A stretch of 64,000 nucleotides of DNA, taken from positions 736,887 through 800,886 of the forward strand of contig NZ_CP031310.1 of NCBI RefSeq assembly GCF_004799665.1, written 5' to 3'. Shown here one piece after another: positions 1-64,000 of this stretch (position 1 is the first letter of the stretch; each line of letters starts with the position of its first letter). This DNA comes from Halapricum salinum (GTDB lineage Archaea > Halobacteriota > Halobacteria > Halobacteriales > Haloarculaceae). Under the pieces are notes generated by a model. That model had not been told where the DNA came from. It ran no database searches and worked only from the letters and a program-made list of their open reading frames with translations. A program made the translations under genes and the position numbers.

Positions 1-147
1 TCCGGGCCTGATTTCGCGGATCGGTGTCGTCTCGGTCTCGGCGATACGCTTGCTCTGGGCGCGCTGGGTGCGCCCCTTGTTTACCAGCAGGAGTCCAACG
101 ACGACGAAGACCGCGCCGAACCCCGAAATAAAGAGCCGCTCGATCAT
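1..147 (-). CDS. Small membrane-anchored protein, 5' part only
   Basis: Reading leftward from an ATG at 147 the frame gives MIERLFISGFGAVFVVVGLL, then a basic stretch and a segment ending REIRPG at the window edge. One hydrophobic helix fills about residues 5-23 and a charged region follows. The TPIREIRPG-like sequence after an N-terminal helix resembles haloarchaeal membrane proteins annotated with a GIDE (E3 ligase-like) domain, but too little is present to be sure. The gene continues beyond base 1 and is truncated by the window, not by mutation. Confidence 0.6.
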   Translation of the reverse strand, partial: MIERLFISGFGAVFVVVGLLLVNKGRTQRAQSKRIAETETTPIREIRPG

Positions 148-316
148 GTATCGGCGCTGTTCTGCTGGCACCGACAAAAATCCGGGTGGCGTGCGGCAAC
201 TCGGAAGTGTCGGAACCAGACGCGAGCAACCGCGCCAATCGATCGATGCGTCTCCGGAACGTGGATCAGAGATGAAGTGGCCGGGGAGGATTTTCGACCT
301 GTCAAATTCTCGACAG

Positions 317-390
317 TGGGCCAAACCGGATTTGAACCGGTGACCTCCCGGTTATCAGCCGAGCGCTCAACCTGACTGAGCTATTGGCCC
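317..390 (-). tRNA. tRNA-Ile (GAT anticodon)
   Basis: On the minus strand a 74-base cloverleaf folds. The acceptor stem GGGCCAA pairs with TTGGCCC, leaving an A discriminator. The D arm has GCTC/GAGC. The anticodon stem CTCGG/CCGGG encloses the loop CTGATAA with anticodon GAT. The T arm ACCGG-TTCAAAT-CCGGT is standard. There is no intron and CCA is not encoded. Confidence 0.95.
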
Positions 391-421
391 AGGCGAGCGC
401 AACTTCACGTACCGGGCAGGT

Positions 422-431
422 ATGTTTAAGC
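422..431 (-). promoter_or_regulatory. Probable TATA box of tRNA-Ile
   Basis: Read on the minus strand the AT-rich decamer is GCTTAAACAT. It ends about 32 bases upstream of the tRNA 5' end at 390, the expected distance for an archaeal TATA element feeding a short tRNA leader. Confidence 0.5.
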
Positions 432-469
432 GTTACTTTTCGGCTCCCGTCCCGGGGACGGCTCCCGTG

Positions 470-1033
470 TCACTGTGGCCCATCCGTCTCGACGGCGCTG
501 GTAACCAGCGTCTGCTCGGCCCGCCGGAGCAGTTCCCCGGCTGTACTGCTCGCACACCCCAGGCGGGCGGCCACGTCGTCGACGCTCCCGGCCCGAGGAA
601 TTTCGTAGTAGCCGACGTCGACCGCGGCCTCCAGCGCGGCTCGCTGGCGGTCGGTCAGCCCAGCAGTGGCGGGCCGCTGCTCGAAGGGACGGACGTGCTC
701 GATCTCGACGATGAGTTCGTCGACGAGAGCGTCGTGGAACTCGCTCAAGGCAGCCTGTTCGCCGACGGCCTCGAAGCGGGCCACACCGCTGGCCTCGAAG
801 ACCACAGGTGGCAGAAAGGCCACCCGCGCCTGCCCGATCAGTTCCAGCACTGCGGCGTCGAGCCCGAACCGCTCCTGGATAGTGAACGCGTAGGTCCCGC
901 CGTCGCCCTCGACGAGATGGGCCGTCTCGACGATGTCGACCGATTCGAGCAACTCTTCGACGACCGGGCGCGCGGCGTCGTACCAGACCAGCGACGTCAC
1001 CGACGCCGTCGGTCCCCAGCCCAGCAACTCCAT
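470..1033 (-). CDS. Bat-type (bacterio-opsin activator-like) HTH-10 transcription regulator
   Basis: The 187-residue product has an N-terminal alpha/beta sensor-like region and a C-terminal helix-turn-helix of the HTH-10 family. The HTH has the family pattern LTDRQRAALEAAVDVGYYEIPR followed by DDVAARLGCASSTAGELLRRAEQ. Proteins of this family are haloarchaeal DNA-binding regulators, usually of unknown signal. The frame stays open to 1144, but I chose the ATG at 1033 (MELLGWGP) because the extension is basic and low-acid, unlike haloarchaeal protein, and an AT-rich element (CAAAATTC on the minus strand) lies a little over 30 bases upstream. It is transcribed away from the hydrolase gene at 1208, so the two share an upstream region. 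Confidence 0.8.
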   Translation of the reverse strand: MELLGWGPTASVTSLVWYDAARPVVEELLESVDIVETAHLVEGDGGTYAFTIQERFGLDAAVLELIGQARVAFLPPVVFEASGVARFEAVGEQAALSEFHDALVDELIVEIEHVRPFEQRPATAGLTDRQRAALEAAVDVGYYEIPRAGSVDDVAARLGCASSTAGELLRRAEQTLVTSAVETDGPQ

Positions 1034-1207
1034 CCGCGTTACGACTGAGCCCTTCAGAATTTTGCGATGTATCGGATGGGCTCGCTCGGCCGGATAGGTC
1101 ACCGCGAACGTGACTCGGCGCACGGCCGCCGTTCGCTCGGCCACTATTTAAATGGCCGGACGAGTCCGGGGACACGCTCTCCCCGATCGCGTCGCTACGG
1201 AGCAGCG

Positions 1208-2149
1208 ATGGCAGTCGAGACGACCCGTCAGAAGAGTAGCGACGAGCGCGCGGCGACGCGGACAGTACAGACGCCGGAGGGGCGAACGGTCGCGTACGCG
1301 ACGTTCGGATCGGCGTCGGGAGCGCCGTTGCTCGCGTTCCACGGAACGCCTGGGTCGCGGCTGTTCGGTCGCCTGCTCGACACGCAGGCTCGCGAGCAGG
1401 ATGTTCGTGTGGTGGCGATCGACCGCCCAGGCTTCGGCCGGACGGAATCCGTTCCCGGGTTCGGGCCTGCCGACGTTCCCGACCTCGTCGATCCGGTTCT
1501 CGATTCACTCGGGTGCTCGCGGGTCGGCGTGCTCGGTTTCTCCGGCGGCGCGCCGTACGCGCTGGCGCTGGCTGCGGCGCGGCCCGACACGGTGCGGTCA
1601 GTAGACGTCGTCTCGGGGGCGGTCGCGCCGTCGCTCGTCGAGGAGCCGCCACGGCAGATGCGACTGCTCTCGGGGATGGCTCGGCGAACGCCGCGGGTGC
1701 TCGGCTGGCTGCTCCGGGGCCAGTCCTGGCTCGCTCGCCGCCGACCTGCGATCATTGCCAGCCAGTACACTGATCCCGAAGACGTCCGGGAGAGCGTCGT
1801 CGAAACCGTCGCTGCGGAGTTTCGTGAGGCGATGGCCGAGACGCGAGCGGGGACGATCCGTGAACTCCAGGCGGTCGGGACGACGTGGCCCGTCGATCTG
1901 GAGACGGTCGAGCCGTCGGTGCGGCTGTGGCACGGCGACCGCGACGAGAACGTCCCGATAGAGGGCGCCCGGCGACTCGAAACGCGCCTGCCGAACGCGA
2001 CGCTGCTGACAGTCGAGGGGGCCGACCATCTACAGACGTTGCTGGAGTGTCGCGAAGAAGTTCTCGAAGGGGACGGCGATCAGCGCGAGTCGTCGTCGGA
2101 GTCGACGTCGTACGCGTCGTCGTCGACGTCGACCGTATCGTCGTCGTAG
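1208..2149 (+). CDS. Alpha/beta-fold hydrolase
   Basis: The 313-residue product has the alpha/beta-hydrolase fold. The oxyanion region is FHGTPGSR (about residue 42), the nucleophile elbow is GFSGGAP (Ser in GxSxG), an Asp lies in the strand VRLWHGDRDENVP, and the catalytic His is in GADHLQTL. The substrate cannot be read from the sequence. The ATG at 1208 was preferred over an upstream in-frame ATG because TATTTAAA lies at 1145-1152, between the two. The last 23 residues are a Ser/Thr run (SSSESTSYASSSTSTVSSS), the antisense of the Asp-rich tail of the convergent fxsA gene. The family normally ends soon after the His helix, so this tail probably reflects a lost stop codon. Confidence 0.88.
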   Translation: MAVETTRQKSSDERAATRTVQTPEGRTVAYATFGSASGAPLLAFHGTPGSRLFGRLLDTQAREQDVRVVAIDRPGFGRTESVPGFGPADVPDLVDPVLDSLGCSRVGVLGFSGGAPYALALAAARPDTVRSVDVVSGAVAPSLVEEPPRQMRLLSGMARRTPRVLGWLLRGQSWLARRRPAIIASQYTDPEDVRESVVETVAAEFREAMAETRAGTIRELQAVGTTWPVDLETVEPSVRLWHGDRDENVPIEGARRLETRLPNATLLTVEGADHLQTLLECREEVLEGDGDQRESSSESTSYASSSTSTVSSS

Positions 2150-2652
2150 GGCTTTTGATCCTGCTGTCCGGCCTGATGCTGGCCGGGCTGGTTCTGCCCG
2201 GTGAACACCTGACCTTCGACGTTGACGTCGACGTTACCGGGGAAACCGCCGGTGTAGACCTTACCAGTGGCGAAGCCGCCGGTCTTGGCGTCGACGTAGG
2301 GCGTGACGACCCATTTCTTGATCGCGAGGCGAATCGGATACCGCGTGAACGGGACCACGAGCAGGAACCCGAGGACGTCCGTCACGATCCCCGGGGTCAG
2401 GAGGAACGCGCCCGCCGCAATCAGGAGCGCGCCGTCGATCAGCTCGTCGGTCGGCGGCTCCCCCTGGGCGAGTTTGCGCTGGATCTTCCGGATCGTGTGT
2501 CGCCCTTCGGCTCGAACGAGGAGCATCCCGATCAATCCCGTGAGGACGACGATGAGTACCGTCTCCAGTCCGCCGATGATACTCGCCACCCCCAGCAACA
2601 GCAGCATGTCCAGCAGCGGGATGAGCAGCAGGACCGCGATCAGCCGGAGCAT
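2080..2652 (-). CDS. fxsA: FxsA family membrane protein
   Basis: The 190-residue product has three to four membrane helices: about residues 1-30, 33-50 and 76-100, the last around LLIAAGAFLLTPGIVTDVLGFLLVVPF. The GALLIAAGAFLLTPGIVTDVLG signature is diagnostic of the FxsA family, whose Escherichia coli member affects phage T7 exclusion; the archaeal role is unknown. A long acidic C-terminal tail rich in Asp and Gln follows. The ATG at 2652 is preceded by GGTGAG, a usable Shine-Dalgarno sequence. A GTG nine bases upstream is in frame but would absorb that site. Its last 70 bases overlap the 3' end of the hydrolase gene tail-to-tail. Confidence 0.88.
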   Translation of the reverse strand: MLRLIAVLLLIPLLDMLLLLGVASIIGGLETVLIVVLTGLIGMLLVRAEGRHTIRKIQRKLAQGEPPTDELIDGALLIAAGAFLLTPGIVTDVLGFLLVVPFTRYPIRLAIKKWVVTPYVDAKTGGFATGKVYTGGFPGNVDVNVEGQVFTGQNQPGQHQAGQQDQKPYDDDTVDVDDDAYDVDSDDDSR

Positions 2653-2769
2653 TACCCTCACCTACCAGTCCGTGATGTATCAACCTTTTCGAGTGTGTCC
2701 GGGGGTGGAACATGGAAATAGTCGCCCAGGAGTGCAAGACTCTTTTCGGCGCGCCACCGAGTCGGGGGC

Positions 2770-4380
2770 ATGGACGAGGACACGAAAGTCGAGTGGCGCG
2801 AGTGGGGCCCCGACGCCTTCGCGGCCGCCGAGCGCGCCGGCAAGCCGATCTTGCTCTCGCTGGCGGTTCCGTGGTCGCCCGAATGTGCCGAGATGGACCG
2901 CACGACCTATTCGGAGCCGCGAATCGCGGCCAACATCAACGACGGATTCGTTCCGGTCCGGGTTAACGCCGACCGAAATCCCCGGGTCCGGGACCGCTAC
3001 ACGATGGGGGGCTTTCCCTCGACGGTGTTCCTGACCCCGGAAGGCAAGGTCCTGACTGGCGCGACCTTCCTGGGGGTCGACGGCTTCCGCGGAATCCTCG
3101 ACACCGTCCGGGAGACGTGGGACGCCCGCGGGGAGTCCGGCGGGTCGATCCCGCGAGCGCTCCGGGATCGGGAGCAGCCGGGAGGCGAGCTGACTCCGAG
3201 AGTGGAAGAACACATGATCGAACAGCTGCTCGCGGCCTACGACGAGGAGTTCGGCGGCTGGGGAAGCGACGTGAAGTTTCCCCTTCCTCGGACAGTCGAA
3301 TTCGCGCTCGTCCGCGCTCGTGAGCAAGCCACGCGGACGCTGGAGGCGATCCGGGCACATCTGCTGGATACCTACGACGGCGGGTTCTATCGCTACGCGA
3401 GCGAGCGCAACTGGGCCAACCCGCGCCGGGCGAAGTTACTCGACGACAATGCGGCGCTCGTTCGAGCATTCGCCTACGGCTATCGCTACACCGGCGAGGG
3501 GGCCTATCGCGACGCCGCCGAGCGCACCGCCGAGTATCTGACGACGACGCTGTGGACCGACGACGCACCCGCGGGCGGCGCGTTCGCGGCCAGCCAGGCC
3601 GGCGACGACAGCTACTACCGCATGGAAGCGACCGAGCGCGAGGGGGCCGACCCGCCCGCGGTCGATCCGACTGTCCTCGCGGATCGCAACGCCCTGGCCG
3701 TCGACGCACTGCTGACCTACCACGGCTACGTCGGGGACGAGCGATCGCGACGCTACGCCGAGCGCGCGCTCGAGTCCGTCCTCGAACTCGTCGACGACGA
3801 GGGAGCGGTCGCTCACTACCCCGACGAGGGGAGTCCGCGCGGCACGTTGCTCGACCAGGCACGCGTACTCACGGGGCTGACGACGGCCGGGCAAGTGCTG
3901 GGCGAGCGCGGGCCGGCCGACGCGGTCGCCGACTGGACTATCGAGAACCTCGGCGAGGGCGGCCCGCTCCGGGACGGCCCGCCCGAGGACGTTGGCCTGC
4001 TCGACCGACCGCTCTACCCACTGGACTCGGCTGTGGAGTTCGCCGACGCGGCGCTCGATCTGGCGGCGTTGACCGGCGAGGATCGCTACCGAGAGGCTGC
4101 GCGTCGCGCTGTCGGGACCTATGCGGGCGCGGCCGAACGGATGGGCGTCGAGGCCGCCCACTACGCGACGGTGGTCGCCCGCGTCCGCGACCCACAGGTC
4201 GTCCGCGTCGGCCCCGACGCGGGCAGCGACCTCCACCGCGCCGCGCTCCGACTGGCCGACCACGAGACGACCGTCGTGCCGAGTGTCGGTGGCGAGACGG
4301 CGACGCTCATTTCGGATGGATCGCCTGCCGGCGAGGCGACGACACCGACCGAGTTGGAATCGCTGCTCACGGACGTGTAA
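2770..4380 (+). CDS. DUF255 / YyaL-type protein with thioredoxin-like N-terminal domain
   Basis: The 536-residue product starts with a thioredoxin-like DUF255 domain (about 5-120, with WREWGPDAFAAAERAGKPILLSL and GGFPSTVFLTPEGK). An (alpha/alpha)6-barrel-like region follows, as in the YyaL/SSP411 family (about 150-530, with EEFGGWGSDVKFPLP and YDGGFYRYASERNW). The family's true activity is not settled. The usual CHWCHVM active site is replaced by WSPECAEMD, so only one cysteine remains and a dithiol redox function is unlikely. It is shorter than the roughly 650-700 residues of bacterial members. The ATG follows a short TATA-bearing gap after fxsA. Confidence 0.85.
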   Translation: MDEDTKVEWREWGPDAFAAAERAGKPILLSLAVPWSPECAEMDRTTYSEPRIAANINDGFVPVRVNADRNPRVRDRYTMGGFPSTVFLTPEGKVLTGATFLGVDGFRGILDTVRETWDARGESGGSIPRALRDREQPGGELTPRVEEHMIEQLLAAYDEEFGGWGSDVKFPLPRTVEFALVRAREQATRTLEAIRAHLLDTYDGGFYRYASERNWANPRRAKLLDDNAALVRAFAYGYRYTGEGAYRDAAERTAEYLTTTLWTDDAPAGGAFAASQAGDDSYYRMEATEREGADPPAVDPTVLADRNALAVDALLTYHGYVGDERSRRYAERALESVLELVDDEGAVAHYPDEGSPRGTLLDQARVLTGLTTAGQVLGERGPADAVADWTIENLGEGGPLRDGPPEDVGLLDRPLYPLDSAVEFADAALDLAALTGEDRYREAARRAVGTYAGAAERMGVEAAHYATVVARVRDPQVVRVGPDAGSDLHRAALRLADHETTVVPSVGGETATLISDGSPAGEATTPTELESLLTDV

Positions 4381-4392
4381 ACTCCCGGTGTG

Positions 4393-4400
4393 TTTTTAAA
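4393..4400 (+). promoter_or_regulatory. TATA box of the TrmB-type regulator gene
   Basis: TTTTTAAA lies 22-29 bases upstream of the ATG at 4422 and just after the stop of the preceding gene. This suggests independent, probably leaderless, transcription of the regulator. Confidence 0.5.
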
Positions 4401-4421
4401 CGTGGAACGTGTTTCGCCAGT

Positions 4422-5225
4422 ATGGCGAGTCTGCGAGACCTGGGGTTGTCCGAGTACGAGACGCGGGCGTATCGATCCCTGTTAGAGACGGGGCCGACAA
4501 CGGCCAAGGAGTTGTCCCGAGCCAGCGACGTCCCGATGGGGCGGATCTACGACGTGCTCAACAGTCTGGAGACGCACAACCTCGTGCGGAGTCAGACCGC
4601 GAGCCGGCCGAAGAAGTACGTCGCAGTGGAGCCGGAGACGGCGCTAGATCGATTGTTGGACGACAAGAAACGTGAACTCGAAGAGAAGGCCAGCCAGTAC
4701 GAGGAGATCGTCGACACGCTGGCCGACGACCTGGAGACGGCCGAACCGGTCGGCGAGACGTTCTGGACGGCCGCGGTCGGCCCGGAAGAGACCTCGGACC
4801 TGCTCGTCGAGCGGTTGACCGCCGCCGACGATCGGATCGTCGTCGTGGTCTCGCAGTTCTCCCAGCAGTTCGACCTGGACGAACTGGGCGACCGCGTGGT
4901 CGAAGCGCTAGAAGACGCCCTCGACCGGGGTGTCGACGTCTCACTGCTCATGCGACCCAGCATGGTCGAGGCCCTGCCCCGCAGCGTCGGCGAGCGCTAT
5001 CGGCAGTCACTGCAACCACACGAGAACTTCGAGACGCGCACCAGCGAGGACGTCATCGGGACCTTCGAGTTGATCGACGACACCGAGGTCTGTATCGAGG
5101 TCCCCCACCCGCTCCGCGCGGGCGAGACCTTCGCCGTCATCGACTTCAAGGACCCCGAGTTCGCCTCGACGGTCGAAGACGAGTTCGCCGAGCGGTGGGC
5201 TGGCGCGAAAGAACTGCGATTGTAG
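4422..5225 (+). CDS. TrmB family transcriptional regulator
   Basis: The 267-residue product has an N-terminal winged helix of the TrmB type (about 1-75: LGLSEYETRAYRSLLETGPTTAKELSRASDVPMGRIYDVLNSLE). A helical coiled-coil linker follows (about 80-110), then a C-terminal domain with the pattern WTAAVGPEETSDLLVERLTAADDRIVVVV that resembles the phospholipase D-like half seen in TrmB-like regulators. Classical TrmB proteins sense sugars; whether this one does cannot be read here. It is convergent with mptA, with two bases between the stops. Confidence 0.88.
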   Translation: MASLRDLGLSEYETRAYRSLLETGPTTAKELSRASDVPMGRIYDVLNSLETHNLVRSQTASRPKKYVAVEPETALDRLLDDKKRELEEKASQYEEIVDTLADDLETAEPVGETFWTAAVGPEETSDLLVERLTAADDRIVVVVSQFSQQFDLDELGDRVVEALEDALDRGVDVSLLMRPSMVEALPRSVGERYRQSLQPHENFETRTSEDVIGTFELIDDTEVCIEVPHPLRAGETFAVIDFKDPEFASTVEDEFAERWAGAKELRL

Positions 5226-5227
5226 TA

Positions 5228-6172
5228 TCAGTCGTCCGCGGGCGCGTCGCCGTTGACCTCGCCCTTCAGATCTTCGAACGTCGCGAGCCGTTCTGCGTGG
5301 GCGTTGTGCTGGTGGATCGACTCGTCGTTGGATTGCTTCATTCGGATCACGGCGTCCTCGGGGAGATCAGGGTAAGTCTCGATGACGCCCTCGGCCATCG
5401 CGCGGACGCAGTCCTCGACGAACTTCGCGTCGGCGTGTGACTCGTAGGTCATGTGGTCCTCGTCCGGTCGTTTCGCGAGGTTGTAGATCCGGGCGCTCAT
5501 CGAGTCCCGGGCGACCTCGATGAGTTCGTTGAGGTCGACGGGCGGATCACCGTCAGTCTCGACGGTGAGCGTGGCGTGGCCGCGCTGGGAGTGACCCGGC
5601 TGGGGCACTTCATCGAGGAAGTCGTTGATGACGTCTTCTTCGACGTTCAGGTCTTCGAGTGTCTGCTTGGCGCGAGCGACCGACATCCCCTGGCTACAGG
5701 GACAGACCGTCATTCCCGTGACTCGAGCGCCGATCTCCTCGCGAGTCCCCTCTTCGGTCGCTGTCGCCGAGGCGATGATGTCGGCGGTCGATTGGGTGGG
5801 TCGATGACTCTCGGGCGTCTCCTCACGGGTGACGTACTCGGCTTCCATTCGCACCTCGGCCTTGCTGGTGTAGTCGTGCTTGTCGAGGAGGCGTTCTGCG
5901 GCCTCGCCACAGACTTCTTCGACGTGATAGGCCTCGTCGGCGACGGCGGCTTCGAGCGTCTCGTCGATGACCTCCATGTTGCGGCTCATGTCCGCGCCCT
6001 TGCGCCAGGACGGCAGGTCGACGAAGACTTCGAACTCGGCCATCAGGACGATGGGGCGTTTGTCCTCGCGACCGAGTTTGACGAGCTTCTCGACGCCGGT
6101 GACACCGACGCGGTTCAACCCCACGGTCACGTCCGGGCTGCTCGCCTGAACGTCCGGCAACTGCTTGCTCAT
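5228..6172 (-). CDS. mptA: GTP cyclohydrolase MptA (type IB/IV, FolE2 family)
   Basis: The 314-residue product belongs to the FolE2/MptA family. These enzymes open GTP to a neopterin phosphate, feeding archaeal pterin/folate and archaeosine-type 7-deazaguanine synthesis. Family landmarks are [14 protein letters not shown] near the N-terminus, [24 protein letters not shown], the cysteine motif [16 protein letters not shown] and the C-terminal HNAHAERL. The length is normal. The ATG at 6172 follows a short AT-rich leader. It is divergent from nothing and simply precedes the HalX gene on the same strand by about 50 bases. Confidence 0.93.
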
Positions 6173-6220
6173 TCGAACCCTCCTATGGAAGAAACGTGGT
6201 TAGGGCTTTCGGAAGCGTCG

Positions 6221-6820
6221 TTACTCCCCGAGTTCGTCCAGCGCGGACGGCCGCGGATTCATCTCGCGGAACATCGCCGCGAACCCCTCGTCGTCGAACT
6301 CCGCAATGGTCTCGTCCAGTTGATCGCGGACACGTTCGCGGTCGTCGTGAAGGTGTTCGAACTCCTCGCTGTTTTCCAGCTCGGCCTCGCTCTTGTTGGC
6401 CCGCAGGGTCGCGATCTTGCTCGTCAACGAGTAGAACTCCTGAAATTGATCCTCGTATTTCGCACACGTGAGCAGCCGCTCGACGGTCCGAAAGAGGTCC
6501 TCCCGAGAGACGGGCTTGGTCAGGTAGTCGTCGAACGGCATCTCGATGATGTCGAAATCGGGATCGACCGCAGTCACCATCGCGATCCGGGCATCGACGC
6601 CGCCTTCACGGAACTTGTCGAGGACCTCGTCGCCGGACTCGCCCGGCATCCGACGATCCAGCAAGACGACGTCGATCCCCTCGTCGATCACCTCCAGGGC
6701 TTCCCGTCCGCTGTAGGCAGTACGCACCGCATAGCGCTCTCGCAACTGTGCTGCGTACGCGTCGGTCACGTCCGGCTCGTCGTCGACGACGAGGACCGTC
6801 GGCACGTCACTGTCTGACAT
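6221..6820 (-). CDS. HalX-domain response regulator
   Basis: The 199-residue product has a receiver domain (about 5-120) with the acidic pair DDEPD, the phospho-acceptor Asp in VVLLDRRMPG and the Lys in YLTKPVSREDL. The C-terminal HalX domain follows (about 125-190: YEDQFQEFYSLTSKIATLRANKSEAELENSEEF), a helical haloarchaeal output module of unknown mechanism. No sensor kinase is adjacent. The start at 6820 (MSDSDVPTVLVVDDE) was chosen over much longer upstream extensions because it places the receiver domain at the usual distance, and the region upstream (ATACAGTATACT) looks like promoter. Confidence 0.9.
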   Translation of the reverse strand: MSDSDVPTVLVVDDEPDVTDAYAAQLRERYAVRTAYSGREALEVIDEGIDVVLLDRRMPGESGDEVLDKFREGGVDARIAMVTAVDPDFDIIEMPFDDYLTKPVSREDLFRTVERLLTCAKYEDQFQEFYSLTSKIATLRANKSEAELENSEEFEHLHDDRERVRDQLDETIAEFDDEGFAAMFREMNPRPSALDELGE

Positions 6821-6971
6821 CCAATCATACAGTATACTCGTCCCAAGACGCAAAAGACTTCCGGCAATCCGAACCGAATCCGGCTTCCTTCCCCGACTCC
6901 GTGTTCCGTATTGACACGGAGTATTCGCCGCGAACACGGCCTCTTTAGGGTATGGGGCCGGACGTTCGGAT

Positions 6972-8033
6972 ATGACCGATACTACCGAGAAATGGCCGTT
7001 GAAGCGCCTCATGACCGAGGTCGTCGGCTCGGGACACAAGTCCGCCGACGACATGAGTCGTGAACAGGCCCGCGAGGCCTTCGCTCGAATCCTCTCGGGC
7101 GAGCCGGATCATACCACTCTGGGTGCGTTCTGGCTGGCGAACCGCTGGAAGCGAAACACCCCCGAGGAACTGGCAGCTTTCGTCGACGTCATGCGCGAGC
7201 AAAGCGTCGAGACCGCTGCACCTGAAGCCGACCCCGTCGACTGCGGCGCGAACTACGACGGCAAAGATCGAACGGCACTGCTCGGCGTCGCGGCGGGGGT
7301 CGTGGCTGCGGCAGCGGGCACGCCCGTCGTCGTCCACAGCGGCGATCGGGTCCCCACCCAGAAACACGACGCCTACAAGCACGTCCTCGATTCGTTGAGG
7401 GTTCGGACGGATCTCGAACCCGACGAGAGCGCCGCGATGGTCGACGAGGTGGGATTCGGCTTCTACTACCAGCCGAACTTCAATCCCGGCGTCCACGGAC
7501 TGTTCGACCGACGCGACCAGATGGGCGTGCGCACGTTCGTCAACACGATCGAAACGCTGGCGAACCCGTCCGGGGCGCGGGTCCACCTCGGGAGTTTCTA
7601 CCACCTCGCGTTCGCCAAGCGGATGACCGAGACGCTCGGGGCCTGCGAGACGCAGGACTTCGATCGTGTGCTCTTTTTCCAGGGTCTGGAGGGTTACGAC
7701 GACGTCCGTCCCGGCGCGACGACTGTGGCCGAGTGGACGTCTGCGGACGGACTGGAGGACTACACCATCGAGACGGCCCAGTACGGGATGGACTTCACCG
7801 AGGAGGACGCACTGGCTGTCGAGGACGTGGCCGAGGATTCTGCCGAGATTACCGAATCCGTGCTGGCTGGCGAGCGGACGGATCAGTTCGCCGACGCCGT
7901 GGCGCTGAACGCCGCGTTGCGGATCTACGCGCGTGGTGATGTCGAGTCGCTCGACGATGGGCTGGAGACGGCTCGGAGTGTGCTTGAGGATGGGCGTGCC
8001 GCTGACGTGCTGGCGGATCTGCAGGCCTTCTGA
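6972..8033 (+). CDS. Anthranilate phosphoribosyltransferase paralogue (TrpD-like)
   Basis: The 353-residue product has the two-part TrpD/GT3 architecture: a helical N-terminal domain (about 1-85, MSREQAREAFARILSGEPDHTTLGAFWLANRWK) and an alpha/beta domain. Compared with true TrpD, the PRPP-site KHGNRS is VHSGDRVPTQKHDAYKHVL and the DLNG-type GTGGD loop is CGANYDGKDRT. The FAPxxHP segment is FGFYYQPNFNPGVHGL. These changes suggest it is not the tryptophan enzyme but a haloarchaeal paralogue with a different acceptor. No other trp gene is near. Confidence 0.8.
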   Translation: MTDTTEKWPLKRLMTEVVGSGHKSADDMSREQAREAFARILSGEPDHTTLGAFWLANRWKRNTPEELAAFVDVMREQSVETAAPEADPVDCGANYDGKDRTALLGVAAGVVAAAAGTPVVVHSGDRVPTQKHDAYKHVLDSLRVRTDLEPDESAAMVDEVGFGFYYQPNFNPGVHGLFDRRDQMGVRTFVNTIETLANPSGARVHLGSFYHLAFAKRMTETLGACETQDFDRVLFFQGLEGYDDVRPGATTVAEWTSADGLEDYTIETAQYGMDFTEEDALAVEDVAEDSAEITESVLAGERTDQFADAVALNAALRIYARGDVESLDDGLETARSVLEDGRAADVLADLQAF

Positions 8034-8038
8034 GCCTC

Positions 8039-8644
8039 TCAGAGGACGGCCGGTAGCTCGGTCAGGTCCGCGATCCGAGTATCGGGCTCGCGGTAGGGCG
8101 TCTCCTCCTCGGTTTCGACCCAGATCGACCGCATTCCGAACGTCTCGCCCATCAGCAGATCCTCGTTGTACTCGTCGCTGACGAACGCGACTGGTCGGTC
8201 ATCCTCGGGAAGGCACTCCACGTAGCCCTTCGGATGTGGCTTTGGCCGCTGGATGTCCGAGGAGACGACCAGCTCGTCGAAGCAGTCGAGGATTTCGTGT
8301 TCTTCGAGCACCGTCTCGATCCACGGCCGCGCCATGTTCCCGAACAGGACGAGTCGGTGCTCGCTGGCGAGGTCCCGGATGACGTCGGCGTGTTCGTCCG
8401 GAACGTCGGGATCGAGCCACGTCCGGTCGAGATACTCCCGACAGGCGTCGCGGGAGGCTCCAGTGAGCGTTTTCAGGAGGTCGAGATAGCCGTCGGTAGT
8501 CTGGACGAACCCATCACGGAACGCGAAGTAGGCGATCCAGCCAGGGTACGGGTCGCTGTTGGGATCGACGCCGAGAATGTCCGCATGGTCGCGTTCGTCG
8601 CCGTGCTCGACGATGACGCCGCCGTAATCGAGAACGAGCTGCAT
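8039..8644 (-). CDS. HAD superfamily hydrolase
   Basis: The 201-residue product has HAD motif I as LVLDYGGVI (nucleophile Asp, but Gly where phosphatases usually have the second Asp). Motif II is VLFGNM, motif III is around SDIQRPKPHPKGY with the conserved Lys, and motif IV is VAFVSDEYNEDLLMGE. A helical cap lies between residues 15 and 85. DYGGV-type motif I is common in HAD-IA proteins acting on small organic phosphates or halides; the substrate is unknown. Its stop is six bases from the convergent TrpD-like gene. Confidence 0.85.
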   Translation of the reverse strand: MQLVLDYGGVIVEHGDERDHADILGVDPNSDPYPGWIAYFAFRDGFVQTTDGYLDLLKTLTGASRDACREYLDRTWLDPDVPDEHADVIRDLASEHRLVLFGNMARPWIETVLEEHEILDCFDELVVSSDIQRPKPHPKGYVECLPEDDRPVAFVSDEYNEDLLMGETFGMRSIWVETEEETPYREPDTRIADLTELPAVL

Positions 8645-8749
8645 TGGAATTGTGAGAGACTGTCGTCGTCGTGATCAAGTCTTCGATACGGCGACTCTGG
8701 AACCTCCTCGACTCGCGGCTAGGACTCGGAGACAGCAACGTCACCAAGC

Positions 8750-8894
8750 AGGGAAAGCCCTCAACTCGCTGGCGGCCACTGAGCGGCATATCCTCACACC
8801 GTTCGGATAGGGGCCGCTCAGTGACTCTCTTCGCTTCGCTCAGCGCCACGCGAGTCTCGCCCTTTCATCCGCCAGGCTTCTACCGCAACAGCAC
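8750..8894 (-). repeat. Structured repeat element, copy A (left arm)
   Basis: Read on the minus strand this segment begins GTGCTG and contains GATGAAAGGGCGA. It then forms a strong hairpin (8777-8787 with 8813-8823, 11 bp, with inner TATCC/GGATA pairing) and ends GAGGGCTTTCCC. The same order of signals occurs at 9091-9276 on the plus strand. The two copies therefore form long degenerate inverted arms about 145-185 bases each. No credible protein is encoded. Confidence 0.65.
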
Positions 8895-9090
8895 CACCCC
8901 GCAAAGCAGGCCTGCCCTTCCCCGAGTCGGCCGATAAACGGCCTCCCGGCCACCGCGGGGCAGTCAGGAAGCGTGTCGCGCGCAGAACTGCGCGCGACCG
9001 GGGAGGTGCGGGAGGCGTGACCGAAGGGAACGCCTCCGGATGTCCGAGCGGGGAGGAACGACCCGCGAGGAGTGGGGACACGATAATGCG
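8895..9090. other. Hairpin-dense non-coding core between the inverted repeat copies
   Basis: This stretch contains a 10-base palindrome at 8906-8915 and the hairpin 8929-8933/8939-8943. A perfect 11-bp palindromic stem has a two-base loop (8975-8985 with 8988-8998), and an 8-bp stem lies at 9011-9018/9030-9037. Open frames cross it but have no haloarchaeal acidic bias. I see no transposase, tRNA or rRNA. Confidence 0.5.
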
Positions 9091-9276
9091 GTGCTGCCCT
9101 GGAGGACTGAAAGGGCGAACCACGTCTTCGAGCGGGCCAGCCGCCCGCTCGAATGGTCTGAGAGAGCTTTGCTCTCTCACTAGTCGCGCTGAAAGAGAGT
9201 CGCTGGGTGGGCACTATCCGAGTGGAGCGAGGGTATCCCACCCAGCGACCGCGAGCGTGGTGAGGGTTTTCGAGGA
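9091..9276 (+). repeat. Structured repeat element, copy B (right arm)
   Basis: It begins GTGCTG and contains ACTGAAAGGGCGA. Three strong hairpins follow: 9127-9137/9143-9153 (11 bp), 9159-9167/9171-9179 (9 bp, TTT loop) and 9199-9211/9237-9249 (13 bp, with the inner TATCC/GGTA pairing that copy A also has). It ends GAGGGTTTTCGAGG. Relative to copy A it is in opposite orientation and carries two extra hairpins. Confidence 0.65.
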
Positions 9277-9302
9277 GTTGTCGCTACTAGTAGTGTCAGT
9301 TC

Positions 9303-9596
9303 CTAGCGGGCGTTTCGAAGATGCGTCAGCGCCTCCTCGTGAGTCATCCCGCGCACGCCACACGCACACGAGAGCAGTTCAGGATCGTTCAGTTCGTCCA
9401 CTTGCTCGCGTTCGTCACGCACCAGCACCTCATTTTCTTCATCATATTCGAACGTCACGCGATAACTCACCTGTGCGACACCCTCGATCTCGTGCGCTTC
9501 CTCGGGATCGGGGTTCTCGATGGCCTCGGCGTGCTCGGCCTGCATGCTTTCTTTCCACTCCTCCAGGGTCGCCTCGGGATCACGACCGTCAGCCAT
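9303..9596 (-). CDS. Small acidic haloarchaeal protein of unknown function
   Basis: The 97-residue, strongly acidic product ([19 protein letters not shown]) has a predicted helix at the N-terminus and beta strands in the middle ([26 protein letters not shown]). It ends with a Cys-containing helix ([24 protein letters not shown]). I do not recognise a named family. Composition and the [13 protein letters not shown] ending look like a conserved haloarchaeal protein. The ATG at 9596 was chosen because the upstream extension loses acidity and runs antisense through the cyclophilin gene. It is divergent from that gene, with 73 bases between the starts. Confidence 0.75.
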
Positions 9597-9669
9597 ACCA
9601 GAGCAGTCCCCAGCCGAGGGAGAAAAGCCCACCGCCACCGTTATGCCCGCCGGCCGTCCACTGGAGCAC

Positions 9670-10215
<546 letters not shown>

Positions 10216-10269
10216 AATCAGGACGAATTTTGGACAACGCATTTGGGGATACAGTCACCAGTCAGCGGT

Positions 10270-10842
10270 ATGCAACGACGAAAATTCCTGGCCGGAACGG
10301 CCGTCGCACTGAGTCCAGCGATCGCCGGCTGTGGCGGCGACGACAGCGGAAACGGAAATGGCAACGGCAATGGCAACGGCAACGGAAATGGTGGCGGTAA
10401 TGGCAACGGCAACGGCGGAATGACCACCACGGATGGGAACGGAATGACCACTACCGACGATGGTGGAATGACCACGACCGACGGCGGTGGGACGACCACG
10501 ACCGAGCCGCCGTCGGAACTGACGGTTACGCTGGCCAGCAGCACCTTCGACCCGATCGAGGCGCACGTCGCGGTCGGCGGCACCGTCGAGTGGGTCAACG
10601 AGGACGGCTACGGCCACGACGTGACCAGCGCCCAGTACTCCGACTCGGCCGAAAGCTGGGACTACAGCGAGTCACTCTCGGGTGGCGAGTCGGTCTCGCG
10701 AACCTTCGACAGCGCGGGCGTCTACGAGTACTACTGTACGATCCACGGCGAGAGCACTATGTGCGGGGTCGTGCTGGTCGGCGACGTCTCCTACGACGGG
10801 AGTCTCCCGTGCCGGGACGGCGGGAACGGGACGAACTACTGA
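10270..10842 (+). CDS. Halocyanin-like blue copper lipoprotein
   Basis: The 190-residue exported protein has an RRKFL twin-arginine signal and a lipobox ending AGC (Cys21). A low-complexity Gly-Asn and Thr linker follows (about 26-80), then a plastocyanin-type domain. The copper ligands can be placed as His116 (GYGHDV), Cys156 and His159 (YYCTIH) and Met164. It is likely an electron carrier anchored to the outer membrane face. Two further cysteines (165, 181) could form a disulfide. The linker is encoded by a GGNAAY hexanucleotide repeat prone to slippage. It is convergent with the membrane gene at 10872. Confidence 0.92.
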   Translation: MQRRKFLAGTAVALSPAIAGCGGDDSGNGNGNGNGNGNGNGGGNGNGNGGMTTTDGNGMTTTDDGGMTTTDGGGTTTTEPPSELTVTLASSTFDPIEAHVAVGGTVEWVNEDGYGHDVTSAQYSDSAESWDYSESLSGGESVSRTFDSAGVYEYYCTIHGESTMCGVVLVGDVSYDGSLPCRDGGNGTNY

Positions 10843-10871
10843 CTGAGACAGCGCCGGCAGCGAGTGGGCGA

Positions 10872-11174
10872 CTACCGCCAGGTGATCCGCGCGACCGCCA
10901 GCAACGCGATTGTCTCCAGACCACAGAGCGCGGCCATACTCAGCTGGATCGTCGGCGTCGTGATCTCGTACCACCTGATGAACGCGTCGTCGAGCAGATA
11001 GAGGTACAGCCAGACGATGTTCTCGACGAACAGGAACGTGGCGAAGACGAGATACGCGAGCGTGTGACTCGCGCCGTGGCTGCGATAGTTGCCGACCCAG
11101 ACCCAGCCGAGCGCGCCCAGCAACAGGAGGTTCGCGACGGCCGCGGCCTGCGCGACGGTCATCCAGACGCCCAT
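10872..11174 (-). CDS. Small three-helix membrane protein paired with an HTH gene
   Basis: The 100-residue product has three hydrophobic segments: about 6-28, 38-62 and 73-97. Apart from a short loop the sequence is almost entirely membrane, so a sensor or accessory role is possible but unproven. It lies 55 bases downstream of the winged-helix gene on the same strand, an arrangement common in haloarchaea for ArsR-like regulators with a membrane partner. Confidence 0.75.
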   Translation of the reverse strand: MGVWMTVAQAAAVANLLLLGALGWVWVGNYRSHGASHTLAYLVFATFLFVENIVWLYLYLLDDAFIRWYEITTPTIQLSMAALCGLETIALLAVARITWR

Positions 11175-11229
11175 CGATTCCTCCTTGTTCGTTCGCGAGT
11201 AAAGGTGCTTTCCAAAATTCCTCCCATAA

Positions 11230-11511
11230 CTACGCCTCCGAGACGGTGTCGAAGATTTCCTCGACGGTCTCCCAGTGTGTGCGCACCTGCTCGGTCGGCA
11301 GGTAGACCGCCCCGTAATCGTCCGAGGAGGCCGTGACGACGTTGTTCTCTTCGAGCACGCGCAGGTGATGGGTGATCGTCGTGTAGTCCATTTCGAGGGC
11401 CTCTGCCAGCTGATTGGGGTTTCGCGGCCGCTCGTCGATCGCCCGCAGAATGCGGACGCGCGTGTCCGCCCCCCGGGAACTCGCGAGCAGCTGCCAGAGG
11501 ATCCCCTCCAT
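11230..11511 (-). CDS. ArsR-like winged-helix transcriptional regulator
   Basis: The 93-residue product is a single winged helix. The pattern TRVRILRAIDERPRNPNQLAEALEMDYTTITHHLRVLEENNVV matches the ArsR/HTH_20 fold with recognition helix YTTITHHLRVL. There are no metal-binding cysteines, so it is not a metal sensor of the classical kind. Its role is probably to control itself and the downstream membrane gene. Confidence 0.85.
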   Translation of the reverse strand: MEGILWQLLASSRGADTRVRILRAIDERPRNPNQLAEALEMDYTTITHHLRVLEENNVVTASSDDYGAVYLPTEQVRTHWETVEEIFDTVSEA

Positions 11512-11555
11512 CGACTGGCGATTTTCCCGCCGCTAATGTAAAACAATCCGTTGCC

Positions 11556-12395
11556 CTACCCGAGCAAGAACCTGATCGCCTCGGGGAAGCGCCGCCCCCA
11601 CGCGTCCTCGTGATGGATCGCACCGGGTTCGTGAACGTATCGCAACTGCTCGTCGTAGCCGATGTCTTCGAGGAGCGCCACGAGGCGCGCTGCACCGGCT
11701 TCGAACCGTTCGGATCGCTCGGGGTTGTCGGGGAATTCGTCGCCGCCGACGTCGACGTAGAGCCTGGCGTCGACGTACCCGGTCGACTCGATGTAGTCGA
11801 AGATTCCCGCCCAGGGACCGCCGGCAGCCGGGCTCATCGCGCCCGCGAACCCGAAGACATCGGGGTCGCGAAACAGCGAGTAGAGGCTCATCAGCCCGCC
11901 CATGGACGAACCGAAGACGCCGCGGTCGCTCCGATCCTCGCTCACTCGGAAGCTGTCTTCGACCAGCGGGACGACCGTCTCGACCAGCCACTCGGCGTAT
12001 GCCTCCCCACACGAGTCGACCCCGCCGTAGCGGTCGCGTTCCTCTTCGGGAAGCGCCGAGGCGTCGAAGAACGGCGAATACTCGATGGTCCGATGCTCCC
12101 CGGCGTTCGGGATCGCGATCACGATCGCTTCGAGATCCGGGGCGAGTCGCTGCATCGTCTCGTCGACCTCCCACTCGCCGTCGTTGCTGGTCGCCTCGTC
12201 GAAGACGTTCTGTCCGTCGTGCATGTAGACGACCGGATAGTCTCGGTCGCTTTCGGCGTACCTCGGCGGAAGATACGCCAGCAGTTCGCGTTCGAGATCG
12301 AGATACGGGACATCGAGGGAGTCGGAGACGCGAACGTCGCCCGCAACAGTACTGTCGGGACCGCCGTCGTACGGGTGCCACGAGAGCTGTGCCAT
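11556..12395 (-). CDS. Esterase of the enterochelin esterase / YbbA-like family
   Basis: The 279-residue alpha/beta hydrolase has PVVYMHDGQNVFDEATS near residue 55 and the nucleophile elbow GVFGSSMGGLMSLY (Ser in GxSxG). The acid region is DVGGDEFPDNPERS, and the catalytic His is in PGAIHHEDAWGRRFPEA. This is the Pfam putative esterase (Fes/IroE, D-type) pattern. No siderophore genes are adjacent, so an unspecific esterase is the safer call. The ATG at 12395 puts the lid and first strand at the usual place. The gene is divergent from the ferredoxin gene. Confidence 0.87.
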   Translation of the reverse strand: MAQLSWHPYDGGPDSTVAGDVRVSDSLDVPYLDLERELLAYLPPRYAESDRDYPVVYMHDGQNVFDEATSNDGEWEVDETMQRLAPDLEAIVIAIPNAGEHRTIEYSPFFDASALPEEERDRYGGVDSCGEAYAEWLVETVVPLVEDSFRVSEDRSDRGVFGSSMGGLMSLYSLFRDPDVFGFAGAMSPAAGGPWAGIFDYIESTGYVDARLYVDVGGDEFPDNPERSERFEAGAARLVALLEDIGYDEQLRYVHEPGAIHHEDAWGRRFPEAIRFLLG

Positions 12396-12509
12396 AGCGG
12401 TCGATCCGTCGGCGGACGCTTGAAGACTTGGATCGCAATCCCGGGTCGCCCGTGGTCGCATATTCGCCGTGACCGACACCCCGAAGAGGACCCCACTCCG
12501 AGTGAGACT

Positions 12510-12851
12510 ATGAGCGACGCGGACGACCCGATCGATCCGGCCGACGTCGGCGAGGCAGACGCCCCGCCGATCGGCGAGAAACCCTACAAGGTGCTGTTCG
12601 AGGCCAACAAGTGCATCGGCGCGGGCAAGTGCGCCTCGGTCTCCCCGAACTGGTCGCTGGATATCGAGACGGGACTGGCCGTGCCCGAGACCTACTTCAT
12701 CGACGAATCGGACCTCGACCACAACGTCCGCGCGGCGGAGGTCTGCCCAGCCAAGAAAGACCGGGGCGTGATTCACGTCATCGATCGGCGCACGGGCGAG
12801 GAGATCGCTCCCGACCCCCACGGCGACGGAACGGTCTCGGTCGAGTGGTAA
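12510..12851 (+). CDS. Ferredoxin with a three-cysteine (3Fe-4S type) motif
   Basis: The 113-residue product has Cys35 and Cys41 (CIGAGKC) and Cys79 (CPAKK). The pattern C-x5-C ... CP lacks the fourth cluster cysteine, as in the small [3Fe-4S] ferredoxins that serve cytochrome P450s. An acidic N-terminal extension of about 25 residues is a haloadaptation. Its electron partner is not obvious from neighbours. The ATG is at 12510, and the stop touches the end of the convergent gene. Confidence 0.85.
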   Translation: MSDADDPIDPADVGEADAPPIGEKPYKVLFEANKCIGAGKCASVSPNWSLDIETGLAVPETYFIDESDLDHNVRAAEVCPAKKDRGVIHVIDRRTGEEIAPDPHGDGTVSVEW

Positions 12852-13403
12852 CTACTCGTCGGGGTTCTCCGAAGGGCGAGCGCCCTCCGGCGGCCGGGCC
12901 TGTTCGGGAAGCAACGGCCGGTACTCTTGGTGCTCGAAGACGGCGATTTCGGTCCCGTCGATCGTGCGAACGTACGTGAAGATCGTGTCCTCCTCGTAGA
13001 CCGATTTGAACATCCCGCGCCCGATCGTCAGATCGTAGCGGAGTGCCAGCAAGACGCTCGTCTTCGAGTCGAGGTCGAGCACCTCGATGACGAGATACAG
13101 GTACCCCTCGACCTCGCTGCTGTACACCTGATACTGGTCGAGGTCGTGTTCCTCGTAGAGTTCGCGAAACTCCTCGGCGTGGTTGTCCGGGAGGACCGTC
13201 GAGATGCCGAACCGATCGGGGTTGTCGTTGTCGGCACGGCTGACCGGCGCGGTCTGGATCGTCTGGAAGGTCGCCGCCTCCCAGCCCTCCTCGCGACGTG
13301 TCTCGGCGATCGACTCCATGTCATCGAGCGTCCGCTGCCAGGCCTGATTGTGCAGGCCGGCGTTCTCGGTGACGCGTTCGATATACTCCGGCTTGTCCTC
13401 CAT
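12852..13403 (-). CDS. Conserved haloarchaeal protein of unknown function
   Basis: The 183-residue soluble product has a helical N-terminal half (MEDKPEYIERVTENAGLHNQAWQRTLDDMESIAETRREEGWE) and a beta-rich second half (YQVYSSEVEGYLYLVIEVLDLDSKTSVLLALRYDL). I see no catalytic motif. A proline-rich acidic tail closes it. It sits downstream of the peptide transporter operon on the same strand but is separated by a TATA-like AT-rich gap of 53 bases, so it may be transcribed separately. Confidence 0.75.
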   Translation of the reverse strand: MEDKPEYIERVTENAGLHNQAWQRTLDDMESIAETRREEGWEAATFQTIQTAPVSRADNDNPDRFGISTVLPDNHAEEFRELYEEHDLDQYQVYSSEVEGYLYLVIEVLDLDSKTSVLLALRYDLTIGRGMFKSVYEEDTIFTYVRTIDGTEIAVFEHQEYRPLLPEQARPPEGARPSENPDE

Positions 13404-13456
13404 ATGCCCAGTTGGGAGATGCGGATGGATAACTTTTGTCGCTGGTCGTGGACCGA

Positions 13457-13876
13457 TCAGGCGACGACGCCACCGATCTCCATGAGAAACGACGCCACGA
13501 GGACGCCGACGCCACTGACGAACAGCTTCGTCGGGGGCGTGAGCCGCTCGTTCGGCCGAAGTTCCGATCGGAGCCAGCGCAGCGGTGAGATCCGATCGAC
13601 ATACTGCTGAAAGCGCCCCGGATTCCGTCCTGTCTTCGTCGGAGGTCCGACGTCGTCGGGCGAACTGGGCCACATCCGGGCCGTCGCGTAGCCGATCACC
13701 AGCCACCCGGACACGAACAACAGCGTCTTGACGAGCACGAAGTCCCCGCCGAGAACGATCGCCAGCAGGGTCGACGTGACCGTCATCACGACGACGACGC
13801 TCAGCACGTACGCGGCCGTGTCGAGGGCGACCAGCGCCGCGTGGCGAACCCGCGTGCCGGTCGAACGGGCGCTCAT
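13457..13876 (-). CDS. Membrane protein at the end of the peptide-transporter operon
   Basis: The 139-residue product has two N-terminal membrane helices (about 13-43, 45-66) and one C-terminal helix (about 116-138), with a hydrophilic loop between. I do not recognise the family. Its ATG overlaps the TGA of the upstream ATPase gene by four bases (ATGA), so translation is probably coupled and it belongs to the operon. It may be an accessory protein, but nothing in the sequence proves a transport role. Confidence 0.75.
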
Positions 13877-15234
13877 CGATGTCGGTTTTCGAGGACCGAG
13901 CTGACGTCGCGATACGCGTCGTCGTGGCGATGACAGAGGCTCTCTCGCCCCGACTCGCTGACCGTATGATAGTCGGGCAGGATCGGTTCCTCGCCCTCCG
14001 CAGCGTCGACGCTGTGACCCTCACAGACGCTCCCGAACTCGTCGTCGAGCAGCTCCAGTGCGTCTTCCTCGCGGTTGTTTCGAGCGAATTCCGCGACGGT
14101 ATCCAGCAACTCCTGAACGTCCGCCGAGAGGTCGACACCGTCGAACAGTTCCTGGTAAGCGTCTTCGATGTTGCGGAACCGCGTCTCGCGACCGAGCGCC
14201 TCGCCGATCCGCTCGCGGACCGAGCGCTCCGCGCGCTCGCGCTCGCGCATGACCTCCCGAAGTGTGTTGATCCCCTCCCAGAACTCCTCGCTCTCGTCTT
14301 CGTACTCCGGGGGACGGATCCGAGCCGGACACCGCGTGCTGAACGGACACCCTGCGGGCGGATACCGCGGATTCGGCGGCGTCCCACGCAGCGTGAATCG
14401 TTCCTTGTCACTCTTCGGATCCGGTTCGGGAATCGCCGACAGCAACGCCTGCGTATACGGATTGGCGGGATCTTCGAACAGCTCTTCGGTCGGCCCGATC
14501 TCCATGATGTGTCCGAGATACATCACCGCCACGCGATCGCAGATGTGCCTGACGACCGAGAGGTCGTGGGCGATGAACAGGTACGTGAGGTCGAACTCGT
14601 TCTGGAGATCTTCGAGGAGGTTGATGATCTCGGCCTGGACGGAGACGTCCAGGGCCGAGACGGGTTCGTCGAGCACGATGAATTCGGGGTTGAGTGCGAG
14701 CGTCCGGGCGATCCCGATCCGCTGGCGTTGGCCACCGGAGAACTGGTGGGGATACCGGAAGTAGTGTTCGCGGTCGAGGCCGACGGTGTCCAGCAGATCA
14801 CGGACTTTCTGCCGGCGTTCGCGCGGCGTCTTCCAGTCGTGGACGTCCAGCGGTTCGCGGATGATCTCGCCGATCGTCATCCGATCGTTGAGGCTCGAAT
14901 CGGGATCCTGAAAGACCATCTGGGCGTTGCGCCGCCACTGGTAGAGGTCGTCCCCGCTCAGGGTAGTCACGTCCCTGCCGTCGAAGCGGATCGTCCCAGC
15001 GGTCGCGTCTTCGAGCTGGAGGAGTGTCCGACCGAGCGTCGTCTTCCCACAGCCCGACTCGCCGACCAGTCCGAGCGTCTCGCCGCGTTTGATGTCGAAA
15101 TTGACGCCGTCGACGGCTTTCACCGGCCGGCCGCCGAAGATGCCGCCCTCCTCGTAGTAGGTCTTGAGATCACGGACCTCGACCATCGTGTCCGAGTCTG
15201 ACTGTTCGGCCTCTTCGATTGCGTGCTGGCTCAT
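13873..15234 (-). CDS. Oligopeptide/dipeptide ABC transporter ATP-binding protein (DppF/OppF type)
   Basis: The 453-residue NBD has Walker A GESGCGKT, the Q-loop [15 protein letters not shown], the signature [35 protein letters not shown] and the H-loop [15 protein letters not shown]. The oligopeptide C-terminal domain ([15 protein letters not shown]) follows. About 100 residues of extra acidic/helical sequence (from [13 protein letters not shown] to [10 protein letters not shown]) interrupt that C-terminal domain before the final Cys-containing segment, making it roughly 120 residues longer than bacterial DppF. The start overlaps the stop of the companion ATPase by four bases. Confidence 0.93.
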
Positions 15235-16577
15235 TCGTCGTCACCTCCGTCCTGTAGCTCGACGTGTCTCCTGACTGCTGCGCCCTCGGTGAGATCCTCG
15301 GGGTAGAGGAGGCAGGCAGCGCTGTGTTCGCCGTCGCCGGCGTCGTCGACCGGTACCCGAACCGGGTGGACCTCCGTGCAGTCGTCGAAGGCCTTCGGAC
15401 AGCGCGGGGCGAACCGACAGCTCGTCGCCTGCTCGTTGGGCGTCGGGACGCTTCCCTCGATCGTTCGGAGGCGCTCGCCGGGATGTTGGCCCGGGATCGA
15501 CTCCAGTAGGCCCTGCGTGTAGGGGTGTTTCGGATCCTCGAACAGCGTCTCGACACCGGCCCGTTCGACGATCTCGCCCGCGTACATCACGTTCACGTAA
15601 TCGGAGACGTCGGCGATGACGCCCATGTCGTGGGTGATGAACATGATCGCCAGATCCCGCTCTTCTTGCAGCTCCGCGAGGAGATCCAGAATCTGGGCCT
15701 GGATCGTCACGTCGAGCGCCGTCGTCGGCTCGTCACAGATCAAGACCTCCGGATCGCAGGCCAGCGCCATCGCGATGACCGCGCGCTGGCGCATCCCGCC
15801 GGAGAACTGGTGGGGATACTCCTTGACACGGCGGCGCGCGTCGGGAATCCCGACGTCTTCGAGCAGGTTCGCCGCGGCCCTGGTCGCTTCCTTGCCGCTG
15901 ATCCCCTGGTGGAGGGTGAGCGCCTCCTTGATCTGGTTGCCGACCGTGTAGACGGGATTGAGGCTCGTCAGCGGATCCTGAAACACCATCGCGACGCGGT
16001 CGCCGCGCATCTGTCGCTGGGCCTCGCCAGTGAGTCTCGTGACCTCGACGAATCCCTCTGTGATGGTCTCGGGATCGTCGGGATCACCGCCGGTGACGAA
16101 CACGCAGTCGTTGTCGTCGACGAGGTCGAACTGCTCGCCGTAGCCCGCAGCGACGATGTCCGCGATCGTGACTTCCCGGCGGGTGTCGCGATCGAACTCG
16201 CGCGGAGAGAGCCCCCCGCGTTCGCACAGCTCGGCGGGATCGTACTGCTGTTCGAGACGGCCGAGATCGACGGTCCGCTTCGGGAACGTCGCGGCGTAGT
16301 CCCGGACGGCCTCGAGGTGCTGGAATCGGATGCTGCTACCCTGGATAATCCGCCCCGGCGAGTCGACCAGGCCCATCAGCGACCGCGCAGTGACGCTCTT
16401 TCCGGACCCACTCTCGCCGACGATCCCGACCGTCTCGCCGGGGAAGATGTCGAAGCTGACACCGTCGACGGCCCGAATCGTCTCTTTCTCCGTGAAGAAC
16501 GTCGTCTGGAGGTTCCGCACGTCGAGGATCGGGACCTCCTCGGACTCGGGAGACGTCTCGGGGGCTTCCATCGACAT
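15231..16577 (-). CDS. Oligopeptide/dipeptide ABC transporter ATP-binding protein (DppD/OppD type)
   Basis: The 448-residue NBD has Walker [10 protein letters not shown], a normal Q-loop [14 protein letters not shown] and the signature [35 protein letters not shown]. The H-loop is [14 protein letters not shown] and the C-terminal domain has [14 protein letters not shown]. An insertion of about 105 residues lies between Walker A and the Q-loop (from [17 protein letters not shown] to RQMRGDR), where bacterial DppD has a short segment. With the DppF-type subunit it would form the ATPase dimer. Confidence 0.93.
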
Positions 16578-18340
16578 CAGCCACCACCTCCTCCGGCAGT
16601 AGCTCCGTCACCGATGTCGGCTTCGGGGTCGACGGCGTCTCGGATTCCGTCTCCGAGAGCGTTGAAACCCAATACGACGAGCGCGATCATGATGCCCGAA
16701 ATCGTCGAGATGTGCACAGAGTCGCCCCCGATGAACGACCGCCCTTCGTTGATCAATCGCCCCCATTCTGGCGTCGGCTGAGCGATGCCGAGCCCCAGGA
16801 ACGACAGTGCTGCGACGGTGATGATGATACCGCCGAGCAGGAGCGACGCGTAGATCATAATGTAACTCATGATGTAGGGTGCCATGTGTTTGCGCATGAT
16901 GTTTCGAGGTGTCTGTCCGTACGTCTTGGCGGCGTCGACCCACTCTTCTTCCGCGACCTGTAAGGACGGCCCACGTATCGATCGCCACATCCCGGGCCAG
17001 TATGCGAACCCGAGAACTATCGCCAGCAACAGCCCGCCGTCCATCGGTTCTGCGAGCCAGTGCCCGGAGTCCTGGAAGACGACCAGGATCAACATCACGA
17101 GCACGAGTGCTGGAATCGAGATGATGGTGTCACTGAGGAAGATGACGACCACGTCTATCAGCCCCTTGTAGTAGGCTGTCAACAGCGACAGCGTGACCGC
17201 GACAGCGACGCCGATCCCGACGGCCGACAGCGCGATTACCAGTGACGTCCGTGCACCGAAGGCGAGATGCGTGAGCATACTCTGGCCACTCGGTGTCGTC
17301 CCGAGAGGCATCCACCGATCGTAGTTGTCGTAACTCCAGGGTCCGATGGTCTGTTCGTTGTCGGATTGGCTGAACAGGTTCGCTTCGAAGTGCTTCACAG
17401 TGACAACTTCGCCGCTCTCCTCGTCGAAGTGTTGGAACTCGTGGTTGTTCGGTTCGTAGATGTGCTCCTGTGCACCGACTGGGCTCACCGCAGGTGCGAA
17501 CAGGGCGAGGACGACGAACCCGAAGACGACGAACAGGCCGAACAGTCCCCAGTAGTGGTTTCGGAACCGACGGACTGTGTCGTCACGGGGCGTCCAGTCG
17601 AGTTCACGATAGTGGTTCCGGTAGACGTTGTAGCCTTTCCAGGCCCAGACGAAACAAGCGAAGGCGTAGATCCAGACGAGTGCGAACCGGATCGCCCAGG
17701 CCCACTTCGGTTCGAGGCCCAGGAACGTGCCGTCCCAGCCGCCGGATTGCGTCTGGTGGCCCAGATTCGGAATCACCTCCCGGCTGGTCATCGTCGGGAG
17801 GTCAGAGAGTGCACCGACGACGCTCACCCAGGCACCGACCTCCTGATCGACGATGCCGCCGACGGGCGTGTACAGCAACACCGCTGCCAGCACCGCCAGC
17901 ACGCCCGTCAGGATGAACCGCTCGGCGTATAGTTGTGCCCGCCGACTCAGATCGTGCTCGAAGAGGTCGTCGAGTCCTATCGGGGAGTAATCCCGCAGGA
18001 AAAACGCGACGAGGTACAACAGTAGCAGTCCCACGAGGTCGTGAGCCAGCGAACCAGCGACCAGACTGAGCGTCTCGCCGCTGAAGAAGCCTGCGACGTT
18101 TCCTTCGATCCAGCGTGGTATCGTCGTGATGCCGTCGAACAGGAAGTTCAGGCCGACGCCGAGTTTCAACACGCCGTCGAGAATGCGACCGAACTCCAGC
18201 GCGACGAGCACGAGCGCGCCGACCACCCAGACGAGGGCTGGAGCCGGGTTCGCTCGCACTCGTGCGCGAAGCGAGCGCATCTCTGCTTCGGCGTCCGATG
18301 CAACCTCGCCGTCCGGATCAGAGCTGAGAGAGTTACTCAT
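16577..18340 (-). CDS. ABC transporter permease (DppC type) with extra N-terminal membrane domain
   Basis: The 587-residue product is about twice the length of a usual DppC. The C-terminal 270 residues carry the BPD_transp_1 domain with the EAA-like loop EWVDAAKTYGQTPRNIMRKHMAPY, and a preceding segment has PLGTTPSGQSMLTHLAFGARTSLVI. The first 300 residues add at least five membrane helices and an exposed loop (YEPNNHEFQHFDEESGEVV), giving a two-part membrane protein. Its stop overlaps the start of the downstream ATPase gene by one base. Confidence 0.9.
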   Translation of the reverse strand: MSNSLSSDPDGEVASDAEAEMRSLRARVRANPAPALVWVVGALVLVALEFGRILDGVLKLGVGLNFLFDGITTIPRWIEGNVAGFFSGETLSLVAGSLAHDLVGLLLLYLVAFFLRDYSPIGLDDLFEHDLSRRAQLYAERFILTGVLAVLAAVLLYTPVGGIVDQEVGAWVSVVGALSDLPTMTSREVIPNLGHQTQSGGWDGTFLGLEPKWAWAIRFALVWIYAFACFVWAWKGYNVYRNHYRELDWTPRDDTVRRFRNHYWGLFGLFVVFGFVVLALFAPAVSPVGAQEHIYEPNNHEFQHFDEESGEVVTVKHFEANLFSQSDNEQTIGPWSYDNYDRWMPLGTTPSGQSMLTHLAFGARTSLVIALSAVGIGVAVAVTLSLLTAYYKGLIDVVVIFLSDTIISIPALVLVMLILVVFQDSGHWLAEPMDGGLLLAIVLGFAYWPGMWRSIRGPSLQVAEEEWVDAAKTYGQTPRNIMRKHMAPYIMSYIMIYASLLLGGIIITVAALSFLGLGIAQPTPEWGRLINEGRSFIGGDSVHISTISGIMIALVVLGFNALGDGIRDAVDPEADIGDGATAGGGGG

Positions 18341-19338
18341 TGTTGGGTACTGACTCGTGGGTCGACGATCGTATACAGGAGGTCCTGCACGAGGTTCAGG
18401 AAGATGATGAGCAGTGCGAACAGGAACACCAGCGCGGCCGCCAGCGGCAGGTCACCCTGGGTCAGCGAATCGAAGTACAGTCGCCCGATCCCGTTGAGAT
18501 TGAAGATACTCTCGACGATGACCGAGCCACCGATCAGGATGAACGCCTCGTTGCTGATGATCGGGATCAGCGGGATCAGGGCGTTCCGGAAGATGTGCTT
18601 CCAGACGATCGTGCGGCCTTTCAGTCCCTTGGCCTTGGCCGTCTCGACGTAGTTGGCGTTTGCCGTCTCCAAAATTGCCGTCCGGCCGATCCTGAGTTCG
18701 GACGCCATGGCCGCCGAGCCGAGGATCAACGCCCCCGGTAAGATCAGTTTGATGTCGGCGGCGACGACCCATAGCGAGTCGAACGTCAACTGCGGATTCC
18801 CGATGATCGACTGGGTGTCCGGCCCGAGCGTATACCAGTTGAACAGACCGCTATCGGCTCGTCGGAGGACCGCAAGCGCCATGATGCACAACCAGAAGTT
18901 CGGCATCGACAGCCAGACGATGCCACTGACCGACGCGACGTAATCGCCCAGCGTGTTCGGGTTGAGACCGGCGTAAAATCCCAGCGGGATCCCGACGAAC
19001 AGCGGGAGCATGATCGCCCAGAACCCGAGCCACATCGTCACGGGCGCGACCGACGTGATCGCTTCCGGGATGGGCTGGCCCGCGCGGACGACCCAGGATT
19101 CGCCCGAGAACGTGAGCAGGTCGCCCACGTATTCGACGTACTGATCCCACAACGGATCGTTGAGACCGAGTTCCTCCTCCAGCCTCGCGACGTCCGCCGG
19201 GTTCGCGTTTTGACCCAATCTCGCTGCGACCGGATTCAACGGCCCCATCCGGAGCATGACGAACAGAAATGTCATCACCGAGAACAGAATAGGGACCGAG
19301 AGCAGGAGGCGCTTGAAGAAGTACCTCCAGCGGCTCAT
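18337..19338 (-). CDS. ABC transporter permease (DppB type)
   Basis: The 333-residue product starts MSRWRYFFKRLLLSVPILFSVMTFLFVMLRMGP, the classical DppB N-terminus. It then has GLNDPLWDQYVEYVGDLLTFS, five further helices and the EAA loop ANYVETAKAKGLKGRTIVWKHIFRNALIP. It would pair with the DppC-type subunit to form the membrane pore. Start and stop overlap its neighbour by four bases (ATGA), consistent with one transcript. Confidence 0.93.
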   Translation of the reverse strand: MSRWRYFFKRLLLSVPILFSVMTFLFVMLRMGPLNPVAARLGQNANPADVARLEEELGLNDPLWDQYVEYVGDLLTFSGESWVVRAGQPIPEAITSVAPVTMWLGFWAIMLPLFVGIPLGFYAGLNPNTLGDYVASVSGIVWLSMPNFWLCIMALAVLRRADSGLFNWYTLGPDTQSIIGNPQLTFDSLWVVAADIKLILPGALILGSAAMASELRIGRTAILETANANYVETAKAKGLKGRTIVWKHIFRNALIPLIPIISNEAFILIGGSVIVESIFNLNGIGRLYFDSLTQGDLPLAAALVFLFALLIIFLNLVQDLLYTIVDPRVSTQQ

Positions 19339-19450
19339 ACGATCTCACCCGCCGATTGTCTATACCACGGCGTACCGTGCATACGTATCATCTGAGAGCC
19401 TCCAAGTAAAATCTGTCTCACTCGAAACGGAGAGCGAGGTGGTTACGGCG

Positions 19451-21391
<1,941 letters not shown>

Positions 21392-21417
21392 ACTGGACAC
21401 ACCTTCAAAGAGAGAAG

Positions 21418-21427
21418 ATAAAAACCT
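21418..21427 (-). promoter_or_regulatory. Probable TATA box of the peptide transporter operon
   Basis: On the minus strand this decamer reads GGTTTTTATC and lies 27-36 bases upstream of the ATG at 21391. That spacing fits a leaderless or nearly leaderless transcript starting the five- to six-gene operon. Confidence 0.55.
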
Positions 21428-21628
21428 GTCGCCGATTCTGGTTTCGAACTGCTATCCACCGGTTTCATAGGAAGGAGGGTAAATAAAGGAGATATTCAGG
21501 CGTGATAAGTGGAAGAATTATAATCAGACATCCCTGTTATTCGAGGAGATAATAATAAGAAAAACAGATTCATAGTTTCGAGGGGATTCGAAACCGCTTT
21601 TCGGCTGCCACTGTGAGAGAGGGGTGCG

Positions 21629-21712
21629 CGAGGGTGGCTGAGCTAGGCCAAAGGCGGCGGGCTTAAGACCCGCTCCCGTAGGGGTCCAGGGGTTCGAATC
21701 CCCTCCCTCGCA
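21629..21712 (+). tRNA. tRNA-Leu (TAA anticodon)
   Basis: An 84-base class II tRNA. The acceptor GCGAGGG pairs with CCCTCGC (discriminator A). The anticodon arm GCGGG-CTTAAGA-CCCGC has anticodon TAA, and a long variable arm CTCCCGTAGGGGTC is followed by the T arm AGGGG-TTCGAAT-CCCCT. CCA is not encoded. Its 3' end is followed immediately by degenerate copies of itself. Confidence 0.95.
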
Positions 21713-22057
21713 TCTGCGACGAACGGACGTGAGGAGCGATGCGAGCGGGATTCGAATCACGGCAGACCGAACGCAGTGAGGTCTGGCATCGGGTTCGAAT
21801 CCCCTCCCTCGCACTCCGTGGCGAACAAATCCGTGAGCCACGGGTGCGCTTGTGGGGATTCGAATCAGGGAGCGGGAGGTGAACGAGCGAAGCGAGTGAG
21901 CGGGAGCGACCGTGGTTCGAAACCCATCCCTCGCATGTTCCGACTCGAACGAACGTGAGAGTCGTGAAAATCGACTGGATGGGTTCGAAGTGGAGAAGAC
22001 GCAGCGTGAGCGAAGCGAACGACCGTCTTCGCGTAGTTCGAGATCCCCTCCCTCGCA
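21713..22057 (+). repeat. Tandem array of three degenerate tRNA-Leu 3'-end copies
   Basis: The T-loop plus acceptor segment of the tRNA recurs at 21791-21813 (nearly exact), 21914-21935 and 22036-22057. Spacings are 101, 122 and 122 bases. Each unit opens right after the acceptor end with a hairpin whose loop fits GAACnnnnGTGAG: 21707-21714/21738-21745, 21816-21822/21837-21843, 21941-21946/21959-21964. A fourth such hairpin follows the last copy at 22061-22066/22082-22087. Two units also hold an internal GATTCGAATC palindrome. No integrase or other coding sequence lies between copies. They look like stacked attachment-site scars or a tRNA-derived tandem duplication. Confidence 0.8.
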
Positions 22058-22199
22058 TCGCGAGACACGAACAGGGTGAGCGTCTCGAAGAAAGCGAACG
22101 GCGAGCAACGCGAGCCGTGAGCAGCGCGACTCACGAGACACCGCCGAGGCGTCCGATTCGTCGACAATTTCCTTCAAACGCGTAAGTGACAATCAGATG

Positions 22200-22207
22200 T
22201 ATAAAAT
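22200..22207 (+). promoter_or_regulatory. TATA box of the small gene at 22269
   Basis: TATAAAAT lies about 65 bases upstream of the chosen ATG. It also makes an upstream in-frame ATG at 22197 unusable because that codon would precede transcription. Confidence 0.5.
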
Positions 22208-22268
22208 GACTTTTACTACGTCAGTGAGTAGATCTACCACGGACAGAACTTCGTCCGGGGGAGATCAG

Positions 22269-22418
22269 ATGGAGGCTGAAACACGCAAGCGTATGACCGA
22301 AGGACGTGGGGTATCCGAGCATCTCGAACAGGCACTCGACTGCACGGACGAGCAGACCAAGCACTATCACATCCGGCAGGCGCTCCAGTTACACATCGCC
22401 GAGAACGACTCGGAGTGA
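22269..22418 (+). CDS. Small conserved haloarchaeal protein (49 residues)
   Basis: The product MEAETRKRMTEGRGVSEHLEQALDCTDEQTKHYHIRQALQLHIAENDSE is entirely helical and acidic, with a Cys in the middle. The ATG at 22269 is preceded by GGGGGAG, a strong Shine-Dalgarno sequence, and lies downstream of the TATA box. Small proteins with the same RKR..G..V.EHLE.AL.....K.YHIR.ALQL layout are frequent in haloarchaea; no function is known to me. Confidence 0.75.
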   Translation: MEAETRKRMTEGRGVSEHLEQALDCTDEQTKHYHIRQALQLHIAENDSE

Positions 22419-22462
22419 TCGACACGACGTGCTTTTGAGGCGGAGACGCTTACAGCGGAGCG

Positions 22463-22981
22463 ATGAGTGAGCTACTGCCGTCGGACGCCCGGGAGGCGTT
22501 CGAATCCCACGACGCGTACACGATTACCGACGATGCGGCGACAGTGACGACGACCGTATTCGACGGCGAGGTCACGGTCGAAGAAACCGAGCCCGAGTGG
22601 GCTCACAGCTACGTCGTGACTGTGACAGTGCCGACGCTGGCCGCGGCTGTCGCCGACGACGTCGGGGCAGCGGTCGAGTCCGGCTGGCTGGACACCTTCG
22701 AGCGCCGGCTCGAAGACGCACCGAAGGCGACCCGGGCGTCGGTCGACCTCGAAACCTTCGACGTCGAGACACGCGTTGGGGAGGTCGTGGTGACCTACGC
22801 GTTCACCAGCGGGACGCCCGCGCAGGCGGCCGCTATCGCGAAGGCGTTCGTCGAGTACGTCGAGGGAACCTACGTCGAGGGGATCGTGCCGGGCTACGAC
22901 TACCAGCCACCGGTCTCGAAGCTATTGCAGCAGGCCCAATCCGGCGGTTCAGACGGCGAGCGCGGTGGGACGCCGCTATAG
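22463..22981 (+). CDS. DUF5813-type haloarchaeal protein
   Basis: The 172-residue soluble, acidic product (MSELLPSDAREAFESHDAYTITDDAATVTTTVFDGEVTVEETE...) alternates beta strands and helices and ends with a disordered Gly/Ser tail. The DAREAFESHDAYTI and FVEYVEGTYVEGIVPGYDYQPPV segments match what I know as DUF5813. There is no catalytic signature. It is convergent with the RAM-domain gene. Confidence 0.8.
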   Translation: MSELLPSDAREAFESHDAYTITDDAATVTTTVFDGEVTVEETEPEWAHSYVVTVTVPTLAAAVADDVGAAVESGWLDTFERRLEDAPKATRASVDLETFDVETRVGEVVVTYAFTSGTPAQAAAIAKAFVEYVEGTYVEGIVPGYDYQPPVSKLLQQAQSGGSDGERGGTPL

Positions 22982-22995
22982 AATCAGAGCGATTG

Positions 22996-23226
22996 TTAGT
23001 CCATCGCGATGTAGGTCTGGGTGTCTTCGACGCCGTCGACCGCCTGGATGTGTGTCGCGGCGACGTCTTTGACTGCCGCTGGAGAGTCGACTTCGACTTT
23101 CGCGATGAGGTCGATGTCGCCAGCGACGATGTGGGCGCTCAGGACGCCTTCGACGGCTTCGATCTCTCGTTTGAGACGGTCCGCTTCACCAGTGTGAGCT
23201 TTGACCATGACGTATGCGATAACCAT
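22996..23226 (-). CDS. Stand-alone RAM (Lrp/AsnC C-terminal) domain protein
   Basis: The 76-residue product (MVIAYVMVKAHTGEADRLKREIEAVEGVLSAHIVAGDIDLIAKVEVDSP) is a complete alpha/beta RAM ligand-binding domain with no DNA-binding part. Such proteins bind small amino-acid-like ligands and form rings that can pair with full-length Lrp regulators. It starts one base after the stop of the TrkA-like gene, so the two are co-transcribed. A paralogue is encoded divergently at 24052. Confidence 0.85.
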   Translation of the reverse strand: MVIAYVMVKAHTGEADRLKREIEAVEGVLSAHIVAGDIDLIAKVEVDSPAAVKDVAATHIQAVDGVEDTQTYIAMD

Positions 23227-23227
23227 G

Positions 23228-23911
23228 TTAGGCACCTCCGACGGCCGCGCGGCCGGTTTCACCGACGACGATACTCCGGACGTCACCGAGCACGTCGAAC
23301 CCGGCGACGATTACCAGTCGGTCGCCGTGCTCCAGGGAGACGTCGTCTGTCGGAATGTCGAGGGCTTCGTCGTCTTTCCCGAACGCGAGCAGTCGCGAGT
23401 TCGCGGGGAGTTCGAGTTCGCTGATGCTGTAGCCGCGGACGGGCGAGGCGTCGGTGATCGTAAATTCGACGAGCTGGACGTCGTGGGCGATGTCGGCGAT
23501 CGCCCGGATGTTCCCGCCCAGGAGGGCGTTTTTCGCGGCGATCGCGCCCAGTCGCTCGGGGTAGATAACCTCGTCGACGCCGTCGGCGTACTTGCGGTAA
23601 ATCTCCTCGCGGTAGTCCTCGTCGATGCGCAAGACGGTCCGGCAGCCGTAGTGGTTGGCGACCAGACAGGCCACGAAGTTCGTGTTGAGATCGCCCGTGA
23701 GCGCACCGAGCGCGTCCGCGTCGTCGACACCGGCTTCGAGCAGTGTCGCCTCCAGCGATCCGTCGCCTTCGACGACCTCGAACTCGGCCGTCCGTGCGCG
23801 CTCGACCTTCTGTTCGTCCCGCTCGACGACGACCACGTCGTGACCACTCTCCCGCAATGCACGGGCCGTCCTGAGCCCGACACGTCCCGCGCCCACGATA
23901 ACGAATCGCAT
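23228..23911 (-). CDS. TrkA-family potassium channel/transport regulatory protein (RCK domain)
   Basis: The 227-residue product has the Rossmann TrkA-N (RCK) domain: MRFVIVGAGRVGLRTARALRESGHDVVVVERD (GxGxxG nucleotide motif) and VVEGDGSLEATLLEAGVDDADALGALTGDLNTN. A C-terminal TrkA-C domain follows (about 145-225: LVEFTITDASPVRGYSISELELPANSRLLAFGKD). It would gate or regulate K+ uptake by NAD(H) or nucleotide binding, but no channel gene is adjacent. Confidence 0.9.
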   Translation of the reverse strand: MRFVIVGAGRVGLRTARALRESGHDVVVVERDEQKVERARTAEFEVVEGDGSLEATLLEAGVDDADALGALTGDLNTNFVACLVANHYGCRTVLRIDEDYREEIYRKYADGVDEVIYPERLGAIAAKNALLGGNIRAIADIAHDVQLVEFTITDASPVRGYSISELELPANSRLLAFGKDDEALDIPTDDVSLEHGDRLVIVAGFDVLGDVRSIVVGETGRAAVGGA

Positions 23912-24051
23912 GTGCTACCGTATGACTACCCGAGGGATAAATGTATCCACGGGATAGCGAGACTCCGAGCGAAGCGAGGGCCGCGGGTCGTGTGTTCGCC
24001 CCGCCGACGGTCGCAAACTACTTGCCGTGCGGTGTTGTATCATGCGACACG

Positions 24052-24282
24052 ATGGTGCGGGCATTTATCATGGTCAAGACGGCCGCAGGGAAGTCCGAGG
24101 AATTACTGTCGGCGATTCGAGACGAAGACGGAGTCGAGGAGGCACATATCGTCGCTGGTAAGTACGACATCATCGTCGAGGCAGTCGGACAAGAGGTCTA
24201 CGACGTGATGCAGTCGGTCGCGACCGGGATCAGGAACATGGGTGGGGTCGCAGACACGCGGACGTACATCTGTCTGGAGTAG
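24052..24282 (+). CDS. Stand-alone RAM (Lrp/AsnC C-terminal) domain protein
   Basis: The 76-residue product (MVRAFIMVKTAAGKSEELLSAIRDEDGVEEAHIVAGKYDIIVEAVGQEVYDVMQSVATGIRNMGGVADTRTYICLE) is a second RAM domain of the same length as the one at 22996. It shares the AHIVAG...DI and V.DT.TYI landmarks. It diverges from the TrkA-like gene, and an earlier in-frame start would place it in sequence of non-coding composition. I infer that the two RAM proteins and TrkA act together. Confidence 0.85.
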   Translation: MVRAFIMVKTAAGKSEELLSAIRDEDGVEEAHIVAGKYDIIVEAVGQEVYDVMQSVATGIRNMGGVADTRTYICLE

Positions 24283-24347
24283 TTCGCGGCCCTGTCTGAC
24301 CCGCACGTGAGCGACATGGCAAAGAACCTCCGGGACAAAGGACGAGT

Positions 24348-24695
24348 ATGGTCAGTGCGGCCGACGCCATTGGACTCGTGGTCATTCTCCTGGTCAACAG
24401 CGCCGTCGCGGCGCTCCTGACGCGGTTTTTCCGGGTTCGTCTCCACACTGCCTGGGGCAGCGCGATCTACGTGCTGTTGCTCGGCCCCGTCGTGTTGCTC
24501 GGGCTGACACTGATCCTCAGTGGGGTCTTGAGTCTGGGCGCGAACCTCGGATCGCCAGCCGCCGTCCTCCTCCTGACGATCGCGCTTCCGCTGTCGCTCG
24601 GGGCGACGTTCGACTACTTCTGGATGCCAGCGCCCGACGAGGTCGAACTGCCGGGGACACGAGATTCTGACCGACGGGAAGAATCTCGCTTGTAG
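24348..24695 (+). CDS. Three-helix membrane protein, function unknown
   Basis: The 115-residue product has hydrophobic segments at about 6-25, 35-60 and 64-87 and a charged tail. The sequence (ALLTRFFRVRLHTAWGSAIYVLLLGPVVLLGLTLILSGVL) is typical of a haloarchaeal small membrane family I recognise only as conserved. It lies between the RAM gene and the isoprenoid operon, with 54 bases before the mevalonate kinase start. Confidence 0.75.
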   Translation: MVSAADAIGLVVILLVNSAVAALLTRFFRVRLHTAWGSAIYVLLLGPVVLLGLTLILSGVLSLGANLGSPAAVLLLTIALPLSLGATFDYFWMPAPDEVELPGTRDSDRREESRL

Positions 24696-24749
24696 CGACT
24701 GGGAGAGAAACACGCAACACACTTTGCGTTCGGGCCTGCAACGACGGGC

Positions 24750-25739
24750 ATGGTCACATCGAGCGCCCCCGGAAAGGTGTATCTCTTCGGGGAACACGCG
24801 GTCGTCTACGGCGAGCCCGCGGTCCCGTGTGCGATCGAGCGCCGGGCGCGTGTCACCGCCGAACAGCGCGACGACGACAAGCTCCGGGTCAACGCGACGG
24901 ATCTCACACTGGACGGATTCACTGTCGAGTACGACGGCAGCGTCGCCGACACGCCAGATATCGACGTCGCAGAACCCCTGCTCGAAGAGGGGATGGGCTA
25001 CGTCAATCAGGCGATCGAGCAAGCCCGCGACGCAGCCGGCGCGCAGGACGTCGGCTTCGACGTCACCGTCCAGAGTGCGATTCCACTCGGGGCCGGGCTG
25101 GGTTCGTCTGCAGCCGTCGTCAACGCCGCGATCGACGCCGCGACGCGCGAACTGGGCGTCGAACTCGACCCCCGCGAGATCGCCGATCGCGCCTACCGGG
25201 TCGAGTACGAGGTCCAGGACGGCCAGGCCTCACGGGCGGACACGTTCTGCTCGGCGATGGGCGGCGCTGTCAGGGTCGAAGGCGACGACTGCCGGCAGAT
25301 CCCCGACGTCCCGAATCTGCCGTTCGTCGTCGGCTACGACGGTGGCTCGGGCGATACGGGCAAGCTCGTCGCAGGTGTCCGAGACCTCAGAGAGGAATAC
25401 GGCTTCGCCGCCGACACCGTCGAGGCGATCGGCGATATCGTCCGCGAGGGCGAGGCGGCCCTCGAAGCCGACGACCTCGACGAGCTGGGCGAGCTGATGA
25501 ACTTCAATCACGGCCTGCTCTCGGCGCTGGGCGTCTCCTCGCGGTCGCTGGACGCGATGGTCTGGGCCGCCCGGGAAGGCGACGCTCTCGGCGCGAAACT
25601 CACTGGTGCGGGCGGCGGTGGCTGTATCGTCGCGCTCGACCCCACGGAGGGCACCGAGACGGCGCTGCGGTACACGCCGGGCTGTGAAGCGACCTTCCGG
25701 GCCGAACTGGACACCGACGGCGTCCGGGTGGAGTCGTGA
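24750..25739 (+). CDS. mvk: Mevalonate kinase
   Basis: The 329-residue GHMP kinase has the N-terminal SAPGKVYLFGEHAVVYGEPAV, the P-loop-like PLGAGLGSSAAVVNAA and the C-terminal AKLTGAGGGGCIVAL. It phosphorylates mevalonate in the archaeal mevalonate pathway that makes isoprenoid ether-lipid chains. The gene product downstream acts later in the same pathway. The two coding regions overlap by four bases (GTGA). Confidence 0.96.
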   Translation: MVTSSAPGKVYLFGEHAVVYGEPAVPCAIERRARVTAEQRDDDKLRVNATDLTLDGFTVEYDGSVADTPDIDVAEPLLEEGMGYVNQAIEQARDAAGAQDVGFDVTVQSAIPLGAGLGSSAAVVNAAIDAATRELGVELDPREIADRAYRVEYEVQDGQASRADTFCSAMGGAVRVEGDDCRQIPDVPNLPFVVGYDGGSGDTGKLVAGVRDLREEYGFAADTVEAIGDIVREGEAALEADDLDELGELMNFNHGLLSALGVSSRSLDAMVWAAREGDALGAKLTGAGGGGCIVALDPTEGTETALRYTPGCEATFRAELDTDGVRVES

Positions 25740-26512
25740 CGACAGTCCTCAAACTCGGCGGGAGCGTCGTCACCGACAAGTCCGAACCGGAAACCGTCGA
25801 CCGCGAGGCCCTCGACGACGCTGCAGCGGCAATCGCGGCCGCTGACACGACCGGCGGTTCCGACGCAGTTGGCACGGCCGACAGCGACGGACTGGTCGTC
25901 GTCCACGGCGGCGGCAGTTTCGGCCACCACCACGCCGCGGCCCACGGCGTCACCGACACCGAGGGAACCCACGACGTCGAGGGGGTTCTGGCGATTCACG
26001 ACGCGATGCGGGAGCTGAACGACGCTGTCGTCGGAGCCTTACAGGACCGAGACGTTCCGGCACTGCCGGTCCATCCACTCTCGACAGCCCACCGCGATTC
26101 CGCGGGGGAGACGACACTCCCCAGCGAACAGGTCGAGACGATGCTCGCGGAGGAGTTCGTCCCCGTGCTCCACGGTGACGTGATCGCACAGTCGAACGAG
26201 GGGGCGACCGTCCTCAGCGGCGACGAGATCGTGACGCTGCTCGCGAGGCAACTCGCAGCCGACCGCGTGGGACTCTGTTCGACTGTCCCGGGCGTGCTCG
26301 ACGCCGACGAGGTGATCGATCGGATCGAGCGCTTCGAGGCGGTCGCGGACGCGCTCGGAGCCAGTGACGCGACCGACGTCACCGGCGGGATGGCCGCGAA
26401 GGTGCGGGAGTTGCTCGACCTCGACACGCCGGCGTCGATCTTCGGGCCGGCGGATCTGGCGGCGTTTCTCGCGGGCGAGCAGCCGGGGACGCTCGTCCAG
26501 CGGCGTCGGTAG
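25736..26512 (+). CDS. ipk: Isopentenyl phosphate kinase
   Basis: The 258-residue amino-acid-kinase-fold enzyme starts MTTVLKLGGSVVTDKSEPETVDREALD, then VVVHGGGSFGHHHAAAHGV (with the catalytic His in the second half). It ends TGGMAAKVRELLDL, the family's substrate and nucleotide signature. It phosphorylates isopentenyl phosphate to IPP in the archaeal variant of the mevalonate pathway. Translation starts with GTG at 25736, overlapping the stop of mevalonate kinase, so the two are coupled. Confidence 0.95.
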   Translation: MTTVLKLGGSVVTDKSEPETVDREALDDAAAAIAAADTTGGSDAVGTADSDGLVVVHGGGSFGHHHAAAHGVTDTEGTHDVEGVLAIHDAMRELNDAVVGALQDRDVPALPVHPLSTAHRDSAGETTLPSEQVETMLAEEFVPVLHGDVIAQSNEGATVLSGDEIVTLLARQLAADRVGLCSTVPGVLDADEVIDRIERFEAVADALGASDATDVTGGMAAKVRELLDLDTPASIFGPADLAAFLAGEQPGTLVQRRR

Positions 26513-26567
26513 AAGTGGGCCAGCGAGAGGCACAAGGTACTTGCCACTTACTTCCGACGTCACACGC

Positions 26568-27188
26568 ATGGCTGCCCTCTCTGTACGTGAGTCGGTTCGA
26601 TACGGAGTGCGACTGTTCGGCTACTTGCTTGCGACGACGATCCTCGGCGGTGGACTACTCGCCGGCGGGGTCGTACTCTCGACGCGCGTCGACGTCCTGG
26701 GGACGCTCTCGGGGACGGGGAACGCCAGTTACGCTCTCGTCGCAGCCGCGATCGGTCTGTCGGCGCTGGGCGTGCTGGTCTTCGCGACTGGGCTGTTCGT
26801 CGTCGGATTCGTGGCCGTCGCCGACGCCGTCCGAGTCGGTGTCGAACGCTCGTCGCCCGGTCCGAGTGCGGTGGGGTCGCTCGAACCTGAGGCCACCGAG
26901 TCCCGATCCGACGAGACGACCTCGGACGACCAGTCTGACGCGGAGTCGAACGACGCCCAGTCGGACCCACTCGGGGGCGACACCGACCCGTTCGACGAGC
27001 GAGACGATCCGTTCGACGAACCCGAAACTGAGGACCCGCTCGGGAGGACGAACGACCAACCGCAGAACCCCCAGCGCGAGACGAGTCGCCAACAGGCCGG
27101 CCCGACGCGGAGCGGCGACGACGAAGCCTGGCGACGAGAGATCGAAGCCAAGCTCGACGAGGAAGAACAGTCCAGTCCACGGGAGTAG
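26568..27188 (+). CDS. Two-helix membrane protein with acidic low-complexity tail
   Basis: The 206-residue product has two hydrophobic helices (about 13-37 and 50-84). A tail of about 110 residues then follows, rich in Asp, Glu, Ser and Pro and probably disordered (repeats of DPFDE and ETE). The ATG at 26568 follows CACACGC. I do not recognise the family. The extreme acidity is normal for a cytosolic tail in a salt-in organism. It lies 55 bases after ipk on the same strand. Confidence 0.7.
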   Translation: MAALSVRESVRYGVRLFGYLLATTILGGGLLAGGVVLSTRVDVLGTLSGTGNASYALVAAAIGLSALGVLVFATGLFVVGFVAVADAVRVGVERSSPGPSAVGSLEPEATESRSDETTSDDQSDAESNDAQSDPLGGDTDPFDERDDPFDEPETEDPLGRTNDQPQNPQRETSRQQAGPTRSGDDEAWRREIEAKLDEEEQSSPRE

Positions 27189-27270
27189 GAGTCGAAATCG
27201 ACGTCCAACCTGCGCCTGCGGCCAAGTAGAGAACGGATGGTTTTACGTTCTACAGGTAGTTGACAGAAGC

Positions 27271-28941
27271 ATGAATCGACGGCAGTATCTCGGAGCTGTT
27301 GCAGCCGGTTCGATACTGGGGCCGGCGACCACGTCGGTCACGACAGCGTCGACCGGATCGATGGCGAGCGATCTGACGATCGCCGACCCGGACGGTGACG
27401 ACGACGGACCCGGGACCTACACCTATCCAACAGAGGATGCGTTCCCGGACGGATGTTACGACGTCTCAGAAGTCGTCATCACGGATACGACGACCCACTG
27501 GGAGTGGACTGTCCATATGAACGGTCCCGTCACGAACCCGTGGGGCGGCGACGAGGGGTTCAGCGTCCAGGCGTTCCAGCTGTATCTCCGTGACCCCGAC
27601 GCCCCGAGCGACGTTCCACAGTCGATCACAGCACGGGCTGGACTGACCTCGACCTTCCAGAACGGCTACCACTACCGCGTGATCGTTCACGGCGCCGATG
27701 GACAGAAAGCCGTCGAGAGCGCGGACAACGAGCTGCTCGTCGACGGTATCGAAACCTCGGTCGACCAGCAAGCAGATACGATCGGCTTTCGCGTACCCAA
27801 ATCAGCGTTCGAGACCGACGATATCGAGCGGATGAAAGCCGCATTTCTCGTGTTGAGTCAGGATAGCTTCGGGACCGGTGACGTCCGTCAGGCGTTCGGC
27901 GAAGAAGCCGGCGACTGGACGTTCGGCGGTATCAAAGAGGGGACAGCCGAGACTGCACCACGGATCGTCGATCTCGTCGGGCCGGAGACAGTGCTCGATC
28001 AGCAACGCCTCCTCTCGGAGTACGATGCCGGGTCCTCGCCGACGATTCCGCTGTATTCGGTCGAATCGCTAGTCACGGGCGAACCGCCCGACAGAGTTCG
28101 CGCGGTTGCGTCGCCGGGACCGACGCTGTTCGGCGGAACGGAGGGACGACTCGACGCGTCTGACTCCACTGACCCGAGCGGACAGGAGTTGTCCTTCCAG
28201 TGGGAACAGACGATGGGGCCGAGCGCGGAGTTGAGCAACGCCACGTCGCCACGGGCGACGGTTACCGCTCCGCGGGTCGACTCGGAGACGCGCGTGGAGT
28301 TCAGAGTGACGGTGACCAACGAGGACGGCGTTTCGGGGACTGCGACCACTGCCGCGGTGATCCGACCACAATCCGAGAACCCCGCTCCGGTCGCCCGAGT
28401 AGTAGTCGGCGACCGGGCAGTCGACCCCGGCGAGGTCGTTCTGTTGGACGGTGCACCCTCGGAGGATCCGAACGGCGGTGAGCTGGCCTTCCAGTGGGAA
28501 CAGACCGGCGGCGAACCCACCGTCGACCTGTCCGCCGCCGACAGTTCCGGTGCAGCCTTCACCGCTCCCGACGTAGACGAAGACGCCACGCTGGAGTTTA
28601 CGCTCGCCGTCAGCGACGGCCAGGGGAAAGTCGACACCAGGACCGTCCTCGTCACCGTTCGTGGCACGAGAACCGAGACGACGACCGTGCCGTCCACCCC
28701 ACCAGAGACGACAGCCAGGCCACAGAAGACGACTGAACGCGGCGGCGGAAACGCCGTGACCAAAGACCCGATCGACAACTCGAAGACGCCGCCGAATCCG
28801 GACGACACCGCCCCGCTAGCCGATCCCGGTGAGGCAACCACCGGAAGCGGCTCCGGGCCAGGATTCGGCAGCCTCCTCGGCATGCTCGGTATCGCAGGCG
28901 GTGCGGTATACACACTGAAGCGACGCCTCAGCGACGAATAG
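27271..28941 (+). CDS. Secreted glucodextranase-C-like and PKD domain protein
   Basis: The 556-residue exported product has a twin-arginine signal (NRRQYLGAV). One glucodextranase C-terminal-like module follows (about 33-275; DPDGDDDGPGTYTYPTED, EGFSVQAFQLYLRDP, PRIVDLVGPETVLDQQ), then two PKD/REJ-like domains (about 276-368 and 370-463). A Thr/Pro linker leads to the tail GSGPGFGSLLGMLGIAGGAVYTLKRRL. There is no catalytic domain, so it is probably a surface-bound glucan-binding protein. It has the same construction as the protein at 34026 and the C-terminal half of the amylase at 29091. TTTTAC at 27241 serves as the likely TATA. Confidence 0.87.
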   Translation: MNRRQYLGAVAAGSILGPATTSVTTASTGSMASDLTIADPDGDDDGPGTYTYPTEDAFPDGCYDVSEVVITDTTTHWEWTVHMNGPVTNPWGGDEGFSVQAFQLYLRDPDAPSDVPQSITARAGLTSTFQNGYHYRVIVHGADGQKAVESADNELLVDGIETSVDQQADTIGFRVPKSAFETDDIERMKAAFLVLSQDSFGTGDVRQAFGEEAGDWTFGGIKEGTAETAPRIVDLVGPETVLDQQRLLSEYDAGSSPTIPLYSVESLVTGEPPDRVRAVASPGPTLFGGTEGRLDASDSTDPSGQELSFQWEQTMGPSAELSNATSPRATVTAPRVDSETRVEFRVTVTNEDGVSGTATTAAVIRPQSENPAPVARVVVGDRAVDPGEVVLLDGAPSEDPNGGELAFQWEQTGGEPTVDLSAADSSGAAFTAPDVDEDATLEFTLAVSDGQGKVDTRTVLVTVRGTRTETTTVPSTPPETTARPQKTTERGGGNAVTKDPIDNSKTPPNPDDTAPLADPGEATTGSGSGPGFGSLLGMLGIAGGAVYTLKRRLSDE

Positions 28942-29090
28942 GGGGATAATCCTGTTTCGATCCGCGACCGATTGTAATTATAGATGGACACTTTTATTTG
29001 GGTCCTCGTGAGAGACGGGAACACGATGCAGCACCCGTTGGTTCTCGGTGCCGCTCCGAAACCAGCCACTGCACGAAGCCCTAACAGGGA

Positions 29091-32000
29091 ATGAAACGAC
29101 GACAGTACCTCGGCGGCATGGCCACCCTCGGCACGTTTTCGGCCATGTCCACAGTTACAGAAGGCGCACAGTCACTGGCAACGACCCGATCGGTCGGCGA
29201 CAGCCACCACCCGGGCCCGCCGCGTGTCATGCACGCTGGCGAGCGACTCGTCGATCCGCTCACCCCCGACTACAAGGGCGACGGCGCACCGGACGGCCGG
29301 AGCGCACTCGCGCCGCGGATCCCCGACCCCGAGCGCGACCCGGCCAATTACGGCGCTGATGCGTTCACCTGGCGCGTCGTCGACACGCCAGCCGACAGCG
29401 ACGTCTCGCAATTTCACTCCAGAGACGAGGAGTACGACTACGGGACGAACACCGTGGAGTTCGACCCCGACGTGCCCGGGACGTACACGCTGGAGCTGGA
29501 CGCGCCGGACGGCACCCATCGATTGACAGTCCGCGTGTTCCCCGACCCCGCCGACGGCGCGGCCGGCCCGCCGCGAGTCGACCCCGTCGCCACACTCGAG
29601 GACGGCGAGTTCGTCCTCGAAGCCAACGCCTCGCCGGCACCGGAGAGCGACACCGCTCCCGAAGCACTGGACGTCGAGTTCCTCGTCGACGACCGGGATG
29701 GCGTGAGCGAGAGCGACCTCACGATCGAGGGCGCGACCGCCCGAGTTCCAGAGAGTGCGATCGACGGCACGGCTCGCGTCCACGTCGTCGCGGCCGACGA
29801 CCAGCCCGGGATCCTCGGGACGGTCGAACTCGACGCCGACGCGGGCGAGGCCACGCGGCCGGACACGCCCCCGGAGTGGATCCACGACTCGGTGATGTAC
29901 CTGATCTTCGCTCGGTCGTTCGGCTCCGAGGCCGGCGAAGTTGACTTCCAGTACCTCCAGGACAGGGTCGACTACCTCGCCGACCTGGGCGTGGACATCG
30001 TCTGGCTGACGCCGATCGTCGAGGCGACCAGCCACCAGGAGGACAACCCGCCCGGCGGCCCGCACGGCTACGACACGACGAACTACTTCCAGACGACCGA
30101 CGCGCTGGGCAGCGTCGAGGCCTACGAGGCGTTCATCGATGCCTGCCACGCCCAGGACATCAAGGTGTGTTTCGACCTCGTGATCAACCACACCGACGCC
30201 CAGCACCCCTTCTTCGCCGACGCCGACGCGAACGGCGAGTCCTCGAAGTACTACGAGTGGTACGAACGCCTCGCAGACGGCACACCGAACAACTACTTCG
30301 GGTGGACCGACCTGATGAACATCAACTACCAGGACGTCGCGATGCGCGAGCACGTCCTCAGCGTCGTCGACTACTGGGCCGACATCGTCGACGGCTTCCG
30401 GTGTGACATCGCCTACGGCGTCACCCACGACTTCTGGAAGGAAGTCCGGCAATTGGTCCGCGCCAAAGACAGCGACGTCTTCCTGCTCGACGAAGCGATT
30501 CCGTACGGTCCGCGCTTCAGCGAGGGCGAGTTCGACATGCACTTCGACGAGGTCCTCACCGAGCGCGTCCGCTCGATCGGGAAGGGCGGCGTCGACGCCG
30601 AAGAGTTGCTGGACGCGGTCAGCGAGCGCAAGAACCGCGGCGTCCCCGACCACTCCGTCTTCCTGCAGTACGTCGAGAACCACGACATGACGCGGTATCT
30701 CGACGAGGCCCCGAAGCCGGCCGAGCGCGCGGCCGCCGGCGCGACGTTCACGCTCCCCGGGATGCCGATGCTCTACTACGGCCAGGAACGAGCGATCACC
30801 GAGTACAGCGAGCCGCGCATCGAAGAGCGCGGTCACTTCCGCTCGTTCATGAACTGGGAGGAGTACGACGCCGAGCACCTGGCGTTCTACAAGGACCTCG
30901 TGACCGCACGGAAGGACGTCCCGGCACTCAGAGACGGGTCCGAACTCGTCGGCGCCTACTACGAGAGCGACAGCGAGCAGGTCGTCGCCTACGGCCGCGA
31001 CGCCGGCGCCCAGAAAGTCGTCGTCGTGCTCAACTTCGCCGACGGCACCGAAGAAGTCGCGCTGCGCGGCCCGGTCTCGACGACCGACCTCGTCTCGGGC
31101 GCGGACGTCGGCGTCGACAGCGATGACGGGCGAACTCACGTCGCAGTCGACTCCGTGGCCGTGCTGGAGACGCCGTCGCTGTCGGGGCTGGGGAGCCACG
31201 TCGCCGGTATCGACGACGAGACCGGCGACGACCACGGTCCCGGATCGTACACCTATGCCAGTGCCTACCCCGAGGGCGCGTTCGACCTCACAGGAGTAGA
31301 CCTCTACGAGAGCGAGACGAGCTACCAGCTTCGGTTCACGGTCGACGGCCCCGTCAGGCTGGACGACGGGCTCGCGGGCCAGCACTTCCAGATCTACGTC
31401 CGCGACCCGACCGACCCCGACGGCTGGGAACAGGCTCGCGAGGGGCTGGACGCACTGCTGACGGAGAACTACCAGTACCGGATCGTCGGTAACGAGGGCG
31501 ACGGCGTCCGCGTCGAGACAGCCGACGGCGAACTCCTCGCCGGCGGCTCGCTGTTCGCCAGCCCGTCGACGAACTCGATCCGGCTCGATATCCCGAACCA
31601 CGCCATCCCCGGCGGCCTGAGCGACAAGGAACTCGCGCCGCTCGTGCTCGGGTACGACCCCGACGCCCCCGGCAAGGTCGCTCGCGTCGGCGAGTCCGCG
31701 GGCGACCGTCAGTTCGGCGGTGGCGGCGAGAACTCCCCGCAGGTGATCGACCTGGCGACGCCCGACGACCGGAGTCAGTCCGAAGCGCTCGACCCCGGCG
31801 ACGACCTGGCCGAGATCCCCTACGTCGTCCTCGCGGATCCCTTCGACGGCGAACTCGTCGAGCAGTGGGACGACGCAACCGGCGACGACCACGGCCCCGG
31901 CAGTTACACCTACCCGACCGACGAGGAACTGACGCAGGGCGAACTGGACGTCGAGGCGTTCGACATCCGCGAAGACGGTGATCGCTACCGGTTCACTTAC

Positions 32001-33947
32001 CACTTCGCCGACGACATCTCTAATCCCTGGACCGGCCAGCACGGCTTCTCGTTCCACCACCTGCAGGTGTATCTCGACAATCCCGCAGCCGAGGCCCCGA
32101 CGGCGACCGAGGGCCGTGCGGGGACGAACGTCGCCTTCGAGTCGCCGTACACCCATCGGATCAGAGTCGAGGGCTACGAGGGCGAGAGCGTCGTCGAGGA
32201 CGGCGCTGGCGAGGTCGTGACCGAGGACGTCTCGGTCGGGGCGTATCAGGCGCTGAACGCGATCACAGTCACCGTCCCGCGAGAGGCACTCGGCGGCGAG
32301 ATCGACAGCGCGTCGGTCGCGCCGCTGGTCTTCGGCTTCGACCCCGAGGCTCCCGGCCGCGTCATGCAGGTCGCGCCGGAGGCGACGGAGACGAGCTTCG
32401 GCGGCGGCTCGACGGGCGAGGACCCCGCAGTCGTCGACATGGTGACGCCGGAGGGAGTTTCCCAGAGCGACGTGCTCGCTGACGGGCAGTCGATCCCGTA
32501 TCTCTCGCTTGCCGGATTCTCCGGGACGCTCGTCCACGCGTGGGACGACCCGTCCGGCGACGACCACGGTCCCGGTAGCTACACCTACCCGACCAGCGAG
32601 CAGGTCCCGGAGGGGACCTACGACATCCGATCGGTCGAACTCTACGAAGTGAACGACCGCTACCGGTTCGTCTACTACCTCAACAGCGAGTTGACCAACC
32701 CGTGGGCCGGCGCCGACGGCTTCTCGCTGTACGACCTGCAGGTCTACATCCGGGACCCCGCGGCCGGCAGTGGAGTCGCGAGCTCGACCGAAGCCCGCGA
32801 GGGAGTCAACGCGAAGTTCACACAGCCCTACCACTACCGCATCGCGGTCAACGGCTACAGCCGGCGCGTCGTCGAATCCGCGGACGGCTCTGCGATCACC
32901 CAGGACGTCGCCGCGCAGGGACATTCCGACCTGCAGGCCATCGCTTTCGACGTGCCCGCAGACGCCTTCGAGGGCGACCTGAGTGAGATGCGCTTCGCGC
33001 CGCTGTGTCTCGCTCACGACAACTACGGCACTGGCAAGCTCAGGGCCGTCAACGCCGAGGCCGGCGAGTGGCGCTTCGGCGGCGGCCGCTCGGACAGCAT
33101 GAACCCCAACGTGATCGACATGATCACGCCCGAGGACGTTCCCCAGTCCGAGGCGCTCGCGTTCTCCGCCGAGAGTCAGGCCCGCCTGCCGTTCGTCCCC
33201 GAAGCACAGACGAATCCCGGCAAGCCGGTCGCGCTGGCGGAAGCCCCCGGCACCGCGTTCGCGACGACCGAAGTGACGCTCTCGGCTACGGGGTCGAGCG
33301 ATCCTCAGGACCAGGACCTCGACTTCGAGTGGGCGCAAACTGGCGGCCCCAGCGTCGAACTCTCGAACGCGACGGCGGCCCAGCCGACGTTCACGGCGCC
33401 CGAGGTCGAAGAGTCGACGGACTTCACGTTCGAACTCACGGCGACCGACCCCGACGGCAACAGCGCCACCTCCTCGACGACCGTGACCGTCGAACCGCAG
33501 TCCGCCAACGCCGCACCGGTCGTCCAGACGAACGGTGCTCAGACGGTCTCGCCGGGCGACCCAGTCCTGCTGGACGGAGCGGCCTCGAACGATCCCAACG
33601 GCGGAACCCTGTCCTTCCAGTGGGAACAGACCGGCGGTCCGAGCGTCGACCTCTCGAACGCCGAGACCTCGGGCGCGGCCTTCACCGCACCCGACGTCGA
33701 CGGAGAGACGACGCTGACGTTCGAACTCACGGTCGCGGACGGCCAGGGCAAGACCGTGACCGACACCGTCGCGATCACCGTCCGCGGAAGCGGTGACGGC
33801 GGCACGGAGACCGACGACGGCGGCGACACCGGCAGCGGGTTCGGGCCCGGCTTCGGTGCCGCTTCGGGCGCGCTCGGAACGGCCGGTGGACTCGCCTACG
33901 GTGCCCGCTCGCTGCTCGACGACGCGGGCGGGTCCGAAGACAGCTGA
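29091..33947 (+). CDS. Secreted multi-domain alpha-amylase (GH13) with three glucodextranase-C-like modules and two PKD-like domains
   Basis: The 1618-residue product starts with a Tat signal (KRRQYLGGM) and a beta-rich N-domain (about 25-260). The GH13 barrel (about 265-695) carries all four conserved regions: DLVINHT, GFRCDIAYG with nucleophile Asp439, LLDEA with acid/base Glu468, and YVENHD (Asn530, His531, Asp532). Three glucodextranase C-terminal-like modules follow at about 705-920, 924-1140 and 1149-1370, each opening with GDDHGPGSYTY. Two PKD-like domains (about 1372-1470, 1472-1566) and a GFGPGFG tail end it. It should hydrolyse alpha-1,4-glucans outside the cell. A 5' leader of up to 90 bases follows TTTTATTT at about 28993. 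Confidence 0.93.
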   Translation: MKRRQYLGGMATLGTFSAMSTVTEGAQSLATTRSVGDSHHPGPPRVMHAGERLVDPLTPDYKGDGAPDGRSALAPRIPDPERDPANYGADAFTWRVVDTPADSDVSQFHSRDEEYDYGTNTVEFDPDVPGTYTLELDAPDGTHRLTVRVFPDPADGAAGPPRVDPVATLEDGEFVLEANASPAPESDTAPEALDVEFLVDDRDGVSESDLTIEGATARVPESAIDGTARVHVVAADDQPGILGTVELDADAGEATRPDTPPEWIHDSVMYLIFARSFGSEAGEVDFQYLQDRVDYLADLGVDIVWLTPIVEATSHQEDNPPGGPHGYDTTNYFQTTDALGSVEAYEAFIDACHAQDIKVCFDLVINHTDAQHPFFADADANGESSKYYEWYERLADGTPNNYFGWTDLMNINYQDVAMREHVLSVVDYWADIVDGFRCDIAYGVTHDFWKEVRQLVRAKDSDVFLLDEAIPYGPRFSEGEFDMHFDEVLTERVRSIGKGGVDAEELLDAVSERKNRGVPDHSVFLQYVENHDMTRYLDEAPKPAERAAAGATFTLPGMPMLYYGQERAITEYSEPRIEERGHFRSFMNWEEYDAEHLAFYKDLVTARKDVPALRDGSELVGAYYESDSEQVVAYGRDAGAQKVVVVLNFADGTEEVALRGPVSTTDLVSGADVGVDSDDGRTHVAVDSVAVLETPSLSGLGSHVAGIDDETGDDHGPGSYTYASAYPEGAFDLTGVDLYESETSYQLRFTVDGPVRLDDGLAGQHFQIYVRDPTDPDGWEQAREGLDALLTENYQYRIVGNEGDGVRVETADGELLAGGSLFASPSTNSIRLDIPNHAIPGGLSDKELAPLVLGYDPDAPGKVARVGESAGDRQFGGGGENSPQVIDLATPDDRSQSEALDPGDDLAEIPYVVLADPFDGELVEQWDDATGDDHGPGSYTYPTDEELTQGELDVEAFDIREDGDRYRFTYHFADDISNPWTGQHGFSFHHLQVYLDNPAAEAPTATEGRAGTNVAFESPYTHRIRVEGYEGESVVEDGAGEVVTEDVSVGAYQALNAITVTVPREALGGEIDSASVAPLVFGFDPEAPGRVMQVAPEATETSFGGGSTGEDPAVVDMVTPEGVSQSDVLADGQSIPYLSLAGFSGTLVHAWDDPSGDDHGPGSYTYPTSEQVPEGTYDIRSVELYEVNDRYRFVYYLNSELTNPWAGADGFSLYDLQVYIRDPAAGSGVASSTEAREGVNAKFTQPYHYRIAVNGYSRRVVESADGSAITQDVAAQGHSDLQAIAFDVPADAFEGDLSEMRFAPLCLAHDNYGTGKLRAVNAEAGEWRFGGGRSDSMNPNVIDMITPEDVPQSEALAFSAESQARLPFVPEAQTNPGKPVALAEAPGTAFATTEVTLSATGSSDPQDQDLDFEWAQTGGPSVELSNATAAQPTFTAPEVEESTDFTFELTATDPDGNSATSSTTVTVEPQSANAAPVVQTNGAQTVSPGDPVLLDGAASNDPNGGTLSFQWEQTGGPSVDLSNAETSGAAFTAPDVDGETTLTFELTVADGQGKTVTDTVAITVRGSGDGGTETDDGGDTGSGFGPGFGAASGALGTAGGLAYGARSLLDDAGGSEDS

Positions 33948-33990
33948 GATCGGCAGCAGAGCAGGGTAGCGCACCCCATTCATTAACCGT

Positions 33991-34000
33991 GATATTTATA
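33991..34000 (+). promoter_or_regulatory. TATA box of the third glucan-locus gene
   Basis: GATATTTATA lies 26-35 bases upstream of the ATG at 34026, so this gene has its own promoter despite the 78-base gap to the amylase. Confidence 0.5.
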
Positions 34001-34025
34001 CCATCTATCTGTGTGGGATGCACTC

Positions 34026-35618
34026 ATGAAACGGCGACAGTACCTCACCAGCGTGGCAGCGATCAGTGCGATTTCGACCGTCGGCGCGGTGCCGGCGAGC
34101 GCCCAGGAGTCACAGACGATCTCTGACCCGGAGGGCGACGACTACGGCCCTGGGACGTACACCTATCCGACGACAGACCAGCTTCCAGTGGGGTGTTTCG
34201 ACGTGACGGGAGTCGACATCGTGAGCACGGACAGCGCGTGGGAGTTTACCTTCCAGATGGGGACCGTGCCCAACTCCTTCGGATCGAGCAGTGGATTCAG
34301 CGTGCAGGCGTTCCAGTTGTACTTCCACGACCCGAACGCGCCCGACGACGCGCCAGCGACGACCGAAGCCCGAGAAGGGGCCGTATCGACGTTCGAAGAG
34401 CCCTACCACTACCGCCGGCACGTCACTGGATTCGGCGAGGCATTCGAAGACGCCGAAGGCAACAGCGTCGGCGGGGACGTCTCCTCCTCGGGCAACACGA
34501 GCGAGAACACTGTCACCGTCCCCGTCCCAAAAGGTCCCTTCGAGACCGACGATGTCTCCGAGCTCAAAGTCGCCATCCTCGTGTTCAGCCAGGATGGGTC
34601 CGGAGGAGTTGGTGGGATCAGACAGAACCTAGCTGCGGAAGCCAGCGACTGGACGATCGGCGGGGTCAACGAAGACGCAATCGACAGTGCTCCCAGAGTG
34701 ATGGATCTCGTCGCGCCCGACAGTGTCCTCGATCAGCAGGAGGCGCTGAGTTACTCCGCCGGCTCGCCGCCGGTCATCCCGCTGGTGCCGGTCGCGAATC
34801 TCGTCTCCGGGGAGGCTCCGAGCAGTGGAAGTCCGCCGACGGCGGCTGCGACGGCCGATCCCGGTTCGGTCTACGGTGGCGAAGAAGTCACCCTGGACGC
34901 CTCGGACGCGACAGACCCGGACGGCCAGACCCTTTCGTTCCAGTGGACCCAGACCAGCGGCCCGGAGGTCAGCCTCTCGAACGCCAGTTCAGCCCAGGCG
35001 ACGTTCACCGCGCCAGAAGTCGACGCGGAGACGACCATGGAGTTCGAGGTCGAGGTGAGCGATCCCGACGGAAACGCCGCCACCGCCTCGGCGAGTGTCA
35101 CCGTCCAGTTCAACGCGGCACCGACCGCCGACGCCGGCGAGAGCGTGACCGCCAGTCCCGGCGACTCGGTGACGCTCGACGGCAGCGGGTCGAGCGATCC
35201 CGAGGGGGGTTCACTGACCTACGAGTGGTCCCAGACCGGCGGCCCCGACGTCGAACTCAGTGATTCGACCGCTGCGAGTCCGTCGTTCACAGCGCCGGAC
35301 CTCGACAGCACGTCGACGCTGACCTTCGAACTCACGGTCGAAGACGGGCAGGGCAAGACCGCGACTGCGACCGTCGAGGTGACCGTCGAAGTCGAGACGA
35401 CGACCACGACGATGCCGACAGAAGAGCCAACCACCGACGAGCCAACGACTGACGAGCCGACTACCGAAAGCGGAGACGGCGACGGCGGTTCGGACGACAC
35501 TGGAAGCGGGTTCGGGCCCGGATTCGGCGTCGTCTCGGCAGCAGTCGGGACCGCTGGCGGGGCGGCCTACGCGGCGAAGCGAGTGCTCGGAGACGAGCCA
35601 GCCCCCGAGGACGAATAG
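34026..35618 (+). CDS. Secreted glucodextranase-C-like and PKD domain protein
   Basis: The 530-residue product has the same signal (KRRQYLTSV), one glucodextranase-C-like module (about 30-270; DPEGDDYGPGTYTYPTTD, SGFSVQAFQLYFHDP, APRVMDLVAPDSVLDQQ) and two PKD-like domains (about 269-360, 364-455). A Thr-Glu-Pro repeat (PTTDEPTTDEPTTE) leads to the tail GSGFGPGFGVVSAAVGTAGGAAYAAKRVL. It is a paralogue of the protein at 27271 and flanks the amylase on its other side. A binding or anchoring role on starch-like polymer is inferred. The ATG at 34026 is chosen over an upstream one because of the TATA position. Confidence 0.87.
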   Translation: MKRRQYLTSVAAISAISTVGAVPASAQESQTISDPEGDDYGPGTYTYPTTDQLPVGCFDVTGVDIVSTDSAWEFTFQMGTVPNSFGSSSGFSVQAFQLYFHDPNAPDDAPATTEAREGAVSTFEEPYHYRRHVTGFGEAFEDAEGNSVGGDVSSSGNTSENTVTVPVPKGPFETDDVSELKVAILVFSQDGSGGVGGIRQNLAAEASDWTIGGVNEDAIDSAPRVMDLVAPDSVLDQQEALSYSAGSPPVIPLVPVANLVSGEAPSSGSPPTAAATADPGSVYGGEEVTLDASDATDPDGQTLSFQWTQTSGPEVSLSNASSAQATFTAPEVDAETTMEFEVEVSDPDGNAATASASVTVQFNAAPTADAGESVTASPGDSVTLDGSGSSDPEGGSLTYEWSQTGGPDVELSDSTAASPSFTAPDLDSTSTLTFELTVEDGQGKTATATVEVTVEVETTTTTMPTEEPTTDEPTTDEPTTESGDGDGGSDDTGSGFGPGFGVVSAAVGTAGGAAYAAKRVLGDEPAPEDE

Positions 35619-35733
35619 AGCACACGATCGGCTCGCCCCCTCGCGGCTTCGCCGCTCGGAGTGTCGAACGTCCGTGAGAGTCACGCGGGACAAAGCTAAA
35701 GACTTAACCGCCTTACAGGCCCAAGTACGGACA

Positions 35734-36264
35734 ATGGCTTTTGAGGATCTCCTGGAGGACCCCGTCATACAGAAGTACCTCCACGAACTCGTCGGACCGA
35801 AAGGGATGCCCGTCGCCGCCGCGCCGCCGGACGGCGAAGTGACGGACGAAGAACTCGCCGAAGAACTCGGCCTCGAACTCAACGACGTGCGGCGTGCGTT
35901 GTTCATCCTCTACGAGAACGACCTGGCGAGCTATCGCCGGCTGCGCGACGAGGATTCGGGCTGGCTGACCTATCTCTGGACCTTCGAGTACGAGAACATC
36001 CCCGAGCAACTCGAAGAGGAGATGTATCGCCTGCTGGACGCGCTCGAACAGCGCCAGGACTACGAGTACAATCACGAGTTCTACCTCTGTGAGAACTGCG
36101 GGATCCGCTTCGAGTTCGGCGAGGCCATGGACTTCGGCTTCGAGTGTCCGGACTGTGGCTCCCAGCTGGAGGCCATGGAGAACACGATGCTCGTCGACGC
36201 GATGGAAGACCGAATCGAAGCACTGCGCGACGAACTCAACGTGGAAAACGACATCGAGGCCTGA
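35734..36264 (+). CDS. tfe: Transcription initiation factor TFE (TFIIE-alpha homologue)
   Basis: The 176-residue product has an N-terminal winged helix (MAFEDLLEDPVIQKYLHELVGPKG, DEELAEELGLELNDVRRALFILYENDLASYRR). A coiled-coil linker and a C-terminal zinc ribbon follow, with four cysteines (CENCGIRFEF ... FECPDCGSQ). TFE helps RNA polymerase open promoters and stabilises initiation. It is followed with a one-base stop/start overlap by a DUF2110 gene, a pairing widely seen in archaea. The TATA-like CTTAACC lies about 30 bases upstream. Confidence 0.96.
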   Translation: MAFEDLLEDPVIQKYLHELVGPKGMPVAAAPPDGEVTDEELAEELGLELNDVRRALFILYENDLASYRRLRDEDSGWLTYLWTFEYENIPEQLEEEMYRLLDALEQRQDYEYNHEFYLCENCGIRFEFGEAMDFGFECPDCGSQLEAMENTMLVDAMEDRIEALRDELNVENDIEA

Positions 36265-36935
36265 TGGTCGTCCTCGCTACCAAGTGTTACGTCGCCGGCG
36301 ACGCCCGCGAGCGGACGATGGACTCGCTGCGCTCGCAAGTCCAGAACCTGCTGGGCGATCTGGACGTGACCTACGACGTCGGCGTTCGTGACGACGATTT
36401 TCCGACGGTGCCGGTCGAAGGCCCCGACGAGACGATCGCTCGAAATCTCCTGCGCGAGGAGTTCGGCGAGATTACGCCCCACCTCACGGCCGGGGAGGTC
36501 CACGTCGGAACCCTCGAACGCTGGGACGACGACGGCTTCTACCTGGACGCTGGTCAAACCGTGCAGATTCCGAGCGCGGAGATCGGCCTCGGTCCGGGGT
36601 CACCCGAGCAGATCCGAACCCGGTTCGGCCTCGTCCAGCACCTGCCGCTGCGGTTCGTCCCTCAGGAAGACGGCCCGGCGCGACTCGCGGACGAAGAGCG
36701 TGACCGGCTGTTCGAGTGGACCCGTGGGACGGGGCGCGTCAACGTCAACAGTGCGACGCGGGCGGAGGTTCGAGCGACGGTCAACCGGGCCGGCCACGCC
36801 CAGGACATCGTCACCGTCGAGCGACTCGGCCTGCTCGAACAGAGTATCGTCTGCAAGGAAGGGACCGATCCGCCGGGGCTGCTGTCCTCGATCGGCTCGT
36901 ATCTCTCGGCGGAGTTGCTCGCAGTCGTTCCATGA
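36264..36935 (+). CDS. DUF2110 family protein
   Basis: The 223-residue product (MVVLATKCYVAGDARERTMDSLRSQVQNLLGDLDV...) combines an N-terminal alpha/beta region with GTVQIPSAEIGLGPGSPEQIRTRFGLVQHLPLRF. The second half resembles a nucleic-acid-binding Hsp-like hairpin. Archaeal DUF2110 genes lie beside tfe, so a transcription-related or RNA-binding role is plausible but unproven. Its ATG overlaps the TGA of tfe by one base. Confidence 0.85.
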   Translation: MVVLATKCYVAGDARERTMDSLRSQVQNLLGDLDVTYDVGVRDDDFPTVPVEGPDETIARNLLREEFGEITPHLTAGEVHVGTLERWDDDGFYLDAGQTVQIPSAEIGLGPGSPEQIRTRFGLVQHLPLRFVPQEDGPARLADEERDRLFEWTRGTGRVNVNSATRAEVRATVNRAGHAQDIVTVERLGLLEQSIVCKEGTDPPGLLSSIGSYLSAELLAVVP

Positions 36936-36948
36936 TAGTGGTTGCTGT
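36935..36948 (+). repeat. Solo copy of a dispersed 14-bp motif
   Basis: ATAGTGGTTGCTGT starts on the last base of the DUF2110 stop codon and is followed by CCGATGTGTCGG, a small palindrome. The same 14-mer occurs at 39184-39197 and, inverted, at 39252-39265. Confidence 0.6.
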
Positions 36949-37014
36949 ACCGATGTGTCGGTACGACTGTGCGAGTTCGTGCAGTCGGTCCAAAGTCTAC
37001 GGAGAGGAGCCACT

Positions 37015-37770
37015 ATGAACCGTCGGTATCTCGTCCTGTTCGGACTCGGCGCGCTGGTCGTGCTCACGGGCTGTCTCGGCGGGAGCGGGCCGTCCGACGA
37101 GCAGTTGAACGAGAACGCGACCTACGACTGGGACACGAGCGCCAACGCGACCATCTACCTCTCGGGCAACTCCTACGCGTCTGTCTATCGACTGGACAAC
37201 CGGTCTGGGCTCTCGATCTACCAGCGAGACACCTTCAACAACCGCGAGTCGATCTCGATCCGGGCGGTACAGTTCCGCTATCCCAACGGGACAGTCGTCA
37301 ACGCGACGGCGTTCGAGGTCGATAGCAACGACGAGCGCGTCCGCCTGACCCCGCCGAATCGGACCGGGCAGGTCGCGTTCACCGTCGAGCAGTCGGGCAA
37401 GAACTTCCGGACACCGACGTTCGTCGGCGGCAGTTACGAAGTCGTCCTCCCGCCGAACACCGACGTCGGCATTCCGATCCTCTCACACGTCGTTCCCGGG
37501 GGCTACGAACGTGAAGTGATCGACGGACAGGTCCACCTGACCTGGGACGAGGTCGACGGTGACACGCTCGTCGTCGAGTACTACCTCGACCGGGATCTAC
37601 TCATCTTCGGGGGGATCTTCGGTATCCTGCTGATCGTGGCGATCGGTGGGAGTGTCTACTACTGGCGACAGATCCGCGACCTGGAGAAACGCCGCGAGGA
37701 GGTCGGACTCGACGTCGAAGACGAAGACGACGATCCACGAGATCAGGGCCCACCGCCGGGAATGAAATGA
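37015..37770 (+). CDS. Membrane-anchored lipoprotein, DUF5803-like
   Basis: The 251-residue product has a signal ending in lipobox LTGC (Cys near residue 20). A beta-rich exposed domain follows with many Asn-x-Thr/Ser sequons (NATYDW, NATIYLSGN, NRTGQV), then one membrane helix (about 197-217), a basic loop and an acidic, Pro-rich C-terminal cytoplasmic tail. The number of sequons suggests surface glycosylation. I identify it as DUF5803 from its overall form. No role can be assigned. Confidence 0.8.
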   Translation: MNRRYLVLFGLGALVVLTGCLGGSGPSDEQLNENATYDWDTSANATIYLSGNSYASVYRLDNRSGLSIYQRDTFNNRESISIRAVQFRYPNGTVVNATAFEVDSNDERVRLTPPNRTGQVAFTVEQSGKNFRTPTFVGGSYEVVLPPNTDVGIPILSHVVPGGYEREVIDGQVHLTWDEVDGDTLVVEYYLDRDLLIFGGIFGILLIVAIGGSVYYWRQIRDLEKRREEVGLDVEDEDDDPRDQGPPPGMK

Positions 37771-37828
37771 GGCACTGGTCCGCCAGCCCGGTCGTCACGC
37801 CTTTGACGGCCGTCCACTTACAGAAGGT

Positions 37829-38548
37829 ATGCGCGTCGCGCTGGTGACCGTCGGCGACGAACTGCTGGCCGGCGACACCGTCAACACCAACGCCGCCTGG
37901 CTGGCCCGTCAGTTGACCGACCGCGGGGTCACCGTCGAGCGAGTCACGGCCGTTCCCGACCGCGTCAGCGACATCGCCGCCGTGGTCAACGAGTATCACG
38001 CCGAATACGACGCCGTGCTCGTCACCGGCGGGATCGGGCCGACCCACGACGACGTGACCATGGACGGCGTCGCCGCCGCGGTCGGGCAGGAGCTCGCCCA
38101 GAGCGAGCCAGCCCTGGAATACATCGAGTCCCACCGCGGGTACGCTCGGGCGGATCTGACAGCGGGCACGGCGAACATTCCCGCTGGCGGGGAGTTCATT
38201 CCCAACCCTGTGGGAGTCGCGCCTGGCTGTCACGTCGAGAATATCTACGTCCTGCCGGGCGTCCCCGAGGAGATGCGGGGGATGTTCGGCGAGATCGAGG
38301 CACAGTTCAGCGGGACGATCCAGCACACCCGAACCGTCGCCGCCGCCGAACCGGAGAGCGCCCTGCTTGATCGGATCGAACAGCTCCGCGAGCGCTTCGA
38401 CGTCACCGTCGGCGTCTACCCGGGCGAGCACGTCCGTGTGAAAGTGTCGGGGCCTGCAGAAGAGGCGGTCACGACCGCTGCGCAGTGGCTCGAACAGCGG
38501 GTCGAACCACCAGAGCAGTCGACGGATGTCGACGATCAGTCCCGGTAG
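37829..38548 (+). CDS. CinA-like molybdopterin-binding domain protein
   Basis: The 239-residue product starts MRVALVTVGDELLAGDTVNTNAAWLARQLTDRGV, has LVTGGIGPTHDDVTMDGVAAAVG, and ends with an additional alpha/beta region. This is the MoCF_biosynth domain of CinA, whose bacterial members cleave pyridine nucleotides. The C-terminal nicotinamide-deamidase half of bacterial CinA is absent. Its last 13 bases overlap the 3' end of a small membrane gene on the other strand. Confidence 0.88.
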   Translation: MRVALVTVGDELLAGDTVNTNAAWLARQLTDRGVTVERVTAVPDRVSDIAAVVNEYHAEYDAVLVTGGIGPTHDDVTMDGVAAAVGQELAQSEPALEYIESHRGYARADLTAGTANIPAGGEFIPNPVGVAPGCHVENIYVLPGVPEEMRGMFGEIEAQFSGTIQHTRTVAAAEPESALLDRIEQLRERFDVTVGVYPGEHVRVKVSGPAEEAVTTAAQWLEQRVEPPEQSTDVDDQSR

Positions 38549-38664
38549 AGATACGCGAGCCAGCCGACCGTCAGCGCGAGGCCGCCGACGCCGACGACGA
38601 GGCCGGCGAGGTTGACCAGCGGTTCGTTGACGGAGACCGCCGATTCTGCGAGTGGTGTGAACAT
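38536..38664 (-). CDS. 42-residue single-helix membrane protein
   Basis: The product MFTPLAESAVSVNEPLVNLAGLVVGVGGLALTVGWLAYLYRD has one hydrophobic helix covering most of its length, with the basic YLYRD end inside. Length and the PLVNLAGLVVG core are what I see in conserved haloarchaeal microproteins. The start at 38664 was chosen because longer in-frame extensions are non-acidic. It overlaps the end of the CinA-like gene tail-to-tail. Confidence 0.65.
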   Translation of the reverse strand: MFTPLAESAVSVNEPLVNLAGLVVGVGGLALTVGWLAYLYRD

Positions 38665-38732
38665 AGTCGATCCTGCGAGCGCGGGGCTCAAAAAGTGTGC
38701 GTCTCGACCCCATCCCACGACGTCACGGCCGG

Positions 38733-39131
38733 TCACCCGGCTCGTCGGGAGCGTGCCTGCTCGTGGTGATGAGCTGCCTTGCGCGTCTCGCCTTTCTCGG
38801 CCAGCAACGCAGCGAACTCCTCGTGGACGGTGGCGTCGGGTTCGAGGTCGAGCGCCCGTTCGTAGTGGCAGGCCGCGCTCTCGTGATAGCCCGCCGCCGC
38901 GAGCACGTCGGCGTACTCCCGGTGGACGACGGCGTCCTCGGGCCGTTCGTCGAGCACCTGCTGGAGATGGTGGGCGGCCCGGGCGTGGTGGTCCGCGTCG
39001 GCGAGCGAGCGCGCGTGATCGAGCCGCGCCGCTTGATCGTCGAACTGTGCTGTGTGCGTCTGTCGTCCGTCGGATTGCTCCGAGGCCCCACCCCGGAGTC
39101 GATCGGCGAACTGCTTGAGTTTCGAAAGCAT
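38733..39131 (-). CDS. Tetratricopeptide-repeat protein
   Basis: The 132-residue product has a helical N-terminal segment (MLSKLKQFADRLRGG) and about three TPR-like helical pairs (ARSLADADHHARAAHHLQQVLDERPEDAVVHREYADVLAAAGYHESAACHYERALDLEPDA). TPR proteins mediate protein-protein contacts; the partner is unknown. The final repeat ends in a basic segment. The next feature upstream is the inverted repeat at 39184-39265. Confidence 0.82.
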   Translation of the reverse strand: MLSKLKQFADRLRGGASEQSDGRQTHTAQFDDQAARLDHARSLADADHHARAAHHLQQVLDERPEDAVVHREYADVLAAAGYHESAACHYERALDLEPDATVHEEFAALLAEKGETRKAAHHHEQARSRRAG

Positions 39132-39183
39132 CTGTCCCCCCAGACGAGCGCGAATTCGACGACGTGATTGTTAAGTGTTCGTC

Positions 39184-39265
39184 ATAGTGGTTGCTGTAGC
39201 GATTTACCGGTCCGATGGCACCGTTCCGTGCGATCGATCCGGAACAGACCGACAGCAACCACTAT
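39184..39265. repeat. 82-base element bounded by a perfect 14-bp inverted repeat
   Basis: ATAGTGGTTGCTGT at 39184-39197 faces its exact reverse complement at 39252-39265. The 54 bases between contain shorter complementary blocks (CCGGTCCGATGG, GATCGATC). It lies between the divergent TPR and ATP-NAD kinase genes, overlapping the likely promoter region of both. It may be a miniature mobile element or a protein-binding palindrome. Confidence 0.6.
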
Positions 39266-39308
39266 CAGACACCGAGGGGCTTTCCTGCCGGCGCACACAG
39301 GAGTGGAT

Positions 39309-40388
39309 ATGCGCAGAATCGGCGTCGTCGTCAACCCAATCGCCGGCATGGGTGGCCGGGTAGGGCTGAAAGGGACCGACGGAAACGTCCAGCAGGCGCG
39401 CGAGCGCGGTGCCGAGCCACGGGCGACCGACCGCGCCCGCGAGGCTCTGGAAGCGATGGCCGCGACCGACGCCGATGTCGAGATCGTGACCTACGCCGGC
39501 GTCATGGGCGAGGCCGTCGCCCGCGAAGCGGGATTCGACCCCGAGATCGTGGGCGAGGCCGCCGCCGGCCGCGACGCCGACATCGTGGAAACCACGGCCG
39601 ACGACACTCGCGCGGCAGTTCAGTCGTTTCTCGATCGCGGGGTCGATCTCGTGCTGTTCGTCGGCGGCGACGGGACGGCCGTCGACGTCGCCGAGGCACT
39701 GGAGGGTGCGGAGGCCCCGATCTTCGGCGTTCCCGCGGGCGTCAAGGTCTACTCGTCGGTATTCGGGGTGACACCGCGAGCAGCCGGCCGGATCGCCGCG
39801 ACCTTCGACGCCGTCGAGGAGGGCGAGGTCAACGACATCGACGAGGACGCCTATCGCGAGGGGACGGTCCGTTCGGAGTTGCGCGCGGTCGTGAACGTTC
39901 CCCGGGCCGAGGAGCGCCAGGCGAGCAAGCAACTGGCCGCCGGCACAGTGGAAGCCGTCGCCGAGGGCTTCGCCGACGAGATTCGAGCAGATGTGACCTA
40001 CGTGTTCGGCCCCGGCAGCACCGTGGGTGCAATCGAACGCGAACTCGACTTCGAGGGGTCGCCGCTGGGCGTCGACGTCTGGCGCGACGGCGAACTCCTG
40101 GTCACAGACGGGAGCGAGCAAGAGATTCTGGACGCGCTGGGCGAGGAGAACGTGATCGTCGTCTCGCCGATCGGCGGCCAGGGGTTCGTCTTCGGCCGCG
40201 GCAACCAGCAGCTCTCGCCGGACGTGATCCGCCGCTGTGAGATCGAGGTCGTCGCCTCACGCCGGAAGGTCGACCAGCTCGGCGTCCTCCGGGTCGATAC
40301 CGGCGACGCCGAACTCGACGGGCAGTTACGCGGGTGGCAGCGGGTTCGCGTCGGTCGGTTCGAACGGCGACTCATGGAAGTCGTGTAA
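39309..40388 (+). CDS. ATP-NAD kinase family protein (COG3199 type)
   Basis: The 359-residue product starts MRRIGVVVNPIAGMGGRVGLKGTDG and has the NAD-kinase nucleotide loop VDLVLFVGGDGTAVDVAEAL. The variant SSVFGVTPRAAGRIA and the C-terminal YVFGPGSTVGAIERELDFEGSPLGVDVW follow. COG3199 proteins are a long form of the NAD-kinase fold with uncertain specificity, so NAD phosphorylation is an inference. The ATG at 39309 is downstream of the inverted repeat, which would otherwise be translated. Confidence 0.87.
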   Translation: MRRIGVVVNPIAGMGGRVGLKGTDGNVQQARERGAEPRATDRAREALEAMAATDADVEIVTYAGVMGEAVAREAGFDPEIVGEAAAGRDADIVETTADDTRAAVQSFLDRGVDLVLFVGGDGTAVDVAEALEGAEAPIFGVPAGVKVYSSVFGVTPRAAGRIAATFDAVEEGEVNDIDEDAYREGTVRSELRAVVNVPRAEERQASKQLAAGTVEAVAEGFADEIRADVTYVFGPGSTVGAIERELDFEGSPLGVDVWRDGELLVTDGSEQEILDALGEENVIVVSPIGGQGFVFGRGNQQLSPDVIRRCEIEVVASRRKVDQLGVLRVDTGDAELDGQLRGWQRVRVGRFERRLMEVV

Positions 40389-40491
40389 GCTACCAGCAGG
40401 CGGTGGCGTCGTCTAGGTCGCGGGTGGACGAACGACCAGATATAGTCGTGTATGCACAAGGTTAAGGTACACTGCCGATCATAAAGGACGT

Positions 40492-41541
40492 ATGGAAACC
40501 AGGAAAGTGCAGCGGCTGGGGCCATCGACGCTGGCGATGACCCTGCCGGCGGAGTGGACCTCCAACCAGGGCGTCGAGAAGGGCGACGAGGTGTCGCTGC
40601 GGATCGGCGACAAGGGAACGCTGACCGTCCTCCCCGAATCAGTGCAGTCCGAAGAGTCCGAAGCGATCATCCACGCGGCGGGGCTGGACGCCGACAGTCT
40701 CGAACGCGCGATCGTCGCCCAGTACGTCCTCGGGCGGCGGATCATCCACGTCGATGCCGGCGACGGCGCGACGCTGGCGAGCGAGCACATCAACGCCGTC
40801 TACAACGCCGAGACCCAGCTCATGGGCCTGGGCGTGATCGAGGAGACGCCCGAGCGGATCGCCATCCGCTGTTCGGTCGACCCCGAGGACTTCACGCTGG
40901 ACAACCTCATCGAGCGGCTGGAATCGACCGGCTCGACCATGCGAAACGAGGCGATCAAGGCGCTGGCTCACGGCAACCCGGATCTCGCTCAGCGAGCGCT
41001 CAACCGGGAACGACAGGCCAACAAGATCTTCGTGCTCATGCTTCGGTTGATCTTCACCTCCTACCAGAATCCGAATCTCGCCCGGGCGGTCGGGCTGGAT
41101 GACGGCTTCCCGCTGATCGGGTATCGCTCGATCGCGAAGAACCTCGAACTGACGGCGGACAACGCCGAGGACATCGCCGAGATCGCGCTGGAAGCCGAGG
41201 ACCACTCGCTGAAGGTCGACTCCTCGACGATGCAGCGGATCCGCGAGTTCACCGATCAGGTCAACGAACTCACCGAGCAGGCCGCCCACGCGGCCGTCCA
41301 GCGCGACTACAACGACGCGATCGAGGTCCGCCAGCGCTACTCGGAAGTCGAGAATCGCGTTCGTGAGATCCTCGACGACCTCCCGGAGATGGCGAACACG
41401 GACTTGCTCGAAGTCCGGGAAGTGCTCGTGAGCCTCCAGCAGACCGCCGAGTACGCCGTCCGGAACGCCGAGATTGCGACGAACCTCGCGCTGAACGAGG
41501 AGAGCGAGCACACGACGATCCAGACGCCCGCCAGCGAATGA
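40492..41541 (+). CDS. PhoU-domain regulator with AbrB/SpoVT-type DNA-binding domain
   Basis: The 349-residue product has an N-terminal swapped-hairpin domain (METRKVQRLGPSTLAMTLPAEWTSNQGVEKGDEVSLRI), as in AbrB. Two PhoU-like helical bundles follow (about 110-230 and 235-330, with LERAIVAQYVLGR, STMRNEAIKAL and ENRVREILDDL). Proteins with this architecture are archaeal regulators of phosphate uptake. No pst genes are in the window, so regulation would act at a distance. It has no membrane segments. Confidence 0.9.
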   Translation: METRKVQRLGPSTLAMTLPAEWTSNQGVEKGDEVSLRIGDKGTLTVLPESVQSEESEAIIHAAGLDADSLERAIVAQYVLGRRIIHVDAGDGATLASEHINAVYNAETQLMGLGVIEETPERIAIRCSVDPEDFTLDNLIERLESTGSTMRNEAIKALAHGNPDLAQRALNRERQANKIFVLMLRLIFTSYQNPNLARAVGLDDGFPLIGYRSIAKNLELTADNAEDIAEIALEAEDHSLKVDSSTMQRIREFTDQVNELTEQAAHAAVQRDYNDAIEVRQRYSEVENRVREILDDLPEMANTDLLEVREVLVSLQQTAEYAVRNAEIATNLALNEESEHTTIQTPASE

Positions 41542-41571
41542 CTTAAGTTTCGACTGGCGGTAGCGACGACC

Positions 41572-41760
41572 ATGACCGAAACGGCGACGGGCTCAGACCT
41601 CGGAATCGGCCTCGCGATGGCCTTTGGCGCACTCGGGCTAGTCGGTGCGGCCGTAATGTATCTCGCAGCCGAAACACAGGAGATTGCGGCCGGCGGGTTC
41701 GCGCTGGCCGTCATCGCTGGTGGTCTGGCGGTCGCAGCGCTGCACGTCTACGGCGGGTAG
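41572..41760 (+). CDS. 62-residue two-helix membrane protein
   Basis: Two hydrophobic helices (about 11-31, 40-59) make up the product MTETATGSDLGIGLAMAFGALGLVGAAVMYLAAETQEIAAGGFALAVIAGGLAVAALHVYGG. A TATA-like CTTAAG lies about 28 bases upstream. It looks like a conserved haloarchaeal microprotein of unknown role. Confidence 0.7.
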   Translation: MTETATGSDLGIGLAMAFGALGLVGAAVMYLAAETQEIAAGGFALAVIAGGLAVAALHVYGG

Positions 41761-41813
41761 GGCAATCCTGCCACAAACAAACGATTTTTACCGCCCAGCA
41801 CGTACACGTAGGC

Positions 41814-42038
41814 ATGGGCGAATTCAGCGAGGAGGAACGGCGCATTCTGGAGTACGTCCGCGAACGCGCTGCCGGTGGCGAGGCCTACCTCCGCGCCAAG
41901 CAGATCGCCGAGGGGATCGGCCTCTCGGCCAAACAGGTCGGCGTCCGCCTGCCCCGACTCGCGGAGAAGTCCGAGGATGTCGACATCGAGAAGTGGGGCC
42001 GCGCCCGGTCGACGACCTGGCGGGTCACCCGCGCGTGA
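41814..42038 (+). CDS. DUF7123-type winged-helix miniprotein
   Basis: The 74-residue product (MGEFSEEERRILEYVRERAAGGEAYLRAKQIAEGIGLSAKQVGVRLPRLAEKSEDVDIEKWGRARSTTWRVTRA) is a compact winged helix. A paralogue on the other strand at 58815 shares the SAKEVG/SAKQVG turn and the D(I/V)EKWG....TTW.VT ending. A DNA-binding role is inferred from the fold. TTTTTACC at 41784 is the likely TATA. Confidence 0.8.
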   Translation: MGEFSEEERRILEYVRERAAGGEAYLRAKQIAEGIGLSAKQVGVRLPRLAEKSEDVDIEKWGRARSTTWRVTRA

Positions 42039-42105
42039 CAGCCGCCGTGCGGCGGACGGCTGGTCGTAGGCAGGCTTTTTTGCTCCCGGGACCCCTACGC
42101 CCGGT

Positions 42106-42540
42106 ATGACGATTCGGGTCGAGCGCGTCGTGTCCGTGCCTGCACCGCCAGAACGGGTCTGGGAATTCATCGTCGACCCCGAGAAGCGCGCTCGACCGAT
42201 CAGCGTCGTCGTCGACTTCGAGTTGAAAGACGGGGACGGACGAAAGGCGACCTGGCAGATCAAACTCCCGATCCCGGTGATCAACCGAACGATCACTATC
42301 GAAACCGAGGACGTCGAACGCGACCCACCCCGGTACGTCAAGTTCACCGGTCGCTCGAAAGTGATGCGCGTCGTCGGCGAGCACGAACTCGAACCCACCG
42401 AGGAGGGCACGCGACTGACCAACCGCTTCACCGTCGAGGGGCGGGTCCCAGGTGTCGAACGCTTCTTCAAGCGGAACCTCGAAACCGAGTTCGACAACCT
42501 CGAAGACGCGATCTTCGAGGATCTCGGACTGCGGCCATGA
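42106..42540 (+). CDS. SRPBCC (START-like) family protein
   Basis: The 144-residue product (MTIRVERVVSVPAPPERVWEFIVDPEKRARPI...) has the helix-grip fold pattern: the opening V..V.VPAPPERVW, a central beta sheet, and the C-terminal helix RFFKRNLETEFDNLEDAI. Such domains bind hydrophobic ligands in a cavity. The identity of the ligand cannot be read. Its stop overlaps the start of the nitrilase gene by four bases (ATGA). Confidence 0.85.
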   Translation: MTIRVERVVSVPAPPERVWEFIVDPEKRARPISVVVDFELKDGDGRKATWQIKLPIPVINRTITIETEDVERDPPRYVKFTGRSKVMRVVGEHELEPTEEGTRLTNRFTVEGRVPGVERFFKRNLETEFDNLEDAIFEDLGLRP

Positions 42541-43346
42541 AGCTCGCGCTCGCCCAGCTGGAGATCGAGCCAGCCGCGAGAGACGAAAATCTCGAGCGAG
42601 CGCTCACAGCGATCGAATCGGCCGCAAGCGACGGTGCGGACCTCGTAATTCTGCCCGAGCTGTTCTCCGTGGGCTACTTCGCGTTCGATTCCTACGCTCG
42701 CGCGGCCGAGTCGCTCGTCGGCCCGACGCTCGAACGGCTCCGAGAGACGGCTGTCGAGCAGGAGGTTGCACTCCTCGCTGGGAGCGTCGTCGAAGATCTG
42801 GCCGAGACGGCTGCCGAGACCGATGTACTCGTGCCGGCCGGCGAGGGGCTCGCCAACACCGCGGTCCTATTCGATAGCGAGGGCGAGCGCCGGCTCGTCT
42901 ACCGAAAGCACCACCTCTTTGGCTACGACTCGGCCGAACAGGAGCTGCTCACGCCGGGCGAGCGACTCCCCGTGGCCGACCTGGGCGGGCTCGGCGTGGC
43001 CGTCACGACCTGCTACGACCTGCGCTTTCCCGAACTCTATCGCGAGTTGGTCGAAACAGGGGCCGAACTGGTGCTCGTCCCGAGCGCCTGGCCCTATCCC
43101 CGCGTCGAACACTGGCGACTCCTTCCACGGGCGCGAGCGGTCGAGAACCTCTGTTACGTCGCCACGACCAACGGCGTCGGGACGTTCGACGACGCAGAAC
43201 TTCTGGGCCGGTCGGCAGTCTACGATCCCTGGGGGACGACACTGGCCAGTAGCGGGGACCAGCCAGGGCTCGTGACGGCGACCGTCGAGGCCGAACGTGT
43301 GAGCGAGGTCAGAGCGGAATTCCCAGCGCTGGCGGACAGGCGATAG
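42537..43346 (+). CDS. Carbon-nitrogen hydrolase (nitrilase superfamily)
   Basis: The 269-residue product has the Glu-Lys-Cys triad: Glu in VILPELFSVGYF (near 41), Lys in VYRKHHLFGYDS, and Cys in TTCYDLRFPELYR. It would hydrolyse an amide or nitrile in the cytoplasm; members of this branch act on omega-amides or as unknown amidases. Its translation is coupled to the SRPBCC gene. A conserved start MKLALAQLEIEPAARDENLERAL fits the family. Confidence 0.9.
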   Translation: MKLALAQLEIEPAARDENLERALTAIESAASDGADLVILPELFSVGYFAFDSYARAAESLVGPTLERLRETAVEQEVALLAGSVVEDLAETAAETDVLVPAGEGLANTAVLFDSEGERRLVYRKHHLFGYDSAEQELLTPGERLPVADLGGLGVAVTTCYDLRFPELYRELVETGAELVLVPSAWPYPRVEHWRLLPRARAVENLCYVATTNGVGTFDDAELLGRSAVYDPWGTTLASSGDQPGLVTATVEAERVSEVRAEFPALADRR

Positions 43347-43577
43347 GTGAACAGTCGAGACACCCTCTTTTATGATGGCGTAGTCCTTACGCCTACTCGC
43401 CGGCACGACGCTTTTCTCGTCATCGCCGGCGAAAACCACGATCCGCCTCGCTGCTCGGCCGCGTCGCTCGCCTCGGCCACAGGTCGTCCGGACGACCTCT
43501 CCCGGTCGTCTCTCGTCCACCACGTCTCCTGTCCTCGCGGTCGTCAGGCTTAGTTCCCTCCCGCGACAGCGTTCGGT

Positions 43578-44021
43578 ATGTCCTGGCGTGAGATCCGACC
43601 CGTCGCCCTCGGCGTCGTGCGGCGCGGCGACGAACTGCTCGTCGGCGAGGACTCCGATCCGGCGACCGGCGAGACGTTCTACCGGCTGCTCGGCGGCGGT
43701 GTCGAGTTCGGCGAGCACAGCCGCGAAGCCGTCGTCCGTGAGTTCGCAGAGGAGATGGGCGTCGAGTTTCGAGTGGAGCGCCACGTCGGTACTTTCGAGG
43801 ACGTCTTCGACGTCGACGGCGAGACGGGCCACGAAATCTGGCGGGTCTACGCGGGCGAAATCGTCGAGGAGTGGCCCTACGAACGCGAGCAGTTCGAGTT
43901 CGACGAGCGCGAGCGCGGAGAGACGTGTCTCGCGCGGTGGCTGTCCGTCGAGACGCTTCGAAACGAGGTGACGTTCTACTCACCGGCGGTGCTGGACGCG
44001 CTGGAGGAATCTGCCCGGTAA
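43578..44021 (+). CDS. NUDIX hydrolase
   Basis: The 147-residue product has the NUDIX box GGGVEFGEHSREAVVREFAEEMGVEF, matching the Gx5Ex7REUxEExGU pattern with its metal-binding glutamates. It would hydrolyse a nucleoside-diphosphate-linked substrate of unknown identity. About 230 bases upstream of it are non-coding, with GGCGTA-TACGCC and CGCCGGC-GCCGGCG stems. The convergent aldehyde dehydrogenase gene ends 95 bases after it. Confidence 0.92.
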   Translation: MSWREIRPVALGVVRRGDELLVGEDSDPATGETFYRLLGGGVEFGEHSREAVVREFAEEMGVEFRVERHVGTFEDVFDVDGETGHEIWRVYAGEIVEEWPYEREQFEFDERERGETCLARWLSVETLRNEVTFYSPAVLDALEESAR

Positions 44022-44116
44022 CACGGGGTCAGAAGAACTCGGGGCGGTGGCCGTGCGAGCGTTTCATCGCTCGCGTCGGGGAAAGGCAGGTCCGTTGTGG
44101 CGGAACCAGTGAGGTC

Positions 44117-45637
44117 CTACTCGTCGGTCTTGATCTCCGCGCTCAGCCCCTGAGCCATCTCGATCTCCTTGGAGTTGTTCAGCGTCCAGGCGGTGCGCTC
44201 GGTGACGGCCTCGATGACCTCGCGGGCGTGTGGCGGGCCCGACCCGGACATCTTCACGCCGCCGAAGGGCAACTGGACCTCCGCGCCGATACACGGAAGG
44301 TTCCCGTAAGCCAGGCCGACCTCGGCGTTGTCACGGTAGTAGTTGATCTGTCGGTAGTCCTCCGAGATGACCGCGCCCGCCAGGCCGTAGTCGACGGCGT
44401 TGTGGATCTCGACGGCGTCCTCGATCGTACCCGAGTACTCGATCAGCGCGACGTGCGGGCCGAACACCTCCTCGCGGATACAGCGCAGGTCGGGGTCGTA
44501 GTCGACCTCGTAGACGAACGGCCCGACCCAGAACCCATCCTGAAAGCCGTCCGGGATCTCCGCGTCGTCGAGTCGCTCGCGATCGACGAGGACGTTCGCG
44601 CCCTCGGTCCGGGCCAGATCGTTGTAGCGGCCGAACTTCTCGACCTGGCTCTCGTCGACGACCGGCCCCATGAAGGTGTCTTCATCGAGGGGATCGCCGA
44701 CAGCGACGTCCTCGGCCAGATCGACGAAGCGGTCTTTGAACTCGTCGTAGACGTCCTCGTGGACGATCAACCGCTCGCTCGACACGCACCGCTGACCCGT
44801 CGTCTTGAAACTCGACATCACGGCGGAGTGAAGGGCGATATCGAGGTCGGCGTTCTCGGTCACGATGATCGCGTTCTTGCCACCCATCTCACAGCAGGCG
44901 CTTCTGCCGGGCTGGCCGCCGATCTTGCCTGCGACCTTGTGACCGACCTCCGCCGAGCCGGTGAAGAGAACGGTGTCGACGCGCTCGTCCTCGACGATGG
45001 CGTTGCCGGCGTCCCCGTAGCCCTGGACCATGTTGAACACACCGTCAGGAATACCGGCGTCGTCGAACATCTCGGCGATGGTCTGACCACACCACGGCGT
45101 CTGCTCGGCGGGCTTCCAGACCACGGTATTCCCTTCCACCAGTGAGACGGCCATGTGCCAGAACGGGATCGCGACCGGGAAATTCCAGGGCGTGATACAG
45201 CCGACGACGCCCTTCGGTTTGCGGCGCATGTAGCTGTCCTTGCTGGAGATCTCGCTGGGCACGATATCACCGTGGGGGTGGCGAGCGTTGCCGGCGGCCC
45301 ACTCGACCATGTGCCAGGCCTCGGTCACGTCGGCTTTGCCCTCGCTGATCTCCTTGCCGCACTCTCTGGTGACGATCTCGCCCAGTTCCTGGTGGCGATC
45401 CCGGAGTTCGTGGAAGACGTCCCAGAGGTACTCCGCGCGGTCGATGTAGGACTCTGCACGCCACTCCTCGACGGCGTCTTCGGCAGCTGCGACGGCCTGC
45501 TGTACGTCGTCGGGCGTCCCGCGTGGGAACGTCCCCAGTGTCTCTCTGGTGGCCGGATCGACGCTGTCGAAGGTCTCGGTTCCCTCGCCGTCGATCCATT
45601 CGCCGCCAACGTAGTGCTGATAGGAATCTGACGCCAT
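44117..45637 (-). CDS. Aldehyde dehydrogenase
   Basis: The 506-residue NAD(P)-dependent enzyme has the nucleotide-binding GVVGCITPWNFPVAIP, the general base region CCEMGGKNAIIV (Glu), and the catalytic Cys in TTGQRCVSSERL. The C-terminal motif is PFGGVKMSGSGPP. Substrate specificity cannot be assigned from motifs alone. The ATG at 45637 follows a TATA element (ATATAAAG on the plus strand at 45661-45668) at the leaderless distance. It is divergent from the YihY gene. Confidence 0.92.
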   Translation of the reverse strand: MASDSYQHYVGGEWIDGEGTETFDSVDPATRETLGTFPRGTPDDVQQAVAAAEDAVEEWRAESYIDRAEYLWDVFHELRDRHQELGEIVTRECGKEISEGKADVTEAWHMVEWAAGNARHPHGDIVPSEISSKDSYMRRKPKGVVGCITPWNFPVAIPFWHMAVSLVEGNTVVWKPAEQTPWCGQTIAEMFDDAGIPDGVFNMVQGYGDAGNAIVEDERVDTVLFTGSAEVGHKVAGKIGGQPGRSACCEMGGKNAIIVTENADLDIALHSAVMSSFKTTGQRCVSSERLIVHEDVYDEFKDRFVDLAEDVAVGDPLDEDTFMGPVVDESQVEKFGRYNDLARTEGANVLVDRERLDDAEIPDGFQDGFWVGPFVYEVDYDPDLRCIREEVFGPHVALIEYSGTIEDAVEIHNAVDYGLAGAVISEDYRQINYYRDNAEVGLAYGNLPCIGAEVQLPFGGVKMSGSGPPHAREVIEAVTERTAWTLNNSKEIEMAQGLSAEIKTDE

Positions 45638-45660
45638 GCTCGGGAATTGGACGCCGGCTG

Positions 45661-45668
45661 ATATAAAG
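45661..45668 (-). promoter_or_regulatory. TATA box of the aldehyde dehydrogenase gene
   Basis: The minus-strand sequence CTTTATAT lies 24-31 bases upstream of the ATG at 45637, so the transcript is probably leaderless. Confidence 0.55.
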
Positions 45669-45757
45669 ATCATTATAAACCACCATGATAAAATCGCCGC
45701 TCGATATGCGCGGCGGGGGACGGCCATCCTTTTGGTCCGAGCAGCGAATCGGATAGT

Positions 45758-46864
45758 ATGCAGATCGATCGGGCGCGGGTCGAGCGCGTGGTTCGGGCGA
45801 TCGTCCACGAGGCCCGCGTCGAGAAGATCCCGTTTCTCGCCGGGAGTATCGCCTATCACGCGTTCGTCTCGCTGTTGCCGCTGTTCGCGCTCTTGCTGTA
45901 CGTCGCCTCGGGCCTCGGAAATGCGTCGATGGAGGCCGGACTCATTCGATTGAGCCGCGCAGTCTTCACCGAGGGCGCCCAGGAGGTGCTAATCGCGGAG
46001 ATGCGCGACGCCAGTCGCTCGACCGGCGTCTCGGTCCTCGGGATCGTCGTGTTGATCTGGGGGACGTTACGAATCTTCCGCGGGCTGGATACGGCGTTCT
46101 CGGACATCTACGAGACAGAAGCCGAGAACACCTTTTTCGACCAGCTCACCGACGGCGTGCTCGTGCTGGGCACGTTCGCCATCGCGATCCTGCTCGCGGT
46201 GCTGGTCTACCGGGTCGTCCCGACGGAGGGCGCTCTGGCGTTCGTCGAACCAGTGGTGGTCGTCTTCGGCCTGACGCTCGTCCTCCTGCCAATGTACTAC
46301 GTCTTTCCGGACACGGACGTCAGCGTCCCCGAGATCCTTCCCGGGGCCGTCTTCGCCGCGGTCGGCGTGACGACCTTCCAGGCGGGCTTTCGCTTGTACG
46401 TCAGTTCGGGCGAGCAGAACGTCGTCGGCGGCATCCTGCTGTTGTTGACCTGGCTGTACGTCACCGGCCTCGTCATCCTGCTCGGGGTCGTCGTCAACGC
46501 GGTCCTCTCGAACCGGAGCGCGGACGTGAGCATCCGGCCTGTCATCGGCGGTATCAGCCCGATCGACGAGACCGGACGCTGGACGAAGACCGAGTTGCAG
46601 CACGCCCTCTCGACGATCGACGCACGAACCACCTCGCGGACGCCGCTCGGGCTGCGAATCGACGAGGAGACGATCGAGCTGCCGGCCCCCCAATCGATCG
46701 AGATCGCGAGCGAGGACGGACTGCTCGGGAGCGGGCCTGAATCGTCGACACTGACGCTCCGGTGGACGCCCGCAACGTTCGACGACGCGGCCGATGAGAC
46801 GGCCGGAGACGAAGCTGACGAGGCATCCGAAGACGGAGGCGACGACGCACCCGACGACACCTGA
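45758..46864 (+). CDS. YihY/BrkB family membrane protein
   Basis: The 368-residue product has an N-terminal region (KIPFLAGSIAYHAFVSLLPLFALLLYVASG) and about six membrane helices. They include GVSVLGIVVLIWGTLRIFRGLDTAF and LLLLTWLYVTGLVILLGVVVNAVL. These are signatures of the YihY family, once misnamed ribonuclease BN. A cytosolic acidic tail of about 70 residues follows. The function is unknown. Its stop lies directly against that of the AAA ATPase gene on the other strand. Confidence 0.9.
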   Translation: MQIDRARVERVVRAIVHEARVEKIPFLAGSIAYHAFVSLLPLFALLLYVASGLGNASMEAGLIRLSRAVFTEGAQEVLIAEMRDASRSTGVSVLGIVVLIWGTLRIFRGLDTAFSDIYETEAENTFFDQLTDGVLVLGTFAIAILLAVLVYRVVPTEGALAFVEPVVVVFGLTLVLLPMYYVFPDTDVSVPEILPGAVFAAVGVTTFQAGFRLYVSSGEQNVVGGILLLLTWLYVTGLVILLGVVVNAVLSNRSADVSIRPVIGGISPIDETGRWTKTELQHALSTIDARTTSRTPLGLRIDEETIELPAPQSIEIASEDGLLGSGPESSTLTLRWTPATFDDAADETAGDEADEASEDGGDDAPDDT

Positions 46865-48967
46865 TCAGTCTTCGAGCGCTTCCTCGAAGTGAGCGGTCGT
46901 GATCGAAATCTCGTCGGCGTACTCGTTTGCTTTCTCGGGATCGTGTGCCAGTACGATGTCGTCGATGGCGGCCATGGCAGCCTCCCGGACGAGCGCCTCG
47001 ATCTCCGCGCCGGAGTAGCCCTCTGTCTGTGCAACGAGGGCGTCCAGATCGACGTCCTCGGCCAGCGGCTTGCGATCGGTGTGAACGTCGAAGATCTTCC
47101 GGCGCCCGGCGGCGTCCGGCAGCGGGACCTCGACGTGTTCTTCCAGCCGACCCGGGCGGAGCAGCGCGTCGTCGAGTACGGCCTTGCGGTTCGTGGCGGC
47201 GACGACCACGACGTTTGGGTTGTCGACGACGCCGTCAAGCTCGGTCAGCAGCTGGGAGACGACCCGCTCAGTCACCTCGTGGGTCTCGCCACGCTTGCCC
47301 GCGACAGCGTCGATCTCGTCCAGGAAAATGATCGTCGGCGCGGTCTGGCGCGCCAGTTCGAACACTTCTCGGACTGACTCCTCGGACTCGCCGACGTAGC
47401 GATCGAGCAGTTCGGGCCCGTTGACGTGGACGAAGTTGACGCCGCTCTCGCCCGCGAGTGCCCGCGCGAGGAGGGTCTTTCCCGTGCCGGGCGGGCCATA
47501 GAGCAGGACGCCACTGGGCGGATCCGTGTCGGCGGCCTCGAACAGCGGCCCGTACAGCAGCGGCCACTCGACGGCACGTTCGAGGGTGTCTTTCGCGTCG
47601 TCGAGTCCGCCGACGTCCTCGAAGTCGACGGTCGGTGACTCGGCGACGTACTCCCGCATCGCGGAGGGCTCGACCGCGGCCATCGCCGTCTCGAAGTCCG
47701 CCCGCGAGACCGTCGGCTTCTCGCTGTCGCGTCGCAGCGCCGCCATCGCCGCCTCGGTCACCAGCGACGCGACGTCCGCGCCGACGAATCCATGTGTGCG
47801 TTCGGCCAGCCGATCGAGGTCGACGTCGTCGGCCAGGGGCATCCCGCGCGTGTGGACGTCGAGGATCTCACGACGGCCCGTAACGTCGGGGACGCCGATC
47901 TCGATCTCGCGATCGAAGCGACCGCCCCGGCGGAGTGCGGGATCGACCGCGTCGACGCGGTTGGTCGCGCCCATCACGACGACGCGGCCGCGATCTTCGA
48001 GGCCGTCCATCAGCGTCAGCAACTGGGCGACGACGCGGTTCTCCATGTCGCTGTCCTCGTCGCGCCGTCCCGCGATGGAGTCGACTTCGTCGATGAACAG
48101 GATGGACGGCGCGTTCTCTGCCGCCCGGTCGAACGCCTCACGGAGTTGCTCCTCGCTCTCGCCCTTGTATTTGGAGACGATCTCCGGCCCGGAGATGACG
48201 TCGAAGTAGGCGTCGACCTCGTTGGCGACCGCCCGCGCGATCAACGTCTTGCCCGTGCCGGGCGGGCCGTACAGGAGAACGCCGCTGGGCGGTGCTATCG
48301 AGAGCCGCCGGAAGACGTCGGGATTCGACAGCGGGAGTTCGACCATCTCTCGGACTTTTTCGAGTTCGTCGTCCAACCCGCCGATGTCCTCGTAGGTCGT
48401 CCCGCCGGGTTCTTGCTCGCTCTCATCACTATCGCTCGCGGCGCTGTCGTCACCCTCGTCGCGCTGTCGGACGGCCTCCTCGGGCGGGACGACGTCGACG
48501 TCGGTCCCGGGATCGACTCGGACAGACCCGCCGGGCGTCGTCTCCAGCACGCGGAACCCGCCGACGCCGTCGACGTGGAACTGTTCGTTCCGCCTGAGCG
48601 GGCGGTCGAGCAGCCCCTCTTTGACCAGCGGGCCGGCCGCCGTCGGCTCCATCTCACCCAGGTCCTCGGTCGGCGTGACGGTGATCGACTCGGCGTCAGT
48701 GACCGTCGCCGGACGGACCCTGACGGTGTCACCGATCGTCACCCCGGCGTTGGCTCGGGTGTCGGCGTCGATCCGGACGACGTCCTCGTCGCCGTCGTCC
48801 GGCCAGACCTTCGCCACCGTCGTCGAGTCCCCTTGGATGATCACCGAATCGCCGCTGAGGACCCCGAGCCGACTCCGTACTGGCTCGGGCAATCGTGCGA
48901 TCCCGCGGCCTGCATCGCGCTTGCGCGCACCCGCGACCGTCAGCTCCACCCCGTTGCCGCCTGTCAT
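46865..48967 (-). CDS. CDC48/VAT-type AAA+ ATPase
   Basis: The 700-residue product has a double-psi-barrel N-domain (about 1-175, [29 protein letters not shown]) and two tandem AAA modules (about 200-420 and 470-690). Each module has Walker [10 protein letters not shown], Walker B ([28 protein letters not shown]) and a sensor ATNR. It would unfold or remodel ubiquitin-like or other tagged proteins with energy from ATP. The N-domain and linker are slightly shorter than in VAT. I chose the ATG at 48967 because it starts the barrel normally and longer forms are non-acidic. Confidence 0.94.
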
Positions 48968-49045
48968 GTGGGGGCGTTCGGGACCGACTCCCTTGAGGGT
49001 TTCAGTGGGGCAACGAATATACGGTACCACGACCCACACTCGTGT

Positions 49046-49180
49046 ATGGTCGCCACAACCGAACGCGACGACATGACGTGGTACCAGTGTGAGGAGTGTG
49101 GGCTGATGTTCGACGACCAGTCCGAAGCCGAACAACACGAGACGAACTGCGATTCGGAAGACCCCTCCTACATCCAGTGA
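49046..49180 (+). CDS. Zinc-finger miniprotein
   Basis: The 44-residue product (MVATTERDDMTWYQCEECGLMFDDQSEAEQHETNCDSEDPSYIQ) has a C-x2-C ... H-x4-C zinc finger. It is short and acidic, a common haloarchaeal type with no known target. It would be lost in most automatic searches because of length. It is divergent from the CDC48 gene. Confidence 0.75.
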   Translation: MVATTERDDMTWYQCEECGLMFDDQSEAEQHETNCDSEDPSYIQ

Positions 49181-49195
49181 GCGGCCGGAGACCGC

Positions 49196-50116
49196 TCACA
49201 CGACGAGAAAGGTCGGCAGATACAACAGGAGACAGACGACGGCAGCCCGCCGGTCGATCCCGCGCCGCCAGTAGAACAACCCGAGGACCGCAATCGAGAC
49301 GCCGACCATGTACAGAAGCGATGGTCCCATCGCTGCGGGGTCATCGACCACGACATCGAAGAAGACCGCGCCGACACCGAGTGAGAACACCGGATCGGTG
49401 ATGTTGCTGCCGAGGAGCGATCCGACGGAGATTCCACCTCGACCCTCGTAGGCCGCGATCCCGGCGACGACGACCTCGGGCACGGTCGTCCCGAGTCCGG
49501 TCAGTAGACCGATCAAGTACTCCGGTACGCCGAGCAGTTGGGCGATCGCCACACCGTTGGTGACCATCACCTGCCCACCGACGACGACCAAGAAGAGGCC
49601 GCCGACGATCCAGGGGACCGACTGCAGCGGCGTGCGTGGTTCTTCCAGAACCTCCTCGGTGATCTCCTCGCCCCCCTCGTTCGTGTAGAGGATGTAGATG
49701 AACTGCGTGTACGCGAGCATCATCAGCAGGCCCTCCGAACGGACGATCTGCCCGTCTTCGAGGGTCAAGAGCATGATAATCATCGAGAGGATCATCGCCG
49801 TCCCGTAGATGGCGATGTTTCGTCGTTTGGCGACGATCGGCGCAATGAAGGCGACGACGGCGATCGCCAGCGTGATCTGAGCAGTCTCAGAGCCGACGAT
49901 GTTCCCGACGACGAGGTCGCCAGCCCCGTAGTAGGAGGCGTAGATCGACGTCACCATCTCCGGGACCGACGTCCCGATCGAAACGACGGTGACACCGATG
50001 AAAAACGGCGAGACGCCGTAGTAGAGCGCGAGATCGCCAGCCGCGTCGACGGCTCTATCAGCCCCGAACACGAGCGTCGCCAGTCCGACGCCGAATACCA
50101 CCACCTCCGCGAGCAT
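49196..50116 (-). CDS. Sodium/calcium exchanger family membrane protein
   Basis: The 306-residue protein has about ten helices arranged as two inverted halves. Each half holds an alpha repeat: GVSPFFIGVTVVSIGTSVPEMVTSIYASYYGAGDLVVGNIVGSE, and GVPEYLIGLLTGLGTTVPEVVVAGIAAYEGRGGISVGSLLGSNITD. The acidic residues in TSVPE and TTVPE are the ion ligands of CaCA-type exchangers. It would move Ca2+ against Na+ or H+. The first bases upstream of its start hold the tandem repeat at 50152-50497. Confidence 0.91.
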   Translation of the reverse strand: MLAEVVVFGVGLATLVFGADRAVDAAGDLALYYGVSPFFIGVTVVSIGTSVPEMVTSIYASYYGAGDLVVGNIVGSETAQITLAIAVVAFIAPIVAKRRNIAIYGTAMILSMIIMLLTLEDGQIVRSEGLLMMLAYTQFIYILYTNEGGEEITEEVLEEPRTPLQSVPWIVGGLFLVVVGGQVMVTNGVAIAQLLGVPEYLIGLLTGLGTTVPEVVVAGIAAYEGRGGISVGSLLGSNITDPVFSLGVGAVFFDVVVDDPAAMGPSLLYMVGVSIAVLGLFYWRRGIDRRAAVVCLLLYLPTFLVV

Positions 50117-50151
50117 TCACGCCCGACTACTCCTGACAGCTATTTATCCAT

Positions 50152-50497
50152 TCGCCCCATCTCGTCCTCCTGCAACCACCTTTTTCCGCTCCCCCCGTCG
50201 GTCGGTCGCGCAAAAAGCTGGACCAAAAACCGCTACTCCGCTACTATCTCCCGCCCCATCTCCCCCATCTCGTCCTCCTGCAACCACCTTTTTCCGCTCC
50301 CTCTCGCCGGTCGGTCGCGCAAAAAGCTGGACCAAAAACCGCTACTCCGCTACTATCTCCCGCCCCATCTCTCCCATCTCGTCCTCCTGCAACCACCTTT
50401 TTCCGCTCCCTCTCGCCGGTCGGTCGCGCAAAAAGCTGGACCAAAAACCGCTACTCCGCTACTATCTCCCGCCCCATCTCTCCCATCTCGTCCTCTT
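50152..50497 (-). repeat. 109-bp tandem repeat, about three copies
   Basis: A 109-base unit recurs almost identically; its GACCAAAAAC marker lies at 50221, 50330 and 50439. The unit comprises the coding end of the DUF5796 gene (EDEMGEMGREIVAE and stop) plus its 3' trailer with two T5 runs. It probably arose by slippage between GAGGACGAGATGGG direct repeats that flank each unit. Because the gene is on the minus strand, the extra copies lie downstream of it and repeat its terminator. The third copy merges with the real gene end. Confidence 0.85.
50427..50448 (-). terminator. Probable T-rich terminator of the DUF5796 gene
   Basis: Read on the minus strand, just after the stop at 50451, two T5 runs (GGTTTTTGG and GCTTTTTGC) lie 14 bases apart, typical of archaeal termination. 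The repeat at 50152-50497 copies this element. Confidence 0.45.
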
Positions 50498-50876
50498 CGA
50501 AGACGAACACCCGCCCCTCGACAGCGTCGAAGTCGACCTCAATCTCGTAGCGGAAGCCCGTTCGGTGGACTCGAACACCGGGATAGAGACTCGTCGTCTC
50601 GCCCTTTTCGAGAAGGACCCGGCCGACGCCGCTGGATTCGAGGATGTCGCCGTCGGTCTTGCGCTCGTCGACGTACGTGAGGATTCCCTCGGTGCCGCTC
50701 TCGTCGGTGACGAGGGCGTGGACGTCCTTGCCGGGGCTCGTCGTCAGCGGCGTCTCGGCCGTGGCCGGCACGCCATGGTAGAACACCGTCCGGCCGTCGA
50801 GGTACTCGACGGCGATGCCGTCCTCGGTCAGTTCGACGGGCAGCGTCGAGGGTGCGACTTCGCTCGGGCGACTCAT
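50451..50876 (-). CDS. DUF5796-type haloarchaeal protein
   Basis: The 141-residue product is beta-rich (LPVELTEDGIAVEYLDGRTVFYHGVPATAETPLTTSPGKDVHALVTDESGTEGILTYVDERKTDGDILESSGVGRVLLEKGE). It ends in an acidic EEDEMGEMGREIVAE tail, the part copied in the downstream tandem repeat. I recognise it as DUF5796; the role is unknown. The ATG at 50876 follows a sequence with a small Shine-Dalgarno (GGGGTATG). Confidence 0.82.
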   Translation of the reverse strand: MSRPSEVAPSTLPVELTEDGIAVEYLDGRTVFYHGVPATAETPLTTSPGKDVHALVTDESGTEGILTYVDERKTDGDILESSGVGRVLLEKGETTSLYPGVRVHRTGFRYEIEVDFDAVEGRVFVFEEDEMGEMGREIVAE

Positions 50877-51060
50877 ACCCCGGCGTTCGTGGCGGCAGTG
50901 CAAAAGAACCGCGTTCGAGTGCGCACGTACCGACCGAATTTTTCCCAATCAGATCGGCTGATAGAAGTGTCGAAGATACTGAAAGCGAAGAAAACCGAAA
51001 ATACTTTGTGATAAACAATGTCGAATAAGGTAGAGACACGGTCAGGTTCGATACGAGGGG

Positions 51061-51177
51061 GCGTGTGTGACTTTCTCACACGCAGAGGCTTGAGATCGTG
51101 CCGATCGTGCTGAGAGTCCGCCCGCGACTACGGGCAGACGTGGACGGACCGATCGAGGTGGCGAGAAGAGCGCCACC
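51061..51177 (+). other. Hairpin-rich 5' leader of the giant surface protein gene
   Basis: Three stems are visible: GCGTGTG (51061-51067) with CACACGC (51077-51083), GCCCG (51120-51124) with CGGGC (51131-51135), and GGTGGCG (51157-51163) with CGCCACC (51171-51177). The last one closes on the base before the ATG at 51178. Haloarchaeal surface-layer genes often have leaders, but a hairpin directly abutting the start codon is unusual and could sequester the ribosome site. The remaining 180 bases upstream (50877-51060) hold an AT-rich promoter region and no gene. Confidence 0.5.
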
Positions 51178-54100
51178 ATGGATCACCAGAAGACGATGAC
51201 ACGAACAATCGCCAACTCAAGGGGGCACCGAACGGTAAGTATTCGAGCAGTCTGTGTAGCACTACTGGCTGTCATGGGAGTCGTCGCACTCGGAGCGACG
51301 GCACCGGCAGGAGCGGGCGCTGACGGACCGACGTCGCTCGCTGGCGGCGCTACGAGTGGGTCGACCGTCAGCGGGACGGTAACGTCGGCGGCCCAGGACG
51401 GCGGGCTCTCCGGGCAGGCCAGCGTCGTCCTCAAACAGGGCGGGACGGTCGTAGACAGTACGTACACCAACAGTTCCGACGAGTACGCGTTCAACGGCGT
51501 CGCCGACGGGAGTTACACCGTCGTCGTGCGCGCAGACCAGCACCAGACGAGTCGGACGTCGATCTCGGTTGCTGGCGGCGACGTGACTGAAGACGTCACG
51601 CTCGACGCACGCGTGCTGAACACCGACTCGGGCAACAGCTACGTCAGCATCAACAACGCCGTCCAGAACGCGAGTTCCGGCGCGACGATCACAGTCGCGC
51701 CCGGGACGTACTCCGAGAACGTCGACATCGGAACCTCGGGGATTACACTCGAAGCGACCGGCAACGCTTCGGAGACGATCATCGACGCATCCAGCGGAGA
51801 TGACTCGCTGCTAGTGACGGGTCAGAACGTCGTCGTCGAGGGCTTCACCTTCCGCAACGGCGGTGCAGCGTCGTCGGTGGCACTCGTCAATGACGGGATC
51901 ACGCTCCGTGACAGCGTCATCGACGGGAATAATGTCATCGGAAACGGCATCTACACGAACGGCCAGATTACCGTCGAGAACGTCAATATCACCGAGGCCA
52001 ATAACTACGGCATATTCGCAGACAGCGGATCTACCGGCACTGAAGTCGAACGGTCCGAACTCGTCCGAAACGGTGTCGGTGTGATCGTCAAAGATGCGAT
52101 CACTCTTCGAAACAACACGATAGACAATTCCGACGGCGGGGCGGGCGCGGGTCACGGTGTCTGGCTCACGTCCGGCTCAGACGGCACCGTCGTCGTCGAC
52201 AACGAGATCAGTAACAACGACGGCGGGACTGCCCTGCAGGTGAACCAGCAGGGCGGCGGAGCTGTCACCGTTACCAACAGTGTCGTCAACAACAACAATA
52301 TCTTCGACAACGCGTATGGTTCCTACGTCAATTCTAACGGCAACCAGCTCGACGCCCGCTACAACTGGTGGGGAGCCAGCGACGGGCCAGGCAATCAAGG
52401 ACCTGGGTCCGGTCAAGGACTCAACGGTGCTATCGACTTCGACCCGTTCCGTACCTCGGCCAACCCAGGAACGCCAGTCATCCAGGGAAGCGTCGACTCA
52501 GGTGCGGAGGACTTCACGGCCGGCAACGGCGAGGTGACGATTCAGCTCTACGCGGGTGGGTCGCTCGTCGACTCGACGACCAACGACGCCAGCGGGACCT
52601 ACTCGTTCCGGAACGTCTCCGACGGGAGCTACACCGTCGTCGCCTCGGCACCCAACCACGTCAGTGCCAGCGCGTCGATGTCGGTTGAGGGCAGCGACGT
52701 CTCCCAGGATCTTACACTGGAGGGGATCGCTCAGAACGAGCGCAGCGGTCAGTCGTTCGTCTCACCCGCCAGCGCCATCGACTCGGGCAGCTACGACGTC
52801 CAGGCCGGCGACACGATCACGATCTATCCCGGCACCTACCAGACGTCGCTCGACTTCAACAGCATCACGACGGCGAGCGACCTGACGCTCACCTCGGCCA
52901 GCGCGGCCTCCGAGACGGTGATCGTCGGGCAGGGCGGGACGCCGACGATAAACTCCGGCAGCGCCTCCGACGGCCTGACGATCGACGGGCTGACGCTGAG
53001 GTCCAGTGGGTCACCGGTGGCGATCATCAACACGTTCAGCATGAACACCGTCGAGGTGCGCAACAGCATCATCCAGGCCAGCTCGGGCGTTTCGGGCATC
53101 TCCGCGAACGAGCAGCTCACCGCTGTGGACAACGAGATCCACAACGGCGACAAGACTGCTACCGGGATCGAACTCCGTGACGACGGTGGGACCGGAAGTA
53201 TGATCTCCGAGAACGAGATCACCGGCTTCACCAACGGAATCGAAGCCACCGACTCCGACGGGCTGACGATCACCTACAACCAGATCCGGAACAACGGTGA
53301 CGGCGGCGGCAACGGGATCGGAATCCTCGTGGGCGACGGGACTATCGACGGCTCGACGATCACCGTCAACTGGAACAACGTCGTCGGCAACAACTACGGG
53401 CTGTACGCGGGCACCACTACTGGGACAGTCGACGCCGAACTGAACTGGTGGGGCGACGCGGGCGGTCCCAGTGCAGGTGAGGGTGCCGGTGGTCAGATCG
53501 ACATCGAGCCGTGGCTGACCGGTCCGGCACCCGACGGCCCGCCGACGCCGGCACAGCTCAGCCTCACGACGGCCGATCCGGTGCCGAGCGAGACCGGACA
53601 GGCAGGCACGTACGCGATCAATTTCACCTTCGGTCAGGTCGGCAACCCCGCGGGCGAGTACGTCTCGGTCGACTTCGGCTCGGCGACGGCCGATCTCTCG
53701 GGCGTGACGACCGGTGACGTCTCGATCGAGGGGCCAAGCGGCAGCCGGACCGTCGAGGCTGTCCTGACGCCCGATGGCCAGACGCTCGTGCTCGACCTCG
53801 CCGCGGGCGACGTCATCGACGACCCCGCGAGCGGCGACCAGTTCGACGTCACCGTGGGCAACGTCGGGAACGCCGACGACGGCACGCAGACGTTGACGCT
53901 GGGACTCCACGACGATAGCGGCGGTTCGCCCGCCGCGGCCTTCGTCACACAGTCCGGCGCCTACAGCGTGCAGGACACGACCGCACCGACCGCCGACGCG
54001 GGAAGCGACTTCACCGTCGACGAGGACACCTCGTTCACCTTCGACGGCTCGGCCTCGTCCGACAACGGTGACAGTCTCACCTACGAGTGGGATACCGACG

Positions 54101-57100
54101 ACGACGGTACCTACGAAGTCACCGGTGAGACTGGCTCCGCGACCTATGCCGATCCCGGCTCCTACGCCGTCACGCTGCGGGTGACCGACAGCGGTGGCAA
54201 CACCGCGACCGACGTGGTGAACGTCACCGTCAACGACGTAACGCCGCCGAACGCGGACGCGAGCAACAGCCAGACGTCCGGTGACGAGGACACCTCGTTC
54301 ACCTTCGACGGGACGGCCTCGACCGACAACGTCGGCATCGACACCTACGAGTGGGACTTCGACGGAGACGGCACCGTGGAGACGACCGGCGCTACGCCTT
54401 CGTACACCTATGCCGACCCCGGAACCTACACGGTGACGTTGACTGCGACCGACGCCGCCGGTAACTCGGGAACGGACACGCTGACGGTGACCGTCAACGA
54501 CGTGACGCCGCCGAACGCGGACGCTGGTACCGACTTCACCGTCGACGAGGACACCTCGTTCACCTTCGACGGGTCGGCCTCGTCGGACAACGGCAACATC
54601 GCCAGCTACGAGTGGGACACCGACGACGACGGCACCTACCAGCTGACGGGTGCGACCCCGTTGGCGAACTACGCTGACCCCGGCACCTACACCGTCACCC
54701 TGCGAGTGACTGACGGTAGTGGGAATACCGCGACCGACACCCTGACCGTCACAGTCCAGGACACGACTGCGCCGACTGCTGACGCCGGACCGGATCAGAC
54801 TGTCGACGAAGACACCTCGTTCACCTTCGACGGCTCCGGCTCGTCCGATAACGTCGCTGTGACGAGCTACGAATGGGACTTTGACGGTGACGGTACGACC
54901 GACGCCACCGGGCCGGCTCCGAGTTACACGTACGCCGACCCCGGCACCTACACCGTCACCCTGACTGCGACCGATGACGCCGGCAACACCGACACCGACA
55001 CCCTGACCGTCACGGTCCAGGACACAACTGCACCGACCGCCGACGCTGGCCCCGACCAGACCGTCGACGAAGATACCAGTGTCTCCTTCGACGGGACTGG
55101 TTCGAGTGACAACGTCGGCGTGACCACTTACGAGTGGGACTTCGACGGTGACGGCACGGCTGACGCCACCGGACCGACGCCGAGTTACACCTACGCCGAC
55201 CCCGGCATCTACACCGTCACTCTGACCGCGACCGACGACGCCGGCAACACCGACACCGACACCCTGACCGTCACTGTCAACGACGTGACCGCACCGACCG
55301 CAGAGGCCGGTCCCGACCAGGCCGTCTCACAGGACACGGCAGTGGACTTCGACGGGACCGCTTCGAGCGACAACGTCGGCGTGACGAGCTACGAGTGGGA
55401 CTTTGACGGGGACAGCACGACTGACGCCACCGGGCCGACGCCGAGTTACACCTACACGGCGGCAGGAAGCTATACAGTGACACTGACCGTCAGCGACGAC
55501 GCCGGCAACACCGACACCGACACCCTGACCGTCACTGTCAACGACGTGACCGCACCGACCGCAGAGGCCGGTCCCGACCAGGCCGTCTCACAGGACACGG
55601 CAGTGGACTTCGACGGGACCGCTTCGAGCGACAACGTCGGCGTGACGAGCTACGAGTGGGACTTTGACGGGGACAGCACGACTGACGCCACCGGGCCGAC
55701 GCCGAGTTACACCTACACGGCGGCAGGAAGCTATACAGTGACACTGACCGTCAGCGACGACGCCGGCAACACCGACACCGACACCCTGACCGTCACCGTC
55801 GGCGACACGACGCCACCGACCGCCGAGGCTGGCCCCGACCAGACCGTCGACGAGGGGTCGACCATCAACTTCGACGGCTCCAGTTCGAGCGACAACGTCG
55901 GAATCGACAGCTACGAGTGGGACCTCGATGGTGACGGCACCGTCGACGCCACCGGTACCACGTCGAGTTACACCTACGCCGATCCCGGCACCTACACCGT
56001 TTCCCTGACTGTCAGCGATGCCAACGGGAACACGGACACCGACACCCTGACCGTCACCGTTGAGGATACGATCGCCCCGTCCGCCGAGGCCGGTCCGAAC
56101 CGGACAGTCATGGAGGAAACCGCAGTGAGCTTCGATGGTTCGGGATCCACCGACAACGGCAACATCGCGAGCTACGAGTGGGACGTCGACGACGACGGGA
56201 CGGTCGAGGCGACCGGGGTGACACCCAGCTACACCTACGTCAACCCGGGAACCTACACCGTCACGCTGACGGTCACCGACGGTGGCGGTAACACCGACAC
56301 CGACACCCTGACCGTCACTGTCGATGACGTCACGGGCCCGACCGCCGAGGCCGGGCCAGACCAGACGGTCTCGGAGGACACCAGCGTGACCTTCGACGGG
56401 ACCGCTTCGAGCGACAACGTCGGGATTACGAGCTACGAGTGGGACGTCGACGGCGACGGGACCTACGAAACGACCGGCGAAACAGCGTCTCACACCTACG
56501 CCGATACTGGGACCTACACCGTCACGCTCCGTGTAACGGACGACGCGGGTAACACCGACACCGACACCCTCACTGTCTCCGTCGTCGACACGACGCCACC
56601 GACCGCCGAGGCCGGACCGGACCAGTCCGTCGAGGAGGGCACGACTGTCAACTTCGACGGCTCCAGTTCGAGCGACAACGGTGTCATCACGACGTACCGA
56701 TGGGACGTCGACGGTGACGGCACGACCGACGCCACCGGGCCAACCGCGAGGTCCACGTTCGTCGACCCCGGCACCTACACGGTGCGACTGACGGTCACCG
56801 ACAGCGGTGGCAACACCGACACCGACACCCTGACCATCACTGTCGGAGACCAGACGGCACCGACCGCCGAGGCTGGCCCCGACAGAACCGTCGAAGTCGG
56901 CTCGACCGTGAGTGTCGACGGGTCAGGGTCGTCAGACGACGTCGGGATCGACAGCTACCAGTGGAACTTCGGCGACGGATCTGCGGCGAGTGGTGTGACC
57001 GCCTCCCAGGCTTACGATCAGCCAGGCACCTACACGGTGACGCTGACAGTCACCGACGGCGCAGGGAACACCGACACCGACACCCTGACCGTCACCGTCG

Positions 57101-57588
57101 AAGACCGGACCGCGCCGACCGCCGAGGCCGGCCCCGACAGAACCGTCGAAGTCGGCTCGACCGTGAGTGTCGACGGGTCGGGGTCGTCGGACAACGTCGG
57201 AATCGACAGCTACCAGTGGAGCTTCGAAGACGGCACGTCAGCCGCGGGCGAGACGGCGGGTCACGCCTACGACGAAGCCGGCACCTACACGGTGACGCTG
57301 ACCGCCACCGACAGCGCCGGCAACACCGACACCGACACCCTGACCGTCACCGTCGAGTCGACTGACGACTCGGAGACGGCGACACCGGGCGACACCACCA
57401 CGACACCAGGCGAAGAGACGACTACGTCGGGCGAGGAAACGACCACGTCAGACGAAGATACCACGGGGAGCGGGACGACGACTACCGAAGAGTCGAGTGG
57501 GAGTGGCTCGGGCCCAGGGTTCACCGCAACGCTCGCAGTCCTGGCAGTCGCCCTCGCTGCGCTCCTCACCCACCGCCGCCAGCACTGA
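51178..57588 (+). CDS. Giant surface protein: beta-helix regions, 13 PKD domains, PGF-CTERM anchor
   Basis: The 2136-residue product has a signal (about 1-48, VSIRAVCVALLAVMGVVALGATAPAGAGA). Two blocks follow, each a short carboxypeptidase-regulatory-like domain (GSYTVVVRADQHQTS; GSYTVVASAPNHVSA) and a parallel beta-helix region, spanning about 55-790. A beta-sandwich (about 800-930) and 13 PKD domains (about 934-2060, each with D....TYEWDFDGDGT..ATG..P.YTYADPGTYTVTLT) come next. A Thr-Glu linker and the sorting signal GSGPGFTATLAVLAVALAALLTHRRQH end it. The domains resemble adhesins or surface polymer-binding proteins. Two PKD domains are exact copies. Confidence 0.9.
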   Translation: MDHQKTMTRTIANSRGHRTVSIRAVCVALLAVMGVVALGATAPAGAGADGPTSLAGGATSGSTVSGTVTSAAQDGGLSGQASVVLKQGGTVVDSTYTNSSDEYAFNGVADGSYTVVVRADQHQTSRTSISVAGGDVTEDVTLDARVLNTDSGNSYVSINNAVQNASSGATITVAPGTYSENVDIGTSGITLEATGNASETIIDASSGDDSLLVTGQNVVVEGFTFRNGGAASSVALVNDGITLRDSVIDGNNVIGNGIYTNGQITVENVNITEANNYGIFADSGSTGTEVERSELVRNGVGVIVKDAITLRNNTIDNSDGGAGAGHGVWLTSGSDGTVVVDNEISNNDGGTALQVNQQGGGAVTVTNSVVNNNNIFDNAYGSYVNSNGNQLDARYNWWGASDGPGNQGPGSGQGLNGAIDFDPFRTSANPGTPVIQGSVDSGAEDFTAGNGEVTIQLYAGGSLVDSTTNDASGTYSFRNVSDGSYTVVASAPNHVSASASMSVEGSDVSQDLTLEGIAQNERSGQSFVSPASAIDSGSYDVQAGDTITIYPGTYQTSLDFNSITTASDLTLTSASAASETVIVGQGGTPTINSGSASDGLTIDGLTLRSSGSPVAIINTFSMNTVEVRNSIIQASSGVSGISANEQLTAVDNEIHNGDKTATGIELRDDGGTGSMISENEITGFTNGIEATDSDGLTITYNQIRNNGDGGGNGIGILVGDGTIDGSTITVNWNNVVGNNYGLYAGTTTGTVDAELNWWGDAGGPSAGEGAGGQIDIEPWLTGPAPDGPPTPAQLSLTTADPVPSETGQAGTYAINFTFGQVGNPAGEYVSVDFGSATADLSGVTTGDVSIEGPSGSRTVEAVLTPDGQTLVLDLAAGDVIDDPASGDQFDVTVGNVGNADDGTQTLTLGLHDDSGGSPAAAFVTQSGAYSVQDTTAPTADAGSDFTVDEDTSFTFDGSASSDNGDSLTYEWDTDDDGTYEVTGETGSATYADPGSYAVTLRVTDSGGNTATDVVNVTVNDVTPPNADASNSQTSGDEDTSFTFDGTASTDNVGIDTYEWDFDGDGTVETTGATPSYTYADPGTYTVTLTATDAAGNSGTDTLTVTVNDVTPPNADAGTDFTVDEDTSFTFDGSASSDNGNIASYEWDTDDDGTYQLTGATPLANYADPGTYTVTLRVTDGSGNTATDTLTVTVQDTTAPTADAGPDQTVDEDTSFTFDGSGSSDNVAVTSYEWDFDGDGTTDATGPAPSYTYADPGTYTVTLTATDDAGNTDTDTLTVTVQDTTAPTADAGPDQTVDEDTSVSFDGTGSSDNVGVTTYEWDFDGDGTADATGPTPSYTYADPGIYTVTLTATDDAGNTDTDTLTVTVNDVTAPTAEAGPDQAVSQDTAVDFDGTASSDNVGVTSYEWDFDGDSTTDATGPTPSYTYTAAGSYTVTLTVSDDAGNTDTDTLTVTVNDVTAPTAEAGPDQAVSQDTAVDFDGTASSDNVGVTSYEWDFDGDSTTDATGPTPSYTYTAAGSYTVTLTVSDDAGNTDTDTLTVTVGDTTPPTAEAGPDQTVDEGSTINFDGSSSSDNVGIDSYEWDLDGDGTVDATGTTSSYTYADPGTYTVSLTVSDANGNTDTDTLTVTVEDTIAPSAEAGPNRTVMEETAVSFDGSGSTDNGNIASYEWDVDDDGTVEATGVTPSYTYVNPGTYTVTLTVTDGGGNTDTDTLTVTVDDVTGPTAEAGPDQTVSEDTSVTFDGTASSDNVGITSYEWDVDGDGTYETTGETASHTYADTGTYTVTLRVTDDAGNTDTDTLTVSVVDTTPPTAEAGPDQSVEEGTTVNFDGSSSSDNGVITTYRWDVDGDGTTDATGPTARSTFVDPGTYTVRLTVTDSGGNTDTDTLTITVGDQTAPTAEAGPDRTVEVGSTVSVDGSGSSDDVGIDSYQWNFGDGSAASGVTASQAYDQPGTYTVTLTVTDGAGNTDTDTLTVTVEDRTAPTAEAGPDRTVEVGSTVSVDGSGSSDNVGIDSYQWSFEDGTSAAGETAGHAYDEAGTYTVTLTATDSAGNTDTDTLTVTVESTDDSETATPGDTTTTPGEETTTSGEETTTSDEDTTGSGTTTTEESSGSGSGPGFTATLAVLAVALAALLTHRRQH
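55276..55797 (+). repeat. Perfect 261-bp tandem duplication inside the PKD array
   Basis: Bases 55276-55536 and 55537-55797 are identical, copying one 87-residue PKD domain (DVTAPTAEAGPDQAVSQDTAVDFDG...). The other PKD copies differ from each other at many codons, so this duplication is recent. It changes domain number from 12 to 13. Confidence 0.9.
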
Positions 57589-57636
57589 CGGCCGTCCGGA
57601 CCCGTCTCGATCCTTTTCAGTCCCGAATCACCACCC

Positions 57637-57644
57637 CTTAATAC
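57637..57644 (+). promoter_or_regulatory. TATA box of the aroK operon
   Basis: CTTAATAC lies 23-30 bases upstream of the ATG at 57667, giving a leaderless transcript for shikimate kinase and chorismate mutase. Confidence 0.45.
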
Positions 57645-57666
57645 CGGCTCGTACGCACAGACGACC

Positions 57667-58545
57667 ATGCAGGGACAGGCGAAAGCGCCGGCCGCCGGCA
57701 CGGTGTTGAACGCACTCGCCAACGGCAAGGGCTCTGCGTTCGCCATCGACGCCTACACGACCGCGACCGTCGAGTTACTGACCGATTCCGAGGAGATCAC
57801 CGGCGAAGTCGCCGAAGATCCCGAGGCCGACACCCGCCTCATCGAGACCTGCGTCGAGTACGTCCTCGATGCTCACGGTGACCCCGATGTGACCGGCCCG
57901 AACGCCGTCTCGGGCGCACACGTCCGGACCGAGAGCGAGGTCCCGATGGCCTCCGGCCTGAAGTCCTCATCGGCCGCGGCCAACGCGACCGTCATGGCGA
58001 CACTCGACGCGCTCGGCAAAGAGGAGAAGATGACTCGCGAGGACGCCGCCCGCCTCGGCGTCATGGCCGCCCGGGACGTCGGCGTCACAGTGACGGGCGC
58101 GTTCGACGACGCTTCGGCGTCGATGCTCGGCGGCGTGACAGTCACGAACAACACGAGCGACGACTTGCTCGCTCGTGAGGAAGTCGACTGGGACGTCCTC
58201 GTGTGGACGCCCGACGAGCAGTCGTTCAGCGCCGACGCCGACGTCGAGCGCTGCAAGCAGGTCGCCCCGATGGCCGACCTCGTCGTGGACCTCGCCCTCG
58301 GCGGCGAGTACGGCCGCGCGATGACCGTCAACGGACTCGCGTTCTCGGCGGCACTCGATTTCTCGACCGAACCGATGGTCGAAGCCATGCCGCTGGTCGA
58401 GGGCGTCTCGCTGTCGGGGACGGGGCCGAGCGTCGTCGCTGTCGGGGATCGGGAGGCATTAGAGGGTGTACGCAAGACGTGGGAACAACGAGACGGATCC
58501 ACATGGCTGACAACGACACAGAACTCCGGGACACAGACGAGATGA
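57667..58545 (+). CDS. aroK: Archaeal-type shikimate kinase (GHMP family)
   Basis: The 292-residue GHMP kinase starts MQGQAKAPAAGTVLNALANGKGSAFAIDAYTTATVEL. The phosphate-binding loop is EVPMASGLKSSSAAANA and the C-terminal GVSLSGTGPSVVAVGD loop is present. It is unrelated to bacterial AroK and phosphorylates shikimate in aromatic amino acid synthesis. The chorismate mutase gene overlaps its last 43 bases, so both are on one transcript. Confidence 0.95.
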   Translation: MQGQAKAPAAGTVLNALANGKGSAFAIDAYTTATVELLTDSEEITGEVAEDPEADTRLIETCVEYVLDAHGDPDVTGPNAVSGAHVRTESEVPMASGLKSSSAAANATVMATLDALGKEEKMTREDAARLGVMAARDVGVTVTGAFDDASASMLGGVTVTNNTSDDLLAREEVDWDVLVWTPDEQSFSADADVERCKQVAPMADLVVDLALGGEYGRAMTVNGLAFSAALDFSTEPMVEAMPLVEGVSLSGTGPSVVAVGDREALEGVRKTWEQRDGSTWLTTTQNSGTQTR

Positions 58546-58808
58546 GCCTCGACGAGCTCCGCGAGGAGATCGAGACCATCGATCGCGAGATCGTCGAGAA
58601 GATTGCCCAGCGGACCTACGTCGCCGACACGATCGCCCAGGTCAAAGACGAACAGGGACTGCCGACGACCGACGAAGAACAGGAACAGGCCGTCATGGAT
58701 CGCGCCGGCCAGAACGCAGAGCGCTTCGACGTCGACTCCAACCTGGTCAAGGCTGTCTTTCGTCTCCTGATCGAGCTGAACAAGGTCGAACAGCGCGAGA
58801 GTCGCTAA
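58503..58808 (+). CDS. aroQ: Chorismate mutase (AroQ class)
   Basis: The 101-residue helical product has LDELREEIETIDREIVEKIAQRTYVADTIAQVKDEQGLP and QERESR-like C-terminal residues of an AroQ mutase. It would convert chorismate to prephenate for Phe/Tyr synthesis. The ATG at 58503 lies inside the end of aroK and is the only one giving the usual length. Confidence 0.93.
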   Translation: MADNDTELRDTDEMSLDELREEIETIDREIVEKIAQRTYVADTIAQVKDEQGLPTTDEEQEQAVMDRAGQNAERFDVDSNLVKAVFRLLIELNKVEQRESR

Positions 58809-58814
58809 GAGCGT

Positions 58815-59069
58815 TCAGGTCGTGACCATCCACGTCGTCGAGGAGGAGTAGCCCCACTTCTCGACGTCGATGTCGAACTCGCCCTCCTGCAGCGGCGTCA
58901 TGTTCGTCCCGACCTCCTTGGCGGACATGTCCAGTTCCTCGCCGATGAGTCGGGACTTGAAGTACGTCTGCGTGTCGGCGTTCTTCCGGAGATAGTCGAG
59001 GATCGCCTGCTGTTTGTCCGTCAACGTGGTCGGCGCCGCGGTCGCTGCCTGGGATGCCGTCGTGCTCAT
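58815..59069 (-). CDS. DUF7123-type winged-helix protein
   Basis: The 84-residue product (MSTTASQAATAAPTTLTDKQQAILDYLRKNADTQTYFKSRLIGEELDMSAKEVGTNMTPLQEGEFDIDVEKWGYSSSTTWMVTT) is a second member of the family seen at 41814. It has a longer Ala/Thr N-terminus. The upstream TATA-like TTATA (about 59093) is at the leaderless distance. It is convergent with chorismate mutase. Confidence 0.8.
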   Translation of the reverse strand: MSTTASQAATAAPTTLTDKQQAILDYLRKNADTQTYFKSRLIGEELDMSAKEVGTNMTPLQEGEFDIDVEKWGYSSSTTWMVTT

Positions 59070-59240
59070 ACTTTCAGGTACGGACGAAACTGTTATAGGG
59101 GGTTTGGTACAGTCTGTTAACACGCTGCAGTCTTGCGGTTTTCTCCAGAAACGGACGCCCGATCGGGAGGGACGACGAGCGTCAGCACTGGCGTTGGTAC
59201 GAGCAGGAAACGCCGTCGAGGGACCCCCCACCAGGCCGGG

Positions 59241-59651
59241 TCAGATGTCTTCTTCGATGATCTCGCCGACGGCGAAGTTGGACTTGACTTCGGTGATCTC
59301 GACTTTGACCCGGTCGCCGATGTCGGCGCCAGGCACGATGATCACGTAGCCGCGTTCGACGCGAGCGATGCCGTCGCCCTGCTTGCCGATGTCCTCGATC
59401 TCGACGTACCGAATCTCCCCGTTCTCGACTGGGGGCTGGGGTTCCGAGGGCGCACTCTCGGTCGTCTCGTTTTCATCTTCCTCTTGCTCGCCGGAGATGA
59501 GCGCGACCCGGTAAGTTTCGCCGGGGTCGATCGAACCGGTCTCGACCTCGCGGCGGGGCACCTCGATCACGTAGCGGTCGTCTTCTGCTGATACATCCGC
59601 ACTGAACAGACACAGGAGTTTCTCTGAGATCTCCAAGGCTATATCCTCCAT
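59241..59651 (-). CDS. TRAM domain protein
   Basis: The 136-residue product has a variable N-terminal part, a disordered acidic linker (EQEEDENETTESAPSEPQPP) and a C-terminal TRAM domain (about 80-136: EDIGKQGDGIARVERGYVIIVPGADIGDRVKVEITEVKSNFAVGEI). TRAM domains bind RNA and are found on tRNA-modifying enzymes and as free-standing RNA chaperones in archaea. This protein has the free-standing form. Confidence 0.9.
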   Translation of the reverse strand: MEDIALEISEKLLCLFSADVSAEDDRYVIEVPRREVETGSIDPGETYRVALISGEQEEDENETTESAPSEPQPPVENGEIRYVEIEDIGKQGDGIARVERGYVIIVPGADIGDRVKVEITEVKSNFAVGEIIEEDI

Positions 59652-59732
59652 TGGGCCGGTCGTAGGCCTCCATTAAGAACCTGCCGGCGGATCTGCAGCC
59701 CCAGTCTCGTTCGTTCCCACGTGTGCGAAAAA

Positions 59733-60407
59733 TCAGTAGGGCGTCCCGTCGATACGTTTCGGTCCGTCCGAGTCGTAGACGACAACGTCGTCACTCTCGA
59801 CAGGCTCGTAGTTCTCGCGGACTCCGATGGCCTCTTCGAGTTCGCGGATCGCCCGCTCTTTGAGCGTCCGGGCGAGGTCCTCGGCCTCCGCACGTGAGAT
59901 GTCCCGACCAAGGCCTTCACACTCGTGGGCCCGGACCATCCCTTCCTCATCAACCGCCTCGCCCATCGGCTGGCTCGTCCCACCCAGCGCGACGCTGAAC
60001 GGGTAGGTCTGACAGATCAGTGGCCGATCCTCGTGGACCGTACAGGCTCCCGTTCCGTCCTCGTCCTCGGCGTAGAACGTACAGTCCCCACAGGAGTCTG
60101 TCTGCAGCGCCCACTCGAAGGTTTCGCCCCCTGGCTCACCTTCGTCCTCGGTCAGTCCGTACGGCATCGGGCGAGCCACGTCGCGCCAGTCGTAGTCGTC
60201 ACGCGCCTGGATTCGGCTGATCTCGTCGGGAAAAGCCGTCGCCGTGTGGGGTTCCGTGTCGCCGTCTTCGCCCTCGAGTCCACAGGTCTCGGCCTTGCAG
60301 CAGGCCCCACAGCGCGTACACTCGAAGCCGATGGATTCGATAGCGTCAGCCAGTTCGGCCACGTCGAGTTCCCTGGCTCGGTCGAGTTCGGCTTCGAGCG
60401 ATTCCAT
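59733..60407 (-). CDS. YkgJ family cysteine cluster protein
   Basis: The 224-residue product has CTRCGACCKAETCGLEGEDG near residue 30. It also has CGDCTFYAEDEDGTGACTVHEDRPLICQTYPFS, with eight or more cysteines in all, the pattern of the YkgJ/CxxCxxCC zinc or iron-sulfur family. It is probably a metal cluster protein of unknown reaction. Its N-terminal helix (MESLEAELDRARELDVAELADAIESI) is amphipathic. Confidence 0.85.
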   Translation of the reverse strand: MESLEAELDRARELDVAELADAIESIGFECTRCGACCKAETCGLEGEDGDTEPHTATAFPDEISRIQARDDYDWRDVARPMPYGLTEDEGEPGGETFEWALQTDSCGDCTFYAEDEDGTGACTVHEDRPLICQTYPFSVALGGTSQPMGEAVDEEGMVRAHECEGLGRDISRAEAEDLARTLKERAIRELEEAIGVRENYEPVESDDVVVYDSDGPKRIDGTPY

Positions 60408-60443
60408 AGCAGAAAAAGCGGCGCTGGCAACTAAAGGGCCGCG

Positions 60444-61214
60444 CTATGCCGGCCGCGCCCGCTGGCCGTTCCACCGAATCGCGCCCTCGACTGCCAGTTT
60501 TTCGAGGTGGGCAGCAACCGTCGCGCGAGCGAGATCCGCGACGCCGGAAACGTCTTTCTCGTAGGCGGCGTCGGTGATCGCTTCGAGTGTCTCGGTGCCG
60601 GCGTCGACGGCCGCCAGAACGCGGTCTTCGCGGTCGAGTCGATGTGCGATCAACCGTCCGAGTACCGCTCGTGGTGCCTCGATCACGGTGCCGTGGCCGG
60701 GGTAGAGGCGGGCGGGGTCGCGAGCGTGGAGTCGACGGAGACTACTCAGATAGGTCCGCATGTCACCCTCGGGTGCGCCCACGACGACGCTGCCCTCCGC
60801 GACGGCCAGGTCTCCGGTCACGAACGACTCACCGACCCGGAGCGCGACGTGTTCGGGTGCGTGGCCAGGTGTGTCGACAATTTCGACCGTGCCGCCACTG
60901 GTCTGGATCGTCGTCGCCGGGGTAAAGGTGCGATCGGGCGAGACGCCGCTGGCGCGTTCGAACTCGCTCTCGCGTCCACGACGGGCCCAAACAGTCGCTT
61001 CGTCGGCGTAGGCTGCGATTCCACCGACGTGGTCCGGGTGGTGGTGTGTGGCGAGGACGTGGGCGACGCCGGCCTCGGCGACGACCTCGCGAAGGCGATC
61101 GCTGTCGCCACCGGGATCGACGAGAATCACGTCGTCGTCACCGCACACGTAGGCGGCCACCCCACCACCGGGCGCGCGGGACGAGATATCGAGGTCGACC
61201 CGCTCGATCCGCAT
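60444..61214 (-). CDS. MBL-fold hydrolase with C-terminal winged helix (LACTB2-like)
   Basis: The 256-residue product has the metallo-beta-lactamase motif THHHPDHVGG (two-zinc HxHxDH), DTPGHAPEHVAL, GDLAVAEGSVVVGAP and YPGHGTVIEAP. A C-terminal winged helix (about 200-250, SGVADLARATVAAHLEKLAVEGAI) follows, as in LACTB2-type RNA or ester hydrolases. Its start touches the stop of the preceding winged-helix gene by one base. The two appear to be a coupled pair. Confidence 0.9.
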   Translation of the reverse strand: MRIERVDLDISSRAPGGGVAAYVCGDDDVILVDPGGDSDRLREVVAEAGVAHVLATHHHPDHVGGIAAYADEATVWARRGRESEFERASGVSPDRTFTPATTIQTSGGTVEIVDTPGHAPEHVALRVGESFVTGDLAVAEGSVVVGAPEGDMRTYLSSLRRLHARDPARLYPGHGTVIEAPRAVLGRLIAHRLDREDRVLAAVDAGTETLEAITDAAYEKDVSGVADLARATVAAHLEKLAVEGAIRWNGQRARPA

Positions 61215-61492
61215 TATCGCGTGTCGGCGAGGAAGTAGACCTGCTTGCGGGCGTCGCGGAAGCTGTACCGGGAATCGACGAGCCCGACTTCTTCGAGGCG
61301 GTTCAGTGCGTACCGGACGGTTCGGTCGGGCAGCAGCGACTGCTCGGCGAGATCGCCCTGGGACAGCGGCGCTTCAGTTTCGAGTACTTTGGCGACGAGC
61401 TTTGCGCTCGGCGGGAGTTCGCGAAGGCGCTCGCGAAACTCGGCGTCGTTGAACGTGATCTCTCGGGCCACCCCATCGGTAGTCGTGCTCAT
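61214..61492 (-). CDS. Winged-helix DNA-binding protein (MarR-like)
   Basis: The 92-residue product (MSTTTDGVAREITFNDAEFRERLRELPPSAKLVAKVLETEAPLSQGDLAEQSLLPDRTVRYALNRLEEVGLVDSRYSFRDARKQVYFLADTR) is one winged helix with the recognition helix DRTVRYALNRLEE. It may regulate the adjacent MBL gene and itself. About 60-75 bases upstream of the gene lies CTCCT-AG-AGGAG (61554-61565), a possible operator. The region 61493-61748 holds promoters and no other gene. Confidence 0.85.
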   Translation of the reverse strand: MSTTTDGVAREITFNDAEFRERLRELPPSAKLVAKVLETEAPLSQGDLAEQSLLPDRTVRYALNRLEEVGLVDSRYSFRDARKQVYFLADTR

Positions 61493-61553
61493 ACAGCACT
61501 CTCTGGGAAGCGCAGTGGTAAAACTTGGCTATATGGATGTGAAAACAATACAG

Positions 61554-61565
61554 TCTCCTAGAGGA
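61554..61565. promoter_or_regulatory. Palindrome near the winged-helix gene start, candidate operator
   Basis: CTCCT and AGGAG are complementary and separated by AG, making a 12-base palindrome. It lies inside the divergent region between the winged-helix gene and the methyltransferase. It also overlaps an AT-rich stretch that could be a promoter. No binding is demonstrated. Confidence 0.3.
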
Positions 61566-61748
61566 GTATTAATCTCCTTTGTATATCTATGGATGACCAT
61601 GAGAGATCCGAGGATTGCGGCACTGGCGTTCGTGCTGCGGTGCGAGCGAGAGGGGCGGACTGGTGGATGCGAGGGGGTCGGTAGCGATGGATTCTCGCCG
61701 GTCGTTTTCAGTATCGTTTTATTCCCGGGATGACGAGAGTCGGACACC

Positions 61749-62453
61749 GTGAAAGGACAGGAGTGGTACCAGGCGGACGACATCGCCGAGGAGTACGAAG
61801 AAAAGCGCTTCTCGCGCGGTGGCCGCCTGATCGACCGGCGGGAGAAACAGGCCGTGCTGGACGCGATCGGCCCAGTCGAGGACTCGAAAGTACTGGAAAT
61901 TGCCTGTGGAACCGGTCGGTTCACCGTGATGCTGGCCGAACGCGGCGCCGACATCGTCGGTCTAGACATCTCGGGTGCGATGCTCCAGCAGGGCCGCCAG
62001 AAGGCCCAGGCCGCTGGCGTCGACGACCACCTGGAGTTCATGCGCGGGGATGCGGGTCGGCTCCCGTTCCCGGACGACCACTTCGACGCCGTGCTCGCGA
62101 TGCGATTTTTCCACCTGGCCGATACGCCGGCCTCCTATCTCAGCGAGATGCGCCGGGTCGCGAAGGACGTCGTCTTCTTCGACACATTCAACCGTTTCTC
62201 GACGCGCTCGATCTACAACTGGGCACTCCCGATGGGCTCGCGGCTGTACTCCCGCTGGGAGGTCGGCCGCCTGCTCGACGAAGTTGGGCTGGATCTCGTC
62301 TCCGACGACCACGACTTCGTCCTCCCCTACGGCTTCTATCGGCAGATCCCCAACCGGACGGCCTCGACGTTCCGCAAGATCGACACCGCGCTCGGCGGGC
62401 TGCCGCTCGGTGGTCGGCTCGCCTCGGTTTCGTACTGGACCTGCCACGTTTGA
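61749..62453 (+). CDS. Class I SAM-dependent methyltransferase
   Basis: The 234-residue product has the SAM motif I VLEIACGTGRFTVMLAERG, motif II D in VGLDISGAML, FMRGDAGRLPFPDDHFDAVLAMRFFHLAD (motif IV) and a C-terminal region with aromatic residues. The acceptor is unknown. Translation is taken from the GTG at 61749 (MKGQEWYQADDIAEEYEEKR), because no ATG gives the complete motif I context. Confidence 0.85.
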   Translation: MKGQEWYQADDIAEEYEEKRFSRGGRLIDRREKQAVLDAIGPVEDSKVLEIACGTGRFTVMLAERGADIVGLDISGAMLQQGRQKAQAAGVDDHLEFMRGDAGRLPFPDDHFDAVLAMRFFHLADTPASYLSEMRRVAKDVVFFDTFNRFSTRSIYNWALPMGSRLYSRWEVGRLLDEVGLDLVSDDHDFVLPYGFYRQIPNRTASTFRKIDTALGGLPLGGRLASVSYWTCHV

Positions 62454-62529
62454 ATTCTCGGTCAGTTCGTGTTTCTCGGAGACCGCGGAGACACAACACT
62501 AACGTCACGGGCCGCCAACACCGTTTTTA

Positions 62530-64000
62530 ATGACGGATCTCGCCGATCTGGTCGACCGCTCGCTCGCCCCCTCGACCCGCCGGGAGTTCGACGAGCGCGT
62601 CGACGAGCAGGCCGCGTTTCTGGAGGGGGAGTTCGCCGACGGCGCACTGGACAACGACGCGTTCGCGATCGGGCTGGAGATGGAAGTCTACGCCGTCGCC
62701 GGCGAGGCGACGGACGCCGCCAAGGATGCAGGCGGCGCGACGGCACCGTGTTCGTCCTGTCGGCTCCACCAGATCCCGGGCAGCGTCTTCGAGGATACCG
62801 ACGCTGTCAGCAAGGAACTGGGCTTGCACAACGCCGAGATCAACACCGACCCCAACGTCTTCGACGACGCCGGCCTGGCCGCCCAGGCGACTGCCATCGA
62901 GATGGAGACCGAGAAGGCCCACGCCGCCGCCGGGGCCGAAGGCTGTGCGCTCGTGCTGGACGCGATGTGGACCGTCCCGCCCGACTCGGGATCGGTCGAA
63001 TACCTCTCGGCCACGACGGACGTCGAGGGCGTCCAACTGGCCTCGAACATGCGCAGCGATCCCCGCTACGTCGCCATCGACAACGACATCGTCGAGCGCG
63101 CGGGCGGCCAGATCGACTTTTCGGTGCCGGGCGCGGACATCGCCTTCCCGTCGATCCTCTTCGAGTCGCTGGCGACGTCGATCCAACCCCACCTCCAGAT
63201 CCCAGAGACGGCGAGCTTTCCGACCTACTACAACACCGCCATTCGGACGCTCGGCCCGCTGCTCGCGCTGGCGACGAACTCGCCGTTTCTGCCCGCCGAC
63301 GTCTACGGCGACGTCGAGGATCCCGGATCCCTCGTCGAGGACACGCACCACGAACTCCGGATCGCCGTCTTCGAGCAGTCGGTCAACGAGACCGCGAACC
63401 CGAAAGTGCGGGTGCCGGTCGACATCGACGACGTGACGGACGTGGTCGACCGCGTGGTCGCAGACGACGTGATCGCCCCGTTCCTCCGGGAGTGGATCGC
63501 CGAGGAGCCGCCGACGGCATACACCGACGACTACTGGGAGTTCGAGCACAAGCGCGGGACCTACTGGCGCTGGCTCCGCTGTGTCGTCGGCGGCGACCCC
63601 GTCGAGGGCGCCGGCGACGAGCGCTCCGTTCGGATCGAGTACCGGCCGCTGCCCACTCAGCCCACCGTCGACGACGTCGTGGGGCTGCAGGCGCTGACCG
63701 TCGGGCTGATCCGTGGACTCGTCGTGGCCGATCATCCCCTCGCCGAGCTGGAGTGGGGCGCCGCCGAGCGCTGCTTCTACGACGTCGCCCGCAACGGGCT
63801 GGAGGCTGACCTGGCGTGGATCGATGCGGATGGCGAGCGCACCAGCGACCCCGACGAGATCTTCGCCGAGGTCTTCGAGTACGCCGAACGCGGGCTCGAC
63901 GTGCAGGGGATCGACGACCCCGACGAGTACCTGGATCCCATCCGCGCACGCTGGAAAGCCGAGATGGCTCCGAGTGACTGGAAGAAGGCGCGGGTTCGGG
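62530..64000 (+). CDS. Glutamate-cysteine ligase (GCS2)-like protein, truncated by window end
   Basis: Frame 62530 onward is open to the last base (490 residues). It starts MTDLADLVDRSLAPSTRREFDERVDEQAAFLEG and has the GCS2-type segments FAIGLEMEVYAV, ELGLHNAEINTDPNVF, HLQIPETASFPTYYNTAIRTLGPLLALATNSPFLPADVY and SVRIEYRPLPTQPTVDDVV. These are typical of the ATP-dependent ligase family that joins glutamate to an amine or thiol in haloarchaea. The 3' end lies outside the window. Between residues 62 and 85 the sequence (DAAKDAGGATAPCSSCRLHQ) is unlike neighbouring blocks and may be misread. Confidence 0.82.
   Translation, partial: MTDLADLVDRSLAPSTRREFDERVDEQAAFLEGEFADGALDNDAFAIGLEMEVYAVAGEATDAAKDAGGATAPCSSCRLHQIPGSVFEDTDAVSKELGLHNAEINTDPNVFDDAGLAAQATAIEMETEKAHAAAGAEGCALVLDAMWTVPPDSGSVEYLSATTDVEGVQLASNMRSDPRYVAIDNDIVERAGGQIDFSVPGADIAFPSILFESLATSIQPHLQIPETASFPTYYNTAIRTLGPLLALATNSPFLPADVYGDVEDPGSLVEDTHHELRIAVFEQSVNETANPKVRVPVDIDDVTDVVDRVVADDVIAPFLREWIAEEPPTAYTDDYWEFEHKRGTYWRWLRCVVGGDPVEGAGDERSVRIEYRPLPTQPTVDDVVGLQALTVGLIRGLVVADHPLAELEWGAAERCFYDVARNGLEADLAWIDADGERTSDPDEIFAEVFEYAERGLDVQGIDDPDEYLDPIRARWKAEMAPSDWKKARVR

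Follow-up and report, generated by a model that had tools for sequence, protein, structure and literature searches.

The stretch of Halapricum salinum DNA analysed here (64,000 nucleotides, hereafter the window) contains a strongly structured block that the first-pass annotation took for a palindromic miniature element or a structured RNA pair of 530 bases, and the question is which kind of element this locus represents. The two facing arms that had been described were found in place, one on the minus and one on the plus strand, and their motifs and hairpins could be mapped. The 11-bp palindrome with a two-base loop was likewise recovered as GTCGCGCGCAG-AA-CTGCGCGCGAC. The block is a real repeat, but its size had been underestimated, since alignments to the genomic copies span the larger interval given in the first line below. 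By eye, no coding ORF over the block was recognised in the ORF list. On one side it is flanked by a minus-strand ORF at 8039-8644, which we take from its sequence to be HAD-like and whose start faces the block, and on the other side by a second minus-strand ORF, which ends at 9303 and receives its TAG stop (9303-9305) from the terminal CTAG of the right tail. No tRNA was found near the block nor, in a scan, at 16 other loci. The features of the block are the following:

8706..9313, no strand: whole repeated element; outer borders approximate, alignments of copies starting at 8692-8706 and stopping at about 9313
8717..8762, minus strand: left tail, GAGGGCTTTC, then about 30 bp, then TCCTAGCC (GGCTAGGAC on the plus strand, 8717-8725)
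8753..8875, minus strand: left arm, with motif CTGGCGGATGAAAGGGCGA at 8875-8857 and end motif GAGGGCTTTC at 8762-8753
8774-8787 paired with 8813-8825, minus strand: left-arm long stem, tip TATCC/GGATA
8876..9098, no strand: core between the arms, with purine-rich blocks and further hairpins
within 8926-8911, minus strand: core purine-rich block CGGGGAAGGGCAGG
8997-9008, plus strand: core purine-rich block ACCGGGGAGGTG
8975..8998, no strand: within the core, perfect 11-bp palindrome whose loop is AA
9099..9271, plus strand: right arm, with motif CTGGAGGACTGAAAGGGCGA at 9099-9118 and end motif GAGGGTTTTC at 9262-9271
9199-9211 paired with 9237-9249, plus strand: right-arm long stem
9124..9185, plus strand: two additional nested hairpins of the right arm, CTTCGAGCGGGC... 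and TGAGAGAGCTTTGCTCTCTCA
9262..9313, plus strand: right tail, ending in TTCCTAGCG (9300-9308)

The right arm is longer than typical because of its two extra nested hairpins. A repeat finder independently paired 8753-8831 with 9193-9271 (79 nt, 76% complementary), and the whole block folded far below its dinucleotide shuffles on both strands (z -10.2 on the plus and z -9.4 on the minus strand). Folded alone, the right arm reached z -4.7 against shuffles. For the left arm the value was z -2.3, and 3 of 200 shuffles did as well.

When the host's own genome was searched at the DNA level, many partial matches to the right arm were obtained, and the whole block gave long matches, with identities of 69-84% for the longer ones. 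The exact pattern CTGGNGGAN{1,2}GAAAGGGCGA is present 37 times in this 3.45-Mb genome (18 forward and 19 reverse), while the reversed-pattern control gave 0 matches. By our own grouping, the 37 motifs fall into 25 places, 12 of which hold two exact motifs; in every one of these 12 the arms face outward. The common order of the copies is tail units, left arm, core, right arm, tail units, where a tail unit (GAGGG.TTT ... TCCTAGC) is found as 1-3 tandem units 51-57 bp apart; repetition of the unit, 1-3 times at both ends, is seen in L011, L018, L020, L024, L025, L027 and other copies of this genome. In the outer tail unit, the 3' strand of the outer stem is followed by about 30 bp up to TCCTAGC, and since this 3' strand is present in the tandem units, each of these is a possible pairing partner for the 5' strand. 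A rough ORF heuristic revealed no bias in gene orientation around the copies, and spanning ORFs were seen at three spurious-looking loci (L018, L038, L039). With these copy numbers, a length of about 600 bp and no transposase gene of its own, the element is multicopy, short and non-autonomous in the manner of a MITE.

The arm is a multicopy feature across Halobacteria. Its exact motif was detected in 72 of the 146 genomes of the family, representing 16 of 22 genera, with a maximum of 137 per genome, and the control pattern gave one match among the matches listed. In a sample of 392 genomes from the phylum, 20 carried the motif, 19 of them belonging to the window's order. GTDB contigs yielded at least 120 matching stretches and, among the 80 loci listed, all but two were titled haloarchaeal or Halobacteria; those two (L122 and L131) were rejected as arms, the 3' motif and the rest of the arm being missing.

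A viral link was also considered and discarded, as 13 of 14 motif matches in IMG/VR are without the 3' motif and look like chance; the remaining contig (L287) contains a real, complete arm, and no matching phage record was found. In genome G071, the arm motifs at loci L339 and L340 face inward at a spacing of about 256-260 bp, and their tails make up a shared inverted repeat, whereas the pairs of the window face outward. A sister arm variant with GGGACTGAAAGGGGC replacing GGACTGAAAGGGCGA was seen in L322 (100-560) and around position 4000 of L293 and L295. Our literature search of open-access papers returned no description of the arm module.

How such a block could have spread was seen best in relatives. 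In G078 and G079, from a genus of the same family, the paired arms make up the body of IS6-type MITEs, which are bounded by terminal inverted repeats and have 8-bp target duplications. Outward-facing arm pairs end there in TATCTGAACAC..CC repeats, and IS6-type ends were present on 22 of the 28 arms. At 10 of 14 loci both ends were recognisable and share terminal repeats, the other four loci being left out because an end was unrecognisable on one or both sides. Of the 8 flanking bases, 7-8 were duplicated in nine of these ten copies, two of which (L327 and L333) are one orthologous insertion, against 2.2% of 90 in a cross-pair control. The first-pass annotation had held that multiple copies with terminal duplication would speak for a mobile element; many haloarchaeal copies exist, and the duplications are those of these relatives.

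Halonotius has an autonomous IS6 element of 697 bp that shares its ends with single-arm elements. The ends are the same as those of the G078/G079 pairs and bound 697-bp elements at four places; two of these, when translated, encode IS6 transposases of 213-220 aa (NF033587, E about 1e-54 to 1e-56), and a third (L314) has no ORF of 120 aa. An exact 8-bp duplication surrounds the arm element at L321 (a 9-bp duplication considered for Halonotius was replaced by 8 bp on cleaner copies), and at L322 two outward-facing arm variants lie between the same IS6-type ends. At one locus the element is absent and the flanks are conserved in 3 of 3 other species, which gives a clear empty site; at another, it is common to two species. 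An arm with near-identical ends was also found on a Halorhabdus tiamatea plasmid. According to a passage in PMC7986276, IS6 family members are characterised by 8-bp target repeats and GG tips, with archaeal members of about 700-750 bp, and the same passage counts two IS6 MITEs in ISfinder, of 227 and 336 bp. The G078/G079 elements and their Halonotius relatives resemble IS6-family MITEs in their GG-tipped ends with TGTT, 8-bp duplications and lack of a gene, and, in Halonotius, in having an autonomous partner. They differ in having as their body, beyond fused IS ends, a folded module that is conserved and present once or twice, and the window copy differs further in being without IS6-type ends.

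In the subgroup of the window copy, none of the 35 arms of the own genome, the 19 Halosimplex arms and the 14 HArc-gm2 arms carried IS6-type ends, and target duplication in 14 own copies was equal to the control. The window copy thus has neither IS6-matching terminal repeats nor an 8-bp target duplication, and is therefore not established as an IS6 MITE. The IS6 transposases of its genome are two fragments, both with stop codons, so that the window copy is probably no longer mobile. In relatives of the own genus, the element was absent beside the conserved flanking genes of locus L030 in 5 of 5 cases, and at L026 in four relatives with long left-flank matches and in G001 with a short match; gene order was different, and no precise empty site was found in the own genus. 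We regard the window copy as an old member of its kind, whose mover has either been lost or escaped recognition.

Taken as a whole, the block is in our judgement probably an old copy of a mobile element that is non-autonomous, carries no gene and has two outward-facing folded arms. It would have spread in the same general way as its relatives, with its ends acted upon in trans by a transposase, and those ends would be of another type or of an eroded type. The arm would be carried along as cargo and have a role of its own in the form of a folded single strand, DNA being likelier than RNA, and would be related to a conserved haloarchaeal plasmid site that usually lies beside a gene for an RPA-like ssDNA-binding protein.

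The base pairs of the arm make it evident that this module folds in a strand-specific manner and is under selection. Its layout is CTGGNGGA..GAAAGGGCGA ... GAGGGCTTTC, and two inner types, A and B, were distinguished. The outer stem of 113 distinct arms comprises 1076 Watson-Crick cells, 34 G.T and 7 A.C. RNA folding was better on the motif strand than on its complement in 109 of the 113 arms. Covariation in the stems, named by the first-pass annotation as the mark of an RNA, was indeed found: double compensatory changes that keep the pairing were present at 22 of 33 base pairs in type A (46 arms) and at 20 of 31 in type B (28 arms). Covariation scores of 0.358 and 0.409 were reached by 0 of 500 shuffles and fell below 0.07 once the partners were slid by one to three columns. 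As these rows had been picked by exact motifs at both ends, the six invariant outer pairs carry no evidential weight. In our own tally, G.U against A.C amounted to 42:6 in the type A arms and 25:4 in the type B arms. The base pairs thus covary on one strand, as in a structured RNA.

A module related to the arm is also present on many large haloarchaeal plasmids as a strongly conserved single copy. The Halonotius arm as query retrieved 105 plasmid records, all haloarchaeal among the matches listed, with a highly conserved 114-bp version at a fixed place of the plasmid. In 10 of 12 plasmid regions (the exceptions being L303 and L312), a gene of about 290-300 aa lies 430-700 bp to the left of the module, annotated as DNA-binding protein in eight cases, as replication factor A in one and as hypothetical in one. 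In other plasmid regions the gene is on the left in L291, L292, L294, L296, L300 and L301, farther away in L297 and not on the left in L298 and L299, while L290, L293 and L295 are different contexts. The five neighbour proteins tested gave weak Pfam matches to OB-fold/RPA models, and the four compared with NCBIfam matched PRK07217 at 1e-16 to 1e-19, below the curated cut-off. Over 14 plasmids, a set without L291, L300 and others in which the neighbour was interrupted or different, mean identity was 0.875 for the module versus 0.688 for the neighbouring gene, and the module was the higher in 90 of 91 pairs.

The stretch between the RPA-like gene and the module also has conserved blocks in these 14 plasmids. 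In L296 (6530-7000), and similarly in L292, L294, L301, L302, L304-L311 and L313, the RPA-like gene and the arm module are separated by about 600 nt of non-coding DNA that is conserved and rich in hairpins. This stretch has no match in Rfam and may be a plasmid origin, a transfer site or a large RNA. PLSDB typing assigned many of the module plasmids to MPF_T and all of them to 'non-mobilizable'; transfer sites are not known to have been described for this group of plasmids.

The strand-specific covariation, the conserved unpaired stretches of type B arms and the conserved plasmid copy beside the non-coding stretch of about 600 nt would all fit a divergent pair of structured non-coding RNAs, whose arms would be transcribed outward and kept for an RNA function, with mobility being secondary. 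We give this explanation a real chance, though well short of an even one. The covarying stems are like those of Rfam families, but Rfam gave chance-level weak matches and no family at threshold, both at gathering and at permissive thresholds; by eye, the GC-rich core shows no TATA-like promoter; and the inner stem has been lost in one orthologous Halonotius copy, at the locus common to two species. The loops also speak against it. On the motif strand, 79 of 127 triloops are C(GNA)G (A 43, G 20, T 9, C 7) versus 2 of 80 on the complement, and with DNA energies the counts were 39 of 81 versus 2 of 77. GNA-loop mini-hairpins are described in a passage of PMC4686876 as extraordinarily stable DNA. 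Because C(GNA)G is a stable hairpin of the DNA type, these loops favour the arm acting as ssDNA, while leaving room for RNA.

Movement as ssDNA by a Y1 (IS200/IS605) transposase, in the manner of REP/BIME or PATE elements, is unlikely. It would agree with the inverted paired hairpins, the strand-specific folding and the lack of target duplication in the own genome. The PATEs of Haloquadratum, as presented in part of PMC3119063, are likewise gene-less palindromic repeats of haloarchaea in many copies; however, they relate to IS605-type ends, whereas the relatives of our element have DDE-type IS6 ends and target duplications. Bacterial REP/BIME and REPINs share the two inverted hairpin units and the many intergenic copies, but the units here measure at least about 100 nt, contain nested stems and are haloarchaeal. 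RepRanger reports REPs in archaea, and a word search of its main text (PMC12306157) found no haloarchaeal name. An IS200/REP transposase was rejected as mover, since Y1 transposases (PF01797) numbered 0 in the own genome, though present in 95 of the 146 family genomes, and none was found in G071, with its 19 motifs.

Template switching in palindromes can mimic compensatory changes, and the small nested hairpins do differ freely among copies, but that neutral palindromes were kept in this way, with no selected structure, is very improbable and already disfavoured by the strand bias, which argues against template switching as the sole cause (G.T over A.C, the folding asymmetry of the 113 arms and the loop bias), and by the strong conservation on plasmids.

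The original proposal of a palindromic miniature element or a structured RNA pair is hence supported, within the limits that target duplications in the own subgroup equal the control and that RNA and ssDNA are not separated. Beyond the mobile element with folded arms, we offer as a tentative idea, which we would sooner doubt than assert, that arms make up a new class of naturally occurring ssDNA sites, variable in sequence and conserved in structure (GNA-capped, sheared-GA hairpins). The arm may first have been functional on haloarchaeal plasmids, adjacent to the RPA-like ssDNA-binding gene, where it could have served for instance as an origin of transfer or as a site of single-strand initiation; IS6 and other MITE vehicles may then have captured it and multiplied it on chromosomes. 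The element accounts for a feature that recurs, unannotated, in the intergenic DNA of haloarchaea, connects IS6 elements with a folded module that is conserved, and directs attention to an uncharacterised conserved site on haloarchaeal plasmids.

Follow-up and report, generated by a model that had tools for sequence, protein, structure and literature searches.

Hairpin Units With Copies of the tRNA 3′ End Are Stacked Behind tRNA Genes of Haloarchaea

An Array of Three Units Follows tRNA-Leu(TAA)

The window, by which we mean the whole stretch of 64,000 nucleotides that was analyzed, comes from one haloarchaeal contig of 3.45 Mb, on which it spans 736887-800886, and contains a tRNA-Leu(TAA) gene, whose 3′ end is repeated three times downstream (Table 1). 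The repeats of the final 23 tRNA bases are located at 21791-21813 (100% identity), 21913-21935 (87%), and 22035-22057 (74%), with steps of 101, 122, and 122 bases between the tRNA 3′ end and its three copies, which confirms the threefold repetition reported in the first-pass annotation of this DNA. It had also been stated there that a further hairpin follows the last copy and that neither coding sequence nor an integrase lies between the copies. Both statements hold: the array contains CGAAC...GTGAG hairpins (genome positions 758606, 758654, 758708, 758832, and 758954), the last of which lies after copy three, and no convincing ORF was found between the copies. Beyond these earlier observations, two further parts are present in each unit, namely a second hairpin and an inverted copy of the T-loop end (GGGATTCGAA). 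The order of the unit is constant: the 21-base segment X is followed by hairpin A, then by the inverted X and by hairpin B, after which the next X begins. The inverted X repeats 10-12 bases from the T-loop end of X in inverted orientation. In an Rfam search of the window region the tRNA was the sole match reaching the cut-off, and covariance model R1 matched hairpin B of unit 3 at genome positions 758865-758933. Upstream, the SBP_bac_5 lipoprotein gene (19451-21400, minus strand) encodes a long glycine-asparagine repeat linker with a 6-base coding repeat at window positions 21190-21280.

TABLE 1. Features of the array behind tRNA-Leu(TAA), in window coordinates.
Feature	Position	Strand	Source
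tRNA-Leu(TAA) gene, proposed insertion target	21628-21712	+	ARAGORN, Rfam RF00005
X0, final 21 tRNA bases (G53 to discriminator), repeated attachment-type segment	21692-21712	+	
Hairpin A region, unit 1, CGAACGGACGTGAG	21713-21744	+	
Inverted X, unit 1, GCGGGATTCGAA	21745-21756	-	
Hairpin B, unit 1, type B1, AGACCGAACGCAGTGAGGTCT	21758-21792	+	
X1, copy one, 21/21 identity	21793-21813	+	
Hairpin A region, unit 2, CGTGGCGAACAAATCCGTGAGCCACG	21814-21852	+	
Inverted X, unit 2, TGGGGATTCGAA	21853-21864	-	
Hairpin B, unit 2, type B2	21865-21914	+	
X2, copy two, 19/21	21915-21935	+	
Hairpin A region, unit 3, GACTCGAACGAACGTGAGAGTC	21936-21977	+	
Inverted X, unit 3, degenerate, GATGGGTTCGAA	21978-21989	-	
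Hairpin B, unit 3, type B3, asymmetric CAG/AC loop	21990-22035	+	
X3, copy three, one added T-loop base, GTTCGAGATCC	22036-22057	+	
Terminal element resembling hairpin A, past last copy, GAGACACGAACAGGGTGAGCGTCTC	22058-22092	+	
Additional GA-type hairpin, GCGAACGGCGAGCAACGCGAGCCGTGAGC	22094-22122	+	sequence

Arrays Are Present at Many tRNA Genes Nearly Throughout the Haloarchaea

In the genome under study (G000), copies of a tRNA's own 3′ end were counted with a strict cut of at least 17 matches out of 21. Such copies lie downstream of 16 genes from the full set of 42 tRNA genes and upstream of none of the 42, a distribution that goes beyond the chance similarity considered in the first-pass annotation. 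The 3′ end repeated in an array is that of the tRNA in front of it, and the repeats lie on the downstream side. With a looser cut, 30 units, some of them weak, were parsed behind 19 tRNAs of this genome. Among the congeners (G001, G003, and G004), G001 was fully counted as well and yielded 24 positive tRNA genes out of 41 by the strict cut, at least two of which represent neighboring tRNA genes. In these two fully counted genomes, arrays follow between one third and one half of all tRNA genes. All fetched loci together form an array-enriched set whose rates are not genome-wide, since many loci were fetched for having model matches; here, copies are present downstream at 185 of 263 tRNA genes and upstream at 3, and 95 of 98 distinct matches of the covariance model have a tRNA no more than 900 bases upstream.

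A search of haloarchaeal genomes, which had been proposed as a check, revealed arrays at many tRNAs and in nearly the whole group. The unit covariance model matched 51 of 53 genomes of the haloarchaeal order and 0 of 242 others in a sample of the phylum. The two haloarchaeal genomes without a model match are G151 and G044, whereby the congeners of G151 do have matches; among 29 tRNAs checked in G151, no own-3′-end copies were found. In G066, a relative from outside the haloarchaea, there are no isolated copies, and its three matches are whole neighboring tRNA genes. Across all GTDB genomes, a specific DNA pattern was found in at least 120 stretches, and 80 of 80 among the matches listed belong to Halobacteria. 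In G000, the model identified 38 places at E up to 1, including some counted as both strands of one place, and most of them are behind tRNAs.

Some further observations were made on the distribution. An apparent tRNA-Pro(CGG) at G000:C1:380672 (L135), which was missed by the RF00005 search, is followed by two further units that repeat the 3′ end of this tRNA. In G000 there are 281 occurrences of the motif CGAAC-N3-9-GTGAG, compared to 30 of the reversed control. Many of these motifs are located away from tRNAs, in long intergenic stretches and on both strands, and no clear rule was found for the orientation of GA hairpins away from tRNAs relative to genes. On a megaplasmid of Natronorubrum bangense (NZ_CP031306.1, 820154-826217, L375), a stretch like unit 3 is present between a methyltransferase gene and a universal stress protein gene.

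Boundaries, Folding, and Kinship of the Units

In order to describe the unit boundaries, 274 X copies at 185 tRNAs were compared to their tRNAs. Identity amounts to 0.90-0.99 from G53 to the discriminator, and falls to 0.12-0.44 on the left, save for the adjacent base (0.77), and to ~0.4-0.6 just to the right. The unit spacing has a 5-95% range of 89-175 bases, and stacks reach up to four units. Among arrays of at least two copies, there are 32 in which divergence is greater in the last copy than in the first, and 4 with the opposite order. The X copies follow tRNA changes between species, and 238 of 244 units have an inverted X complementary to base 57 of their own tRNA (p = 2e-57). One added T-loop base is present in ~9% of the X copies, mostly as TTCACAATC, at 21 loci and in 12 kinds of tRNA.

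Covariation was analyzed with fourteen B3-type cassettes from several genera, and the covariance model was built from their fold. In this fold, inverted X and X form an outer stem, and the inner stems vary by compensation: 91% of cells pair, compared to 26-52% in slid versions, and 35 cells changed on both sides, compared to 11.7 in shuffles. The units show GAAC...GTTC edges and an asymmetric fold. The tRNA-sense strand folds more stably than its complement (77 versus 20 for hairpin B, 74 versus 18 for hairpin A), mainly because of tandem G-A pairs. Tandem G-A pairs are stable in DNA, too. Wobble mismatches show no clear enrichment (45 G-T versus 32 A-C) and are compatible with RNA as well as with single-stranded DNA.

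Parts of the units are shared between arrays. Stretches with ~90% identity to unit 2 of the tRNA-Leu(TAA) array follow tRNA-Arg(CCT) and tRNA-Ser(TGA), and the types of hairpin B recur at different tRNAs. Behind tRNA-Ser(TGA) of G001 there are three units, in which nearly the same hairpin A and inverted X are joined to different B hairpins, and some orthologous arrays of G000 and G001 retain A while B differs. A weak vertical signal was also detected, whereby units at the same tRNA in sister species are somewhat more similar than units at other tRNAs, for both A and B. Tandem units are near-identical in G001, G024, and G055. As would be expected of stacked attachment scars according to the first-pass annotation, the number of units behind tRNA-Leu(TAA) varies among relatives, with three in G000, three in G001, and none in G004, where the downstream gene is conserved.

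A Unit Behind aspS Is Followed by a Second aspS End

One model match away from tRNAs, at genome position 1760335, sits behind aspS (Pfam tRNA-synt_2). The gene terminates with FPRDRQRLSP and a stop codon; then follow an A-like hairpin, an inverted CTCGGGAAC, a B3 hairpin, and once more the same ten residues and stop. The second end in this genome shows six base changes, all six of which are synonymous. Duplicated aspS ends were identified in 8 of 25 haloarchaeal aspS loci, 46-79 bases past the stop and behind comparable hairpins, and none was found in the congeners G001, G003, and G004. Pooled over copies that are not fully independent and include two degraded ones, the differences comprise 64 synonymous and 13 nonsynonymous changes, with a random expectation of 73% nonsynonymous (p = 4e-24). 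This excess of synonymous change shows that the duplicated ends derive from separately functional genes and that the insert brought a working 3′ end. The aspS case, which we regard as decisive, fits site-specific integration and disfavors slippage, a simple target duplication, and an RNA role limited to tRNAs. By analogy, the restoration of the gene end may be extended from aspS to the tRNAs. Synonymous divergence of the kind seen at aspS can serve as an easy and generally usable way to recognize gene ends that have been restored.

Integrases Share the Target Boundary of the Units

At G000:C1:44108-54704 (L126), a 10.4-kb stretch splits tRNA-Val(CAC) from an array-type copy of its 3′ end. The stretch ends with a tyrosine-recombinase gene (53405-54448, minus strand), whose product matches the Pfam family Phage_int_SAM_1 above and Phage_integrase below the curated cut-off. 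Relatives of this integrase were detected in 99 of 117 sampled haloarchaeal genomes. A tRNA 3′ end copy is located within 500 bases on the N-terminal side of the integrase in 21 of 29 loci, compared to 3 of 29 on the other side, and nearly all of these integrase-side copies begin at the same G53 as the X copies of the arrays. Mobile elements that end in such a sequence, as anticipated in the first-pass annotation, thus exist, since 21 of the 29 integrase loci end in a segment of this 21-base kind. The inverted X was found in 0 of 21 intact integrase att arms and the GA hairpin motif in just 5 of 21, and the absence of the inverted X marks the units as a distinct kind and not simply such elements minus their cargo. 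Since no integrase ORF was found between the tRNA-Leu(TAA) copies, the units can at most represent a non-autonomous relative of tRNA-targeting integrative elements.

Units and integrases also meet at individual loci. At L201, a hairpin of type B4 directly separates the integrase from the tRNA-Tyr 3′ end. G357 and G141 carry 2.2-kb elements between tRNA-Val and its copy, with array units beyond, and units likewise lie beyond the 10-kb tRNA-Val stretch of G000. At G000:C1:211580-281902 (L141), a tRNA-Phe-type unit is located ~70 kb from tRNA-Phe and adjoins a 419-aa integrase gene; here, an island probably pushed the array away from its tRNA.

Interpretation of the Arrays

We consider it fairly probable that the units are non-autonomous integrating cassettes of ~100 bases, which are stacked by site-specific recombination and restore the gene end. 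Each unit would then represent an integrated mini-element of ~100 bases without autonomy, whose ends make an attachment site of the tyrosine-integrase kind, with the exchange point at (G)TTC of the tRNA T-loop. Hairpin A would constitute one arm of this site, and the inverted X together with hairpin B the other. The incoming element would bring its own copy of the 3′ end of the target gene, by which the tRNA or aspS gene is kept whole, and the old 3′ end would be displaced downstream, behind hairpin B. The restored gene could be entered again and again, which would yield stacked units with the oldest being the most distant, and the unit number may also be altered by tandem duplication and decay. 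A haloarchaeal tyrosine integrase presumably acts in trans, whereby the units would move as such and the hairpins may be read as folded DNA. We prefer this explanation because of the exact boundaries, the functional aspS ends, the divergence gradient, the hairpin types common to several targets, and the coincidence with integrase att sites. The covarying fold, the match of the inverted X to base 57 of its own tRNA, the B4-type hairpin at L201, and the G004 site without a unit also speak for it. Several points count against it: the intact integrase att arms lack the inverted X and mostly lack the GA hairpin motif; the cassette of one tRNA cannot restore another, so that an additional exchange would be required for different targets to have B types in common; it would be uncommon for a circle of only ~100 bases to recombine; the specific DNA pattern is missing from viral contigs; and part of the signal in A and B is vertical between sister species.

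It is rather unlikely, in our estimation, that the units are ordinary att scars, each of them a decayed full-size integrative element that lost its cargo and left its two ends. The target boundary equals that of the integrase elements, the 10-kb and 2.2-kb inserts between tRNA-Val and its copy have units beyond them, and the tRNA-Phe array is apparently displaced by ~70 kb, beside an integrase, all of which would agree with such scars. However, random cargo loss should give varied lengths, whereas the unit spacing is uniform and the fold covaries, and the inverted X is missing from all 21 intact elements. Very little credence is given to the idea that the arrays arise, and are kept homogeneous, through slipped replication and template switching at the T-arm palindrome, with no dedicated enzyme. 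Copies made in this way should begin identical to the adjacent gene and then decay, whereas the aspS copies differ synonymously with the peptide kept; moreover, hairpin types common to many tRNAs and aspS require exchange, and the boundaries match integrase att boundaries. The near-identical tandem units in G001, G024, and G055, an inverted X that tracks base 57 of its own tRNA, and X copies that track tRNA changes between species would be in line with slippage.

It also appears improbable that the array is a structured RNA, i.e., a transcribed pre-tRNA trailer like the E. coli RtT RNA that serves processing, termination, or regulation. The more stable folding of A and B on the tRNA-sense strand, the strong covariation, and the anatomy shared with the E. 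coli RtT repeats speak for a trailer, but the strand asymmetry stems mainly from tandem G-A pairs, which are stable in DNA as well, wobble is not clearly enriched, the arrays are absent from some haloarchaea (G151), and a like unit stands behind the protein gene aspS with the aspS 3′ end duplicated. The first-pass annotation had wavered between stacked integration scars and a tRNA-derived array with its own structure. Stacked site-specific insertions are supported by the present data, as is an own structure by the covariation; a tRNA-specific RNA feature does not agree with the aspS unit.

Three other origins were rejected. A target-site duplication by a transposase accounts for copies of the own tRNA but was ruled out by the mainly synonymous aspS differences, which are not those of neutral decay. 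The specific DNA pattern occurred in no viral contigs, and phage records gave just tRNA-like matches, which led us to discard a viral source; for a plasmid source, nearly all plasmid matches cover the tRNA-Leu part alone. If the integrating-cassette explanation is right, the units would be unusually small integrating DNA elements on the safest sites of the genome, which could be counted, dated, and tested.

Comparison With Known Systems

No paper describing such arrays was found in the open-access literature searched. Archaeal integrases are reviewed in PMC8371274 and tRNA fragments are treated in PMC9897764; work on archaeal tyrosine recombinases and on tRNA fragments reports integration scars, but such arrays do not appear in the passages searched. 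The units resemble tRNA-targeting tyrosine-integrase elements in entering the 3′ ends of tRNA genes, in probably restoring these ends, and in the displaced partial copy that is left behind, and the unit copies start and end at the same positions as haloarchaeal integrase att sites. They differ from integrase elements in their size of ~100 bases, the lack of integrase and cargo, the stacking of up to four, and the conservation of hairpins A and B and the inverted X. From CRISPR arrays they are set apart by matching no recognized direct repeat family at threshold, as the Rfam search of the window region gave just a sub-threshold CRISPR-DR47 match (E 6.8).

REP/BIME and MITE are short non-coding hairpin elements that occur in many copies. 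The units are likewise short, non-coding, hairpin-bearing, and multicopy, but they are tied to gene 3′ ends (95 of the 98 model matches in the array-enriched loci lie at most 900 bases past a tRNA).

The RtT repeats of E. coli tyrT/tyrV (RF00391) measure 178 bases, and each closes with a repeat of the 3′ end of tRNA-Tyr. An inverted arm (GGGGAAGGAT) pairs with this repeat, and GAGCG..GCGAG hairpins lie inside. The plan of a tRNA 3′ end copy, an inverted pairing arm, and GA hairpins is therefore common to both, whereas RtT is confined to one locus in E. coli and its X begins at base 58 and takes in CCA. Membership in RF00391 was ruled out, since the model gave no match above the cut-off in 39 haloarchaeal genomes; in the window region there was none at E up to 10.

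Integron arrays show polarity, and their attC sites consist of inverted repeats that match imperfectly and have AAC...GTT on the inner sides; these sites fold asymmetrically as single strands and are recombined by IntI. The units share the polarity (judged indirectly from the divergence gradient of 32 versus 4), the AAC...GTT edges, and a fold with an asymmetric internal loop; they differ in having no cassette ORFs, in being anchored on a tRNA or aspS gene instead of attI, and in that no integron integrase was identified. A bolder idea, which we put forward as speculative and on balance doubtful, is that haloarchaea possess a system similar to integrons, in which tRNA genes and aspS take the place of attI as anchors. 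Its ~100-base cassettes would have an attC-like site (inverted X, hairpin B, GTTC), on which a tyrosine recombinase specific to the clade would act while the DNA is single-stranded and folded. Each cassette would carry the 3′ end that keeps the target alive, and a bacterial relative of the system would be seen in the RtT repeats of E. coli. The integrating-cassette explanation, if right, would offer a testable origin for the RtT repeats of E. coli tyrT.
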